From the NCBI RefSeq assembly GCF_029910235.1, contig NZ_CP112874.1, positions 1,240,001-1,304,000 of the forward strand: DNA of 64,000 nucleotides. Direction: 5' to 3'. A program made the translations under genes and the position numbers. Shown in pieces: positions 1 through 64,000 of this stretch; within the stretch, counting starts at the first letter, position 1, and every line of letters starts with the position of its first letter. Origin of the DNA: Pseudanabaena galeata CCNP1313 (GTDB lineage: Bacteria > Cyanobacteriota > Cyanobacteriia > Pseudanabaenales > Pseudanabaenaceae). Below the pieces are notes generated by a model that saw only the letters and a program-made list of their open reading frames with translations, made no database searches and was not told the DNA's origin.

Positions 1-76
1 AACCAAGAAAAAAATTGACGAATTTGGCAGCTCATTAAATCTAGATCCTATTGTTTTTGAAATTGCTAAAAATTAA
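1..76 (+). CDS. C-terminal tail of an unidentified protein (partial)
   Basis: Frame 2 is open from the window edge to a TAA at 74-76 and encodes 24 residues ending in IAKN. The gene would start outside the window and converge with the ArsR gene, overlapping its stop by a few bases. The tail is too short for a family call. It could also be chance, since only about 25 codons are visible. Confidence 0.35.
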   Translation, partial: TKKKIDEFGSSLNLDPIVFEIAKN

Positions 77-408
77 CTCTGGCAAAGATTTGAACTGTTT
101 TTTGAACTGTTTTTTGAACTGTCTGTCGATCCACGAGTAGAACTGCATAGCATCAGCAACTCTGTATCAATGACTCGATAAAATCGCCACACACTCTCAC
201 GCCGACAGGCTACCACTCCCGCATCCTTCATCAATCGCAAATGCTTTGATACATTGCCTTGATGGAGTCCAGTGCGATCGCAGATATCCTGAACACTGCG
301 CTCTTGATTACAAATTGCCATCAGAATTTGCAAACGGGTTGGATCTGACAAAGCACGGAATCGATTTGCCAGAGTTTCCAATTCACTAGGATTGAGGGTG
401 ATATCCAT
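73..408 (-). CDS. ArsR/SmtB-family HTH repressor
   Basis: This 111-residue protein is a winged-helix repressor of the ArsR family. The family core runs from FRALSDPTRLQIL (about 17-29) through the recognition helix HQGNVSKHLRLMKDAGVV (about 49-66) to the wing. Cysteines at 33, 43, 68, 88 and 109 could sense thiols, sulfide or metal, but I cannot assign a sensor pair. It lies 40 bases downstream of the SQR gene on the same strand, the arrangement known for sulfide-responsive ArsR proteins (SqrR, BigR, SuoR), so sulfide control is a fair inference. The C-terminal tail is low-complexity (SSKNSSKNSS), encoded by a 12-bp tandem repeat at 89-124. Confidence 0.85.
   Translation of the reverse strand: MDITLNPSELETLANRFRALSDPTRLQILMAICNQERSVQDICDRTGLHQGNVSKHLRLMKDAGVVACRRESVWRFYRVIDTELLMLCSSTRGSTDSSKNSSKNSSNLCQS
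89..124. repeat. 12-bp tandem repeat, three units, in the ArsR tail
   Basis: The unit TTTGAACTGTTT is present three times without a gap (the last unit has one change). It is in frame and codes the repeated SSKN tail of the ArsR protein, so copy-number change would lengthen or shorten the protein by four residues without a frameshift. Confidence 0.8.
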
Positions 409-448
409 GTCTGCTCCTATTCAAAATTAGAGTAAAACCCATTCCTAT

Positions 449-1753
449 TCATGCTCTAATTTGAACTGCTTCAGGTTCTGGGATCGGAATAATTGGCTCC
501 ACTAATGGCAACCCGATCGCCTTAAAACCAAGCTTCTCAAACCAAGGAATCGTCCAACCAAAGCGCATTTTCGTGAGAAAATATTTCTCAAATCCAGCTT
601 TCATCCAAGACACCCAGATCCCGTGATAGATCAAAGCGCGTTTGCGATCGCCTGACGCATTAGGCAAAAGCGGATCGGCTAAAAATAGCGCTCCTGTATT
701 CCCAAAATCGGCAAAGCAAATCGCTTGTAAGGTTGGTCTGCACTGATTACCAGTAGAGACTCCTAACTCTAGGGCAATATTCTGGGCGATCGCCAAAGCC
801 ATTTCTTCCGACATCAATCCCACCTTGGGCGCACCCGTAGGAATTGGCGTTTGCTCCACGGCTTTAAGTTGGGTGACTACGCCGACAGAATAAATTGAAG
901 TAAATTCTGGATGGCGATAGGTCGGCAAGACAGGCACAAAACCTTTGACATCAGTTAATCCGACCGCTTCACGGAGAAACTTGGGTCCTCGGAAAGGCGG
1001 TAACACCATTGTAAATTTAGAAGGAATCACGCTCCCATCAACCAAATGCACAGCATCAGATTCAAAATGGGAAATAGCCGTATTTTCCATCAGCTCGATT
1101 TCCCGATCTGCCATAAATTTACGCATCAGCCAGCGTGAGCTTGCCATACCGCCGATGCCTAGATGTCCTGCATAGGGTTCAGAAGTAATGAAAGTGATTG
1201 GAACTTGCGATCGCAGTCCTTTTTTCTTCAATTGATCATGGATCAAAAAAGCAAACTCATAGGCGGGACCAAAACAACTCGCTCCTGGGGACGCACCCAC
1301 CACGATCGGTCCTGGATTCTCTAAGAATTGCTCCCATGCTTCACCAGCTAACACTGCATGATGTGGATTACAAATTGATTGGGTATAGCCACCTTCGGGT
1401 CCTAATCCCTTCAGAGCATCCAAGGCAAGTTCAGGTCCCGTGGCAATTACTGCATAGTCATAGTCCAATGTGCGATCGTCGCCCATCTTGATCTGACGCA
1501 ACTTTGGATCGATCGCCGTGACTGCTGCATGAATAAACTCAATGTCATGCTTAGCAACAGTTTTTGCTAAATCCAATTGAATACTATCAAGGGATTTTAA
1601 TCCTAGCGCCACCCAAGGTAGAGAAGGCACAAAGGTAAACTTTGGTTGATTGGAAATAAGCGTGATCTTATGTTCACGGGGTAATACATGCCTCAACTCG
1701 TAAGCAGCAGGTAAACCTCCTAATCCAGCGCCAATCACAACAACGCGAGCCAT
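449..1753 (-). CDS. sqr: Sulfide:quinone oxidoreductase-like FAD flavoprotein
   Basis: The 434-residue protein begins with an FAD-binding Rossmann motif (VVVIGAGLGGLPAAYEL, about 4-20) and has a second conserved stretch GPIVVGASPGASCFGPAYEF near 148-167. Cysteines at 128, 160 and 346 match in spacing the three catalytic cysteines of known SQRs. SQR oxidises sulfide at the membrane surface and passes electrons to quinone. The ATG at 1753 is preferred over an upstream in-frame codon because an AGGAG ribosome site lies just before it and the protein then starts where family members do. A DUF2892 gene lies upstream and an ArsR gene downstream. A related flavocytochrome-type dehydrogenase or type II NADH dehydrogenase is less likely given the cysteines. 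Confidence 0.85.
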   Translation of the reverse strand: MARVVVIGAGLGGLPAAYELRHVLPREHKITLISNQPKFTFVPSLPWVALGLKSLDSIQLDLAKTVAKHDIEFIHAAVTAIDPKLRQIKMGDDRTLDYDYAVIATGPELALDALKGLGPEGGYTQSICNPHHAVLAGEAWEQFLENPGPIVVGASPGASCFGPAYEFAFLIHDQLKKKGLRSQVPITFITSEPYAGHLGIGGMASSRWLMRKFMADREIELMENTAISHFESDAVHLVDGSVIPSKFTMVLPPFRGPKFLREAVGLTDVKGFVPVLPTYRHPEFTSIYSVGVVTQLKAVEQTPIPTGAPKVGLMSEEMALAIAQNIALELGVSTGNQCRPTLQAICFADFGNTGALFLADPLLPNASGDRKRALIYHGIWVSWMKAGFEKYFLTKMRFGWTIPWFEKLGFKAIGLPLVEPIIPIPEPEAVQIRA

Positions 1754-1841
1754 AATCTCGACTCCTAAAAAAATAAATTTATAAAAATTTTTAATAAATG
1801 CTCCTAGTGTGAGGATGGTGCAAAGCACTATCCTCATACCT

Positions 1842-2060
1842 TCACTCTCTCACTCCTAATTTTTGCAGTACCACAATCAACGGACACCAGTTGGTAAAAG
1901 CCGATTGCAGCAAGTTTAGTCCGACAAATGCAGTCAAAAACAGCCAATTGACATTAATCAGCGATAGAGACAAGCTGAGCAAAACCATACTGCCTGCGAC
2001 TAAGCGCAACCACTGCGATTGATTCCAAGATCGGTTACTACTAATCATCGGTTTCTGCAT
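1842..2060 (-). CDS. DUF2892 (YgaP-type) small membrane protein
   Basis: This 72-residue protein has two hydrophobic segments (about 18-36 and 40-55) followed by the conserved NWCPL turn. This fits the DUF2892/YgaP membrane domain, which often accompanies rhodaneses and sulfide-metabolism genes. It ends 88 bases before the SQR start on the same strand and probably shares its transcript. Function is unknown. A second family member lies at 5262-5483, upstream of the Rieske gene. Confidence 0.75.
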   Translation of the reverse strand: MQKPMISSNRSWNQSQWLRLVAGSMVLLSLSLSLINVNWLFLTAFVGLNLLQSAFTNWCPLIVVLQKLGVRE

Positions 2061-2165
2061 TGAGCTTTTGACATTAATAAAATGATTATATCACTATACA
2101 GTAATTTAGTTGATAAATTGAAATATTTTGAAACATACTCTCGCAGCATTTTATGAAAACACCAG

Positions 2166-2768
2166 TTATTGCGTTATTTGATCTCTTTGCGAATCTCGAA
2201 TAATACTGATTCCACCCCAAACAACGAGACTTGCGATGCTCAATCCAATAATCAAATCAGGAAATCGGGAATTTAATAGATTTACTAGCAAACCTGCGAT
2301 AATCACACTAAAATTTGCGATGACATCATTCTGAGTAAATATCCAGCTTGCTCGCATATGTACTTCACCTTGACGATGCTTTGAGAGTAGGTACAAACAA
2401 TAACTGTTCACAATAAGTGACAAGAGAGCAATTGCCATCATCCAGCCTGATTCTGGAGAGCTTCCCCAGACAAACCGTCGAATTACATCAAGGACAACCA
2501 TCACCGCTAATGTGATTTGAAAAATGCCACTTAGAGTCGCGGCTCGATTCTTGTAATGCGCTGATTTACCAACTGCGTAAAGTGAAATTGTGTAAACCGA
2601 AGCATCGGCAAACATATCTAATGCGTCTGCAATCAGGGCAGTAGAATGCGATATAGTCCCTGCCACAATTCCAAGTACAAACATTATGCTATTAAGCAGT
2701 AATAAAATCCGCAGAGTTTTACGCTCCGCTTTATTCTTTGCCTCCATGTGACATCCACAGTCCGACAT
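2166..2768 (-). CDS. CDF-family cation efflux transporter, short form
   Basis: The 200-residue protein has about six hydrophobic segments and the cation diffusion facilitator signature: ALIADALDMFADAS in the second helix (Asp48, Asp51, Asp55) and FTQNDVIAN in the fifth (Asn147, Asp148). It lacks the cytoplasmic C-terminal domain of longer CDF proteins. The N-terminus has a Cys-Gly-Cys-His cluster (residues 4-7) that could bind metal. The likely role is export of a divalent cation; the substrate cannot be read from sequence. It is co-directional with the SQR genes about 100 bases downstream. Confidence 0.75.
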   Translation of the reverse strand: MSDCGCHMEAKNKAERKTLRILLLLNSIMFVLGIVAGTISHSTALIADALDMFADASVYTISLYAVGKSAHYKNRAATLSGIFQITLAVMVVLDVIRRFVWGSSPESGWMMAIALLSLIVNSYCLYLLSKHRQGEVHMRASWIFTQNDVIANFSVIIAGLLVNLLNSRFPDLIIGLSIASLVVWGGISIIRDSQRDQITQ

Positions 2769-2863
2769 TGTTGCCTCGCTTGTTGTTTTAGCTTTCTTAA
2801 ATAATTATGGCAATTTGTAGCCTTTGCCTCGCAAAAAATTGTAGTGCTTTATCGCACAATACA

Positions 2864-2964
2864 TAGCTCACCATAATTAAAACCTAAAACCAGAAGCTGT
2901 CCCGCCCGCTATGCGGGCAGGACAGCTTTCTAGGTTTTGCGTTTACTTATGCCTAGCTACTTAT
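2864..2964. repeat. Palindromic MITE-like repeat, family A
   Basis: A long hairpin (AGCTGTCCCGCCCGC stem) is bounded by AAAACCT/AGGTTTT and by outer sequence ending in CCTAGCTACTTAT. An almost identical copy in reverse orientation lies at 7535-7638, and shorter copies at 26440, 55383 and 58662. It fills the gap between the CDF gene and the NifX-like pseudogene. Confidence 0.85.
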
Positions 2965-2970
2965 AACGCA

Positions 2971-3384
2971 TTAATTTCCTTTGCACCCGCAATTACCTTT
3001 GTGGTCATCTTCTCCACCAAGAGCATGTTCCGCCTCATGGTCGCGATCGCGTTCCTCTTGAGTTTTCACAATTAGTGAACCCGCAAGATAGGCTGTTATG
3101 GCAGCATCGGGATCGATTTCAGGGGTGACAATGGGCTTGATACCTTTGGATTCTATACGGCGAGACAAGCCATTGCCCATACTGCCACTAATCAGTACCT
3201 GTACATCGTCCAAGGGATGTGATTCTTTAGGAGAGCTTTCATGGAAGCTTTGGGCTTTAGTAAGTTGTAAAAGCTGTTTATTTTGAATAAATATGTCATC
3301 CACATCGTAGATTCAGAATTTCTGGCAATGTCCGAGATGTCCTGTTACGTTGGTTTGGTTTTGGCTAGATACGGCAATTTTCAT
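2971..3384 (-). pseudogene. NifX/NifB-like (FeMo-cofactor domain) protein, broken by in-frame TGA
   Basis: Reading from the ATG at 3384 gives a normal family start (MKIAVSSQNQTNVTGHLGH), then TGA at codon 24, then continued homology in the same frame (IYDVDDIFIQNKQLLQL, and later VQVLISGSMGNGLSRR). Family members usually have Trp at this position (KFWIY), so a TGG to TGA change is the simplest explanation. The C-terminus carries a His/Cys-rich tail (GNCGCKGN). Restart from a GTG at 3303 would give a 110-residue protein lacking the first beta strand. It lies between the CDF gene and the rogue psbA. Readthrough or a sequencing error are alternatives. Confidence 0.7.
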
Positions 3385-3436
3385 TAAATAGTTCCTATTC
3401 TTTGTTTGTTAGTTGATGTTATGTGAAAGTTTCTAA

Positions 3437-3530
3437 GACCCTCACCCCTCGCCCCTCTCCCAAAAGGGGCGAGAGGAACAAGAGTTGGTCTTACTTCGCC
3501 CTTCATGGGAGAGGGGGCTGGGGGGTGAGG
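3437..3530. repeat. G/C-rich inverted repeat between psbA and the NifX-like gene
   Basis: The arms CCCCTCTCCCAAAAGGGG and GGGAGAGGGGGCTGGGGGG flank a short spacer. This is a common type of cyanobacterial intergenic palindrome; related ones lie at 7288, 14577, 23795 and 27478. It probably separates the psbA message from the downstream genes. Confidence 0.6.
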
Positions 3531-3560
3531 GCAATCTTCGTTCTATGTAACATCAGTTGT

Positions 3561-4634
3561 TTAGGCAGAAATATCAGGAGATGTCAGAGCCAATGGAACT
3601 GGGAAGTTATGTCCATTGGGCGATCGCATGACTTCAATTCCAATATCTGCCCGATTAAGCAGATCGGCATGAGTGCGAATTGGACGACCAGAATCATCTA
3701 AAATCGATTGTTGGAAATTAAAACCATTGAGATTAAAGCTGATTGCGCCGATACCTAAAGCGGCAAACCAAATTCCAATAGTGGGTAATGCGGCTAATAG
3801 AAAGTGGGTAGTCCGACTATTCCGCAGAGATAGTGTGGGAATCAGTAATCTACCTAAATAACCACTGTGGCTAGCAAGCAGATTATAGGTAGTTTCTTCT
3901 TGACCAAATTTATAGCCGAGGTTAGCTGATTCAATCTCTGTAGTTTCGCGAATTAGGCTCGAAGTAACGAGAGAGCCGTGGAGCGAACTCAAAAGCGCAC
4001 CACCCAAAATTCCCGCTACTCCAAGCATATGGAACGGATGCATCAAGACGTTATGCTTGGCTTGGAGCGAGAGCATGAAGTAGAATGTCCCCGAAATTCC
4101 CAAAGGCATTCCTTCAGAAAAGCTTCCTTGCCCGATGGGGTAGATGAACAGTACGGCGGTGGCGGCAGCAACGGGAGCAGAAAAGGCTACGGCAATCCAA
4201 GGACGCATTCCTAAGCGATAGCTCAATTCCCATTGCCGACCAAGATAAGCCCAAATGCCAATCAGAAAATGAAACACGATCATCTGATAAGGACCACCAT
4301 TATAGAGCCATTCATCAATGGAGTCGGCTTCCCATAATGGATAAAAATGCAGCCCGATCGCTGCCGAAGTTGGCACGACAGCAGCAGTGATCATGTTGTT
4401 ATGCGCCATCAGCGATCCAGCGATGGGAACGCGAATACCCTCCATATCGACAGATGGAGCATTGGCGATCGCTAGTACAAACACGATCGCTGCCACGAGC
4501 AATGTGGGAATTGCAAGAATACCGAACCAGCCTATATATAGACGGTTGCTGGTACTTGTAATCCAGTCAGAAAAGACTTGCCAAGAATTTACTGGGTCAA
4601 GCTTTGACTGTTTCGGAAAGATATAAGTTGTCAT
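3561..4634 (-). CDS. psbA: Rogue (sentinel-type) photosystem II D1 protein
   Basis: The 357-residue protein aligns with D1 over its whole length: five membrane helices, Yz tyrosine (Tyr165), chlorophyll ligand His202, non-heme iron ligands His219 and His277, and a QB-site Ser269. The water-oxidation site is degraded. In canonical numbering Asp170 is Glu, Glu189 is Lys, His332 is Arg, Glu333 is Ser and Asp342 is Pro; Asp61 is Glu and Glu65 is Val. His190, His337 and Ala344 remain. This is the pattern of rogue D1 proteins, thought to give PSII that cannot evolve O2. It is not ChlF: positions 130-131 are Gln-Trp, not the Gln-Asp reported for chlorophyll f synthase. It lies 101 bases downstream of a Rieske gene. 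Confidence 0.93.
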
Positions 4635-4735
4635 AATTATTACTCTTTGTCAATACAATTCAATAGTGAATAGAATGTAACTGAACTGAGAAGTTTAAAA
4701 AGACTGCAATTAGTGATACTAAATGTGGAGATGTC

Positions 4736-5272
4736 CTATACCCACCAAGGCTGCTTACCAGTTCGAGGATCGGTGTCTGTCCATGGCGAGATCAAAATTT
4801 TGTTGTCAGTTACTGCAACTTTGACAATCTTAAGCGGTAGAGGAGCGGGACCACGCACCACGGTTCCATCAGGCGCATAGAGAGAACCGTGACAAGGGCA
4901 TTGGAACTGTTGATCCAGAGGGTTCCAAGGAAAGGTGCAACCGAGATGGGTGCAGTTATCGACAATGCCGATGTTATCGAGAGTGCGATCGGCGGTGACA
5001 ATCAGATAGGTGGGTTCACCTGCCAATCCCGCAACTAGAGCGCGAGTTTCTGGTGGCTCAGCCAAGAGTTGTGTAGCAGGAATAACTTTGCCTAAGATAT
5101 CCTTAGCAAGAATAGCACCACCTTCGCCAACAGCTTCCGATGGTGGAACGAAGAAATTACCAAAGGGATAGAGTGCCGATCCTGTGGTCACAGCGATCGC
5201 TGATCCTGTGATGAAGTTTAGTAATTGCCGCCGCGACAGGGACGGACTTTCTAAGGGAAGACTATTTTCCAT
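4736..5272 (-). CDS. petC: Rieske iron-sulfur protein, PetC paralogue
   Basis: This 178-residue protein has the PetC layout: an N-terminal Arg-Arg stretch and one membrane helix (about 15-45), then a soluble Rieske domain. Box 1 CTHLGC (107-112) and box 2 CPCHGS (125-130) supply the 2Fe-2S ligands (Cys107, His109, Cys125, His128) and the disulfide pair (Cys112, Cys127). It would carry electrons from quinol to cytochrome f in the b6f complex. Its start overlaps the end of the DUF2892 gene by 11 bases, suggesting translational coupling. Linkage to rogue psbA and SQR suggests a condition-specific PetC rather than the housekeeping copy (inference). Confidence 0.9.
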   Translation of the reverse strand: MENSLPLESPSLSRRQLLNFITGSAIAVTTGSALYPFGNFFVPPSEAVGEGGAILAKDILGKVIPATQLLAEPPETRALVAGLAGEPTYLIVTADRTLDNIGIVDNCTHLGCTFPWNPLDQQFQCPCHGSLYAPDGTVVRGPAPLPLKIVKVAVTDNKILISPWTDTDPRTGKQPWWV

Positions 5273-5483
5273 GAAGAGACTCGGTAGCTTTATTGGTACG
5301 AATTCCTAGAAGTTGATAAAGCCCACAAAAGCCCATTAGAGCAGTTACCAGCATTACGCTACTCATCACAACTAGACCAATTCCTAATCCAGTACCGCCA
5401 TAAAGGAAAAAGCCTAAATAGAACAATCCAGCAGCCAATAACAAACGAATCAGGCGATCAACTGTGCCAACATTTGTGTTCAT
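5262..5483 (-). CDS. DUF2892 (YgaP-type) small membrane protein
   Basis: The protein has 73 residues from the ATG at 5483, which follows a GGAG ribosome site. An in-frame extension to 5528 exists but has no such site. The sequence NVGTVDRLIRLLLAAGLF and two hydrophobic hairpin helices are typical of DUF2892. Its last codons overlap the start of the Rieske gene, so the two are probably co-translated. It is a distant paralogue of the gene at 1842-2060. Confidence 0.8.
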   Translation of the reverse strand: MNTNVGTVDRLIRLLLAAGLFYLGFFLYGGTGLGIGLVVMSSVMLVTALMGFCGLYQLLGIRTNKATESLHGK

Positions 5484-5782
5484 AAAGGTAATCTCCAATT
5501 TTAAACAAATTGCAAAAACTTGCAGCAATATTGGAAGACTTAATTCTTGAAGTATTGCAATATTTTTTGTAATCTACTTCAATATAACTTATTAGTAATA
5601 TAATTAAACAAGATTAGTCTTAAGACTATGTTAAATTTAAGCTCTACAAGGCTCGAACCTTTTACTAGCTATAGGCTCCAGTCTTTTAGCCGTCCATCGC
5701 AATCAGATGATTCATCGTAAAGAACTATATGATTTCAGTACAAGTCATCTAACTCACACGGGAGGTTATACATCAGGATGTC
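5484..5782. promoter_or_regulatory. AT-rich upstream region of the DUF2892-petC-psbA unit
   Basis: This stretch contains no gene. It should hold the promoter of the minus-strand DUF2892-Rieske-psbA unit. Near 5523-5563 there is an inverted arrangement of GCAATATT and ATTGCAATATT, and near 5580-5602 a repeated AATATA motif, both plausible repressor sites. No promoter boxes can be assigned with confidence. Confidence 0.3.
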
Positions 5783-5926
5783 ATGCTGATTTTGGTTCGG
5801 AACTACCTTATCCATGTCGCGATCAATATGGTGGTAATGGGTCTGTTTGGTTGGCAAGCCCTGACTGGCATCCAAACTGTCCAGAATATTTTAGCTTCGA
5901 TGAATGCACCATTTGCTCAATTATGA
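5783..5926 (+). CDS. Possible small membrane peptide (47 aa)
   Basis: An ATG at 5783 preceded by AGGA opens 47 codons ending in TGA. The product is mostly hydrophobic, with one likely membrane helix around NMVVMGLFGWQALTGIQ and a short polar tail. The reading frame looks protein-like, more so than the overlapping frame, which is rich in Cys, His and Gly. No family is recognised. It lies between the divergent DUF2892 gene and the convergent MFS gene. It could be a remnant of a larger gene. Confidence 0.35.
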   Translation: MLILVRNYLIHVAINMVVMGLFGWQALTGIQTVQNILASMNAPFAQL

Positions 5927-5946
5927 CAATGTAAAGGGTTTTCCAC

Positions 5947-7209
5947 CTAGTCTTGCTGGTTGGAAACAAGCTGGTGGGGCGATCGCTTAAGCATTAAATT
6001 TGCCGCCAGAATACCAATAATTGCCAGTACCGCCATGGGATAAAAAACATAGGTGTAATTACCAAACAAATCACGAATTTGTCCAGCTATTAAAGTACCG
6101 ATCAGAGCGCCAACTCCATAGGCGGTAAACACTAGCCCGTAATTTTGAGCATATTGATTGGGATTGAAAAATTGCAAAGTAATCGTAGGAGCCATAGCTA
6201 ACCAACCGCCAAGATTGAACCAAAACAGACAAAATGCGATCAGGTAAGTGGCGACCTGTCCCTTTTGAGCGCCGATCATCATCAATGAAGCAATCAAAAT
6301 CAAGGTATAGGAAGAGATCGCTACATAATGCGGTTTAATGCGATCGCATAGCCAGCCAAACAGAGGACGACTAAGACCATTGAATAGTGCAAATAAAGAC
6401 ACGCTGCTAGCGGCTAAAGCAGGATTGATTTGAATCACCTCTTCTCCGACAGAACTGGAAATCCCGATCGCACTCAATCCCACTAAACTGGCGATCGCAT
6501 AGCAAATCCACAACCCATAAAATGAGCGACTTTTTAAAATTTGCGCGGGATAGTTGATTGCTTGAGTAGAGGCAGAACTAGTTGAAGCTTGCCGAGGATG
6601 CCAGTCCTTTGGTGGTGGTTTGAGCATCGTAGCGATCGCCAAAATAATTACCATAAAAACAATTCCCAATATCCTCAATGTTGGCTTGATACCATACACA
6701 GTAATTAATTGATTTGCTAAGGGAGCTGTGATTAATGGAGAAAGTCCAAAACCGATAATTGTCAAACCAACCGCTAAGCCACGTTTGTCAGGGAACCATT
6801 TTGCTACCACTGCCATCGGAACACCATAGGCGATCCCCACTCCTGACCCCACAAATACGCCATAGGTAAGAATCATCATCTCAATACTACCAACTAAGCT
6901 AGAGAGAATGTATCCTAAACCAACAATAATTCCACCGATGGTAGCGATCGGGCGCATACCTAGACGCGGAATATAAAAACCTGCAATCGGCATCAGGAGA
7001 GCGTAAAAAACTAGCGCCACAGTGTAGGGTAATAGGCTTTGAGTAGCGGTAATTCCCAATTCTGCTTCCAATGGCTTTCTAAATATGCTCCAAGTGTATA
7101 TATTCCCCAAACAGAGTAAAATCATCATCCCCAGGGGAATCAGTAGCCATCGCCCTGTTTCGGCGGGTATTCCCAATACGGTTACATTTGAATGATTGTT
7201 GTCAAGCAT
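5947..7209 (-). CDS. MFS transporter, oxalate/formate antiporter (OFA)-like
   Basis: This is a protein of about 420 residues with twelve predicted hydrophobic segments. The first helix carries GNIYTWSIFRKPLE, typical of the OFA group of the major facilitator superfamily; later loops have RPLFGWLCDR and YGVGALIGTLIAGQI. OFA members exchange small carboxylates, but the substrate cannot be read here. The ATG at 7209 is chosen over an in-frame TTG at 7239; neither has a strong ribosome site. It is co-directional with the DUF2892-petC-psbA unit, separated by about 460 bases. Confidence 0.8.
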   Translation of the reverse strand: MLDNNHSNVTVLGIPAETGRWLLIPLGMMILLCLGNIYTWSIFRKPLEAELGITATQSLLPYTVALVFYALLMPIAGFYIPRLGMRPIATIGGIIVGLGYILSSLVGSIEMMILTYGVFVGSGVGIAYGVPMAVVAKWFPDKRGLAVGLTIIGFGLSPLITAPLANQLITVYGIKPTLRILGIVFMVIILAIATMLKPPPKDWHPRQASTSSASTQAINYPAQILKSRSFYGLWICYAIASLVGLSAIGISSSVGEEVIQINPALAASSVSLFALFNGLSRPLFGWLCDRIKPHYVAISSYTLILIASLMMIGAQKGQVATYLIAFCLFWFNLGGWLAMAPTITLQFFNPNQYAQNYGLVFTAYGVGALIGTLIAGQIRDLFGNYTYVFYPMAVLAIIGILAANLMLKRSPHQLVSNQQD

Positions 7210-7261
7210 AAAGTATTTGTAAATAAGTTGGAGTAGCAAAAGAAAAATATAAGAGTGAGCT

Positions 7262-7412
7262 TAAGAAGCCATTTAAGAATTGTCTAGATCCCCCCCCAGC
7301 CCCCCTTAAAAAGGGGGGAGAATTATCTTCTTCCCCCTTTTTAAGGGGGATTGAGGGGGATCTTTTAGTTTTTTTATACTAAAAAGTAATTCTTAAATAG
7401 TTTCTAAGAAGT
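7262..7412. repeat. MITE-like element with ATTTAAGAATT terminal repeats
   Basis: About 150 bases are bounded by imperfect inverted ends (AAGAAGCCATTTAAGAATT at left and the reverse of TTCTTAGAAACTATTTAAG at right). An inner palindrome of CCCCCCTTAAAAAGGGGG type is present. A second copy lies at 27431-27584. It sits upstream of the MFS gene. Confidence 0.75.
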
Positions 7413-7433
7413 CTTTTACTCCCTCTAAATACC

Positions 7434-7526
7434 AATTCACAAAAGTGGGACAACACTTTTATAGATTGAAAATCAAAACCAGCAAGGTTTTTAAAGACAC
7501 AAAATGACTATGCGATTTTGTGTTTG
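7434..7526. repeat. Two-hairpin repeat, family H
   Basis: Two short hairpins (CACAAAAGTG..CACTTTT and ACACAAAATGAC..GATTTTGTGT) are separated by AAAACC-GCAAGGTTTT. Related units lie at 14717-14812, 30520-30622 and 42495-42592. Confidence 0.6.
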
Positions 7527-7534
7527 GGATAACT

Positions 7535-7638
7535 AAGTAGCTAGGCATAAGTAAACTAAAACCCTAGAAAGCTGTCCAGTCTGCTACGCGGGCGGGACAG
7601 CTTCTGGTTTTAGGTTTTAATTATAGTGAGCTACTTAT
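7535..7638. repeat. Family A palindromic repeat, inverted copy
   Basis: This is nearly the reverse complement of the element at 2864-2964, including the outer AAGTAGCTAGGCATAAGTAAAC end. The two copies enclose the NifX-like pseudogene, rogue psbA, Rieske, DUF2892 and MFS genes. Confidence 0.85.
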
Positions 7639-7640
7639 CT

Positions 7641-7693
7641 TAACGTCAGTTCGACGAAAGCACGCCGCAAATGGATATATCGAATTCACGCTA
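7641..7693. repeat. Short form of family B MITE-like repeat
   Basis: It has the ends TAACGTCAGTTCGACG and ATATCGAATTCACG of family B but only half of one internal stem; the AAAAATGGTAAGAATCGC hairpin of the long form is missing. It is probably a deletion derivative. Confidence 0.7.
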
Positions 7694-7825
7694 TCTTAGA
7701 CAAATCAATAGAAATTTTTTGATGAATCTGCCTTACTTAATCCATAACAGCTAAATTCATCCTTAATTTTTAGGTTAGAAAAACGCTATTATTTATCATG
7801 TTTAATCATCCCGTGCGGAAAGCTC

Positions 7826-8425
7826 ATGTCTGAACCTATTTGGTCCTATGTCACCCCTGGCATTCCTGACGAATTATTTGATCGCTTGCCAGGAATCCCG
7901 ATGAGCAAATGTGAAACAAGGTTGTTAATTATCGGACAATTGCGGCTCAAGGTTGACTCGGTACTATGGGATATTGGCGCAGGTACTGGGACAATTCCCA
8001 TTGAGACGGGTTTGCTATGTCCTAAGGGGAAAATTGTGGCGATCGAGCGTGATGAAGATGTGGCGGGATTGATTGCTAAGAATTGCCAGAAATTTGCGGT
8101 GAATAATGTTGAAATTAAAATCGGTAGTGCGCCAGAGTGCTTGACTAGTTTGACGACAAATCCCGATCGCATTTGTATCGAAGGTGGGCGATCGGTATCG
8201 GAAATTCTGGAATATTGTTGGGATCGTTTGCAGATTGATGGCAGGGCGATCGCAACTACGAATAGTCTTGAGGGTTTGTATGCAATTTCTGAAAGTTTTG
8301 CCAAACTACAAGCGCGAAATGTAGAAGTAGTGCAATCTTCAGTAAACCGCTTAGAAACTCGCGGCAACCGTCAAGTTTTCGCCGCCGTTAGCCCGATGTT
8401 TATTATTAGCGGCGAAAAACTGTAA
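7826..8425 (+). CDS. cbiT: Precorrin-6B C12-decarboxylating methyltransferase (CbiT)
   Basis: The 199-residue protein is the stand-alone CbiT domain, equivalent to the C-terminal half of CobL. It would methylate precorrin with loss of the C12 acetate in cobalamin synthesis, using S-adenosylmethionine. The N-terminal TPGIPDELFDRLPGIPMSK is characteristic, followed by the SAM motif LWDIGAGTGTIPIE (about 47-60) and the acidic loop VAIERDE. No other cobalamin gene is adjacent, so it is probably expressed alone. A family B repeat follows directly after the stop. Confidence 0.9.
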   Translation: MSEPIWSYVTPGIPDELFDRLPGIPMSKCETRLLIIGQLRLKVDSVLWDIGAGTGTIPIETGLLCPKGKIVAIERDEDVAGLIAKNCQKFAVNNVEIKIGSAPECLTSLTTNPDRICIEGGRSVSEILEYCWDRLQIDGRAIATTNSLEGLYAISESFAKLQARNVEVVQSSVNRLETRGNRQVFAAVSPMFIISGEKL

Positions 8426-8431
8426 CCCCCT

Positions 8432-8546
8432 TTAACGTCAGTTCGACGAAAGCTAAAAATGGTAAGAATCGCTAAGCGATTCTTACCATTTTTAGCCATT
8501 TGCGGCGTGCTTTGCACGCCGCAAATGGCTATATCGAACTCACGTC
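8432..8546. repeat. Family B MITE-like element
   Basis: The ends TTAACGTCAGTTCGACG and ATATCGAACTCACGT are inverted repeats with one or two mismatches. Inside are two perfect hairpins, AAAAATGGTAAGAATCGC and GCGGCGTGC-TTTG-GCACGCCGC. Other copies: 7641, 29121, 40529 and 55541. It starts 7 bases after the cbiT stop. Confidence 0.9.
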
Positions 8547-8622
8547 CCTTTAATTCCCCCTTGCAAAGGGGGGAAACTAGAAATTTGGTTCCCTCCCCTT
8601 TGCAAGGGGAGGGTTAGGGAGT
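8546..8622. terminator. Inverted repeat between convergent cbiT and rpiA
   Basis: The arms CCCCTTGCAAAGGGGGG and CCCCTTTGCAAGGGGAGGG can fold on either strand between two convergent genes, so a bidirectional terminator role is plausible. It also belongs to the G/C-rich palindrome class seen elsewhere in the window. Confidence 0.45.
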
Positions 8623-8624
8623 GG

Positions 8625-9338
8625 TTAGGAGATTTCGCGAATTTGAGGTTTTCCGTCCTTGAATTCACCAACTAAAATCAGATCGGTAACACCGACAAAT
8701 AGACCATTCTCGACTACACCAGGGATGTTGTTCAAGGTTTTCTCAAGTTCAGCAGCATCTGCGATCGCCTCAAAGGTGACATCTAAAACCATGTTGCCTT
8801 GATCGGTAATTACGGGACCATCTTTTTTGACACCCATGCGTAGATCGGTTTTACCACCTAGCTTTTCTACGGCTCTAGTGACGGGGGCAACTGCCATCGG
8901 CAAAACTTCAATAGGTACTGCAAAAGTAGAGCCAAGCTTATCTACTAACTTCGATTCATCGACAACGACGATAAATAATGCGGCAAGGGAATCGACAACT
9001 TTCTCACGGGTGTGAGCAGCACCACCTCCCTTAATCAAGGTTTTATTGGGGTCAACTTCATCAGCACCATCGATCGCTACATCCACGCGATCGACATCAT
9101 CAAGACTACGGATAGGAATCCCATATTTTTTGCCCAAAACTGAAGCTTGGAAAGAAGTGGGGATACCGACAATATCGGTTAGCTCGCCTGCGGAAATGCG
9201 TCGTCCTAGCTCCTCGATCGCAAAAGCAGTTGTGGAACCAGTACCTAAACCAACTACCATACCTGACTTGACGCGTTGCGCTGCCGCAATGCCAACTTCT
9301 TGTTTTAACTTTTTAATATCTTCAGCAGAAATACTCAT
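8625..9338 (-). CDS. rpiA: Ribose-5-phosphate isomerase A
   Basis: The 237-residue protein interconverts ribose-5-phosphate and ribulose-5-phosphate in the Calvin and pentose phosphate cycles. Family blocks are clear: [31 protein letters not shown] (catalytic Asp region) and [15 protein letters not shown]. Length is typical. It is monocistronic, with a palindromic repeat at each side. Confidence 0.95.
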
Positions 9339-9380
9339 GGGGAAATACTTATTTATAAACTTAAAAGTAGTAAAGGTTCT

Positions 9381-9462
9381 GCGATTTCATAAAGAATCCG
9401 ATTTTTAGTAGCGGGGCAAAGTCTCGCTACTAAAAATCGGTTCTTTACTTTACTGCGTGTCC
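9381..9462. repeat. Palindromic repeat, family K
   Basis: A 55-base hairpin (AAAGAATCCGATTTTTAGTA arm) is flanked by GCGATTTCAT and TTTACTGCGTGTCC. The same outer sequences flank a hairpin with a different stem at 31227-31307, so the ends are conserved while the stem core varies. Confidence 0.75.
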
Positions 9463-9762
9463 CTAATTTTAATCCTATCGCAACCTGTGAGCAGCGACTG
9501 AGAAACTGTCTAAATGAAATGTGTTATATGATACAATCCTAAATGATTTGAGAGATTGCATTCTGAAGGGACGCACTCTCTCAAATCATTTAATTACACG
9601 ATCGCTATAGGGTGGGGAAGCATCAAAGCAGTTACGCCGTATGGCTGATTACACTGCTATCGTCATTTGAGTTACAAATAACGTGGGCGGGACTTAGAAG
9701 ATGACTTTTTATTTAGAGTTACAGAAATTGCATTCTTTCGCTATCCCTAATATCGTAGTTTT
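9463..9762. other. Intergenic region upstream of the BLUF-cyclase gene
   Basis: No gene is seen. At 9541-9591 a hairpin has arms AAATGATTTGAGAG and CTCTCAAATCATTT; related hairpins are at 42412 and 62611. The remaining 170 bases before the cyclase start presumably hold its promoter, but no boxes stand out. Confidence 0.5.
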
Positions 9763-10839
9763 ATGAAAAGGCTAACCTATATCAGTAAGTTTGCGCGATC
9801 GCTTACCAAGAAAGAGATTGAAAGCATTAGTACTATTTCGCAGACAAATAACTCTAGAGAAGGTATTACGGGAGTTTTACTATGCTGTGGCGGCATATTT
9901 TTTCAGATCTTAGAAGGGGAAGAAGATAGAATTGACAGACTTTATAAAAAAATCTTAGAAGACGATCGTCATAATCAGATTCTCTGCCTCAAATCCGAGC
10001 TAAATGTATCGCAACGACGCTTTCCCGATTGGTCAATGGAAGTAATCGTTCTTGATGAAAATAACGATATTTTATTACAACCAATCAAGATTTTGCTGCA
10101 AACTTTAGGCGAATCACAAACAATTTTAGCCAGCTATACACAATCAGGAGTTTTGCAAGCCATTGAGAATGGAATTAATCCACTCACACTTACACCGCGA
10201 TATACAGAAAAAATAATTTTCTTTGCCGATATCATTAGTTTTACTAGCATCACTGAAAAACTAGAAGTAACTGACGTTGTGGATTTACTCAATCAATTTT
10301 TTACAATCTGTACTAAAGCGATCGCAGCTAAAGGTGGCGAAGTCACGAAATTTATTGGTGATTGTGTAATGGCGTATTTTGATGGCGATCGTGCCGATGA
10401 AGCGATCCAAGCGAGTTTAGAGGTACTAGCCGAACTAGAAATATTACGCAGTCAGGCATCTGCTCATAGTCCATTACGAGTTCTCTATATTGGCATTGGA
10501 TTATCGAAAGGAACCGTATTAGAAGGAAATATTGGTTCTCAAACTAAAAAAGAATATGCAGTTATTGGTGATGCGGTTAATGTTGCCTCAAGGATTGAAG
10601 CACTGACCAGACAGTTAAATCGATTTTTGGTGTTTTCGGCATCTGTACGTGAGGGACTAAGCGATCGCTGGCGACCTGTAAGACTAGGAGATTTTAAAGC
10701 AAAAGGGAAAGAGGCGATCGTCGAAGTTTATTCGATTGATGATGTCTTAACTTTCCAAAAGTCAGACTTTCAGAAGCTAAAACAAGAAATTAAGCAACAT
10801 CTTGAATTAATTGGCAGTCAAACCCCAGAGTTAGTGTAG
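9763..10839 (+). CDS. BLUF-domain photoactivated adenylate cyclase
   Basis: The 358-residue protein has an N-terminal BLUF flavin photosensor (about 1-95) and a class III cyclase domain (about 150-328), the layout and length of photoactivated adenylyl cyclases such as bPAC and OaPAC. BLUF photocycle residues are present: Tyr6, Asn30, Gln48, Trp90 and Met92. In the cyclase, metal-binding Asp156 (FADIISFTS) and Asp200 (KFIGDCVMAYF) are kept, as is the purine-contacting Lys196. The partner position that is usually Thr or Asp is Ala266 (EYAVIGDAVN), so substrate choice or rate may differ. It should make cAMP in blue light in the cytoplasm. It stands alone, followed by a hairpin. Confidence 0.92.
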   Translation: MKRLTYISKFARSLTKKEIESISTISQTNNSREGITGVLLCCGGIFFQILEGEEDRIDRLYKKILEDDRHNQILCLKSELNVSQRRFPDWSMEVIVLDENNDILLQPIKILLQTLGESQTILASYTQSGVLQAIENGINPLTLTPRYTEKIIFFADIISFTSITEKLEVTDVVDLLNQFFTICTKAIAAKGGEVTKFIGDCVMAYFDGDRADEAIQASLEVLAELEILRSQASAHSPLRVLYIGIGLSKGTVLEGNIGSQTKKEYAVIGDAVNVASRIEALTRQLNRFLVFSASVREGLSDRWRPVRLGDFKAKGKEAIVEVYSIDDVLTFQKSDFQKLKQEIKQHLELIGSQTPELV

Positions 10840-10844
10840 TAAAT

Positions 10845-10869
10845 GCAGGTGGCGCTTCGCGCCACCTGC
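10845..10869. terminator. Hairpin after the BLUF-cyclase gene
   Basis: Perfect arms GCAGGTGGCGC and GCGCCACCTGC with a TTC loop lie five bases after the stop. No strong T-run follows, so it may be a repeat used as terminator. Confidence 0.5.
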
Positions 10870-10982
10870 TATACATTTTTTGAAAGCGTTGCTTTGCAAC
10901 GGGTTTAGAAAATATATTAGGTTTTACTACAATGCAAAGCGCTGTATGCTGTACGATCGCTAGTAGCGATGAATATAACCCC

Positions 10983-12791
10983 ATGATGTCAAACCTTTTA
11001 GATAACCGCTATCGCGTCACTAGTGTCCTAGGCAGTGGCGGCTTTGGGGAAACCTATTTGGCTGAAGACACCAAAGTGCCCTCCAACCGTCGATGCGTAA
11101 TTAAGCAACTTAAACCTGTTGCTGACAATCCGCAAATGTACGAATTATTGCAACAACGATTTCATCGTGAAGCAGCCGTTCTTGAAACATTGGGAGAAGA
11201 GAGTCGCTATATTCCCAAACTCTATGCAAACTTTACGGAAAATGGACTATTCTATTTAGTCCAAGAATGGATTGATGGACTAACTTTAACCGAAACAATT
11301 GAACGCGGTGGCAAATGGAATGAAGATGCAGTCAGACAATTATTAATGAGCATTCTGCAAACGCTAATCTATGTGCACGATCGCGGCATTATTCATCGAG
11401 ATATCAAGCCTGACAATATTATTTTGCGTTCGGGTGAGCCAGTTCTAATTGACTTTGGCGCAGTTAAAGAAACTCTCAATGTCAGCACAATTCGTAGTTC
11501 AGTGCAGCAAGTACATTCGATTGTGATCGGGACACCAGGATTCATGGCTTCAGAGCAAGCGGCTGGTAGACCCTTTTTTGCTAGTGATCTTTATAGTCTT
11601 GCCATGACAGCAATTTTCGCGCTGACGGGGAAATATCCACAGGAACTCGGCACTGATCCACAAACAGGCGAAGTTCTTTGGCAGCCGCTTGTGCAGGGAA
11701 TTAGTACAGATTTAAAAGCCATATTTGCGAAGGTGTTGCAGTTTGATCCACGCGATCGCTATAGCTCAGCGAGAGAGATGCTAGAAGCATTGCGCCCAAC
11801 GCAAATACTCAATCAATCTCCTCCTAAACCAGTTCCCAAATCTCCAGCCCTGTCGAATATGCAGACCGTCGCCGTAACACCTAGAGGCTATACACCACCA
11901 ACGGTTCCCGATCAATCTGTCTATGTCTATCAACCCCAACAAAATCCCAAGAAAAAGATCTTTGGTCAGTTATTAGTAACGGTAATTATCGGTGGAGCAG
12001 TTGGGGCAGCGATCGCTTTAGGCGTAGTTGTTTCGCAAAATGGCGGCATAGTGGCCTTATGGAATAAAATCTTTCCTGCTAATCAGCCTGTTACCAAAAC
12101 ACCATTTTATTTTCTTGCCGATTCTGCTTTTGAGGATAAAGAAAAAGCCAATCTCAGAGTGGAAAAATTAAAGTCTTTAGGATATACAGATGCAGGCTTG
12201 TTCTGGATACCTGACTATCCCAATCTAGGAAGCAATAAATTTCAGCAAGTCTATACAGGACAGTTTCAAGATCTTGAAAGCTGCAAGACTAAACTCAATG
12301 AACATATCAAATTTGTAGATGATGCCTATTGCGCTTTTGCTAGTCCTAACGCCAAAGATCCTGTCCAGAGAATTTCTAAAAACGATTTACCGCAACCTAC
12401 TGCTTCGCCTACACCTACGCCAACCGCAACTCCATCAAAAACGCCAACCGCAACTCCTACACCAACTAGACCCTCTCCAGAACAAGCAATCAGAGACTAT
12501 TACAGTCTCATTAACGATCGCCAATTTCAAAACGCATGGCAAAATCTCACACCCAAGTTTCAACGCGATCGGGCTGGTGGCTTTAACACTTTTACGGACT
12601 GGTGGCGAACTGTTGATCAAGTCTCAGTTAATGGATCGCGTCTTGTTGAAATTAATGAGAAGTCAGCGATCATCGATATTGATCTCACCTACCGCAAAGA
12701 CAAAGCTATTTTTCCTGAGACTCTTCGTATGTCTCTAGTCTGGAATGAATCTACTAAACAATGGCAAATCAGTGAAACACAGAGACAGTAA
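10983..12791 (+). CDS. Membrane-anchored Ser/Thr protein kinase with extracytoplasmic domains
   Basis: From the ATG at 10983 the protein has about 602 residues. The kinase domain (about 8-285) has the glycine loop GSGGFGETYLA, Lys41, HRDIKPDN (138-145) and DFG (157-159), so it should be active. One membrane helix follows at about 327-350. Outside are a SPOR-like region with paired cysteines (about 375-460), a Pro/Thr-rich linker and a C-terminal NTF2/SnoaL-like domain (about 500-602). The ORF is open to 10932, but the later ATG leaves the usual short N-terminus. The ligand and targets are unknown. Confidence 0.88.
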   Translation: MMSNLLDNRYRVTSVLGSGGFGETYLAEDTKVPSNRRCVIKQLKPVADNPQMYELLQQRFHREAAVLETLGEESRYIPKLYANFTENGLFYLVQEWIDGLTLTETIERGGKWNEDAVRQLLMSILQTLIYVHDRGIIHRDIKPDNIILRSGEPVLIDFGAVKETLNVSTIRSSVQQVHSIVIGTPGFMASEQAAGRPFFASDLYSLAMTAIFALTGKYPQELGTDPQTGEVLWQPLVQGISTDLKAIFAKVLQFDPRDRYSSAREMLEALRPTQILNQSPPKPVPKSPALSNMQTVAVTPRGYTPPTVPDQSVYVYQPQQNPKKKIFGQLLVTVIIGGAVGAAIALGVVVSQNGGIVALWNKIFPANQPVTKTPFYFLADSAFEDKEKANLRVEKLKSLGYTDAGLFWIPDYPNLGSNKFQQVYTGQFQDLESCKTKLNEHIKFVDDAYCAFASPNAKDPVQRISKNDLPQPTASPTPTPTATPSKTPTATPTPTRPSPEQAIRDYYSLINDRQFQNAWQNLTPKFQRDRAGGFNTFTDWWRTVDQVSVNGSRLVEINEKSAIIDIDLTYRKDKAIFPETLRMSLVWNESTKQWQISETQRQ

Positions 12792-13032
12792 TCCGCGTAT
12801 AAATATATAGAATAGAACTGTAGGGGCAAAGCATTCCTGTCACAATCTATAAATTTTTAGATAACCTTCCTTTGGGAATGCTCTGCCCAAAACCTCGCAA
12901 CGCAGGGATAGATTGTCTGTAAAAGCACAGAGGGCTTAGCATTTGCGGATCGATATTTCTGTGATGAGTTTTAAAATTGTGGCGCAAATGCTAAGCCCCT
13001 ACTATAATTCCATTTATATAAAAGCCGAGAAT
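12792..13032. other. Intergenic region with an imperfect inverted repeat
   Basis: It holds repeated GGGGCAAAGCATTCC / GGAATGCTCTGCCC arms (12832-12889) and GGGCTTAGCATTTGCG / GCAAATGCTAAGCCC arms (12931-12997). The second pair lies immediately upstream of purE and could act as a leader hairpin or terminator. No gene is apparent. Confidence 0.45.
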
Positions 13033-13554
13033 ATGCAAAATCAACCACAAGTCAGCATCATTATGGGTAGTGATTCTGACCTACCAACCATGCAAGGCGC
13101 GATCGCAATTTGTCAGCAGTTCAATATTCCCCACGAAGTCGCGATTATTTCTGCTCATCGCACTCCTGAAAGAATGGTGGAATTTGCGAAGAATGCCCAT
13201 ATGCGAGGAATTAAAGTAATTATTGCAGGAGCGGGCGGGGCTGCTCACTTACCAGGAATGGTAGCGGCGCTTTCGCCTTTGCCTGTAATTGGCGTGCCAG
13301 TCTCTACTAGACAACTTAGCGGCGTTGATTCTCTCTATTCGATTGTGCAAATGCCCAAGGGAATTCCTGTGGCAACTGTGGCGATCGGTAATGCTGATAA
13401 TGCAGGACTTTTAGCAGTTCAGATTCTCGCTAGCCATGACCCTCAACTTCTTGAACAAGTAATTGCTTATCGTCAATCGCTAAAAGATATCGTGATGGAA
13501 AAGCAAGATAAGCTAGATGAACTAGGAAGTGAAAAATATTTGCATCAAATGTAG
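13033..13554 (+). CDS. purE: N5-carboxyaminoimidazole ribonucleotide mutase
   Basis: The protein has 173 residues from the ATG at 13033. The conserved start VSIIMGSDSDLPTM and the active-site stretches SAHRTPERM and GAGGAAHLPGM identify PurE, which moves the carboxyl group in de novo purine synthesis. An upstream in-frame extension to 12943 is within the repeat region and has no family counterpart. No purK neighbour is seen. Confidence 0.93.
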   Translation: MQNQPQVSIIMGSDSDLPTMQGAIAICQQFNIPHEVAIISAHRTPERMVEFAKNAHMRGIKVIIAGAGGAAHLPGMVAALSPLPVIGVPVSTRQLSGVDSLYSIVQMPKGIPVATVAIGNADNAGLLAVQILASHDPQLLEQVIAYRQSLKDIVMEKQDKLDELGSEKYLHQM

Positions 13555-13556
13555 TG

Positions 13557-13766
13557 TGATGTAACGCACCTTTCGCAGATAGAATTCCTGCGATCTCAAA
13601 GGTTTGAGGCTTGCCCTGTGGCACAGCCCCTACGAAACAGGAATTATTCAGGTAGGGGCAATCCCCCCGTGGTTGCCCTGTTACGCTAGCAGCAAGAGGT
13701 TCATCATCTGAGTTCCACGTAACAACAGTTAAGAAATGGCGTAGCCATTTCTTAACTGTTGTTACG
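13557..13766. repeat. MITE-like element, family F, with terminal hairpin
   Basis: It contains the family F core (GGGGCAATCCCCCCGTGGTT, CAGCAAGAGGTTCAT) and an end CTGAGTTCCACGTAACA. It is followed by a long hairpin (AACAGTTAAGAAATGGC arm) that runs into the stop of the next gene. Related copies lie at 26128, 40859 and 54002. Confidence 0.75.
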
Positions 13767-14052
13767 TAGTTCCAGCCTGATCCCAAGCATCCCGAACTGC
13801 ATCTTTGACTTTATCCCAAGCCATTCCTGTGCCACTCTTTTGGGCTAAGAGAGCTTCATAATCACGCTTGAGTTCGGGTTCTGCTTCATCAAAGCTTTTG
13901 CCAAAATAGCGATCGCAACCTTCATGTCCTATCTGATAGGCTAATTGATAGCCTTCATAGGTAGCTCCTTTCTCAATATAGTGACGAGAATTGTAATTCT
14001 GTCGCCAGTAATTATCATCGAAGTTGGTAATGGTTAGGGTTTGATTACTCAT
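13762..14052 (-). CDS. Conserved hypothetical protein related to the glycine-zipper protein tail
   Basis: This 96-residue soluble protein has the pattern W..NY.SR.Y, TYEGYQLAYQIGHEG, DRYFG and, near the end, WDKVKDAVRDAWDQA. The same pattern forms the C-terminal half of the glycine-zipper protein at 19582-20094, so the two share a domain. The function is unknown; the setting in a stress island suggests a stress role. It lies upstream of a lipoprotein gene on neither shared strand nor obvious operon. Confidence 0.7.
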   Translation of the reverse strand: MSNQTLTITNFDDNYWRQNYNSRHYIEKGATYEGYQLAYQIGHEGCDRYFGKSFDEAEPELKRDYEALLAQKSGTGMAWDKVKDAVRDAWDQAGTT

Positions 14053-14089
14053 GGTTATCTCGATAAAAATATAGATGAATCATGCAGGA

Positions 14090-14521
14090 TTAACTTGCTT
14101 GCTGATAATCAATTTGTCTAGATTGATAGTCATAGCGAACTGTTAAAATCAATTTTTTGTCAGGCGCATAAATCAAAACGGTTAAATCTTGATTTGGGAA
14201 GGTGTTCCGAAATCCTTGGGTTAGCGATTGAGTTAAGGGCTTTACATCTGAGGGTAGAACTTGAGGTGAAATTACGACCCCTAATTTATTACCGTCGCGG
14301 ACATAGGCATCTTTAATTAAGCCTTTACTAGTCTGCATCACCCAATTACCATAATCTTTCCCTGCGGCTGAATTACCTCGGGCTATTTGACTGTAATCTG
14401 AACTCTGATTGAGTTTTACTGGATTAGCAGCCTGAGGAGATCCGCAAGCAGTTGTGAAAGTTAAAACCAACATTAGAGCGATCGCTACTATTGCGGTTCG
14501 AGCATTGCGAAAAATGTTCAT
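14090..14521 (-). CDS. Putative lipoprotein
   Basis: The protein has 143 residues from the ATG at 14521, which follows an AAGGAAA ribosome site. The N-terminal signal ends in a lipobox-like TTACGS (Cys about 25). The mature part is polar, with no family I can name. It is probably lipid-anchored in the plasma membrane or periplasm. An in-frame extension to 14632 lies in an upstream palindromic repeat and is unlikely. Confidence 0.7.
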   Translation of the reverse strand: MNIFRNARTAIVAIALMLVLTFTTACGSPQAANPVKLNQSSDYSQIARGNSAAGKDYGNWVMQTSKGLIKDAYVRDGNKLGVVISPQVLPSDVKPLTQSLTQGFRNTFPNQDLTVLIYAPDKKLILTVRYDYQSRQIDYQQAS

Positions 14522-14576
14522 CTGGCTTTTCCTTCGTTTTTCACGCTGTTTATTCCTGTAGTGATATAAGAATTTA

Positions 14577-14652
14577 GAACCCCCTCTAACTCCCCCTTGA
14601 AAGGGGGAGAACTTAGACTTCTCCCCTTTCAAGGGGGGACAGAGGGGGGTAA
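14577..14652. repeat. G/C-rich inverted repeat
   Basis: The arms CCCCCTTGAAAGGGGGAGAA and TTCTCCCCTTTCAAGGGGGG form a long hairpin upstream of the lipoprotein gene. It belongs to the same class as 7288 and 27478. Confidence 0.6.
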
Positions 14653-14716
14653 GAAATTGAGGGGCAACTCTTAAAGCTTTTCGTACCAGAAATTAATTCT
14701 GAAATAGCTTTCTATA

Positions 14717-14812
14717 CAAATTCACAAAAGTATTACCATACTTTTGTGAATTAAAAAGCAAACCCAGTAAGGGTTTTAAAAGCATAAAATAGCGTAGCCA
14801 TTTTATGCTTTG
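14717..14812. repeat. Two-hairpin repeat, family H
   Basis: The hairpins AATTCACAAAAGTAT..ATACTTTTGTGAATT and AGCATAAAATAGC..GCCATTTTATGCT are joined by CCCAGTAAGGG. It lies just downstream of the holin-like gene on the minus strand and may stop its transcript. Confidence 0.65.
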
Positions 14813-14815
14813 GAA

Positions 14816-15181
14816 TTAACTACCAGTTCTTCTCTCTGCAAAGTATTTATTAAGGAAAGTACTGCAAAAAGATAGAACGATGGGAGCTAGGATAAAGGCT
14901 AAGAGACCATTCATCGTAAATCCAGGAACAATAACTGAGGCAAGCCATAGCAATATTCCATTCACAACGAAGGAAAACAATCCTAGAGTAATGAAAGTTA
15001 GGGGTAGTGACAAGACTTGTAAAATTGGTCTAATGAAGGCATTGACCAAACCAATTACGATCGCAGCTAGTAACGCCGAAGGAAAGTTAGAAATATCCAC
15101 ACCAGGAACAATTAGATCGACAATGAGAAGTCCCAAAGCAGTTGCTAGTATAGTCAGAAAGTATCCAATCATAGTTTTCAA
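14816..15181 (-). CDS. Phage-holin-family (PF04020-type) four-helix membrane protein
   Basis: The 121-residue protein is almost wholly hydrophobic with four helices. It carries LLIVDLIVPGVDISNFPSAL, GLVNAFIRPILQVLSLPLT and a final short charged tail, typical of the 4-TMS holin-like family widespread in bacteria. The name is historical: cyanobacterial members are not known to lyse cells. It stands between other small stress-type membrane protein genes. Confidence 0.85.
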   Translation of the reverse strand: MKTMIGYFLTILATALGLLIVDLIVPGVDISNFPSALLAAIVIGLVNAFIRPILQVLSLPLTFITLGLFSFVVNGILLWLASVIVPGFTMNGLLAFILAPIVLSFCSTFLNKYFAERRTGS

Positions 15182-15232
15182 CCTAGAGTAATGGTAATTT
15201 GATAGTTAGGAAAGAAGGCAAATCGAGCAAAT

Positions 15233-15400
15233 CTAATTATTTGTCTGCTCGCCCTGTTTAGAGATCGCCCAAACAGCGTGAATAATGCCAGGAACCCACC
15301 CTAATAGAGTGAGTCCAATATTGATTAATAGAGTGGTGCTAAATCCGTAAGTTAGAAAAACACCAAGGGGGGGAAGAAGAATGCCTAGAATTAGTTTCAT
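15233..15400 (-). CDS. Pmp3/YqaE-family small hydrophobic protein (UPF0057)
   Basis: This 55-residue protein is read from the ATG at 15400. Two hydrophobic helices enclose ILLPPLGVFLTYG and LLGWVPGIIHAVWAI, the full Pmp3/YqaE signature. Family members are induced by salt and cold and affect membrane potential. It lies 51 bases upstream of the holin-like gene on the same strand and may be co-transcribed. Confidence 0.9.
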   Translation of the reverse strand: MKLILGILLPPLGVFLTYGFSTTLLINIGLTLLGWVPGIIHAVWAISKQGEQTNN

Positions 15401-15418
15401 GTTGATTACTCTTAAATT

Positions 15419-15480
15419 TACTGTTTCTTTGGGAATGTAGTGCGGTCAAAGCCTGCACCACATTCCCAAAGAAACAAACT
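15419..15480. terminator. Hairpin downstream of the coiled-coil protein gene
   Basis: The arms GTTTCTTTGGGAATGTAGTG and CACCACATTCCCAAAGAAAC lie between the Pmp3 start and the stop of the next minus-strand gene. The position suits a terminator. Confidence 0.55.
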
Positions 15481-15509
15481 GTATGTTTTGAAAATTAGCG
15501 CTTTGAGAA

Positions 15510-16409
15510 TTAGCGCTTAGAGACAGAATCTTTGCTTTTCCAAATTTCTTTTAAGCCCTGTTTGATCTGTTCCTCTTTACGAGCTACTACGGAACCAAGT
15601 TCGCCCGCATTAGTCTCAATTTCAGCCTGTTTCTGTTGTAAAGGAAGAGCTCCACTGGCTTCTGCTTCAACTTTTTTCTGGTCATACCATGTTTTTGCTT
15701 TTTCCCATTGCAGCTTAATCTCTTGATAGCGATCGCCATAACGATCCGCTAATTTCCGATCTAGATTTGTCATTTGTGATTTGAGGTTGACGTACTGCTC
15801 CTGCAAAATCCCCACTTCTTGACGTTCTTGATAGGTATTGACCGCTAGACTAATTTCTTCAGGATTAGTATCTGGTAATTCCACTGCCTTGATATCCATC
15901 ATGATGGCGCTGGCTTCCCTATCTAACTCTTCCTGCTGTTGATCCAATTGAGTTTGAATCGCCAACAGTCTCACTCGTCGCTCCGCGATCGCCTGTTGAC
16001 GCTCATGGGTACTTCCTGCGATCGCGCCTTCGATAGAAGCAGTGATGTTTTCTGTCTTTTCCTTGCCACCTCCCTTAAAATCAGCAATTACTGTAGAGAC
16101 CGCATCTTTGACAATTAAGCCAATTTCACCTGAGCCTTCTTTTAGCTCAGCGATGGTCTGGGCAACTGCATCTTTGACAATTTCGCGAATATGTTCAGAT
16201 CGAATACTGCCTTGGCTCTTTGCCTTTTCAAGATTAGTTTTAATCTTTTCTTTAACCAGATTAGACATAGTTGATACTTCCAATTTATGGGTGGGATTGA
16301 TGCTTTTTCTGATCTCAGTTTGAGCAATGGTAGAACAGGTAGATAAGGCTAAAGCTATACTCAAACTTAAAATGCTTGCTTTTAGAAGTCTAAACAAATG
16401 AAAGACCAT
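15510..16409 (-). CDS. Coiled-coil protein with repeated amphipathic segments
   Basis: The 299-residue protein starts with a hydrophobic, signal-like stretch (about 10-30, with Cys25). After it come repeated helices of the type EIVKDAVAQTIAELKEG / LIVKDAVSTVIADFKGG, resembling DUF6781. A long Gln/Glu-rich coiled coil spans about 130-290. A second start at 16268 (MSNLVKEK), preceded by GGAAG, would remove the signal and give a cytoplasmic protein of 252 residues; I cannot decide between them. The function is unknown; the neighbours point to stress. Confidence 0.7.
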   Translation of the reverse strand: MVFHLFRLLKASILSLSIALALSTCSTIAQTEIRKSINPTHKLEVSTMSNLVKEKIKTNLEKAKSQGSIRSEHIREIVKDAVAQTIAELKEGSGEIGLIVKDAVSTVIADFKGGGKEKTENITASIEGAIAGSTHERQQAIAERRVRLLAIQTQLDQQQEELDREASAIMMDIKAVELPDTNPEEISLAVNTYQERQEVGILQEQYVNLKSQMTNLDRKLADRYGDRYQEIKLQWEKAKTWYDQKKVEAEASGALPLQQKQAEIETNAGELGSVVARKEEQIKQGLKEIWKSKDSVSKR

Positions 16410-16464
16410 AGATTTCTACGCGATTAGATACTTATCACGCCTCAAATTAGGACAAATTTAGTTT

Positions 16465-16500
16465 CAACTTTGCTTAGAGATTAAGTCCTAAGCAAAGTTG
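16465..16500. terminator. Hairpin between the ferritin-like and coiled-coil genes
   Basis: The arms AACTTTGCTTAG and CTAAGCAAAGTT form a hairpin 46 bases past the stop of the minus-strand ferritin-like gene. Confidence 0.5.
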
Positions 16501-16545
16501 GTATTAATATTGCTTGTCGTTTCAGTTCTATCTAGAAACAGCCCC

Positions 16546-17445
16546 TTACCATAAGCCGCGAACTGGCGCTGATGGTTCACTCGTTGTTGTTGGTTCAGTA
16601 GTTGTGGTTGGAGCCACTTCTTCAACAGGTTGAGCATTAGATGGCGGAGTTCCATTTAAGATTGGTGTAACTAGGGCAAGTACTTCGTCACTAGTTGCAT
16701 AGCCATCAAAAGCATCAAGATTAAAGGGGATCAGAGAACCTTCTCGATTCTCATTGTAGATAACTTCTCTGTTGCTGGCATTGGTAGATATCCAAGGACG
16801 GACATCCTCGCCTAGCAAAGTCTCCCGTAAGAATCTTATACCCGCAGCATGTCGAGCTTCTACACTATGAATTGCCAAAGCCGCCGCTAAAATCGGTTTA
16901 GCAGTATCACCTGCGGCAAGTAAGTTCTGTACTTGTCCTTTGTATGCAGCTACGCCCAAATCTTCGACATATTGCCCTGCCAATAGGAAATCCGCAGGGT
17001 TAGCAAAGGGATCACGACCTAAGATTGCACTATAGTTGGGATTCTGTGGAAGGGTAATTGCTTCAGGATTGCCGCCAATAGAACTCAGGACGGCGGACAG
17101 ATCGACTACGTGTTGATTCTCATCTGCACCATAAGAGGCGATCGCATCCTTGGCAATTTGAGGTGCTGATGCTAATCCGCCATTCCTTGTTGCCATTGCG
17201 GCTCGTTGGTAAAAGTCAGCTTCAAGTTTCTCTAAAGTAAGCGCATATTCTACTACTTGTCTAGGACTCAAAACTGTACTCTGAGCATATGCTGATGAAG
17301 AGGGCCTAAAGAATAAGAACACAAATAGAAAAGGGATAAAAGCAAAACAAAGCTTTAAAGGAAGTAATGCGTTACTACCAATATGCTTAAAACTATCGGC
17401 AATAATTTTAAGCTTCATTCTCAAATTAGGGGAGTAGGTGGTCAT
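16546..17445 (-). CDS. Exported ferritin-like-domain protein
   Basis: The protein has about 299 residues from the ATG at 17445, which has AAGGA upstream; an in-frame ATG at 17466 is possible. A signal segment (about 25-55) precedes a Ferritin_2-type four-helix domain with LEADFYQRAA, ADENQHVVDL, AYKGQVQNLL and HSVEARHAAGIR, where Glu/His could bind a di-metal site. A Thr/Pro-rich tail follows. Relatives are linked to desiccation tolerance. It is 51 bases downstream of a paralogous gene, so the two form an operon. Confidence 0.8.
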   Translation of the reverse strand: MTTYSPNLRMKLKIIADSFKHIGSNALLPLKLCFAFIPFLFVFLFFRPSSSAYAQSTVLSPRQVVEYALTLEKLEADFYQRAAMATRNGGLASAPQIAKDAIASYGADENQHVVDLSAVLSSIGGNPEAITLPQNPNYSAILGRDPFANPADFLLAGQYVEDLGVAAYKGQVQNLLAAGDTAKPILAAALAIHSVEARHAAGIRFLRETLLGEDVRPWISTNASNREVIYNENREGSLIPFNLDAFDGYATSDEVLALVTPILNGTPPSNAQPVEEVAPTTTTEPTTTSEPSAPVRGLW

Positions 17446-17496
17446 CTTAGCTGCATCCTTTTGCATGAGTGTATTCGCAAGTGTGGTGTATCGCCT

Positions 17497-18222
17497 CTAG
17501 CTAACAAGAGTCCCGCCAATAGGGTTGTTGAGTATATTTAGCGAACTCACGATTGCCACAATCTGTTTAGGGGTATATAGCTCGTCGTAAGCCTTACCTT
17601 TAAATGGATTTAGGGTTGAATTCAAGTTTGCATCACTAATTAAGCGATCGCTGTCTGGTTCTGTCACTGGTCTGTTCATGAGCGCCCTCACTCCTGCGGC
17701 GTGACGCGCTTCAACTGAAACAATTGAACCCGCTGCAAGGAGAAATGTGGGATTAGTCATACTTGTACCAGCACCGTTATAGGCGTGAACACCCAGATCT
17801 TCTAGTGTAACTGCGGCATTCAAAATGCGATCGCGATTAGCGAGAATATCATTGAGGCTAGAGGAATTAAAACTTAAATCTTCAGTCGTAAATAGAACTT
17901 GATTAGCTAGAACATTACGAAGGAATTTTACATGGGCAGTTTCTTGAGCGCCCAAATATTTCATATATTCAAGTTCTCGACTATTGGTAACTTTACCCGA
18001 ACTAACTACGGCTGCATAAAAGACAGATTCTAGTTCTTCTAATAGCAAAGCAAAGTTAAGAATGCCAATATCATTAGCATTAAAGGTGAGCATTTTGCCA
18101 CGACTGTTTGACTGGGCATAGATGGCTTGAGGCATAGCTCCAATCGCTATACCACCTATTCCATAAATTCCCCATTTGATCAGGGAACGTCGAGAGGTAG
18201 AAGGCATCTTCTCGCTAATCAT
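17497..18222 (-). CDS. Ferritin-like-domain protein with Tat-like signal
   Basis: This 241-residue protein has an N-terminal STSRRSLIKWG segment with twin arginines followed by a hydrophobic stretch, suggesting Tat export. The Ferritin_2 domain has LLEELESVFYAAVV, GAQETAHVKFLRN, LEDLGVHAYNGAG and VSVEARHAAGVRALM. Glu and His residues fall at the spacing of a di-metal centre. It is the first gene of the pair with 16546-17445. A periplasmic peroxide or metal-handling role is inference. Confidence 0.82.
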   Translation of the reverse strand: MISEKMPSTSRRSLIKWGIYGIGGIAIGAMPQAIYAQSNSRGKMLTFNANDIGILNFALLLEELESVFYAAVVSSGKVTNSRELEYMKYLGAQETAHVKFLRNVLANQVLFTTEDLSFNSSSLNDILANRDRILNAAVTLEDLGVHAYNGAGTSMTNPTFLLAAGSIVSVEARHAAGVRALMNRPVTEPDSDRLISDANLNSTLNPFKGKAYDELYTPKQIVAIVSSLNILNNPIGGTLVS

Positions 18223-18269
18223 AGTTAATCTCTCCTAAATAGTGACGGATATAATCGCAGTATCTGAAT

Positions 18270-18304
18270 CCAAAACCTATGGCGCAGCTTACGCCATAGG
18301 CTTT
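18270..18304. terminator. Hairpin after the hemerythrin gene
   Basis: The arms AAAACCTATGGCG and CGCCATAGGCTTTT lie 50 bases past the stop of the minus-strand hemerythrin gene and upstream of the ferritin-like pair. Confidence 0.55.
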
Positions 18305-18353
18305 TAAGAACTTGCACCCAAACCCTGAAGAGGTGGCACAAGTTCTAGCGCCT

Positions 18354-19391
18354 CTATTGAGAAGCTGATACTAGTCGCTGATCTTGAATCTCACTCTTAG
18401 CAGTTTTAAAATCGGTGGCGAGTTGCTTCTGTTGGTCGTCGCCAAAACTACTACGAATACGAGGAAATAGTTCTTTCTCTTCTTCTAGCACATGGTCATT
18501 TACAGCCGTTGCTAGAAGCTCTACCGCAGCTTTAAAAGCCACCGTATCGTCACAGTCCATGGCTTTGATTCGTTCAAGCATTTGCTTCATTTCCGCTTGT
18601 TCGTCATACAACTTCTGAATGTTATTGTAGTATTGACGAACAATTGGATAGATAACTTTCTCTTCAGCGTCGGCGTGGGCGCACAAATCTTGGTAGACTT
18701 GACCAAAAAATTCCTCTAGCTTGTCAGGATCGTCGGTGGCTTTAATCTGAGAGAGCAGAGAGTATATCTTGACGTGATCGAGTCGAATCAGATCACAAAT
18801 ATTTATCTCACTATCATTACGAGTGATGATGCTGCCAGCAAGACCACTCAGAGCCGCGATCGTATCCTGTACCCTTGACCATAGTCCACTGTCAGAAGGC
18901 TTGCCAGTTAGCTCCATAGTGCTGAGAGATTCCATAATCCCTTTGAGTTGCTCCTCATGACCACGATTTTCAAAGTTAACCGCATTGAGAGGAGCGATCG
19001 CTACGGCGATATCGGCTCCCACGACTTGCCCAGCCTTGTGAACAAGAACTCCTGCCATTGCTTGAGTGTGTTTGAGAAGCTCATGCTTGGCAACCTTTTC
19101 AAACAAAGTGAGGTCTGTATCTTGCATCATCTTGCCAAGATCTTCAAACTCTTTCTGAATTGATGGATTTGGCTCAGCTTTAATTCCATACTGAACAATC
19201 ACCGTGTCGATGACACCCAGATTCTTCTGATCATCTCTGAGAAATCCTTCTAAACGGTTAGTGATTTCTCGATCTGGGCAAGCTGAGATTAAACTTTTCT
19301 CATTGGCAATCAGCAAATTTTGTGTTGCTTTCATGTCCGCCAATTTAACAGCGATCGCTGTACGTTTGTTATCTTCGAGTGTTACTGACAT
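18354..19391 (-). CDS. Hemerythrin HHE-domain protein
   Basis: The 345-residue protein has a C-terminal hemerythrin cation-binding domain (about 195-325): IRLDHVKIYSLLS, LCAHADAEEKVIYPIV and NDHVLEEEKELFPRIR supply His and Glu for an oxo-bridged di-iron site. The N-terminal half (about 20-140) looks like a second, more diverged helical bundle. Such proteins bind O2 or sense redox or iron. It has no signal peptide, so it is cytoplasmic. It stands just upstream of the ferritin-like pair, separated by a hairpin. Confidence 0.85.
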   Translation of the reverse strand: MSVTLEDNKRTAIAVKLADMKATQNLLIANEKSLISACPDREITNRLEGFLRDDQKNLGVIDTVIVQYGIKAEPNPSIQKEFEDLGKMMQDTDLTLFEKVAKHELLKHTQAMAGVLVHKAGQVVGADIAVAIAPLNAVNFENRGHEEQLKGIMESLSTMELTGKPSDSGLWSRVQDTIAALSGLAGSIITRNDSEINICDLIRLDHVKIYSLLSQIKATDDPDKLEEFFGQVYQDLCAHADAEEKVIYPIVRQYYNNIQKLYDEQAEMKQMLERIKAMDCDDTVAFKAAVELLATAVNDHVLEEEKELFPRIRSSFGDDQQKQLATDFKTAKSEIQDQRLVSASQ

Positions 19392-19581
19392 TGACGTTAA
19401 TCCTTATGTATAGTTAAGAGACGATTAGTTCTCTATAAAGAAATCATGACGTTGGAATGTCCAACTACTTGAGTGACTTGATGAACTTGCTTTACTATGA
19501 AATAAAGTGTAATAGAACTCATGCTCTACTACGCTTCATTTCTAGATTGAGAAGTAATCAACAAGTAGTCAACAAACGAAG

Positions 19582-20094
19582 TTATCGTTTAAATGCTTGA
19601 GCAGCACGATCCCACGCATCTTTCACTGCATATTTAGCTTGTTCCCAAGGTAAACTTCCAGTTTGATTTGCTTGATAATCACGCTGCAAATCTGTCTCAA
19701 CTTCGTTATAGGTTCGACCACTTTGACCATAGCGATCGTAACCTTCATAGCCAGTGCGATAGGCTGGTTGATAATCTTCGTAGGTTTTGTCTGAATCAGC
19801 ATAGGTACTAGAAGTATAAGTCTCCTGCCAATTAGTTTCTTCAAAAGTAGGATTAACTTGCTCAGCGACATCCTTACCAGCTAAGCCGCCAACGACTGAA
19901 CCGATCACAGCACCAACTACAGCTCCAACTGGGCCGCCAACTGCACCACCGATAACTGTGCTTACAGTGCCAGCCCCTGCGGCTCCCACACCTGTTCCTA
20001 AAGGATGTGATCCCACTTCTCCAGAAATTGGATCGAGATTGGCATCACTTTGATCAGCAGGATTTACATCTCTATTGACATTTCTATTAGTCAT
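19582..20094 (-). CDS. Glycine-zipper-domain protein
   Basis: The 170-residue protein has a Gly/Ala/Val-rich segment (about 27-72, AVVGAVIGSVVGGLAG) that forms a glycine zipper able to insert in or pack against membranes. The soluble C-terminal half has TYEDYQPAYRTGYEGYDRY and WEQAKYAVKDAWDRAAQA, shared with the protein at 13762-14052. No catalytic motif is seen. It is a stress-type accessory protein judging by neighbours. Confidence 0.75.
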   Translation of the reverse strand: MTNRNVNRDVNPADQSDANLDPISGEVGSHPLGTGVGAAGAGTVSTVIGGAVGGPVGAVVGAVIGSVVGGLAGKDVAEQVNPTFEETNWQETYTSSTYADSDKTYEDYQPAYRTGYEGYDRYGQSGRTYNEVETDLQRDYQANQTGSLPWEQAKYAVKDAWDRAAQAFKR

Positions 20095-20196
20095 TTCAGC
20101 TTGTCCTTGTAAATACTTGTAAATAATTAATCTGTTTGAGTTTGAAGGAGTGAAGTGCTGCTCTCTGAGTAGTCTTCCACTCCTTTTTAATAGCTT

Positions 20197-20442
20197 CTAA
20201 GAAGCTTTAACAAGGCGAATTCCATATAGTAAAACTACTGCGCCAATAGTTGCCACGATCAAGCTTCCAATCAATCCGCCGCCTGTAGAGACCCCAAAGG
20301 TGTTAAATAGGAAACCACCTAATAATGCGCCGACAATACCAACAATAATATCGCCCAGCACACCGAAGCCACCGCCGCGAACTATCTGACCAGCTAAGGC
20401 TCCGGCCACTAGTCCGATCAAAATAAACCAAATAAATTCCAT
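20197..20442 (-). CDS. GlsB/YeaQ/YmgE-family stress membrane protein
   Basis: This 81-residue protein has three hydrophobic helices rich in glycine: FIWFILIGLVAGALAGQIV, GVLGDIIVGIVGALLGG and a last helix ending in YGIRLVKAS. This is the transglycosylase-associated (GlsB/YeaQ) family, induced by general stress in many bacteria. Its biochemical role is unknown. It is on the same strand as the glycine-zipper gene. Confidence 0.9.
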   Translation of the reverse strand: MEFIWFILIGLVAGALAGQIVRGGGFGVLGDIIVGIVGALLGGFLFNTFGVSTGGGLIGSLIVATIGAVVLLYGIRLVKAS

Positions 20443-20654
20443 TAGATTTTCTCCGTGTATCCATTTCCAGTATTTGTGAATGAAGAGAATAGGCTAAGTT
20501 TCCAGTCACCTATCTTTTTTGAATTTATGCAATTCCTTGAAACGTGAAATCCTTTAGGGAATTAGAAAATAAACTCAGTCATTTTTTAAAATTCCAAAAA
20601 TGGCATTACCATTCTTTGAATTGGTGTTAAGTAGGTAGGAATAATTAAATATAA

Positions 20655-20707
20655 AACCCAAATAAGCGGAATCGCCCGCAAAGCGGGCGATTCCGCTTAT
20701 TTGGGTT
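20655..20707. terminator. Long palindrome after the LEA/CsbD-like gene
   Basis: A perfect hairpin with arms AACCCAAATAAGCGGAATCG and its reverse lies just past the stop at 20732 of the minus-strand gene. It belongs to the variable-stem repeat class that shares AAAACCC/GGGTT ends. Confidence 0.7.
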
Positions 20708-20731
20708 CTTGGTTTTATTAAACCGAGGTAC

Positions 20732-21196
20732 TTACTGCCCTAAGAAGTTTTTAACAGAGTCAATTACACCATCAACATTGTTCTCAGCTTCGTCAGGTAA
20801 ACCTTTGGTGTTTTCCTTAACTTCATTAGCGCGATCGCCTACCATATTCTTAGTTTTCTCTACACCTTCGCCAACTTTGCCTTTAGCATCCTTAGCCATA
20901 TCCTGAGCTTTACCAATATTTTCCTTGGTACCTTCTTTCACATTTTTAGCTAAGTCTTTAGCGCGTTTTTCTGCTTCTTTAGCAAAGTCTTTAGAGGTGT
21001 CAGCTAGTTTGTCAATCACCTTGTCAGTTCTTCCATCACGAAGATCGCGACCGATTTCTTTAGTGATACCTGCGGCTTTGTCGATCGCTATGTCAGTTTT
21101 CACACCTTGCGTTACTTCTTCAACTTTGTCGCCGAAGAAACCAGCCAAGGGAGCTGCAATCGCCCCAGAACTAAAAAAGGTCACTTGTAACATCAA
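20732..21196 (-). CDS. LEA/CsbD-like amphipathic protein, 5' end apparently frameshifted
   Basis: The 154-residue reading frame is rich in Lys, Asp, Glu and Ala with repeats such as LAKNVKEGTKENIGKAQDMA, like LEA or CsbD-type stress proteins. It opens with a TTG and begins inside a signal peptide: the frame continues upstream through GVKKGHLFACGFALVLM without an ATG. A well-placed ATG with AGGTGA upstream lies at 21314, but in another frame (118 bases away), so a one-base insertion or two-base deletion probably separates it from the body. The gene may be inactive, or the sequence may contain an error. Confidence 0.65.
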   Translation of the reverse strand: MMLQVTFFSSGAIAAPLAGFFGDKVEEVTQGVKTDIAIDKAAGITKEIGRDLRDGRTDKVIDKLADTSKDFAKEAEKRAKDLAKNVKEGTKENIGKAQDMAKDAKGKVGEGVEKTKNMVGDRANEVKENTKGLPDEAENNVDGVIDSVKNFLGQ

Positions 21197-21382
21197 AACT
21201 AGCGCGAAACCACAAGCGAAAAGATGTCCTTTCTTGACACCATTCAGTATCGCAGTGACGGGACTATGGACTATTAAAATGAATAGCCTTGCTCTTTTCT
21301 AAGATATGATTCATTTGTTTCACCTAACGTTTTGTGTTTAGTTCCTGAGTCAATATTGAAGCTAACAGGCAATTGTTTGATC

Positions 21383-22558
21383 CAGAAGTGTTGAACCAAA
21401 AGTGAAGAAACACCAAAAATGGATACACTACACCTATCAAAATAGTGATTTCAGCTTAAAATCACTATCCTCCTAAACCAATGTAAGTAGCTAATATTCT
21501 CACACATAAATGCTTGTAAATATCGCAGTTTATCTAACATCTTTGAACCAAACTCTTTTGGTATATTGACTAGCTCTAGTAAAACATAAGCAATTAAGCA
21601 AGTGTAAATTTGAATAGTAATACCATTGACATTTTTAGTGATCAATCGATCTAACTTCAAATGCATTTTCAAGAACTTCCAAAGCAGTTCAATTTGCCAT
21701 CGCTTTTTATATATCTCTGCAATTTCGTCATTACTTACTGTTTGATTGTCTGTCTCTGACAAGTTTGTTGCTAGTCGAAATTCACTACGGGTTTCTAAAT
21801 CTGAAAAAATAACTAATCTTACTTCTACTTTATCTTTACCTGTCCCTAATATAGCATTACCATTATCTAATAATTCTAGGTTAATGTTGTTCTTCACCCT
21901 AATTACAAAATAGCGGTCTTTTAATTTTATTAAATTCCTGATACGTTCAAGCTTAGCAAAACCTCGATCCATTATCCCAACTCCATTTTCTGGTATTGCT
22001 CTTATTGTTGGTTCACCATATTTACTGTCATGTCCAGCACCAAAATGTATCACTATACCATCAGGTTCATTGTTGCAAATATTGATGCCACTGAACAGTT
22101 TTACTTGTCCATATCCTTGATTCCACATTAGTTTACTAGTTAGGGTAACTATGGTTGAATCTAGAGGAAATAATACTAAATCTTCTTTACCTAATTTTTT
22201 CTCTTTCTTTAGCTGCCTTCTTAAATCTACAAACAAATTATAAAAAATATTAGAACATCTCGTTTTACTGGCTTTGGAAAATGTTGATATGTCTATATCA
22301 ATTCCTCTCATATTCAACCGTTGGAATAGACTTCTCATACTTGTTTGACCTTGGTCAAGTACATAACTAAGCCAGCAAGATACAAATAAAAATGTACTTA
22401 ACTTTGGATAATCGTTTTGGGGCAAGTTTTTGAGTAGTTGTTTGACAATCTTAGGGAAGTTAGATAACATTGTTAACATTATTTTTTGTTTTGACGCTTC
22501 TAATTTATCAAATTAGAAGCGTGTTTTTCTAGCTTTTTTCTATCATTCAACACTTCTG
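21383..22558 (-). mobile_element. Complete IS4-family insertion sequence
   Basis: The element is 1176 bases long with perfect 13-bp terminal inverted repeats CAGAAGTGTTGAA (21383-21395) and TTCAACACTTCTG (22546-22558). It is flanked by 9-bp direct repeats TGTTTGATC at 21374-21382 and 22559-22567. One uninterrupted transposase gene fills it. Intact ends and target duplication suggest a recent insertion between two stress genes. Confidence 0.93.
21451..22479 (-). CDS. IS4-family DDE transposase
   Basis: The 342-residue protein has the DDE fold of IS4 transposases: first Asp in LFPLDSTIVTL, second Asp in GIMDRGFAKLERIR, and the C-terminal signature EIYKKRWQIELLWKFLKMHLKLD with the catalytic Glu. 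Length is usual and no frameshift is seen. It cuts and pastes the surrounding element. Confidence 0.93.
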   Translation of the reverse strand: MLTMLSNFPKIVKQLLKNLPQNDYPKLSTFLFVSCWLSYVLDQGQTSMRSLFQRLNMRGIDIDISTFSKASKTRCSNIFYNLFVDLRRQLKKEKKLGKEDLVLFPLDSTIVTLTSKLMWNQGYGQVKLFSGINICNNEPDGIVIHFGAGHDSKYGEPTIRAIPENGVGIMDRGFAKLERIRNLIKLKDRYFVIRVKNNINLELLDNGNAILGTGKDKVEVRLVIFSDLETRSEFRLATNLSETDNQTVSNDEIAEIYKKRWQIELLWKFLKMHLKLDRLITKNVNGITIQIYTCLIAYVLLELVNIPKEFGSKMLDKLRYLQAFMCENISYLHWFRRIVILS

Positions 22559-22567
22559 TGTTTGATC

Positions 22568-23059
22568 TCATGATTAAGTGATGTATAACTTGAGTGAATT
22601 GTACTAAATGCAAATAAATCTTTACTATAAAATCTTCGAGTTTTAAAGCTTTGATTAAGTCAAAAAACATTCATTGTACCTGTTATATCTTCTGGTTGTA
22701 CTTTTGGCGATCGCTACTAGAAAATCCTCTAAATACATTTAATATAAGTGTTTACTGTAACAATTTAAATAGTTTTAACCCATCTCATGCAATTCATTCA
22801 ATTTGTAATATTCGTCTATACACGATTTATGACATGCAAGTGTAAAGATAGTTGCAGTGAGTAAATTACTGATTGATACTCTGTTTATTCAATGGAATCA
22901 ATCGCAAGTATTTAAGTGTCTCAATATAACTAAGAACCGAATTTAAAACCTATGCTGACTCTATAAATCTAGGTTTTAGGGTTTAACAATTAATTGAGGC
23001 TACTTACTTAGTAACACTTACACCTACATAAATTACACAAAATAATTGAGTGTCAAATT
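22568..23059. other. AT-rich intergenic region upstream of the Mn-catalase gene
   Basis: I see no gene. Near 22940-22990 there is a degenerate AAAACCTATG / TCTAGGTTTTAGG pair related to the family A repeats. The promoter of the catalase gene should lie here, but no clear boxes or ribosome site are visible. Confidence 0.5.
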
Positions 23060-23767
23060 ATGTTTTTCCACAAGAAAGATCCCATTCATACTGTACAAGT
23101 CGATAAGGCTGATCCTCGTTTTGCTCAACTCTTATTAGAGCAATTTGGCGGAGCAACAGGCGAGCTTTCCGCAGCTTTACAATACTGGGTACAGTCATTT
23201 CATATTGAGCTTCCAGGCATCAAAGATATGTTGCAAGACATCGCCATTGAAGAGTTTGGACACTTAGAAATGGTAGGAAAGCTGATTGAAATCCATACCA
23301 AAGATGTTGATCAAACGGAAGCCTATAAAAGCACTCTTTTTGCAGTGAAAGGCATGGGACCGCACTTTCTGGATAGTCAAGGTAGTGCTTGGACTGCCAC
23401 CTACTTAAATGAAGGAGGCGATGTAGTGCGTGACCTCAGAGCCAACATTGCCGCAGAGGCAGGCGCTCGCCAAACCTACGAAGCTTTGATTAAACTCGCA
23501 ACGGATGATGGAACTTTAAAAACATTACATCACCTGCTGACCAGAGAGATTTCTCATACGCAGATGTTCATGAAAGCTTTGGATTCTCTTGACAAGTTAA
23601 CTGATCCTTTCTTTGGGAATATTCAGCCTGACGAAACTGTGAAGCTGTACTACAACCTGTCATCTGACGGTAGTGGTAAAGACGAAAGGGGATCTTGGAA
23701 TTCAGAGCCTGACTTTGAGTACATTGCAGACCCACTAAATCACTCCTCTAAATCAGCTTCTAAGTAA
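23060..23767 (+). CDS. Manganese catalase
   Basis: The 235-residue protein is a non-heme catalase that disproportionates H2O2 at a di-manganese centre. Ligand stretches are present: GATGELSAALQYW (Glu35), IAIEEFGHLEMVG (Glu65, His68), IAAEAGARQTYEALI and TREISHTQMFMKAL. It is shorter than some enzymes, as is common in this subfamily. It lies in the stress island, after the IS4 element and before the YflT-like gene. Confidence 0.93.
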   Translation: MFFHKKDPIHTVQVDKADPRFAQLLLEQFGGATGELSAALQYWVQSFHIELPGIKDMLQDIAIEEFGHLEMVGKLIEIHTKDVDQTEAYKSTLFAVKGMGPHFLDSQGSAWTATYLNEGGDVVRDLRANIAAEAGARQTYEALIKLATDDGTLKTLHHLLTREISHTQMFMKALDSLDKLTDPFFGNIQPDETVKLYYNLSSDGSGKDERGSWNSEPDFEYIADPLNHSSKSASK

Positions 23768-23794
23768 CTAGTGTTATGCAGAGTGAAAATCTGC

Positions 23795-23895
23795 CCTCAT
23801 CCCTCAGCCCCTTCTCCTGCGGGAGAAGGGGAGCAAGATTGCTAATGCTTTCTAGTTCCCCTCTCCTGTAGGAGAAGGGCTAGGGGTGAGAGTTT
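23795..23895. repeat. Inverted repeat after the Mn-catalase gene
   Basis: The arms CCCCTTCTCCTGCGGGAGAAGG and CCCCTCTCCTGTAGGAGAAGG are each palindromic and related to each other. It may terminate the catalase transcript. Confidence 0.55.
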
Positions 23896-23960
23896 TAGCT
23901 AACTTCTGTATGCACTGAGTAAACAACTAAACCATCAATTTATTAACGGATTAAAAGATT

Positions 23961-24572
23961 ATGATTGGACAAATTGGACAAAACAGACGTGCTACAGGTA
24001 CATTCTCGACTCACCACGACGCTGAATCAGCTTTGGGTGAATTGAGAAGTAGCGAATTCAATATGGATCAAATTTCGATCATTGGTAACAATGTTAATCG
24101 CAATTCTGATATGGCTGGCGCTCAAAAAGGTGAACACCTTAATGATCTTGACAATAAAGATATTGACAACAAAGTGGGTGAAGGTGCTGCTACAGGGGCT
24201 GCCTCTGGTGGTGCAGTTGGAGGACTAACTGGCTTGCTCGTAGGATTGGGACTTGTTGCCATCCCTGGAGTTGGCCCTGTGATGTTGGCTGGTGCGGCGG
24301 CTACGGCTTTGGCGACGACTCTCACTGGTGGTGCGATCGGCGCAGCCGCAGGTGGTCTCGTAGGAGGATTGGTTGGTTTGGGTATTCCCAAAGACCGTGC
24401 CAAAGTCTATAGCGATCGCGTAGATCAAGGAGATTACTTGGTAATGGTTGACGGCAATGATCAAGAGATTCGCCAAGCTGAAGAGATTTTCCAACGTAAC
24501 GGTATCCGTGAATGGGGCATTTACAACTCTGATAATGCTTCTACCAGAACAGGTGATGTCTCTTTGAGATAA
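23961..24572 (+). CDS. General stress protein (YflT/GSP17M-like) with glycine-rich membrane segment
   Basis: The 203-residue protein starts with a YflT-like domain (RATGTFSTHHDAESALGELR, SEFNMDQISIIG). A long Gly/Ala-rich hydrophobic region (about 75-140) of two glycine-zipper helices follows, and then a second small domain ending in EEIFQRNGIREWGIY. The family is induced by heat and oxidative stress; no enzyme activity is known. It is preceded by a palindrome and followed by a terminator. Confidence 0.85.
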   Translation: MIGQIGQNRRATGTFSTHHDAESALGELRSSEFNMDQISIIGNNVNRNSDMAGAQKGEHLNDLDNKDIDNKVGEGAATGAASGGAVGGLTGLLVGLGLVAIPGVGPVMLAGAAATALATTLTGGAIGAAAGGLVGGLVGLGIPKDRAKVYSDRVDQGDYLVMVDGNDQEIRQAEEIFQRNGIREWGIYNSDNASTRTGDVSLR

Positions 24573-24596
24573 GTAACTGACTCACCAATTAAATGC

Positions 24597-24637
24597 AATT
24601 TCCAAAAAGATTGCGATGCAATCTTTTTGGAAATTGC
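24597..24637. terminator. Hairpin terminator after the YflT-like gene
   Basis: Perfect arms CAATTTCCAAAAAGATTGC and its reverse lie 24 bases after the stop. Confidence 0.7.
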
Positions 24638-24687
24638 TCTGCTTCATGAGCCCTAAACAGACTGTATCAAATTGAGGAATTCTTGCT

Positions 24688-25143
24688 ATGAATAAAAAAA
24701 TTGCTTCCCTGCTACTAACGAGTTCTCTTTTAATTACAGTAGTATCTTGCACCGATGCTCGAACTTCATCTGATGCTCCTGAGCCTAACGCAAACTACAG
24801 CACTAGTAACCCTACCGCCTCGCCCCAAAACACTCAAGCGGCTGTGGATGATGCTCAAGATGAAACTCGTAAGAGGCAGTTGGAATCTAACATTCGTGCG
24901 CGTGAGCAACGCAATGACGCAATGGGTGATACAGCAATGCGACCAGATAGTGATCTGGCTAGTGAAGTTCGCAGCAAATTGGAAGCGAATATTCCTAGAG
25001 GGATTTTAACTGTAGAGTCCAAAGATGCAAATGTTGTCGTGTCAGGAACCGTTTCTTCTGCTGAGGAACTTGAGAGAATCAAGAGTTTAGCAATGGAAAT
25101 CAAGGGTGTTAAAACCGTCGAGGTTAAAGCAACAATGAACTAA
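24688..25143 (+). CDS. BON-domain lipoprotein
   Basis: This 151-residue protein has a lipoprotein signal with Cys about 21 (TVVSCTDA), a low-complexity Ser/Pro/Asn linker and a C-terminal BON domain (about 88-150, DSDLASEVRSKLEANIP, VSGTVSSAEELERIKSLA). BON domains bind membranes and occur in OsmY-like stress proteins. It is probably anchored facing the periplasm. Confidence 0.85.
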   Translation: MNKKIASLLLTSSLLITVVSCTDARTSSDAPEPNANYSTSNPTASPQNTQAAVDDAQDETRKRQLESNIRAREQRNDAMGDTAMRPDSDLASEVRSKLEANIPRGILTVESKDANVVVSGTVSSAEELERIKSLAMEIKGVKTVEVKATMN

Positions 25144-25181
25144 TTAGTAGGGACAATTCATGAATTGCCCCTACTAATTAA
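25143..25181. terminator. Hairpin terminator after the BON lipoprotein gene
   Basis: The arms AATTAGTAGGGACAATTCA and GAATTGCCCCTACTAATT begin at the stop codon. Confidence 0.65.
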
Positions 25182-25275
25182 CATAAGTCGTTCTGAACCA
25201 TGATCTCCATCATCAGCATGGGATTTTCTCAGAAGTCATCAGATTGATTAGACAATAATTATTTGGAGAACTACT

Positions 25276-25482
25276 ATGCAAACTAATACACCACAAGCTG
25301 AAGCAGCAGAAGTTATGCAGCGCAATGCTTGGATTTCAGGATTTACACCACAAGCTGAACTCTGGAACGGTCGTCTTGCGATGATTGGATTTGTCTCAGC
25401 GATCGCGATCGAACTATTTACACATCAAGGTGTTCTCCATTTTTGGGGCATCCTTTCGTCAGGTGTAGTTCCAGGTTCGTAA
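25276..25482 (+). CDS. High-light-inducible protein (Hlip, one-helix CAB-like)
   Basis: The 68-residue protein has one membrane helix with the chlorophyll-binding motif ELWNGRLAMIGF (Glu28, Asn31, Arg33). Hlips bind chlorophyll and carotenoid and quench energy around photosystem assembly. A ribosome site TTGGAG precedes the ATG. It sits among oxidative and general stress genes, which fits light-stress induction. Confidence 0.94.
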   Translation: MQTNTPQAEAAEVMQRNAWISGFTPQAELWNGRLAMIGFVSAIAIELFTHQGVLHFWGILSSGVVPGS

Positions 25483-25488
25483 ACTTAA

Positions 25489-25530
25489 AGAACCAATTTG
25501 TGATGGCGCGGCTTTGCCGCGCCATCACAA
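25489..25530. repeat. Truncated family K palindrome at the LEA-like gene start
   Basis: AAAGAACCAATT followed by a TGATGGCGCGGC/GCCGCGCCATCA hairpin matches the left part of the full element at 31227-31307; the right end is missing and coding sequence follows. Confidence 0.65.
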
Positions 25531-25966
25531 AGTTGTCTGTGGCTTAATCGCTTTTGCTAATGTCACTCCTGCGATCGCATCTCAGGACAACCAAATCATT
25601 GACAACCTGACTATGCCGAACATTCAGAAAAAATCTGAAGAGATATTAAAAACTAGTCCCTACAATACTAATCCAGAATACACATCTGGTGATGCGTCAA
25701 ATCAAGGTTTAAATGAGATTCAAGGAACTGCTGATTTCAATAAAATGAAGCGAACTTCCAATGAAAATACACTACCTGTTGTAAAGCAAGTTGGAAAGGC
25801 TCTTGATAAAGCTGGTGATCAAATTAACTCTGCTACAGATGACTCCTTAAACAAAGCTGGCGATGCAGCTAGCTATGTAAAAGACAAGGCAGGAGAGGCT
25901 CTGAACACCTTGACTGACAAAGCTTCGGATACCGCTAAAGCAATCAAAAACAAAGTTAAATCTTAA
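25514..25966 (+). CDS. LEA-like protein whose 5' end lies in a palindromic repeat
   Basis: The reading frame has 150 residues. A cleavable-signal-like segment (about 7-24, ending TPAIASQ) is followed by a hydrophilic body with DKAGDQINSATDDSLNKAGD and DKAGEALNTLTDKASD repeats, typical of LEA-type proteins. The only in-frame start visible is a TTG inside a hairpin (25501-25527). The same hairpin family elsewhere is a stand-alone repeat, so the repeat seems to have replaced the natural start. Whether it is translated is uncertain. Confidence 0.55.
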   Translation: MPRHHKVVCGLIAFANVTPAIASQDNQIIDNLTMPNIQKKSEEILKTSPYNTNPEYTSGDASNQGLNEIQGTADFNKMKRTSNENTLPVVKQVGKALDKAGDQINSATDDSLNKAGDAASYVKDKAGEALNTLTDKASDTAKAIKNKVKS

Positions 25967-26127
25967 ACAGATTAGGACTTACTTTCTACCAGTTAAAGTT
26001 GTGCGTATAGCGCTTTTCAACTAAGCGAGGTACAAAAGTTTGTTTCCCCACCGAAGGCGGGGAAACAAACCCGTACTTCACTAGACTGATAAACGCTATA
26101 GCTCCGCCGCGCCCAACTTTACTGTGA

Positions 26128-26383
26128 TAACTGGTGTTATGTGGAAGAAAGAATTTCTGTGATAGCAAAAGTCTAGGGCTGGCACGGGGGCACAGCCCCT
26201 TGTATCTAGGAAGAAAAGTAAAGGATAAAATCTTTACTAAGATCCAACAAGCAAAGGCAGAGATAAACTCGAGCAGCCCCTACAAAAATCTAAATTATTG
26301 GGGTAGGGGCAATCCCCCCGTGGTTGCCCTGCTTCGCTATCAGCAAGAGGTTCATTATCTGAGTTCCACGTAATATCAGTTAT
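26128..26383. repeat. MITE-like element, family F
   Basis: It is bounded by AACTGGTGTTATGTGGAA and TTCCACGTAATATCAGTT, which are imperfect inverted repeats. The interior has the family F core (CAATCCCCCCGTGGTTGCCC, CAGCAAGAGGTTCAT). It fills much of the 660-base gap between the LEA-like and GntR genes. Confidence 0.75.
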
Positions 26384-26429
26384 ATTAGTTGTGATTGGAA
26401 GATTATGCATTGAATTTATTGTAAGTAGA

Positions 26430-26540
26430 TCACCATAGAGAATCTGTCCCGCCCGCTACGCGGGCGGGACAGATTTCTAGGTTTGGACAAACCAAAAAGA
26501 AGAGTGGCGGCGCGAAGCGCCGCCACTCTTCTTTTTTAGT
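26430..26540. repeat. Two adjacent palindromes (families A and C)
   Basis: A family A hairpin (CTGTCCCGCCCGC..GCGGGCGGGACAG, 26443-26473) is followed directly by a family C hairpin (AAGAAGAGTGGCGGCGC arm, 26490-26536). They lie downstream of the GntR gene, with no ORF of note. Confidence 0.7.
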
Positions 26541-26628
26541 TTTAACGTGACGTGAATTAGGAACGCTATAGTTAGTTGGTTGAAACAATTGCAATTAATT
26601 GCAATTGTTAGAGGTTTAAATCTGATGA

Positions 26629-27327
26629 TTAGCTTTGTTGATTTTGTAGTTGCTCAATTTCGTGAATAACTCTGGCTTGACTAGACATTAAGTGATTGCT
26701 TAGAGCCGTGAAAGCTTCTTCATGATTACGCTGTACGATCGCTTCATATATTTGACGATGCTCTGATCTGATCTCTAAAACCTTGAGATTTTGCTGCACC
26801 GTCTGCATTCGCAATAAAGCCATCTTGTCAAATAGCTGATCCAGCAAAAGCGCTAACCAAGGATTACCAGAACATTCAGCGATCGCCCGATGAAATTGAT
26901 AATCAATATGTAGTAACTGGTAACTAGTTAGTTGATTTGGTTGCTGAGCGATCGCCTTTTCCGCCTGTTGAATAGCCAACTCGATTTTTCCCAACTGCTC
27001 ACTATTAGCATTTTTGCAGGCTTCTAGTACTGATTCTTGTTCTAGTACCAAGCGGCAACGATAGAGATGTTTTGCATCAGCCGTTGAAAAACTAACCACT
27101 CGCAAATTACCATTGTCATCAGCAACGACAAGCTGTTCTTGTTGCAATTGCTGTAGAGCTTCACGGATCGGTGTACGACTAACTTGCAATTTCTCGGCAA
27201 TTTGAGTTTCTACTAAACGTGAGCCAGCTAAAAATTCCCCTGACAATATAGCTGAGCGCAAAACCTGATAGGTTTGCTCACGTAAAGATTGCGAACGCTG
27301 GATAGGACGTGGTGAAGAGAGCAACAA
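26629..27327 (-). CDS. GntR-family regulator, FadR/FCD subfamily
   Basis: The 232-residue protein has an N-terminal winged helix-turn-helix (about 12-75: LREQTYQVLRSAILSGEF, SRTPIREALQQL). The all-helical FCD ligand domain (about 85-220) has the Asp/His metal ligands in IDYQFHRAIAECSGN and SEHRQIYEAI. FCD proteins sense small carboxylates or amino-acid derivatives. It is divergent from the amidohydrolase gene at 27880, its likely target. Confidence 0.88.
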   Translation of the reverse strand: MLLSSPRPIQRSQSLREQTYQVLRSAILSGEFLAGSRLVETQIAEKLQVSRTPIREALQQLQQEQLVVADDNGNLRVVSFSTADAKHLYRCRLVLEQESVLEACKNANSEQLGKIELAIQQAEKAIAQQPNQLTSYQLLHIDYQFHRAIAECSGNPWLALLLDQLFDKMALLRMQTVQQNLKVLEIRSEHRQIYEAIVQRNHEEAFTALSNHLMSSQARVIHEIEQLQNQQS

Positions 27328-27430
27328 TCAGAAATCTCCTAAAATCTGTATGAATAATTTTCTATGATTTTAACTATAACCAGATCAGCAGAAATTATGA
27401 AAGTTTTATTTGATTTGCCTTATTTGTTTT

Positions 27431-27584
27431 GCCTTAGAAACCATTTAAGAATTACTTTCTGCGGTCAAAAGTTCTAAGAGATCCCACTCAATCCACCTTT
27501 TATAAGGGGGAAGAGTTCAAATTCTCCCCTCTTTTTAAGGGGGCTGGGGGGATCTAAACAATTCTTAAATGATTTCTTAGAAGT
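27431..27584. repeat. MITE-like element with ATTTAAGAATT terminal repeats
   Basis: This is a second copy of the element at 7262-7412: inverted ends CTTAGAAACCATTTAAGAATT and the reverse of the same, with an inner CCCTTAAAAAG palindrome. It lies in the GntR-amidohydrolase divergent gap. Confidence 0.75.
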
Positions 27585-27689
27585 TGCACCTTAAAGATTG
27601 GATCATAGCGACCATGACTAATCTCTAAACAGACAATGGGCTTAATCCCATTGTTCCTCAATTTTTCAATACATTTTAGTTGCCAAGTA

Positions 27690-27790
27690 GCTAGGTAAAA
27701 TTAAATATAAAACCCCAAGATCTGTAGTGCTGGCTGTGCCTACGCCACAGATTTTGACTCTAGTTTTAAATATATCTAACTACTTATAAA
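27690..27790. repeat. Variable-stem palindrome with AAGTAGCTAGG ends
   Basis: The outer ends AAGTAGCTAGG and CTAACTACTTAT match those of family A elements. The inner stem differs (AAGATCTGTAGTG..CACAGATTTTGA) and has decayed. Confidence 0.55.
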
Positions 27791-27816
27791 TAACGCATGT
27801 ATTAATCATAAACATG

Positions 27817-27824
27817 TGTATACA
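27817..27824. promoter_or_regulatory. Candidate GntR operator TGTATACA
   Basis: The perfect 8-bp palindrome TGTATACA lies about 55 bases before the amidohydrolase start in the divergent gap with the GntR gene. GTATAC-centred palindromes are common FCD-type GntR sites. The assignment is inference. Confidence 0.35.
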
Positions 27825-27879
27825 GTATATTGTATTCATAGTCTATTACTTAATATATCTTCAAGGAATAATCTGAGTC

Positions 27880-29118
27880 ATGATAGCGCTACTCCCCAAA
27901 CTGGCGATCAATTGCGATCGCCTTGATCGCAGTCTTACTGAACTTGCCGAAATTGGCAAACTGCCCAATGGTGGGGTATGTCGGCTAGCTTTTTCAAAAG
28001 AAGACATTCAAGCCCGTGCATTAGTTACATCTTGGATGCAAGAAGCTGGTATGTCAGTGCGTAGTGATGCAGTTGGAAACATTATTGGTACTTATGCAGG
28101 AACAGAATCAAAAGCTGCTTTGGCGACAGGCTCTCACATCGATACCGTACCCGTTGGAGGACGCTACGACGGTTGCTTGGGCGTTTTGGCGGGAATCGAA
28201 GTGGCGCGAGTGTTACAGGAAAATCAGGTGCGGATGTGTCATCCCTTTGAGGTAATAGTTTTTTCTGACGAAGAAAATAGTGTGATTGGCTGTAAAGCGA
28301 TCGCAGGCAATGCCCCCATCGATCCTGAACGATACCGTCGCAAAGATGGCACTTCAATTCAAGACTGCTTAAAAAATGTTAGTGGTGATTGGGAAAAGCT
28401 GCATACAGCCAAACGCGATCGTCACGAAATCGCCGCTTTTATCGAACTCCATGTGGAGCAAGGTGGTGTACTTGAAGCCTTAGATAAACAAATTGGTGTA
28501 GTCACAGGAATAGTCGGTCAATATCGCTTCATGGTGACAATTATCGGTCGCCCAAATCATGCAGGGACCACACCGATGCATATGCGAAAAGATGCTCTTG
28601 TAGCGGCTTCTCAACTCGTCCTCGCCATCAATCGTCTTGGTGTCGAAACAAAGGGTGAACAAGTAGCAACAGTAGGACATATGACAGTATCACCTAATGC
28701 TACTAATGTTGTGCCTGCGCGAGTGGATCTGAGTATCGATTTGCGTGACCTCTCCGAAGAAAATCTTCTCTATTTAATCGCACAAATTGAAAAAGAATGT
28801 GAAGCGATCGCCCGAAGCACAGGTACAGAAATCAACATTGAGCAGAAACTTCATGTGCTGCCAACTCCAGCCAAACCTGAATTAATGGAGGCGATCGCCA
28901 ATGTATGTCAAGAACTCAAACTTAGTTATGACTATCTACCCAGCCGTGCAGGGCATGACGCACAAGAGATTGGTCGCATTACGGATATGGCGATGATTTT
29001 TGTGCCAAGTCGTGATGGTATTAGCCATTCTCAAGATGAATATACCTCTCCTGAACAATGCGCTCAGGGAGCGAATGTTTTATTACATACTCTTTTAGCG
29101 ATCGATAAATTGCTGTAA
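27880..29118 (+). CDS. M20-family N-carbamoyl-amino-acid hydrolase / allantoate amidohydrolase-like
   Basis: The 412-residue protein belongs to the hydantoinase/carbamoylase branch of M20 zinc peptidases. Metal-site stretches are clear: TGSHIDTVPVGGRYDGCLG, FSDEENSVIGCK and FIELHVEQGGVLE, and the C-terminal SRAGHDAQEI. It would release ammonia and CO2 from an N-carbamoyl or ureido compound. Allantoate versus carbamoyl amino acid cannot be decided. The divergent GntR gene is probably its regulator. Confidence 0.88.
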   Translation: MIALLPKLAINCDRLDRSLTELAEIGKLPNGGVCRLAFSKEDIQARALVTSWMQEAGMSVRSDAVGNIIGTYAGTESKAALATGSHIDTVPVGGRYDGCLGVLAGIEVARVLQENQVRMCHPFEVIVFSDEENSVIGCKAIAGNAPIDPERYRRKDGTSIQDCLKNVSGDWEKLHTAKRDRHEIAAFIELHVEQGGVLEALDKQIGVVTGIVGQYRFMVTIIGRPNHAGTTPMHMRKDALVAASQLVLAINRLGVETKGEQVATVGHMTVSPNATNVVPARVDLSIDLRDLSEENLLYLIAQIEKECEAIARSTGTEINIEQKLHVLPTPAKPELMEAIANVCQELKLSYDYLPSRAGHDAQEIGRITDMAMIFVPSRDGISHSQDEYTSPEQCAQGANVLLHTLLAIDKLL

Positions 29119-29120
29119 AT

Positions 29121-29236
29121 TAACGTCAGTTCGACGAAAGCGAAAAATGGTAAGAATCGCTTAGCGATTCTTACCATTTTTCGCCATTTGCTTCGTGCGA
29201 AGCACGCCGCAAATGGCTATATCGAACTCACGTTAA
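29121..29236. repeat. Family B MITE-like element
   Basis: A full-length copy with ends TTAACGTCAGTTCGACG and ATATCGAACTCACGTTAA and both inner hairpins. It starts three bases after the amidohydrolase stop. Confidence 0.9.
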
Positions 29237-29247
29237 ATTACACCAAA

Positions 29248-29312
29248 GCATAGGACATAAAACCCAAAAGAGAATGACGGTGCTTAGCACCGTCATTCTC
29301 TTTTGGGTTTTG
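29248..29312. repeat. Family C palindrome
   Basis: ATAGGACATAAAACCC leads into a perfect hairpin with arms AAAAGAGAATGACGGTGC. It is placed to end both convergent genes (amidohydrolase and the DUF39 gene). Confidence 0.75.
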
Positions 29313-29323
29313 ATTTTTTCAAA

Positions 29324-30490
29324 CTAAAATCCACGTACATCTTGCGGTAAAAAAGCGCGATCGCTTGGCAACATCGCAACAGGTTCTGTCAACGTAAAAT
29401 CACCTTTCACAATCCAATCCTTCAGAGTTTTAGCTGCTTCTTCTGATAAATGTAGGCTTGCTAGAGGTGCTGTGCGAACCGTTGAACCAGAGATCGTGAT
29501 CTTGCCAGACTTGAGTTGAGCATAGGAAACAGAACCAAAAATCGGACGTACTCGCCTCGGAATTGAGAAGTCAATCACAGGTGCAACTAATTCTTCATCT
29601 AGTACGGAGGCTCTTGCAACAACTTCTTCGTTAATTACAGGTAATGGTACAGCTACACCCATCATCAAAGATGCCCCATAATTACGGAAATAGCAGCCAC
29701 GCACCCATTCAGAAGTCATTTGTTTAGCATCACCAATCAGAGCAAGTGTCGCCGCAGGACCAATCGGAGTACGGTTCTCTAAACGCTTTTGCAATGGGAA
29801 ATGTTGGGTTCCTTCCCACGCCACATAGCCAATCCCTCCGCCCATGAAAATGCGTGTACCAATCCCAATTAATTGCAAATCGGGATCATTCCATAACGGT
29901 GAAATTGCCCCTGGATTGGAGTAAACAGCATTACCTAAACGGGGTTGCAGGGGACCTAAATAAGTATAGAGAGTCTCCTCACCTCCATTTACACCAACAA
30001 TAAAATTCTGATAGAGATTGCGAGGATTAAATAGATAGAATTGATTAATTGATTCTTTGGTAATCGTTGTTTCAAAATTGGCGCGAGGATAGCAATCATT
30101 GGGATGCCCGATCGCCTTAAAGCTCACCGTCTTCCCTGCGATTAAATCTGCAATTACATGCCCACCACCACGATATAGGGGTGCTTCATCCGTAGGATCA
30201 GCTTCTTGGGTTGCACCTAAATAAATGTCAACAGCCCCAAACCCCGCGTAGGCTGGTACACCATCAATCCAACAAGTACGAATTTTAATTGGTGGATCTG
30301 TATGTCCTAGATTCAGAATTGCCCCCGATGATTCCATCGGCTCAAATGTGCCTGTCACGATCACATCAACTTGTTTGGCAGCTTGGGTGACACCGATATC
30401 AGCGACAAGGGCTTTAAGTTCGGTAGCCGTGAGGACTTTAGCCTTACCAGCTTTGATTTTGGCATTAATATCAGCGATCGTTTGAGGCAT
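29324..30490 (-). CDS. Homocysteine biosynthesis protein (DUF39/HcyBio family)
   Basis: The 388-residue protein matches the HcyBio (DUF39) family along its length. Archaeal members convert aspartate semialdehyde to homocysteine by sulfur insertion. Conserved cysteine segments are IRTCWIDGVPAYAG and GHPNDCYPRANF; GIGTRIFMGGGIGYVAWEGTQH is diagnostic. No C-terminal CBS domains are present, and no ferredoxin-like NIL partner is adjacent. metK lies about 1 kb away, which fits a methionine context. The activity in cyanobacteria is inference. Confidence 0.88.
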   Translation of the reverse strand: MPQTIADINAKIKAGKAKVLTATELKALVADIGVTQAAKQVDVIVTGTFEPMESSGAILNLGHTDPPIKIRTCWIDGVPAYAGFGAVDIYLGATQEADPTDEAPLYRGGGHVIADLIAGKTVSFKAIGHPNDCYPRANFETTITKESINQFYLFNPRNLYQNFIVGVNGGEETLYTYLGPLQPRLGNAVYSNPGAISPLWNDPDLQLIGIGTRIFMGGGIGYVAWEGTQHFPLQKRLENRTPIGPAATLALIGDAKQMTSEWVRGCYFRNYGASLMMGVAVPLPVINEEVVARASVLDEELVAPVIDFSIPRRVRPIFGSVSYAQLKSGKITISGSTVRTAPLASLHLSEEAAKTLKDWIVKGDFTLTEPVAMLPSDRAFLPQDVRGF

Positions 30491-30519
30491 AGGACTTTGC
30501 TAAATGGCAGTTACATCAA

Positions 30520-30622
30520 GTTAGAAAATAGCGTAGCCATTTCTTAACTTGAAAACCCACACTGGGTTTGTTTTTTTAATTCACGAAAGTGTGACAACAC
30601 TTTCGTGAATTGATACTATCTA
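30520..30622. repeat. Two-hairpin repeat, family H
   Basis: The hairpins AAAATAGCGTAGCCATTT and ATTCACGAAAGTG..CACTTTCGTGAAT are joined by AAACCC-GGGTTT. It lies upstream of the DUF39 gene. Confidence 0.6.
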
Positions 30623-30644
30623 GAATATAGCGATTTGCGCTCTC

Positions 30645-30689
30645 ATAAAAAACTAAAGGGGATGCTAAGCATCCCCTTTAGTTTTTTAT
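30645..30689. terminator. Palindromic terminator after the YbjN-like gene
   Basis: A perfect hairpin with arms AAACTAAAGGGGATGC is followed by a T-run on both strands. It begins at the stop of the minus-strand gene. Confidence 0.8.
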
Positions 30690-31177
30690 AATGACCAGCC
30701 GTTACTGGATAACGTACCTGCATGAATGCGATCTAAGGCTCGTTTACCACCCCAGCGATCGACAATTTTATCGTCATATTCGTCAGCAATTTCCATCACG
30801 GCTCTCACTGAGGACTCTAGTTCTTTCATGTCACAAGTCGAGCCAACAATTGAATGCTCAAAAAGAATTTCACTATCGGGCGATATCCCAAAGGCTCCAA
30901 AAATCATTTTGGCATTTTCTTCGAGTAAATATCGCATTAAGTCTGGCTTTAACTCGGCTCCAACTACTACATAAGAGCGTGTATTAATAATTGCATCATC
31001 TTCGTCCCAAGGAAAAATTAGCACCTCCACTAGTGCCGATCCCATAAATATGCCTAATCCTGGTATATCTTGACGAGCGCAAGGACATTTGCCAAATATC
31101 TCTTGCATCCACGTTACTACTTTTTCATAACAGGCTTCTTGAGCAGTAGTTTGAAATTTCAAGTTATTAGCCTCCAT
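30686..31177 (-). CDS. YbjN-domain (type III chaperone-like fold) protein
   Basis: The protein has 163 residues from the ATG at 31177. The sequence VEVLIFPWDEDDAIINTRSYVVVGAELKPDLMRYLLEENAK resembles the YbjN/TY-Chap fold (shown here across 58-98 by segments). It has no signal or membrane part. The function is unknown; relatives act as chaperone-like or regulatory proteins. An upstream in-frame start at 31210 is possible. Confidence 0.65.
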   Translation of the reverse strand: MEANNLKFQTTAQEACYEKVVTWMQEIFGKCPCARQDIPGLGIFMGSALVEVLIFPWDEDDAIINTRSYVVVGAELKPDLMRYLLEENAKMIFGAFGISPDSEILFEHSIVGSTCDMKELESSVRAVMEIADEYDDKIVDRWGGKRALDRIHAGTLSSNGWSL

Positions 31178-31226
31178 GGTTTGAAAACACTTTGTGATTT
31201 TGGCAATCAATAGTAGTAGGGGTTTT

Positions 31227-31307
31227 GCGATTTAATAAAGAACCAATTGTTTGTGGCGCGGCTTCGCCGCGCCACAAACAATTGGTTCTTTATTTTACTG
31301 CGCGTCC
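31227..31307. repeat. Family K palindrome
   Basis: GCGATTTAATAAAGAACC leads into a hairpin (ATTGTTTGTGGCGCGGC arm) and ends GGTTCTTTATTTTACTGCG. The ends match those of the copy at 9381-9462, whose stem is different. Confidence 0.8.
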
Positions 31308-31355
31308 TTAATTAGATTAATCAGACTATACCTATACACAGCCACATTTTCAAAT

Positions 31356-31411
31356 GAAACCCCAAAAATGGGATGCGGCGCGAAGCACTACATCCCATTT
31401 TTGGGGTTTCA
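31356..31411. repeat. Palindrome upstream of metK
   Basis: The arms GAAACCCCAAAAATGGGATG and its reverse have a partly mismatched loop. It could affect the metK leader. Confidence 0.55.
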
Positions 31412-31497
31412 TTATAACGCCTTGTACTATGATGGATAAATCTTAAGAGATACAAAAATTTTGCCTTATCACTTCTTACGTTTAGGAGGAAACATAG

Positions 31498-32736
31498 TTG
31501 GCTAGTCGCTTCTTATTTACATCTGAATCAGTTACGGAAGGTCACCCTGATAAAATTTGTGATCAAATTTCCGATACGATTCTCGATACCTTATTGGCTC
31601 AAGATCCGCGATCGCGTGTCGCAGCCGAGGTTGTAGTTAACACGGGTCTAGTCTTGATCACAGGGGAAATCACAACTAAAGCGCATGTCAACTACGTCGA
31701 TATTGCTCGTAAAAAAATTGCAGAAATTGGTTATACCAATGCTGATAATGGCTTTTCGGCAAATAGCTGTGCGGTAATGGTCGCGCTTGACGAACAATCT
31801 CCAGACATTGCTCAAGGCGTAAACGTAGCACTTGAAGCCCGCACTGGTGCAGAAGAAGATGCCGCCCTCGAAGCAGTTGGCGCTGGTGATCAAGGGATTA
31901 TGTTTGGATTTGCTTGCGACGAAACCCCTGAGTTTATGCCCATGCCGATCGCGATCGCTCACCGCTTAGCGCGTCAGTTATCAGTGGTTCGTAAAAATGG
32001 CACTTTGGCTTATTTGCGTCCCGATGGTAAAACTCAAGTCACCGTGGTTTATGAAGGTGACAAGCCTGTGGCGATCGATACGATCCTGATCTCGACTCAA
32101 CATGATGCGGCGATCGATGGCATTAGTGATGAAGCCAAAGTCCAAGAAAGGATCAAAGCTGATCTCTGGAAACATGTAGTTTTGCCTAGCTTTGCCGATA
32201 CTTCAGTTAAGCCCAATGACCAAACTCGCTATTTGGTTAACCCCACAGGTAAATTTGTAATTGGTGGACCACAAGGCGACTCGGGTCTGACGGGACGCAA
32301 AATTATTGTTGATACTTACGGCGGCTATGCACGTCATGGTGGCGGTGCTTTCTCAGGCAAAGATCCCACAAAAGTCGATCGCAGTGCCGCCTATGCAGCT
32401 CGTCATGCTGCTAAAAATATTGTGGCGGCTGGGCTTGCCAGTAAGTGCGAGTTACAAATCAGCTATGCGATCGGTGTGGCGCGTCCTACCAGTATGCACA
32501 TCGAGACATTCGGCACAGGCAAGGTTGATGAGGAAACTCTACTACGCTTAGTCAAGGACAATTTTGATTTGCGCCCTGCGGCAATTATCAAGAATTTTGA
32601 TTTGCAAAATTTACCAAGCGATCGCAAGGGGCGTTTCTATCAAGATGTGGCTGCCTATGGTCACATGGGACGCAATGATCTAGACCTCCCTTGGGAACGT
32701 CTAGACAAAGTAGAAATCCTGAAAAATAACGCTTAA
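31498..32736 (+). CDS. metK: S-adenosylmethionine synthetase
   Basis: The 412-residue enzyme makes SAM from methionine and ATP. Family motifs are present: [33 protein letters not shown] and the phosphate loop [20 protein letters not shown]. The start is a TTG at 31498, fixed by an AGGAGG ribosome site eight bases upstream and by the family N-terminus. It is followed by a strong terminator. Confidence 0.96.
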
Positions 32737-32740
32737 TTTT

Positions 32741-32781
32741 ATAAAGAAGAAAGGTTCGCTAAGCGAGCCTTTCTTCTTTAT
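32741..32781. terminator. metK terminator hairpin
   Basis: Perfect arms ATAAAGAAGAAAGGTTCGCT and its reverse lie five bases after the stop. Confidence 0.8.
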
Positions 32782-32821
32782 GCGATGGTATTGTTATGTT
32801 TGTGGTATACATGCATTCAAC

Positions 32822-33874
32822 ATGGAATATAGAAGACTAGGTACAAGTGAACTCTTGGTGTCCGAAATTTGCCTAGGAACAATGACCTATGGACAACAAA
32901 ACACGATCGCCGAAGCCCATGAACAACTAGACTATGCGATCTCTCAAGGGATCAATTTTATTGATACTGCCGAGATGTATCCTGTACCACCCAACTCTGA
33001 AACCCAAGGCAGAACTGAGAAATATATTGGTGAATGGCTATCACAACCACACATTAAGCAGCAGCGCGATAAATTAATTATTGCTACCAAAATTATTGGT
33101 TCGGGTCGTAATTACAAATGGCTGCGAGATGATTCAAGTGCTGCTCTAAGTCGTAAAAATATTTTACAAGCTGTAGATAATAGCTTGAAACGCTTACAAA
33201 CTGACTACATCGATCTCTATCAAATTCACTGGCCTGATCGTAATGTACCAATGTTTGGACAGGTGGACTTTGATCCTGAGCAAGAGCGAGAGATGGTCAG
33301 TATTGTAGAGCAACTAGAAACCTTTGCTAAATTAATTCAGGCAGGTAAAATTCGCTGCTTGGGGGTCAGTAATGAAACTGCATGGGGCATCTGTGAATTT
33401 AGTCATGCAGCGAAGAGATTAGGTTTACCAAGAATTGTATCGATTCAAAATGCTTATAGTTTGCTTAACCGCACTTTTGATAGCCACCTTGCGGAGGCCT
33501 GTTATCGAGAAGAAGTAAGTTTGCTTGCCTATAGTCCACTAGCCTTTGGACATTTGTCTGGTAAATATGTTCAAGGTACAGCAGAAAATACACGTATATC
33601 TCTATTCCCGACCTTTGGACAGCGCTATCAAAAAGTTAATGTCAATGAAGCCACAGAAAAGTACGTGGCGATCGCTCAAAAATATAATCTATCATCGACG
33701 CAATTAGCTTTAGCTTTTGTGAGAAGTCGTTGGTTTGTGGCAAGTACAATTATTGGTGCGACGAAGATGGCCCAGCTTAAGGAAAATATTGACAGTGCTA
33801 ATATTCAATTAGATGCGGAGATTTTGGTGGAAATTGACAACGTTCACTCTCGCTACTTTAATCCAGTATCTTAG
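32822..33874 (+). CDS. Aldo/keto reductase (Tas-like)
   Basis: The 350-residue protein is an NADPH-dependent aldo/keto reductase. MEYRRLGTSELLVSEICLGT, the catalytic Asp/Tyr in FIDTAEMYPVP, Lys in IIATKI, and His in IDLYQIHWPDR are all present. The C-terminal cofactor segment is STIIGATKMAQLKENID. It resembles the Tas subgroup. The physiological substrate is unknown. The ATG at 32822 gives the family start. Confidence 0.9.
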   Translation: MEYRRLGTSELLVSEICLGTMTYGQQNTIAEAHEQLDYAISQGINFIDTAEMYPVPPNSETQGRTEKYIGEWLSQPHIKQQRDKLIIATKIIGSGRNYKWLRDDSSAALSRKNILQAVDNSLKRLQTDYIDLYQIHWPDRNVPMFGQVDFDPEQEREMVSIVEQLETFAKLIQAGKIRCLGVSNETAWGICEFSHAAKRLGLPRIVSIQNAYSLLNRTFDSHLAEACYREEVSLLAYSPLAFGHLSGKYVQGTAENTRISLFPTFGQRYQKVNVNEATEKYVAIAQKYNLSSTQLALAFVRSRWFVASTIIGATKMAQLKENIDSANIQLDAEILVEIDNVHSRYFNPVS

Positions 33875-33918
33875 GTTATCTCTGAATAATGTTTAGACAC
33901 TTTATGTACTTGTGCAAA

Positions 33919-34001
33919 ATAAATTACCAAAACCTATAAAGTTGCGCTCTGCAAGAGCGCAACTTTATAGGTTTTGCTTTGTCATTAATTATGTCTAGCT
34001 A
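33919..34001. repeat. Variable-stem palindrome with TCTAGCTA end
   Basis: Perfect hairpin arms AAAACCTATAAAGTTGCGCTC and its reverse, then GTCATTAATTATGTCTAGCTA, match the outer part of family A. It can serve as terminator of the aldo/keto reductase gene. Confidence 0.65.
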
Positions 34002-34010
34002 CAGAAATTT

Positions 34011-34130
34011 TCATTATGAAACCGATTTTGGTGTTTTCAGCGCCTTCGGCGCTGAAAACACCAAAATCGGTTTTTTGAAAGCCCGCCGTTGGCGGGCTTT
34101 CAAAAAACCGATTTTTATAATGAGAATTGC
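34011..34130. repeat. Double-hairpin element, family I
   Basis: Two hairpins, AAACCGATTTTGGTGTTTTC and TTTTTTGAAAGCCCGCC, share the CCGATTTT sequence and end in ATAATGAGAATTGC. A related element lies at 57232-57340. Confidence 0.75.
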
Positions 34131-34185
34131 TGATCTAGCTAATTATGTCTAAACATTATTCAAACTATAGTACCTGTTTAGCCCC

Positions 34186-35997
34186 ATGAAAATAACATCC
34201 CGTAAAACGCTAATTTCCTTTCTTGCTGCCGTTAGCTGTCAAATCCTGATTGCTGACAGCGCACCTTCAGCAACCATACCTGATAGTGGAAATGTAATTC
34301 AATTAAATGGACAGCCTTGGTCAGGACGTTGGATTAGAAGAGTGGAGCAAGGGCAACAAAGCTTCTATGTGCAGGAAGATTGGCTAACAGGTGGCTTAGG
34401 TGTGCAGATGCTGGATTCGGACAAAGCCGATCGCCAAAGATTGCGATGGTTTTCGAGTCCTACATTTTCGCGAGTTGCCTTTGATAATACAGGTCGATTT
34501 CGCTATCTCGATCTTGCGCCTTTCGCTGAGCAATGGCGGACAGAAATAGCAGGAAATTCCCTGAATATTTACACCCCCGATGCGACCATGCAAGCTGTGC
34601 GGCGAAGTAAACAGCCTTGGGGCGATCGCCTTGTGATCGATTTGAATCGGCGGACTCCTTGGCGCGTTAATCAGCAGGGCAATGTGATTACGGTAATTGT
34701 ATCGGCTGAGGTAGCTGCGGATTTACCCATTGGCACAAATGCGATCACAGGTAATTTAGTCAAGTCGGTTAATGTGCAGCCACAGGGCAAATTAACCCAG
34801 ATTCAGATTCAAACGAATGCGCCGATTAATCCTGCGATCGAGATGCTTAGTAGTCCGACACCTAAGATTGTGATCGATTTACGACGTGATTATGTACCAC
34901 CAAGTTTAACTGTGCAATGGGCGGAAGGATTGCGAAGAATTGAACGAGTGGTGGAAATTCCCAACAAACCAAAGAATGATAAAGATCCGAAAACAATTAA
35001 GTTTGCGGTAACGGCTCTAGAAGTTGATTTGAAATCTCCACAATTAAAATTACGCGCTATCTGGAGTAATCCCGATGGCTCTCCTAACGGAATCTTAGGT
35101 TTGATGCCTCTGCCGCAAATGGTGCAACAGGCGCAAGCGGTAGGGGCGATTAATGGCGGATTTTTTAATCGGATTCGGAAGTTACCCGTTGGCGCAATTC
35201 GGGAAGGAAATCGTTGGTTAGCAGGAACGGCGCTAGTAAGAGGAGCGATCGCTTGGAATGAGAAGGGTGAAACGCTGATTGATCGCCTAAATTTCAAAGA
35301 GGAAATCAGTACCGCCAGTCAAATCACGATTGCGCTGACTAATCTCAATAGTGGCTATGTTCAGAGAGGAATTGCTCGTTATACACCTAATTGGGGAAGT
35401 GTATATTCACCACTTACCGAAAATGAACTTTTAATTGTAGTTCGAGGCGATCGCGTCGTGGCTCAATATCAAGGCGGTGCAGTGGGTGTGGGGCAAATCA
35501 CCATTCCTAACGACGGCTATGTTTTAGTAGCGAGACAAACGCCTGAAGCGGCTAAACAATTACCTGTTGGTATGACTGTCCGTGGTCGTCAGGCTTTCAT
35601 TCCTGATAAGTTTGCGAATTTCCCTAACTTAATTGGTGCTGGCCCCTTACTACTTAAAAATGGAAGTCTATCCTTAGATGGAAAATTAGAACAATTTCAA
35701 GCAGGATTTGATACTCAAGCGGCTAATCGTAGTGCGATCGCTACTACAAAAGAGAAAGGTAAACTAATCCTTGCCACTGTTCAAGCTGCACCTGAAGGCG
35801 TTGCTCCTAATCTCTTGCAAACTGCGGAAGTTCTCAAAAAGATGGGAGCAGTTGATGCGCTTAATCTTGATGGTGGTAGTTCTTCGAGCTTATTTTTAGG
35901 TGGGGAAATTCTCAATCGTCCAATAACAGCAATTGCTCCTGTACATAATGCGATCGCCATTTTCATTACTCCACCACCAGCTAAACCGCAATTCTAA
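34186..35997 (+). CDS. Exported phosphodiester glycosidase (NAGPA-domain) protein
   Basis: This 603-residue protein has a signal peptide (about 1-30). An N-terminal beta-rich region resembles AMIN-type repeats (about 40-240). A C-terminal NAGPA-like domain (about 260-595) carries GAINGGFFNRIRKLPVGAI and DALNLDGGSSSSLFLGGE, the hallmark of phosphodiester glycosidase family proteins. It probably acts in the periplasm or at the cell surface on a polysaccharide or peptidoglycan-linked substrate, which is unknown. Confidence 0.85.
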   Translation: MKITSRKTLISFLAAVSCQILIADSAPSATIPDSGNVIQLNGQPWSGRWIRRVEQGQQSFYVQEDWLTGGLGVQMLDSDKADRQRLRWFSSPTFSRVAFDNTGRFRYLDLAPFAEQWRTEIAGNSLNIYTPDATMQAVRRSKQPWGDRLVIDLNRRTPWRVNQQGNVITVIVSAEVAADLPIGTNAITGNLVKSVNVQPQGKLTQIQIQTNAPINPAIEMLSSPTPKIVIDLRRDYVPPSLTVQWAEGLRRIERVVEIPNKPKNDKDPKTIKFAVTALEVDLKSPQLKLRAIWSNPDGSPNGILGLMPLPQMVQQAQAVGAINGGFFNRIRKLPVGAIREGNRWLAGTALVRGAIAWNEKGETLIDRLNFKEEISTASQITIALTNLNSGYVQRGIARYTPNWGSVYSPLTENELLIVVRGDRVVAQYQGGAVGVGQITIPNDGYVLVARQTPEAAKQLPVGMTVRGRQAFIPDKFANFPNLIGAGPLLLKNGSLSLDGKLEQFQAGFDTQAANRSAIATTKEKGKLILATVQAAPEGVAPNLLQTAEVLKKMGAVDALNLDGGSSSSLFLGGEILNRPITAIAPVHNAIAIFITPPPAKPQF

Positions 35998-36002
35998 ACC
36001 TA

Positions 36003-36031
36003 TTTGCATTTTGCCATAGGCAAAATGCAAA
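36003..36031. terminator. Hairpin after the phosphodiester glycosidase gene
   Basis: The arms TTTGCATTTTGCC and GGCAAAATGCAAA lie five bases after the stop, between convergent genes. Confidence 0.6.
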
Positions 36032-36046
36032 CCCCAAAACCTTATT

Positions 36047-36793
36047 TCATTCAAGCAGTTCACCGAAGCGATCACGATATTTTTGCAGCATTGCCTCCAT
36101 CTCATCAAGCTTTACTGCTGTTTGCTCCGCACGTTGATGTTCTTGCTCAGCCCGTAAGAACTCTTGCTCAGCCCGCAGACGCTCCTTATTTGCGCGTAAG
36201 CATTCCTCCTCCAGCATGGTATTAATTTCGATATAAGAATAAAACTTAGTTCCATCAGGACGATAGATTTGCAACTCATCAGTGAGATTAAAGCGAATAC
36301 CCAATCGAGGGCTGACCCAATCATGGGATTCGGGAATGGTATCCAAACTCCCTGCATTCCTAATCAAAACCTCAAGATTGTTGTTGGTAGGATTGTAAAT
36401 GTAATATTCCTCAACGCCATAGCGATCATAAAAAATCAGCTTTTTTGCCATCTCTACAGATTTATTACTAGGCGAAAGAATCTCAAAGACAACTTGAGGC
36501 GCAATATTTGCTTCTTCCCATTGCTTATAAGAGCCGCGATCACCCTTTGGACGACCAAAAACCACCATCGTGTCAGGAGCCGCCGCAATTTGAGTTTGTC
36601 CTTCAACGGGATACCACAACAAGTCGCCAGCAACAAATACTTGAGGATCGTTAGCGTATAGCCAGTCAATATTTTGCTGAATTGTCAAAATCCATCGAAA
36701 CTGCTTGGTATTATCTGCCATCGGTTTCCCGTCACTTTCGGGATAGGTAATTTCGGGTTGGGCTAGTTGTTTTTGGCTCAGTTGGCTGACCAT
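36047..36793 (-). CDS. Uma2-family (DUF820) nuclease-like protein
   Basis: The 248-residue protein has the Uma2/DUF820 restriction-endonuclease-like core: DLLWYPVEGQTQIAAAPDTMVVFG, APQVVFEILSPSNK (catalytic Asp/Glu-x-Lys type) and YGVEEYYIYNPTNN. A charged Glu/Arg-rich coiled coil forms the C-terminus. Such genes are highly amplified in cyanobacteria and their role is unproven. Its middle 309 bases are identical to the next gene, indicating recent duplication or conversion. Confidence 0.88.
   Translation of the reverse strand: MVSQLSQKQLAQPEITYPESDGKPMADNTKQFRWILTIQQNIDWLYANDPQVFVAGDLLWYPVEGQTQIAAAPDTMVVFGRPKGDRGSYKQWEEANIAPQVVFEILSPSNKSVEMAKKLIFYDRYGVEEYYIYNPTNNNLEVLIRNAGSLDTIPESHDWVSPRLGIRFNLTDELQIYRPDGTKFYSYIEINTMLEEECLRANKERLRAEQEFLRAEQEHQRAEQTAVKLDEMEAMLQKYRDRFGELLE
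36437..36745. repeat. 309-bp perfect direct repeat, copy 1 (with 37214-37522)
   Basis: Comparing the two Uma2 genes, all 309 bases agree at an offset of 777 while sequence just outside (for example 36430-36436 and 36746 onward) diverges. The block covers the catalytic core. Confidence 0.9.
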
Positions 36794-36841
36794 TGGCTTT
36801 GGCTCCTGAACTTATTAGTTATTTTTATTGTACAGCGATTT

Positions 36842-37555
36842 TTACTGAGGCAATTCGCCAAAGCGATCGCGATATTGTTTTAGCATTGCCTCCATCTCTT
36901 TAAGTTGTTGTGAAGCTTGTTCGGCACGCTGGTACTCTTGTTCGGCGCGTACAGATTCATGCTCTGCTCTTAAGCTTTCCTGCTCCAACATTCTATTGAT
37001 TTCGATATAAGAATAGAACTTAGTGCCATCAGGACGATAAATTTGAAGTTCTTCACCAGAAAGATCGAAACGAATCCCCAACCTAGGACTGACCCAATTA
37101 TGAGATTCAGAAATACTATCCAAACCATTACGATTTCTAGCCCAGATTTCTAGATTGTCATTCGTAGGGTTATAGATGTAGTACTCTTCGACATTATAGC
37201 GATCGTAAAAAAGCAGCTTTTTTGCCATCTCTACAGATTTATTACTAGGCGAAAGAATCTCAAAGACAACTTGAGGCGCAATATTTGCTTCTTCCCATTG
37301 CTTATAAGAGCCGCGATCACCCTTTGGACGACCAAAAACCACCATCGTGTCAGGAGCCGCCGCAATTTGAGTTTGTCCTTCAACGGGATACCACAACAAG
37401 TCGCCAGCAACAAATACTTGAGGATCGTTAGCGTATAGCCAGTCAATATTTTGCTGAATTGTCAAAATCCATCGAAACTGCTTGGTATTATCTGCCATCG
37501 GTTTCCCGTCACTTTCGGGATAAATAATTTCAGTTTTGCTCAGTTGACCGACCAT
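36842..37555 (-). CDS. Uma2-family (DUF820) nuclease-like protein, tandem paralogue
   Basis: The protein has 237 residues from the ATG at 37555. It shares the Uma2 core with the preceding gene, and bases 37214-37522 are identical to 36437-36745, while the flanks differ by many changes. The C-terminal coiled coil (AEHESVRAEQEYQRAEQASQ) is similar but not identical. An in-frame extension to 37762 runs through a palindromic repeat and is not family-like. Confidence 0.87.
   Translation of the reverse strand: MVGQLSKTEIIYPESDGKPMADNTKQFRWILTIQQNIDWLYANDPQVFVAGDLLWYPVEGQTQIAAAPDTMVVFGRPKGDRGSYKQWEEANIAPQVVFEILSPSNKSVEMAKKLLFYDRYNVEEYYIYNPTNDNLEIWARNRNGLDSISESHNWVSPRLGIRFDLSGEELQIYRPDGTKFYSYIEINRMLEQESLRAEHESVRAEQEYQRAEQASQQLKEMEAMLKQYRDRFGELPQ
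37214..37522. repeat. 309-bp perfect direct repeat, copy 2
   Basis: Partner of 36437-36745; see that entry. The sharp edges suggest gene conversion rather than a young whole-gene duplication. Confidence 0.9.
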
Positions 37556-37607
37556 AGTTTTTGGCTCCCGAACGTATGGAGATTTCTTATTATAGCTGTC
37601 GCCATTC

Positions 37608-37692
37608 TTGTTAGGACATAAAGCCCAAATAGTGTGAGGCGGCGCTTTGCGCCGCCTCACACTATTTGGGCTTTGAATTGTCCTGATACAGG
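37608..37692. repeat. Family C palindrome
   Basis: TTAGGACATAAAGCCC leads to a perfect hairpin (AAATAGTGTGAGGCGGCGC arm) and TTGAATTGTCCTGA. The outer TTAGGACA/TGTCCTGA parts are inverted. Copies: 29248, 40793, 56384 (internally deleted) and 62716. Confidence 0.8.
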
Positions 37693-37740
37693 TTGCTATA
37701 GCTATATATCGCGATTTTTTAAGACGGTAGTTCACTGAAA

Positions 37741-37783
37741 CCATAAAAGAAAAAGCACCCAAAGGGTGCTTTTTCTTTTATGG
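37741..37783. terminator. Terminator of the aminopeptidase gene
   Basis: Perfect arms CCATAAAAGAAAAAGCACCC and its reverse with an AAA loop overlap the stop codon of the minus-strand gene. Confidence 0.75.
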
Positions 37784-40417
37784 TTTGGCTTTAGCCTCGA
37801 TCGCTTCTAGACGACTCTTCAAATCCTGATTGTCTTTGCGAACTTGATCAAGCTCTTCACGTAGTTGCTTCAATCCTGCATCCTTACCGATCGCTCTCTG
37901 GACTCGTTGAACGGCTTCATCGGCAACACGGCGCACCCTTCCATCAGGCGTAGAATCAGAGAGCGATCGCAATACGCCGATGGCTGCTGCACTATCGACT
38001 TGCCCAAGAGCGCCGACAACAGCCATCTGGGTTAAAAAGAAAGTTTCTTGAGCAATTACTTTTAGACGATTGAGAATCTTCTCAGTCTTTGGTTTCGATT
38101 GGGATTTGCCCATTGCACCTAAAGCTCGAATTGAAGCTAAACGCAATGGCTGTGGGACATCAGGCTCCGTATATTTGAGAACTGTTTCTAGAGCCTCATC
38201 GGAATCTTTGAGTTTGGACAAACCCGCGATCGCGCCCGATCTCACCACTTCATTCCAACCTGCTCTCTCTTTGAGAACTGTCTGTAGTAGCTTCACTACC
38301 TTAGAAGGTTCTCGCTCTGAACTTAAAGCTGCCGCCAAGTCCCCTGTCAGTCTTGCGGCAGTAGCTTCCACATTGTAGCTAGGATCGCCTTTTTTGATGA
38401 AAGGTTTGATCAGATCCAAACTCTTCTGTACCTTGTTTTGGGCTAAACCATTAATTACTGCCATTCTCACCTTGGCATCTGGATCTTCTAATCCCTTAGC
38501 CAAAGCCTCAAAAGCTTGATCAAGTTTAATCGCCGCAAGATTTTCAGCAATCTCCACACGCACACCCCAGAATTTCTCATCGATAAGGGCTTGTCCGAGC
38601 GCTTTTACCGCTTCCAAGCCACCTTTTTTAGCTAAGGCTTCGGCACATTGAATTCTGGCGATCGGATCGGGATCAGACTGTAAGCCAGCTTTGAGTTCAG
38701 CAACACCATATTCGAGACTGACTTGCTTGAGATAGTTATTACCGCGATCAAAACTGATGTATTTGGGCTTCTGTTTTAAAGGGAAGTAAAAAGATTGCTC
38801 CTTCTCAAATACGCGCACTGTGAAAGCTTGATTCGAGGCTACTTCTTCAAAGCCAAAGCCAATGGGAATCTTCAAATCAAACAATTCATCTTGAGTTTGC
38901 GTAACTGTGACCTTCGCCAAGTTATTATCTCCATCCCAGCTATAGCCAATCTTATATTCTGGATGTCCACCACGAAATACATATTGATCAAAAAGGAACA
39001 TGCAGTTTTTGCCCGTCGCTTCCTCGATCGCTCTCAGCAGATCAATCGTCTCAACGGTCTTATGAGCATTAGTCCTCACAAAATGATGAATTGCTTTCCA
39101 GAATAAATCGTCGCCTAACTCGGTGCGAAGCATATGATACACACAGCCGCCCTTCTCGTAGATATGGCGATCGTATAGCTCGATCGCTTCCCGATAAACA
39201 TGGGTCACCATCGGACGACGATAGCGATCCTTATCTTCAGAAATATAGCGACGCGCTTCACCCAGCAAGTAATAAGCAGCTTCTTCGTCTCCATATTCAT
39301 GATCTGTCCATAGTACTTCTGCGTATGTGGCTGCGCCTTCCTTGACCCAAGCATGAGACCAATGCTTAATTACCAATAAATCTCCAAACCATTGGTGCGC
39401 CAACTCATGAGCTACTAAACTTTCACTAGAGCGATTATCCAGTGCGGCTCTGCTATCTAAGACACAGCGATCAGTTAATAGTGTCGTGGAAGTGTTTTCC
39501 ATGCCGCCAAAAATGAAGTCAGCAACACAAACCTGTGCATATTTAGGAAACGCATAGTCATAGCCATACTTCTCACTGAAGAATTCGATCATCTGCGGCG
39601 TTTTGCCCATCGTCAGGATCGCTTCTTCGGCAGTACGGGACTTATCGACATAGTAAGTGACAGGCTTCCCTTTCCATTCATCTTTTACTTCGATAAAATC
39701 ACCGATCGCTAAAGTCATCAGATAGCTAGGATGAACTTCTTTCTGTGACCAATGATAAATCTTCTCTTTTTTTTGTTCCTTGACATCAATCAATTCTCCA
39801 TTGGAAATCACCATCAAGTCCTTAGGAACCTTAATCCGAATCTCTGAAGTCGCCAGTTGTCCAGGATAATCAAAACAAGGAAACCAATAGCGCGAGTCTT
39901 CATCTTCGCCCTGTGTCCAGACTTGCGTAGGTTTATCAGGTTGATGTTCTGTCGGTTGGACAAAGTAAATACCACGTTGAGGTTGCTCAGCAGCATAGGC
40001 GATCGCAATTTCGATCGGTACACCTGCCTTCGTTGGCTGATTCAAATAAATCTTCAGAAATTCGCCATCATAATCAAACTTGCACTTAGTCTTGTCTGGA
40101 TCGGGCTTCGCTTCTATTTGCTCAGTAATGGCGACATGATCAATCCGCAAACTGACTGCATCCAAATTCAAATCATTAATTCCATCACGCACAGGTCGCA
40201 AACGAATCTTACAAGTACCCGCGATCGCTTGCTGTGGAATATCAAGCACCAAATCTAGGGCAATATGCTCCACCTGTCCTGGGCGATCGGGGTTGTAATG
40301 TGGCTTGGCTCCTGGTAGGTGAAAAGACTTGTGTTTTTTCGATTTGTCACTATCGCCATCCCAAAATCCTAATTCTGAGGCTAATTCTAAATAGCTATCC
40401 CAAGATTTGCGGGTCAT
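37778..40417 (-). CDS. M1-family aminopeptidase with C-terminal HEAT-like repeats
   Basis: The 879-residue protein is a zinc aminopeptidase. It has the substrate motif FGGMENTST, the zinc site HELAH (337-341) with Glu360 in KEGAATYAEV, and the catalytic Tyr region. The N-terminal beta domain is normal. From about residue 590 it carries HEAT-like helical repeats (AEALAKKGGLEAVKALGQAL and similar) and ends in a coiled coil. It probably cleaves N-terminal residues in the cytoplasm; no signal peptide is seen. Confidence 0.92.
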   Translation of the reverse strand: MTRKSWDSYLELASELGFWDGDSDKSKKHKSFHLPGAKPHYNPDRPGQVEHIALDLVLDIPQQAIAGTCKIRLRPVRDGINDLNLDAVSLRIDHVAITEQIEAKPDPDKTKCKFDYDGEFLKIYLNQPTKAGVPIEIAIAYAAEQPQRGIYFVQPTEHQPDKPTQVWTQGEDEDSRYWFPCFDYPGQLATSEIRIKVPKDLMVISNGELIDVKEQKKEKIYHWSQKEVHPSYLMTLAIGDFIEVKDEWKGKPVTYYVDKSRTAEEAILTMGKTPQMIEFFSEKYGYDYAFPKYAQVCVADFIFGGMENTSTTLLTDRCVLDSRAALDNRSSESLVAHELAHQWFGDLLVIKHWSHAWVKEGAATYAEVLWTDHEYGDEEAAYYLLGEARRYISEDKDRYRRPMVTHVYREAIELYDRHIYEKGGCVYHMLRTELGDDLFWKAIHHFVRTNAHKTVETIDLLRAIEEATGKNCMFLFDQYVFRGGHPEYKIGYSWDGDNNLAKVTVTQTQDELFDLKIPIGFGFEEVASNQAFTVRVFEKEQSFYFPLKQKPKYISFDRGNNYLKQVSLEYGVAELKAGLQSDPDPIARIQCAEALAKKGGLEAVKALGQALIDEKFWGVRVEIAENLAAIKLDQAFEALAKGLEDPDAKVRMAVINGLAQNKVQKSLDLIKPFIKKGDPSYNVEATAARLTGDLAAALSSEREPSKVVKLLQTVLKERAGWNEVVRSGAIAGLSKLKDSDEALETVLKYTEPDVPQPLRLASIRALGAMGKSQSKPKTEKILNRLKVIAQETFFLTQMAVVGALGQVDSAAAIGVLRSLSDSTPDGRVRRVADEAVQRVQRAIGKDAGLKQLREELDQVRKDNQDLKSRLEAIEAKAKP

Positions 40418-40528
40418 AAAACTCGATCTCTAATACGTGCCTTGATTTCACCATAGTATAGCAATCTCAAAAAAGTTGGGAAAATATAGTTTAATGGTAG
40501 ATGGCTATATTGCTAAAATTTTCTACAT

Positions 40529-40643
40529 TAACGTCAGTTCGATGAAGGCGAAAAATGGTAAGAATCGCTAAGCGATTCTTACCATTTTTCACCATTTGCG
40601 GCGTGCTTCGCACGCCGCAAATGGCGATATCGAACTCACGTTA
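40529..40643. repeat. Family B MITE-like element
   Basis: A full copy with both inner hairpins and ends TTAACGTCAGTTCGATG and ATATCGAACTCACGTTA. Confidence 0.9.
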
Positions 40644-40671
40644 CATTAGTCTCAATACAATCATTTAAGTA

Positions 40672-40775
40672 ACTGATGTTACGTGGAACGCTGAGAATGG
40701 GGCTTGGAGACCAAGCCCCTACAACCAATATGTAGGGATTTGGTCTCCAAAGCCTCTTTTAAGATGATATATAGC
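40672..40775. repeat. MITE-like element, family D
   Basis: It begins AACTGATGTTACGTGGAACG and contains GGGGCTTGGAGACCAAGCCC and GGATTTGGTCTCCAAA hairpins. Other copies are at 58541 and, inverted, at 62465. The right end has drifted. Confidence 0.8.
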
Positions 40776-40792
40776 AATGTAAGTTTTACTTA

Positions 40793-40855
40793 GAACATAA
40801 AACCAAAAAGATGAGTGGCGGCGCAAAGCGCCGCCACTCATCTTTGTAGTATATC
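40793..40855. repeat. Family C palindrome
   Basis: AGAACATAAAACC leads to a hairpin with arms AAAGATGAGTGGCGGCGC. The right outer part is degenerate. Confidence 0.7.
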
Positions 40856-40858
40856 AGT

Positions 40859-40983
40859 AAGTAACTAATGCTACGTGGATGGAATTTCTGCAATTATCTA
40901 AGTCTAGTGCTAGCACGGGGATTGCCCCTACAAAATCTAATATTGAGGTAGGGGCAATCCCCCCGTGGTTGCCCTGCTTTGCT
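40859..40983. repeat. Truncated family F element at the 3' end of the methyltransferase gene
   Basis: It starts AGTAACTAATGCTACGTGGA and includes the GGGGCAATCCCCCCGTGGTT core, then stops abruptly at the stop codon of the m5C methyltransferase, without the usual right end. Confidence 0.7.
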
Positions 40984-42273
40984 TTAATTCTTTATGAACA
41001 TTTTTTTAGTTCGTTGCTCAATTGTGTAAGGACTAACCTTGTAGTACTGAGATGCTTTTGTCATATTGAATTCTAATAATGGTCTCTCTCCCATAGAAAG
41101 TATTTTCTCACTTAAAGTGGGTGAAACATTCATTGTTTTAATGATTTGGGAAGCGACAGCTTTAGCTAACATCGGTGGTACTGAATTGCCAACTTGTCTA
41201 AAACCATGCCAAATTGTCCTATGAAAGCAAAACCAATCTGGGTAGCTATGTAATCTAGCCGCTTCTCGGACAGTTATACATCTTGGAGTAATCGGATGTA
41301 TGGGACGAGGAGCCGTAAAAGCACCACGATTGCTGGATGTCCCCGCTCTTAGTGTATTACTAATTCCATCTAAAGCTAGCTTGTAAAATCTACTAATGAT
41401 TTCTACTTCTCCCTGAACTGTATCACTAAAACGCTTTATTGATGTAGCCTGATGTTTTGACATCAGGCTAGAAGTTAATAATTTTTTGTCATATTCTCTT
41501 TTATAACTAAAGTGTGATTTGCCTAAATTATTGATTAGCTTTACATATTCACTGAACTGCCCAAATTCTACTTGTAAATTATCCTGTTTCATTAACTCAG
41601 GATATTGAGAAATATCGGGTAAGTCTGCGATCGCATCTTTTACCGTCGGACTATCAGGCAAATTCGCAAGCTCTTTAGCAATGCGTTTTGCTTTAGCTGG
41701 TTTGGTAATTGGTGATGGATAATTCGGAAGCGGTAAACCTTGACGACAACCGATCAGAAATAATCTTTCACGATGTTGAGGTACTCCAAAATGAGAAGCA
41801 TCAAGTACTTTGTAAGGACTGAGAATCTCATAACCATTTGCTTTGAAGTTATCAATCACTTCATCTAGAAACTGTCGATGATTGCCTAAAGTCAGACCTT
41901 TAACATTTTCCATTACAAAGTAATTAGCGTTGAGTTCTTTAACTAGACGCATAAAATGTGAAACCAATTGATTGCGCGGATCGTCAAAGGCGCGTTTCCC
42001 CATCATCGAAAAACCTTGGCAAGGTGGTCCCCCAAAAACTACATCAACCTCGCGATCGCCTATTTTTGATCTTTGCCGAATATCATCACCTGATATCTCC
42101 GTAACACTGGCGCAGATAGCAGCCCACATTGGGAAATTATATTCATGGGTGGCGCTATGAATGGGATCGATCTCCACAGAAGCTAGTACATCAAATCCCG
42201 CTTGCTCAAAACCAAGCGTCATACCACCCACACCCGCAAATAAATCTACAGCGATCGGTCGTTGATTTCCCAT
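40984..42273 (-). CDS. Orphan DNA (cytosine-5) methyltransferase
   Basis: The protein has 429 residues from the ATG at 42273. Motifs appear in order: I VDLFAGVGGMTLGF, IV GGPPCQGFS with catalytic Cys, VI MENVKG, VIII HRERLFLIG, IX VREAARLHSYPDW and X QVGNSVPPMLA. No restriction enzyme or vsr gene is adjacent, so it is an orphan methylase. Many HIP1-rich cyanobacteria have an orphan enzyme for CGATCG, so that target is possible but cannot be read from sequence. Confidence 0.92.
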   Translation of the reverse strand: MGNQRPIAVDLFAGVGGMTLGFEQAGFDVLASVEIDPIHSATHEYNFPMWAAICASVTEISGDDIRQRSKIGDREVDVVFGGPPCQGFSMMGKRAFDDPRNQLVSHFMRLVKELNANYFVMENVKGLTLGNHRQFLDEVIDNFKANGYEILSPYKVLDASHFGVPQHRERLFLIGCRQGLPLPNYPSPITKPAKAKRIAKELANLPDSPTVKDAIADLPDISQYPELMKQDNLQVEFGQFSEYVKLINNLGKSHFSYKREYDKKLLTSSLMSKHQATSIKRFSDTVQGEVEIISRFYKLALDGISNTLRAGTSSNRGAFTAPRPIHPITPRCITVREAARLHSYPDWFCFHRTIWHGFRQVGNSVPPMLAKAVASQIIKTMNVSPTLSEKILSMGERPLLEFNMTKASQYYKVSPYTIEQRTKKMFIKN

Positions 42274-42403
42274 AATCCACAAAGCTTTTAGATATCAGCA
42301 CAGAAAATCTATTGTATAGCAATGAAAGTTTTGATTAGTGTATAAAAACCAAAAGAAAAGTAGGGATGATTCGCCCCGCAACTTATCTTTTGGTTTTTTA
42401 TAT

Positions 42404-42592
42404 AGCAATTCTAAATAGTTTGTGAGAGTGCGACCTGAAGGGTTACACTCTCACAAACCTCCAAATCTTACAAATCATTTAGGATCTCTATAGCGAAACA
42501 CAAAATAGCTAAGTATTTTGTGTTTTTAAAATTCTTACTGGGTTTGGTTTTTCGTTAACAAAAGTGTCGTCACACTTTTGTTAATTGGTATT
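42404..42592. repeat. Adjacent family J and family H hairpins
   Basis: A decayed hairpin (AGTTTGTGAGAGTG..CACTCTCACAAACC, 42416-42459) is followed by a family H unit (ACACAAAATAGC..TATTTTGTGT and TTAACAAAAGTGT..ACACTTTTGTTAA, 42495-42581). No gene is seen between 42274 and 42665. Confidence 0.6.
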
Positions 42593-42620
42593 TAGTGTAT
42601 TTGCATTTTCAAAAATTGTC

Positions 42621-42664
42621 ATAAAACTTTAAAAGCATTGCAAGGCAATGCTTTTAAAGTTTTA
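42621..42664. terminator. Terminator of the BMP-type ABC operon
   Basis: Perfect arms AAAACTTTAAAAGCATTGC and its reverse lie directly after the stop of the last minus-strand permease gene. Confidence 0.75.
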
Positions 42665-42665
42665 A

Positions 42666-43592
42666 TTATTCATTTGTACCTAACGCTCCTGGAGAACCAG
42701 TTAATGTCCTTCGTGGCGAACAAGTAGCGATCGTGATGATTAAAGTCATAATGTAGGGCATGGCATTGAATAAGTAATAGTAAGAATCAAATCCAACTGC
42801 CTGAAGAGCTGGTCCGATAGCTTGCGCTCCACCAAACAGCAAAGCTGCCCATAGACAATGAATTGGCTGCCATCTGGCAAAAATTACAAGAGCAACCGCC
42901 ATTAATCCTTGACCACTTGAAATATTCTCAGCCCAAAGTCCGGGGAAATACAGCGATAAACTTGCGCCACCGATACCAGCCAGAAAGCTACCTGCGACGA
43001 TCGCGCAGGTACGCACACCCACAACGGAAATTCCCATTGCTCTGGCTGCACTGGGGCTATCACCTACAGCACGTACATATAAACCCCACCGTGTCGAGCT
43101 AAAAAACCATTGCATTAATGGTGCGATCGCAATACCAATTAATAGCAATGGACTCACTTTCAGAGCGGCTTGAACTTGAGGAAAGCTGCTCCAATTGCCC
43201 CACTCAAGTACAGGCAACGGAATCGCTTTGGGTTGAATAAAGGCTTTGCCAAAGAAGAACGCAATTCCACTACCAAAAATAATCATCGCAATACCAACAG
43301 CGACATCGCTTACCTTAGGGCGTTGCGATAACCATGCATGAATTAATCCCAGTCCAACACCTGACAAACCAGCCGCTAAGACTCCTAACCAAGGTGATTT
43401 GGTCAAAAAAGAAACTGCATATGCGGTCATTGCCCCAGTGAGCAGTGTTCCTTCTAGACCAAGATTAATCTTGCCAGCTTTTTCAGTAAGACATTCACCT
43501 AAACTAACAAATAGAAATGGTGCGCTTCCTCTGAGTGTACCTGCGATGATCGCCAGAGGTACGCTCATCCAGCCTAGTGAAGTATCTGACAT
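42666..43592 (-). CDS. ABC transporter permease, nucleoside/BMP type (second)
   Basis: This 308-residue protein has eight or more hydrophobic helices and the branched permease family features LTEKAGKINLGLEGTLLTGA and AVGDSPSAARAMGISV. It pairs with the permease at 43735 and the BMP binding protein to import a nucleoside or related base. It is the last gene of the unit and is followed by a hairpin. Confidence 0.9.
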   Translation of the reverse strand: MSDTSLGWMSVPLAIIAGTLRGSAPFLFVSLGECLTEKAGKINLGLEGTLLTGAMTAYAVSFLTKSPWLGVLAAGLSGVGLGLIHAWLSQRPKVSDVAVGIAMIIFGSGIAFFFGKAFIQPKAIPLPVLEWGNWSSFPQVQAALKVSPLLLIGIAIAPLMQWFFSSTRWGLYVRAVGDSPSAARAMGISVVGVRTCAIVAGSFLAGIGGASLSLYFPGLWAENISSGQGLMAVALVIFARWQPIHCLWAALLFGGAQAIGPALQAVGFDSYYYLFNAMPYIMTLIITIATCSPRRTLTGSPGALGTNE

Positions 43593-43734
43593 AGTTTTGA
43601 ATTTAGCAATTAGCGATTTTTGATTCAGCGATTAATTCAGCGATTAGTAGTTAGGGATTAGCTGTTAGCCTTTAATAATTTTAAATAATTTTAAAAATTT
43701 TTTTAGAAGCTAATCGCTAATAGCTAACTGCCAT

Positions 43735-44823
43735 TTAAACAACAGTTGCAGATGCGTCAATCTTAACTTCTGGTTCTCTATCTTTAAAGAAGTCAAAGCG
43801 ACCATAAAGAGATTCACTAAAGAGAATAGCTAAGAATACGATGCCTTGAAATAGCAAAACCGTAGCATCTGGAAGTCCAAACGATCTCTGTAGAGCGCTT
43901 CCACTTGCCAGAATACCTCCCATCAATACAGCAACAAGTACCGCAACTAAGGGATTTTGTCTGGCGATAAATGCAACTAAAATACCGCTATAGCCATAGC
44001 CAGAAATTAGTGAGGCATTTGCACTGCCATGAATAGCGGCTACTTCCACCATGCCTGCCAGACCAGCACAGGAACCTCCCAAGAAACTGACGATTAATGT
44101 AAGTTTGCCAACTGGTAAGCCTGCGATTTTAGCAGCGCGAATATTGCCGCCGACGGTGCGTACTGAAAATCCAAAAGTGGTGCGATGAATCAAAAAATAA
44201 GCGATCGCACAGGCAACTAATCCATAAATTAGACCGTAATGCACTCTGGTATTGGGAATACTTTGCAGCATATTAATTGCCGAAAGTGGAAAGCTAGAGG
44301 GTTTATTTAAGGTGGAAGGATCGCGCATTGGTCCTTCTACTAAGGTGTTAAGCACTGCGATCGCAATGTAATTCATCAACAAACTACTAATAGTTTCATT
44401 AACACCGCGATAGTACTTAATCGCACCTACAAACATAATCCATAGACCACCCGCAATAATACCGCCCATCGCCATTCCAATCTGTACCAGAATAGAGGGT
44501 AAAGAAGCGACCGATAGACCAACAGCGATCGCGCCCAGTCCACCAACAATTAAAGCTCCTTCATTGCCAATTATCGTCAATCCCAGCATCGCTGGTAGAG
44601 CCGTGCATAAACAGGTAAGCATTAAAGGAGCTGCTCGAATTAAGGTTCCTTGCCAAGAGAAGCTATTACCAAACGCAGATGAATAAATTGTTCCATAAAT
44701 TGCGATTGGATTTTTCCCTTGGACGGCACAAAAAATCCCGAAAATGACTAAGGAAGCAAGTAAGGCTCCTAAGGGAAGCAGAAAATTCTCAGATGTTGAA
44801 CGCCAGCGATCGCGTATATTCAT
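43735..44823 (-). CDS. ABC transporter permease, nucleoside/BMP type (first)
   Basis: The protein has 362 residues from the ATG at 44823 (an in-frame TTG at 44853 lies in a hairpin). Hydrophobic helices and TIIGNEGALIVGGLGAIA, FSVRTVGGNIRAAKIAGLPV match the YufP/NupB-type permeases. It lies between the binding protein and the second permease. The ATPase gene normally found in such operons is absent here. Confidence 0.9.
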   Translation of the reverse strand: MNIRDRWRSTSENFLLPLGALLASLVIFGIFCAVQGKNPIAIYGTIYSSAFGNSFSWQGTLIRAAPLMLTCLCTALPAMLGLTIIGNEGALIVGGLGAIAVGLSVASLPSILVQIGMAMGGIIAGGLWIMFVGAIKYYRGVNETISSLLMNYIAIAVLNTLVEGPMRDPSTLNKPSSFPLSAINMLQSIPNTRVHYGLIYGLVACAIAYFLIHRTTFGFSVRTVGGNIRAAKIAGLPVGKLTLIVSFLGGSCAGLAGMVEVAAIHGSANASLISGYGYSGILVAFIARQNPLVAVLVAVLMGGILASGSALQRSFGLPDATVLLFQGIVFLAILFSESLYGRFDFFKDREPEVKIDASATVV

Positions 44824-44851
44824 ATAGTTAGTTCTCAAATGAATGATATAC

Positions 44852-44900
44852 AAATAAAAGGATTTAAAACTTGCGAAGTAAGTCTTAAATCCTTTTATTT
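44852..44900. terminator. Hairpin between the BMP gene and the first permease
   Basis: The arms AAATAAAAGGATTTAAAAC and its near-reverse follow the binding-protein stop. It could lower permease expression relative to the binding protein, a common arrangement. Confidence 0.65.
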
Positions 44901-44903
44901 GGT

Positions 44904-46088
44904 TTAGCCTTTAACGCTTCCGATTACACCTTCAACAAACCAATCCATCTTTTCCAGATCGGGATCTGTCTGTTTGTATTCCTTGCCCTTAGCAATTACA
45001 ACTTTGCCAGTGTTATCTTTCATTTCACCAGCATAAATGATCATGCTGCCATCTTTGAACTTAGCCATTACGGTTTCAGCTTCCTTCTTAGCCGCATCAC
45101 TAACGGCACTACCAAATGGCGACACCTTACAGAATCCTTCCTTAAGCCCACCGCGCAAAATGTGAGGAATACCTCCATCCATAAGCGTCTTACCTGATTT
45201 GAGCAGCTCTACATACTTGGTGTAAACATTAGTCCAATCCCATTCTGCACCAGTTAGATATCCATTCGGAGCAAGTGATGCTTGATTAGTGTGATAGCCT
45301 GTGCAGAATATTTTCCGTTTTTCTGCCGTCTCCATCACAACTTTTGGACTGTCTACGTGACAGGTTAAGACATCTACACCTTGATCGATCATGCTGTTAG
45401 AGGCTTCAGCTTCTTTGACTGGAACTGACCAATCACCTGTGAAGATTACTTGAACTGTAGCTTTAGGATTAACGCTACGAGCGCCTAGGGTGTAGCTATT
45501 GATATTGCGAACCACCTGCGGAATTGGCTTAGCAGCTACAAATCCTAGCTTACCAGACTTAGTTGATAGTCCTGCAACGACCCCAGCAACATATTGTGCT
45601 TCATCAATGTAGCCATAGTAACTTCCGATGTTTTTGGGAGTTTTACCTTCTGTGTACAGTCCACCGCAATGGAAGAATTGCACCTTGGGATTCTCTGGCG
45701 CTAATTTGAGAATGTGCGGATCGAAGTAGCCAAAAGATGTGGGGAAAAGAGCTGTGACCCCATTTTGGTTGATCATGCCGAGCATAGTTTCTTGAACTAC
45801 AGCAGTTTCCGCAACACTTGCTTCACTGTATGTTTTAACGTCAGGAATCTTGGCGATCGCCGTTTCACCTTCAAAGTGAGCTTGACTATAGCCGAAATCA
45901 TCTTTTGGACCAACATAGATAAATCCAATATTCAATAGGGTCGCTCCTGCTGTGGTAGGAGAACCTGTGTTGCCTGTTGTGGGAGTTTGCTCTGTGCAGC
46001 CCACCCAGAGTTGAGAAGTTGCACCAAAAGCAGCTGTAGCGATCGCGCCTCTGATAAACTTGCGACGGGGAATATAGATTGGACTCAT
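44904..46088 (-). CDS. BMP-family ABC substrate-binding lipoprotein
   Basis: The 394-residue protein has a Tat-like signal (PRRKFIRGAIATAAFG) ending in a lipobox Cys (LWVGCTEQ, Cys31). The body matches the BMP/PnrA family of nucleoside-binding proteins: IGFIYVGPKDDFGYSQAHFEG, VAGVVAGLSTKSGKLGFVAA and CHVDSPKVVMETAE. It is the first gene of the transport unit. Confidence 0.92.
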   Translation of the reverse strand: MSPIYIPRRKFIRGAIATAAFGATSQLWVGCTEQTPTTGNTGSPTTAGATLLNIGFIYVGPKDDFGYSQAHFEGETAIAKIPDVKTYSEASVAETAVVQETMLGMINQNGVTALFPTSFGYFDPHILKLAPENPKVQFFHCGGLYTEGKTPKNIGSYYGYIDEAQYVAGVVAGLSTKSGKLGFVAAKPIPQVVRNINSYTLGARSVNPKATVQVIFTGDWSVPVKEAEASNSMIDQGVDVLTCHVDSPKVVMETAEKRKIFCTGYHTNQASLAPNGYLTGAEWDWTNVYTKYVELLKSGKTLMDGGIPHILRGGLKEGFCKVSPFGSAVSDAAKKEAETVMAKFKDGSMIIYAGEMKDNTGKVVIAKGKEYKQTDPDLEKMDWFVEGVIGSVKG

Positions 46089-46227
46089 GCCTTCACACCT
46101 TAGAAAGATTGAATGTACCGCGAGTTAAGAAAAACTGATTAGGAAAAATCTACACTGAATTAGAACTTAGCAAACATTATTTGTAACAAATGTATCACTA
46201 ACTACTTGAGCTAATTAGCAATCTCTC

Positions 46228-46276
46228 CTTCCAAATACAAAAGGGCGTGCTTAGCACACCCTTTTGTATTTGGAAG
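46228..46276. terminator. Terminator of the porin gene
   Basis: Perfect arms CTTCCAAATACAAAAGGGCG and its near-reverse with a TTAGC loop lie 15 bases past the porin stop. Confidence 0.75.
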
Positions 46277-46290
46277 TTTACGCCTCGTGA

Positions 46291-48021
46291 TTAGAAGCTA
46301 AACACTGCTTGCAAGTTACCAACAAATACGGTTGGATTGTCGGAGAAGTTATTAGGACTAAAGATGAAGTAAGCAGAAGGAACTAGAGAAATATTCTTAG
46401 TGACAGGATACACATAAGACACTTCAAGATCGAGTTGAGTACCATCATTACCTCGACCAGAAGTAATTACATTGTTACTGTCACCAAACTTATATGGTAC
46501 AGCAAAGGAGATCAAGCCGAGAGCACCTTCTTTAAACAAATCAGGGAAAGCAGCTCCAACTTGGAAGGTGTATTGGTTGACACTGGTGGAGCCACCAGCA
46601 GTCAGGTTGATGTTAGTAGTTCCGTATCCGTATCTACCAAACAGACCAAAGCCTTTGGTGACCAACCAATCAAAGTTAGCAGCAAAAACATCTGACTGTG
46701 CGTTGTTTATCCCAGTTGCAACCGTTGCAGTACCTTGGAAAGATGGAGTACCTCCAATGGTAGGACCGCCATTTCCATCAATATTTCCACGGCTATAGAT
46801 GAGTCGCAGCTTAAATGCATCGCTTGGTTTGAAGCCAAGTTCTGCTGTTAAATTATTGGTTCCACCAAACAAACCTCTAGCTGGGTTTGCTGCTGAAGAT
46901 ATGGCTCCGGGGAAAAATTCATTGCTTTCTGCCAAGTAGCCAACTTTGAAGTCAAACATATCTCCCAGAGGAGTCATGAATACTGCGCCAGCACCACGCT
47001 TAGCATCGCTCAACAAAGAGTTGTTGATAGATGCAAAAGTTGTGTTCCAAGGATAGAGGAATCGGTTTCCGTCAAAGTATTTGTAGAAGTTAAGGCGGGG
47101 ACCAACTACTAAGCTCGCTTTTTCAAATACTGGGAAGGTATAGGAAAGCTCACGTAAGACGAAAACATTAGGGTTTTCTCCAGACGTTTGATTAGTAAAA
47201 GTTGTAGCTGTGGTATTAAAGAATCCACCTGAACCATAGGCATTGGAGTAAGGTGAATTACCATTACCAACAGCGAGTTGAGTTATTAAGCTATCTTTGC
47301 CTGTAAATGAGGTGTTTAGAGTCAACCATACCAAGCCACTCATAGTTGTGTTTGGTGCATTCCCGACTGGTGATCCCACAGGATCTCTTCTTACATTAGA
47401 GCCTGAAGCACCTGTAACGTTAAAGAAGGCAAGTCCACTGAGCTTAGTGGTTGTAGAGAACTGCTGAGCTTCTAGCTTAGCAGTTTTGGCATCTAGGGCA
47501 TCAACACGACCGCGTAGGGTAGCGAGTTCAGCCGCAAACTCTTCTTGAAGCTTTTGCAGAGTTGCGAGATCTTCTTTGCTGACCTTATCTGCCAAACCTG
47601 CGGAAATAATTTCGTTGATCTTGTCTAAACAAGCATTCAAACCAGCAGCAAATTCATAGCGACTAGTCGCTTGTCTACCACGAAAAGTACTGTCAGGATA
47701 ACCAGCAATACAACCATAGCGCTCGACTAAAGACTGTAAAGCAGTGAATGCCCAATCTGTAGGCTTCACATCACTCAATTGAGATACGGAAGTAACGTTT
47801 TGAGCTACAGTCTTGGGACGGGTTAATTCCGTGTTAATTGCTCGAATTGTTTCGGATTCGCTCAACTTAACTTCTGTTACAGGTAGCGATGATTGCATTA
47901 CTGGAACAGCAGAAGATGGAGATTCAACTTGTACTGGATTTTGCGTCTCAGCGTTTGCGCCTGTAGCTGTAGCTAACAAGCTCAAGCCTAATATTACTGA
48001 GAGATTACTGACTTTTTTCAT
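46291..48021 (-). CDS. Iron-uptake porin: SLH domain plus OprB beta-barrel
   Basis: This 576-residue outer-membrane protein has a signal peptide (about 1-24) and an SLH domain (about 80-140: KPTDWAFTALQSLVERYGCI, YPDSTFRG). A coiled coil (about 145-190, LATLRGRVDALDAKTAKLEA) follows, then an OprB-type barrel to the C-terminal Phe. Members of this cyanobacterial family are passive channels involved in iron or inorganic ion uptake. It is monocistronic. Confidence 0.92.
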   Translation of the reverse strand: MKKVSNLSVILGLSLLATATGANAETQNPVQVESPSSAVPVMQSSLPVTEVKLSESETIRAINTELTRPKTVAQNVTSVSQLSDVKPTDWAFTALQSLVERYGCIAGYPDSTFRGRQATSRYEFAAGLNACLDKINEIISAGLADKVSKEDLATLQKLQEEFAAELATLRGRVDALDAKTAKLEAQQFSTTTKLSGLAFFNVTGASGSNVRRDPVGSPVGNAPNTTMSGLVWLTLNTSFTGKDSLITQLAVGNGNSPYSNAYGSGGFFNTTATTFTNQTSGENPNVFVLRELSYTFPVFEKASLVVGPRLNFYKYFDGNRFLYPWNTTFASINNSLLSDAKRGAGAVFMTPLGDMFDFKVGYLAESNEFFPGAISSAANPARGLFGGTNNLTAELGFKPSDAFKLRLIYSRGNIDGNGGPTIGGTPSFQGTATVATGINNAQSDVFAANFDWLVTKGFGLFGRYGYGTTNINLTAGGSTSVNQYTFQVGAAFPDLFKEGALGLISFAVPYKFGDSNNVITSGRGNDGTQLDLEVSYVYPVTKNISLVPSAYFIFSPNNFSDNPTVFVGNLQAVFSF

Positions 48022-48181
48022 TCCTTCACACCATAAAAGAAATACGTTTAAACAAGTATAACCAAGTAATTTACTAAACTTTAATATTTAATAAACTTAA
48101 TAACTTAGGCTACTTTTGTCTGGATGCATATATTGGACGCTAACAAAATCAGTTAATCATAAATGTATTCGCGAATACATT

Positions 48182-49686
<1,505 letters not shown>

Positions 49687-49762
49687 TTACAATCCTAATT
49701 TATGTACAAATTCAAACAGTTCTTAATTGTATCGCACTCATTGATAAGGGCTAAATACTCTT

Positions 49763-49985
49763 ACAGCAATTACCGATCAAACGAACCAGAAGAAATTTCT
49801 TGAAAGTGTTGCTACGCAACACTTTCAAGAAATTTCTTTGCTTGGGTTTGAGTGCAAGCCGCCGTAAGTTTTTTCGGCTCTTACAGCGCTTTGCGATCAA
49901 AACCAAACCAAGAAAAAATATGAAAGCGTTGCGAAGCAACGCTTTCATATTTTTTCTTGTGGTTCGTTTGATCGGTAATTGCTGT
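49763..49985. repeat. Head-to-head pair of MITE-like elements with 26-bp perfect terminal repeats
   Basis: The ends 49763-49788 and 49960-49985 are perfect 26-bp inverted repeats beginning ACAGCAATTACCGATC. Inside are two hairpins (AAAGTGTTGC/GCAACACTTT and AAAGCGTTGC/GCAACGCTTT) and a central TTTTTTCGGCTCTTACAGCG junction. Each half resembles the single element at 55244-55348. It fills most of the gap before the glycosyltransferase genes. Confidence 0.88.
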
Positions 49986-50080
49986 AGGTCTTTTAACAGG
50001 AGAACATTGGGAAATTCACCCTCAAAACAGATTAAACTATACGAACAAATTTTGTAATCTTGATTTTCTGATTTAACAAC

Positions 50081-51085
50081 ATGGCTCTTGTAAATACTGC
50101 TTTGACATTACAAGATTTACCTGCTCCACCAGAAGGTAAAACAGGATGGCCGTGGACAGAGCAGACAGAAGTACTACCAGACAAGATGCCCGATGGTTCT
50201 GATTGGTCACGTATTAGTGTTGTTACCCCAAATTATAACTATGGGCATTTTATCGAAGAAACTATACGTTCAGTTTTGTTGCAAGGATATCCCAATCTTG
50301 AGTACATAATTATTGACGGAGGAAGTACAGATAATTCTATTGAGATAATTAAAAAATATGAAACTTGGTTAGCCTATTGGATAAGTGAGAAAGATCAAGG
50401 GCAATCCAATGCAATTAATAAAGGTTTAGAAAAATGTACGGGAGAAATTTTTAATTGGATTAATTCAGATGATTTTTTAGAGATAGGTGTATTACAAAAT
50501 ATTTCTACAGAATTTAAAAATTTTGATGTTCTAGCAGGAAAAGTAAAAGACTTTAGAGAAATCAACAAGCCAGAACAAATACATATTCATCATAATTTAT
50601 CTGCAATCAATTTAATCCAAAGTAAATGTCCTTATCATCAGCCAGGTATATGGTTGCGTACAGAAGCAATCAGGAAAATAGATGTTTTTAGGGAGGAACT
50701 CCATCTTAGTTTCGATTGGGAATTAACAATTAGGTATCTTACACATTTCCCTAACGTAACTTATACCAAAAGTGTTTTAGTTAATTTTAGGTTGCATTCA
50801 AAGTCTAAAACAAATATTGACTACAGTGAGATTCTCAAAGAAAGAACTATCTCTCTAGCTAACATTTTGTGTGATGGGCAATACAAAAAACTAGATAAGT
50901 ATATTGAAGCCTATCTAAAAACTCAATTATGGTATTCTGATCTTAAGAAAATTACTACTTCACTAGAATTAAGCAAGCAAAAAAAAATACTCCAAATCAT
51001 TCAATATGCGTGTGAAGAACCTAATATTAGAATCTCTCGATTTACATTAGGTGCTATTCGTAGATTGCTAATATCTGATATCTAG
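50081..51085 (+). CDS. Glycosyltransferase family 2
   Basis: The 334-residue protein has a GT-A domain: ISVVTPNYNYGHFIEETIRS, IIDGGSTDNSIEII, and GEIFNWINSDDFLEIGVLQ with the metal-binding DD motif. The C-terminal part has the acceptor-side helix region. It lacks membrane helices. It is 50 bases upstream of a second GT2 gene, suggesting a small surface polysaccharide unit. Base composition is more AT-rich than its neighbours, which may mean horizontal transfer. Substrates are unknown. Confidence 0.9.
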   Translation: MALVNTALTLQDLPAPPEGKTGWPWTEQTEVLPDKMPDGSDWSRISVVTPNYNYGHFIEETIRSVLLQGYPNLEYIIIDGGSTDNSIEIIKKYETWLAYWISEKDQGQSNAINKGLEKCTGEIFNWINSDDFLEIGVLQNISTEFKNFDVLAGKVKDFREINKPEQIHIHHNLSAINLIQSKCPYHQPGIWLRTEAIRKIDVFREELHLSFDWELTIRYLTHFPNVTYTKSVLVNFRLHSKSKTNIDYSEILKERTISLANILCDGQYKKLDKYIEAYLKTQLWYSDLKKITTSLELSKQKKILQIIQYACEEPNIRISRFTLGAIRRLLISDI

Positions 51086-51136
51086 TTTGAAACAAATAAG
51101 CCTCTCATCTTACATGTTTAACTATAACGACAATTT

Positions 51137-52120
51137 ATGTATCAACCTCTTGTTTCTATTCTGATACCCTGTTACAACGCTGAAAAGTGGTTGTCAGAAA
51201 GCATAAACTCTGCTGTAGATCAGACTTGGAAGAATATCGAAATTATTATTGTTGATGATGGTTCGACAGATAGTAGTTTAGCGATCGCAAAAACTTTTGA
51301 ATCCAAAAACGTCAAGGTTATCAGTCAAGAAAACAGAGGAGCTAGTGCTGCTAGAAACCAAGCATTGATACATTCACAAGGGGATTTTATTCAATATTTA
51401 GATGCCGATGATCTATTAGCGATTGACAAAATAGAACGTCAAGTAAATCTGGTGAAAAATAGCTATAAAGATTATCTAATTGCAGGAGAATGGGGAGTGT
51501 TTTATACTTCTCGAATAGAAACTAAGTTTGTCAAACAGGAACTCTGGCAAGACATGTCTTCCATCGATTGGTTAATCTGTTGTTGGCAAACTGCAGGAAT
51601 GATGCCTCTACATAGTTGGTTAATTCCACGTAATATTGCTAATCAAGCGGGAAAGTGGAATGAAAATCTTTCTTTGAATGATGATGGCGAGTATTTTTGC
51701 CGAGTAATTTTAGCTAGCAAAGGGGTCAGATTTTGTGTGGGAGCAAGGAGCTACTATCGTTCTGGATTACCAAACAGTTTAAGTAAGCAACGATCTAAGC
51801 AAGCTTTTTTATCTTATTATGAATCTGTTAAACTCATTACTGAAAGACTATTAATGGATGAAGATAGTTATCGTACTCGCTATGCTTCAGCTTGCTACTG
51901 GCAGAGATTTGTGTTTACGTCATATCCACAAGCTCCAGACTTGATATCAAGTGCGGAAGAGCAAATCCGCACTTTGGGAGGCTGCGATCTCAAGTCCAAT
52001 GGAGGAATTATGTTTAAAATCATCCGTGATATTTTAGGATGGAAAGCTGCGGTGATTCTTCAGAGACTCTATTATCGATTGAGATATCAGAAGCATACTT
52101 CCTTCTTTCCCAATAAATAG
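51137..52120 (+). CDS. Glycosyltransferase family 2
   Basis: The 327-residue protein has the GT-A signature VSILIPCYNAEKWLSESINS, IIVDDGSTDSSLAIA and FIQYLDADDLLAIDKIE. It is the second gene of the pair with 50081-51085. It probably adds a sugar to a lipid-linked or surface glycan; the donor is unknown. It is followed by a hairpin. Confidence 0.9.
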   Translation: MYQPLVSILIPCYNAEKWLSESINSAVDQTWKNIEIIIVDDGSTDSSLAIAKTFESKNVKVISQENRGASAARNQALIHSQGDFIQYLDADDLLAIDKIERQVNLVKNSYKDYLIAGEWGVFYTSRIETKFVKQELWQDMSSIDWLICCWQTAGMMPLHSWLIPRNIANQAGKWNENLSLNDDGEYFCRVILASKGVRFCVGARSYYRSGLPNSLSKQRSKQAFLSYYESVKLITERLLMDEDSYRTRYASACYWQRFVFTSYPQAPDLISSAEEQIRTLGGCDLKSNGGIMFKIIRDILGWKAAVILQRLYYRLRYQKHTSFFPNK

Positions 52121-52159
52121 GCATTATAGCAAAGTAAACTAGCGAAGGTGTGATTATTT

Positions 52160-52201
52160 GGTAGTCCGAAGGCTGCGTGAAGCGCAGCCTTCGGACTACC
52201 C
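52160..52201. terminator. Hairpin between convergent GT2 and Hpt genes
   Basis: The perfect arms GGTAGTCCGAAGGCTGCG and its reverse could end both transcripts. Confidence 0.75.
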
Positions 52202-52232
52202 ATTCAAATCCCTTCCTTTGCAGGACTAACGA

Positions 52233-52664
52233 TTATTGTGAAATAAACTCAAGGATACAAACTTTGATTGCCTTAATTACCTCATTATATTCATTATTGA
52301 GGAAGTCTAAAAATTCAGAAGAAATCGTAATTTCTCCAGCTCGACCAATTTTCTCTAGATACTTGGATATTAGAGAGAGTCTCGTTGCGCCAATGCTAGC
52401 ACTAGTAGATTTTAGAGAATGTGAAGCCAGTGCAAATTTATTCGCATCTTGCTCTGTAAATGCAGACTGAATTGACCCAATTAAATTCTCGGCTGAATTA
52501 AGGTAAATCGTAATTAAATCAGAAAAAATTATATCGTCACCAATTGTCTCCCGCAGTTCTTGAAACGTAGCAATATCCAGAGTTTGTAAATACATAAACT
52601 CTGGATGATCTTGAAATAGCTCAGATTCTTTGGCGATCGCATTAGTTTCTAGATTCTCAAACAT
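52233..52664 (-). CDS. Hpt (histidine phosphotransfer) domain protein
   Basis: This 143-residue protein consists of one Hpt four-helix domain. The phosphate-accepting His82 lies in FALASHSLKSTSASIGA, and helix residues LISKYLEKIGRAG follow as expected. It would relay phosphate between a hybrid kinase and a response regulator. No kinase or receiver gene is next to it. Confidence 0.88.
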   Translation of the reverse strand: MFENLETNAIAKESELFQDHPEFMYLQTLDIATFQELRETIGDDIIFSDLITIYLNSAENLIGSIQSAFTEQDANKFALASHSLKSTSASIGATRLSLISKYLEKIGRAGEITISSEFLDFLNNEYNEVIKAIKVCILEFISQ

Positions 52665-52748
52665 GATCTTAACTCCCGACCATCGGAATTAAATAATATT
52701 TGACGAACCTTGCAATTTAGCCAAATATTATTAATGCTTCCAAACAGT

Positions 52749-53906
52749 CTATAGTTTGAGTTTACGCAAATTTTTGACCGCTGCTTCAATTGTGCTATCT
52801 TTCTTAGCAAAACAGAATCTTAAGCCATTTACCTTGTCACGCTCAGGATGACTGAAGCAACTACCAGGGACAGCAGCAACTAAGGCTTCTTTAGCTAAGC
52901 GAAAGGCTGCACTGTCAGCATCTGGGGCGATCGCGGAACTATCAGTCCAGATGTAGTATGCGCCTCTCGGCAGTACAGGGGACAAACCTAGCTCCACCAA
53001 AGCAGGGTAAAGCATATCGCGCTTACGTTTGTAATCTAGCGCTAACTTGGTAAAATAGTCCCTTCCAAACTGCATCGCCGTTAATGCGGCATGTTGCAAA
53101 GGTGCAGGAGCGCAAATCGTAATAAAGTCATGAATCCGCCGCATTGCGGCTGTTAGTTCAGGGCTTGCCACAGTATAACCTAACCGCCAGCCCGTGATAC
53201 AAAAGGTTTTTGAGAACCCATTCACGACGATTGTGCGATCGCGCATTCCTTCAATACTCATCAGGCTAATATGTTCGCCTTCATAGATGATGTATTCGTA
53301 AATTTCATCGGTAATCGCATAGACATCATATTGCTGGCAGAGTTTAGCGATTAGTTCTAGTTCTGTGCGTGTCCAGACCTTACCCGTAGGATTAGCAGGG
53401 CTGTTAATAATTACCGCCTTAATTCCTTTTTTAAAAGCAGGCTCAAGAATTTCTTGAGTGATTTCCCATTGTGGTGGTTGCAGGGTAATAAATTCAGGAA
53501 TCCCGCCCACTGTCGCTAGATTCGGAATGTAATTCTCGTAAAATGGTTCAAAAATTAAAACGCGATCGCCTTGATTGATTAAGGTCATCAGGGCAATATT
53601 TAGCCCTTCGGTTGCGCCGCAGCAGACCGTTACTTCCGTATCAGGATCAACAGCAATTTGGTTATCACGCTGCATTTTTTCAGCGATCTCCACACGTAAC
53701 TTGTCCCAACCCCAACTATCTGCATATTGGTTAAAGTCTGAGGCGATCGCTGCTCTTGCGGATTCTTTGATTGCTTCTGGCGCAGGAAAGTCAGGTAAAC
53801 CTTGAGCAAGATTAATTGCGCCAAACTTTTCGCAGTAACGGGAGGCTTCGCGAATTTGGGATTCTTTAATTTGAATAGCGCGATGTGATAGCGAAACAGT
53901 AGTCAA
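52749..53906 (-). CDS. Class I/II aminotransferase (aspartate aminotransferase fold)
   Basis: The protein has about 385 residues. Family blocks: INLAQGLPDFPAP, TVCCGATEGLNIAL, INSPANPTGKVW, AITDEIYEYIIYEG, and the PLP lysine in VNGFSKTFCITGWRLGYT. It fits the subgroup with kynurenine or methionine aminotransferases; the exact substrate is uncertain. The TTG at 53906 gives the usual family N-terminus. In-frame sequence up to 54164 (with an ATG at 53945) runs into a family F repeat and is not family-like. Confidence 0.88.
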   Translation of the reverse strand: MTTVSLSHRAIQIKESQIREASRYCEKFGAINLAQGLPDFPAPEAIKESARAAIASDFNQYADSWGWDKLRVEIAEKMQRDNQIAVDPDTEVTVCCGATEGLNIALMTLINQGDRVLIFEPFYENYIPNLATVGGIPEFITLQPPQWEITQEILEPAFKKGIKAVIINSPANPTGKVWTRTELELIAKLCQQYDVYAITDEIYEYIIYEGEHISLMSIEGMRDRTIVVNGFSKTFCITGWRLGYTVASPELTAAMRRIHDFITICAPAPLQHAALTAMQFGRDYFTKLALDYKRKRDMLYPALVELGLSPVLPRGAYYIWTDSSAIAPDADSAAFRLAKEALVAAVPGSCFSHPERDKVNGLRFCFAKKDSTIEAAVKNLRKLKL

Positions 53907-54001
53907 TGTAATATCTCTAAGCTTCAAAAAGTAAAAGCGACGCATTGCGCCGCCTTTACTCAATCCTAAGCGAAATCGCCATAACTGGTCAAGACTTACA
54001 G

Positions 54002-54170
54002 CATTGATGTTACGCAGAACGCAGACGATGAATCTCTTGCTGATAGCGAAGCAGGGCAACCACGGGGGGATTGCCCCTACCTGAATAATTCCTGTTTCGT
54101 AGGGGCTGTGCCACAGGGCAAGCCCTAGACTTACGCCATCGCAAGAATTCCTTCCACGTAACATCAGTAA
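54002..54170. repeat. MITE-like element, family F
   Basis: It is bounded by CATTGATGTTACGCAGAACG and TTCCACGTAACATCAGTAA, in opposite orientation to the copy at 13557. Inner core GGCAACCACGGGGGGATTGC matches the family. It lies directly upstream of the aminotransferase and could alter its promoter. Confidence 0.75.
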
Positions 54171-54196
54171 TATAAATCTTTTTTGACTTTGAGAAG

Positions 54197-62811: not shown

Positions 62812-64000
62812 TTAATAATTATTGCTACTTGGAAAAAGTCTTCTGCCATTCAAACTTCTAAAAGCAGCCAGAAAAGCTAGATAAGTAGAAGTAGGATTTA
62901 GAAATATAGCAATAAAAAAAAGTCCTAAGAATAAGTAGGAAAAAATATCATAAATATATATCGAATTATTCTTATAAGAATCGAACAGACGATTAGTGTA
63001 ATTTAATACAAGCTTTAATGCAGGAAACCACAAAATACTAGCTCCTACGAGTCCAATATCAAATAAGATTGTCAAAAGATGGGAACTTAAAACATCTAAA
63101 AAACCACCTTCAAAAACCCCAGCACTTCCAGCGAATTCTTGATTCAGTAGAAAATTATAGTTACCTAAGCCTACACCAAATACAATTAATTCAGGCTTTC
63201 TTAATATGAGATCTAAAGCATAGTACTCAAGCCTTCTTGTGTTAAGCTGATTGCTGATACGAGACTGAAATATATCATCAAAAAATTTCAGATCAAATAA
63301 TAAATAAATAATTAGAAAACCGACAATACATAACATTATTAAATTGACAGATTTACTAAATCCATTTTTTGAGATGTTTATCATTAGATAAAAAATGACA
63401 AATATAGATACAGAAATATATGTTGAAGAGGAATAAGTCAGAAAAAAACAAATACTATGAATGAGTATTAAAAAGTAAGATAGAAAATTCCTAGAAAACA
63501 ATTTAATTTCAAATTGTTTTTGGTGTATGTCCAAGCTGACTATTAGTAAAATTATAGAAATAGCAAGAGTTATAGAAAATTGCTTCGGTTCAATACAAAA
63601 TGAATTAACTCTAAAAATCAAATCTTCAGCAGATTTAAAAGCTCCAATACCTACCTTGTCAGCATTATAAACAATCCCCCTAAACGGCAGACTGATATTA
63701 TATGCAAGGATTTGATAGCCCGCATACAAACATAAAAAAGTTGTAGTACCTATATAAAATCTAAAAAATGACAATACTCTATCAATATTTTGGGAGTTAT
63801 ACCAAATAATTGAATAAATCAGTAAGTAATTCAAATATGTAAACATTTGAATTATTGTTCTAAAAAATGGAGATTGAAAACTAAAATTTTTCCCTTCTAA
63901 AATGGCGTAATTTTCACTACTAAATAGCCCCCAGATAGTAGCCATAAATACTACTATTAAAAACGACCTAAACCAAGAGTCTTTAAATATTTCTAGATTG
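62812..64000 (-). CDS. Wzy/O-antigen-ligase-like polysaccharide membrane protein (partial)
   Basis: The reading frame is open to the window edge (start outside; an internal ATG is at 63945). The visible part has about 396 residues with about ten membrane helices and a large loop containing RISNQLNTRRLEYYALDLIL and VFGVGLGNYNFLLNQEFAG. This is the layout of O-antigen ligase/Wzy polymerases, where Arg and His of the large loop act. Base composition is markedly AT-rich, often seen in transferred surface-polysaccharide genes. Confidence 0.75.
   Translation of the reverse strand, partial: NLEIFKDSWFRSFLIVVFMATIWGLFSSENYAILEGKNFSFQSPFFRTIIQMFTYLNYLLIYSIIWYNSQNIDRVLSFFRFYIGTTTFLCLYAGYQILAYNISLPFRGIVYNADKVGIGAFKSAEDLIFRVNSFCIEPKQFSITLAISIILLIVSLDIHQKQFEIKLFSRNFLSYFLILIHSICFFLTYSSSTYISVSIFVIFYLMINISKNGFSKSVNLIMLCIVGFLIIYLLFDLKFFDDIFQSRISNQLNTRRLEYYALDLILRKPELIVFGVGLGNYNFLLNQEFAGSAGVFEGGFLDVLSSHLLTILFDIGLVGASILWFPALKLVLNYTNRLFDSYKNNSIYIYDIFSYLFLGLFFIAIFLNPTSTYLAFLAAFRSLNGRRLFPSSNNY

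Follow-up and report, generated by a model that had tools for sequence, protein, structure and literature searches.

A group 2 rogue psbA with its own Rieske gene beside sqr in Pseudanabaena: a candidate photosystem II variant for sulfide-fed photosynthesis

Introduction

Rogue D1 proteins were reportedly described by Murray in 2012, by Cardona in 2015 and by Wegener in 2015. Their role in the native host is poorly understood, and an involvement in nitrogen fixation is the usual proposal. The groups of rogue D1 are laid out in PMC4773611 and the origin of these proteins is treated in PMC8047818. The absence of the C-terminal LDLA motif has been named as a mark of rogue D1 (PMC9640542). Cyanothece PsbA4, supplied as sole D1 to Synechocystis 6803, did not support photosynthesis (PMC9640542). 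Rogue D1 has been linked to nitrogenase (PMC11304991), and rD1 is mentioned together with nitrogen fixation in PMC12694226.

A second line of work concerns sulfide. Rogue psbA genes near sqr, the gene for sulfide:quinone oxidoreductase (SQR), have been published (Grim and Dick, 2016), and psbA of groups G2/G3 lies close to sqr in 15 genomes (PMC5061849). A group 2 psbA is present in the sulfide-tolerant Leptolyngbya hensonii (PMC5776472). The gene petC2 flanks type I sqr and is raised at low O2 (PMC11304991). In Pseudanabaena FS39, the apparent plastoquinone affinity of SQR is at least 100 times that of photosystem II (PSII), and the authors proposed a different type of D1 (PMC5156726).

The locus described here lies in a window of 64,000 nucleotides, i.e. 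the whole stretch of DNA that was analysed, from Pseudanabaena galeata CCNP1313. It shares the published closeness of psbA and sqr and adds a Rieske gene of its own, an upstream block, a terminator-like hairpin and two copies in one genome. In Thermostichales, PetC2 is encoded beside type I sqr (PMC11304991), whereas a rogue psbA and a nifX-like gene stand between the two in the window. No description of a petC2-psbA-nifX cassette or of the K189/R332 pair was found in the main-text passages of open-licence papers covered by the search. The cassette, the charge-inverted manganese site predicted from its D1 and the association with sqr over nif are added here.

Gene cassette and neighbours

Along the direction of transcription the genes are ordered YgaP-like, Rieske, rogue psbA, NifX-like, cation diffusion facilitator (CDF), short YgaP-like frame, sqr and arsR. 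A second copy with the same neighbours is located on a 175-kb contig of the same genome, termed C4. The features are:

5810 to 5917, plus strand: remnant of a divergent DUF4079 gene, much longer in C4, L023, L024, L025, L215 and L241
5510 to 5564, minus strand: conserved upstream block, holding AATACTTCAA, with strong conservation across the six Pseudanabaena copies
5262 to 5528, minus strand: YgaP-like membrane protein, first cassette gene, ATG start likely near 5483
4736 to 5272, minus strand: PetC2-like Rieske protein of cytochrome b6f, NCBIfam PetC cut-off passed
3561 to 4634, minus strand: rogue (group 2) psbA by sequence, D1 of 357 amino acids with Mn ligands lost and QB pocket altered, ATG start, full length
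2971 to 3384, minus strand: NifX/NifB-like protein (137 amino acids in the C4 copy), in-frame stop at codon 24, where C4 has tryptophan
2894 to 2928, minus strand: terminator-like hairpin just 3' of nifX, 16-pair stem and T-rich tail
2166 to 2768, minus strand: CDF, also in the C4 copy and in L024
1840 to 2059 (approximate), minus strand: short frame between CDF and sqr, YgaP-like in appearance by eye
449 to 1837, minus strand: SQR, likely true start near 1753
73 to 408, minus strand: ArsR/SmtB-family regulator 3' of sqr

The Rieske protein has 47% identity to the other full-length PetC of the genome and 61-80% to its matches from other genera among the genomes drawn from the phylum. We call it PetC2-like, a name that agrees with PMC11304991. 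The neighbouring SQR has the solved SQRs 3hyv (3.8e-103) and 3sz0 (8.5e-101) as its best structural matches and aligns with them over most of its length, including three cysteines, and we take it by resemblance to be type I-like. Owing to the stop at codon 24, the nifX-like gene of the window is probably a pseudogene or encodes an N-terminally shortened protein. A CDF gene was not detected in the cassettes of L023, L025, L215 and L241. Beside the DUF4079 remnant, a rhodanese-like gene remnant begins at 5910, and an MFS gene at 5947-7239 passes the NCBIfam cut-off for an L-lactate transporter.

Given the hairpin after nifX, petC2-psbA-nifX may be transcribed on its own, separately from sqr-arsR. 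A single operon reaching from petC2 to arsR is correspondingly weakened. Strong hairpins occur at the equivalent place in L023, L024 and L215, a weaker one occurs in L241, and no comparable hairpin was found after nifX in L025. The conserved block at 5510 to 5564 is a possible promoter or operator of the cassette. The word AATAYTTCAA is present upstream of the cassette in 7/7 copies and upstream of sqr in 6/10, compared with 6 occurrences in 148 kb of other genome sequence (both strands); it was chosen after looking at the sequences, and a shared operator is therefore only a lead. Sigma-70-like sites in positions 1-6000 are fewer than in shuffled sequence (5 versus a shuffle mean of 12.5). From the position of arsR, we infer a control by sulfide via ArsR.

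Donor side of the D1 protein

The product of the frame at 3561 to 4634 matches Pfam Photo_RC with 2.2e-85. It scores 574.6 bits with the NCBIfam psbA model, just below the cut-off of 596.05. Residue numbers follow L006, the canonical D1 of this genome. A sequence-only reading of the window had listed the substitutions D61E, E65V, D170E, E189K, H332R, E333S and D342P, and the residues Y161, H190, H198, H215, S264, H272, H337 and A344 as kept; comparison with L006 agrees at every one of these positions. N181Y and R334P are further changes, presumably located on the donor side as well. D61 and E65 are not known as direct Mn ligands. Among the seven D1 ligands of the Mn cluster, D170, E189, H332, E333 and D342 are changed, H337 and A344 are kept. 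Positions 341-344 read VPLA instead of LDLA. Eight residues past A344 had been taken for a C-terminal extension, mistakenly, as the canonical D1 of the genome carries 16 there.

Six Pseudanabaena sequences were compared. Position 65 is V, A or S among them and position 189 is K or R; with R at 332, two Mn-ligand positions are positively charged. Judged by sequence, the Mn4CaO5 site of the Pseudanabaena D1 is stripped and charge-inverted, and we infer that the charges at 189 and 332 block metal binding. All six keep Y161, H190 and the histidines of P680 and of the iron without variation. Position 130 is Q in 6/6, a residue found also in 8/30 canonical sequences. A position was called invariant if at least 95% conserved in 30 canonical or group-3-like sequences; between positions 12 and 344, 32 of 217 such positions are altered in all six Pseudanabaena. 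By region, 5/15 are changed in 325-344 and 4/23 in 163-191. Residue counts refer to 30 canonical rows, one row with masked letters being left out. Sequencing error is rejected as a cause: the same sites are altered in six sequences from five genomes, with dN/dS of 0.026-0.088.

Acceptor side

The quinone side of the window D1 carries E244T, F255L, I259L, F260I, Q261P, Y262T, A263L and F265L. In region 225-272, 11 of 41 canonical-invariant positions differ in all six Pseudanabaena. The single residue described as inserted before the QB loop is a serine between H252 and G253; an insert after H252 is shared by 6/6 Pseudanabaena and 17/17 other rogues, and is found in 0/30 canonical sequences. The sequence-only reading had described a dismantled oxygen-evolving site together with intact charge-separation and quinone residues. 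The first two parts stand, the last does not: by sequence comparison, a remodelling of the QB/bicarbonate side had been overlooked. H252 and S264 are retained in the Pseudanabaena rogue D1, so QB reduction may still work.

Placement among D1 groups

The window D1 is, by its sequence, the group 2 'rogue' or 'sentinel' D1 of a Pseudanabaena, and no new family. A tree with canonical, rogue and ChlF sequences had been proposed as a check of the reading, and in it the window D1 groups with the rogues, away from canonical D1 and ChlF. This first tree was built from 58 of the 113 distinct sequences: 31 selected canonical rows and the 27 that lack the C-terminal motif of canonical D1 (23 rogue rows, L022 as an intermediate, one ChlF-like and two D2). 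The six Pseudanabaena sequences group together (100/100), and their stem branch measures 0.48 changes per site. Of the 23 rogue rows, 21 belong to the wider group that contains them (94/86), with L018 and L041 outside; a single clade of all 23 was not rejected (AU p 0.364). In a second tree of 51 rows, the OEC and QB columns were removed, and ChlF, L041, L034 and L020 (long branches) and D2 were excluded. All 20 remaining rogue rows fell on one side of a branch (97/96). The rogue grouping is thus no product of shared OEC and QB losses. Placement in the canonical clade, named beforehand as the contrary outcome, did not occur. Forcing the Pseudanabaena rows to canonical D1 was worse by 27.2 and 16.3 log units; the AU test leaves the canonical side formally possible (p 0.068 and 0.099).

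Like other group 2 rogue D1s, the window D1 has lost E333 and D342, carries R334P, Q261P and the insert after H252, and has no LDLA. Among the 17 other rogues, E333 is lost in 17/17, R334P is present in 17/17 and D342 is lost in 17/17; E244 is lost in 16/17, Q261P is found in 16/17 and D170E in 13/17. Unlike the window D1, these proteins have other residues at 189, 332, 65 and 342, and mostly no S264. K or R at 189 occurs in 6/6 Pseudanabaena and 0/17 other rogues, where E, D or Q is found instead. R at 332 shows the same distribution (6/6 and 0/17), 15 of the others keeping H. E65 is lost in 6/6 and 0/17, respectively. H at 74, F at 159 and P at 342 are also specific for the Pseudanabaena clade (each 0/17 in the others), and S264, retained in Pseudanabaena, is A or G in 16/17 other rogues. 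As far as the aligned sequences tell, E189K/R, H332R, E65V/A/S and few others are the only clade-specific changes among the rogue D1s compared, a set from which Cyanothece 51142 PsbA4 itself is absent.

ChlF, the super-rogue D1 and chlorophyll f synthase, has lost Mn ligands as the window D1 has, and the ChlF-like sequence L133_8386 also carries R332. A QD motif is the mark of ChlF. An identity with ChlF was rejected in a comparison with this one ChlF-like sequence, which stands on a separate long branch: the window D1 has LG at 127-128, L133_8386 has QD. Two observations concern other rows. Some rogue D1s (L020/L027, L106/L136, L138) stop at position 343, without A344. The L022 (G368) D1 combines the full set of C-terminal ligands with 61L, 170E and a QB loop like that of the rogues; located near the base of the canonical side, it is perhaps an intermediate form.

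Copies in the genome and selection

Among the best 80 loci of the collection scan, the nearest named relatives are Pseudanabaena. The genome has eight D1/D2-like places, comprising two rogue D1s, five others and one D2-like. The two rogue D1s are 97% alike, and the five others are 68-70% identical to the window D1. DNA identity between the window and C4 is 98.7% in 1-3416 and 91.5% in 3558-5798, the level switching abruptly between psbA and nifX. This step suggests that the sqr part alone has been exchanged or replaced. The interval between psbA and nifX (3417-3557) is a C-rich, inverted-repeat-like stretch (CTCACCCCCCAGCCCC...) for which C4 gave no match; it resembles a dispersed repeat. At 1-3757 of C4 (L011), a further psbA is accompanied by a gene that by eye is heme oxygenase-like and by the end part of a distant SQR-like gene, a set resembling a low-oxygen gene group. 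Among plasmid records, from which those of the own or a very near genome may have been excluded, none of the 30 that match covers 80% of window 1-7300; 17 match the D1, none above 80% identity.

Pairwise dN/dS of the six Pseudanabaena rogue D1s is 0.026-0.088 in 15/15 pairs (NG86); the protein is maintained under purifying selection. With the charge-separation residues kept and the D1 under selection, the earlier view that a specific function is likely gains support.

Distribution

At E<=1e-168, a threshold that can miss more distant rogue D1s, this D1 was found in 6 of 38 genomes of the family and, at the same threshold, in 7 of 386 genomes drawn from the phylum. The rogue psbA tracks sqr and not nifH. 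The cassette adjoins sqr-arsR in all six carriers among the family genomes; sqr (E<=1e-90) is present in 12/38 genomes, including the six carriers, and nifH over the cut-off in 10/38, including three of the six. Fisher p for carriage is 0.0003 for sqr and 0.31 for nifH, uncorrected for kinship in a set of few, related genomes. The six sqr-bearing non-carriers have sqr and an arsR-like gene. Neither petC2, rogue psbA nor nifX was found in their fetched flanks, of which L236 is a short contig and L235 has a psbA-like fragment of unassigned type at the very edge.

PetC2-like Rieske matches (E<=1e-58) occur in 34 of the 386 drawn genomes. In flanks of up to 10 kb, retrieved for all 36 PetC2-like places, sqr (at least 45% identity) is near 10 and a psbA-like gene near 13, 3 of which are rogue. 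Outside the genus, a PetC2-like gene is near 4 of 17 further distinct rogue loci, and sqr is near three of these four. In Pleurocapsales LEGE 10410 (L136), where sqr is also close, and on a Stanieria plasmid (L138), the PetC2-like gene comes immediately before the rogue psbA. In the two Leptolyngbya loci, L026 and L037, about 4-5 kb separate the rogue psbA from petC2, and an sqr is in the vicinity. The other 13 of the 17 loci have neither PetC2 nor sqr in the fetched flanks, some of them short. Taken over 24 distinct rogue loci, 13 are without PetC2 and 14 without sqr in the fetched flank (some short), and the link to sulfide is hence not general to rogue D1.

Proposed function and alternative explanations

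The locus probably encodes a sulfide-mode variant of PSII, which would perform no water oxidation and compete poorly for plastoquinone, while SQR feeds cytochrome b6f and photosystem I. Together with D2, CP43 and CP47, the rogue D1 would form a PSII that assembles but binds no cluster and makes no O2. By forming salt bridges with E61/E170 and CP43 residues, K or R at 189 and R at 332 may occupy the vacant metal site. The altered quinone side (E244T, the extra residue after H252 and the change of QYASF to PTLSL) would lower the plastoquinone affinity or turnover of PSII, which would then stop competing with SQR for the pool. SQR, encoded in the next gene unit, would transfer sulfide electrons to plastoquinone, and a b6f complex carrying the PetC2-like Rieske protein of the cassette would pass them to photosystem I. 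The rogue PSII would hold the place of active PSII, and O2 would be avoided in sulfidic cells.

More tentatively, Pseudanabaena may possess a complete alternative cassette for photosynthesis: a D1 with inverted charge and reshaped QB side, plus a separate Rieske protein, would turn PSII and b6f into a dedicated sulfide-mode chain, and this D1 would be a candidate cause of the very low apparent plastoquinone affinity of PSII in FS39. The rogue psbA is a named candidate for the proposal in PMC5156726 of a relation between D1 type and the sharing of the plastoquinone pool by oxygenic and sulfide-driven photosynthesis. Polysulfide increases transcripts of psbA and petC (copies unspecified) in Synechococcus 7002 (PMC12466478). 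Against the sulfide mode, Pseudanabaena SQR transcripts were not observed in a low-O2 sulfidic mat (PMC8651085). Phormidium pseudopriestleyi tolerates sulfide, and only group 4 D1 was reported from its incomplete MAG (PMC8002359); by this case, a rogue D1 is not needed for sulfide tolerance. Pseudanabaena offers a clean test of the role of rogue D1, since the gene tracks sqr (6/6 carriers) and not nifH (3/6), and has a Rieske gene of its own.

A general D1 for microaerobic or anoxic conditions is a rather unlikely alternative. At low O2, PSII centres would be assembled but silent, and sulfide would be incidental. The increase of petC2 beside sqr at low O2 (PMC11304991) fits such a role, as do the psbA genes of other than rogue type that accompany 10 of the 36 PetC2-like places, two of them incomplete or unclassified, and the additional psbA, heme oxygenase-like and SQR-like genes on the C4 contig. 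However, the cassette stands beside sqr-arsR in every carrier of the family genomes searched, and six other sqr-bearing family genomes are without it.

Somewhat less likely still, the rogue D1 would be a sentinel for N2 fixation that takes the place of normal D1 in darkness or when O2 is low and spares the nitrogenase, its closeness to sqr reflecting a low-oxygen island. A sentinel role has been proposed for Cyanothece PsbA4 and other rogue D1s (PMC9640542, PMC11304991). The host has nifH over the cut-off, and a NifX/NifB-like gene belongs to the cassette. Three of the six carriers, each rated 99% complete, are nevertheless without nifH over the cut-off, which weakens N2 fixation as the sole reason; seven nifH genomes are without such a D1 (E<=1e-168), and sqr is beside the D1 gene in 6/6. 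Deletion of psbA4 in Cyanothece 51142 resulted in slightly faster growth without added nitrogen (PMC9640542).

A photoactive centre, in which YZ and P680 would oxidize sulfide, polysulfide, Fe or Mn in place of water, is improbable. Non-water donors for alternative D1s have been discussed (PMC5061849), as has Mn oxidation (PMC8047818), and the invariance of Y161, H190 and the P680 and iron histidines under strong selection would suit them. However, the sequence reveals no donor site, the QB side is altered, and SQR is already able to supply the pool from sulfide. The idea of a decaying, functionless gene kept by linkage to sqr can draw on the stop in the adjoining nifX-like gene of the window copy and is barely credible, the pseudogene reading of the rogue psbA being ruled out by its dN/dS, with full length in all six sequences and two copies in the genome.
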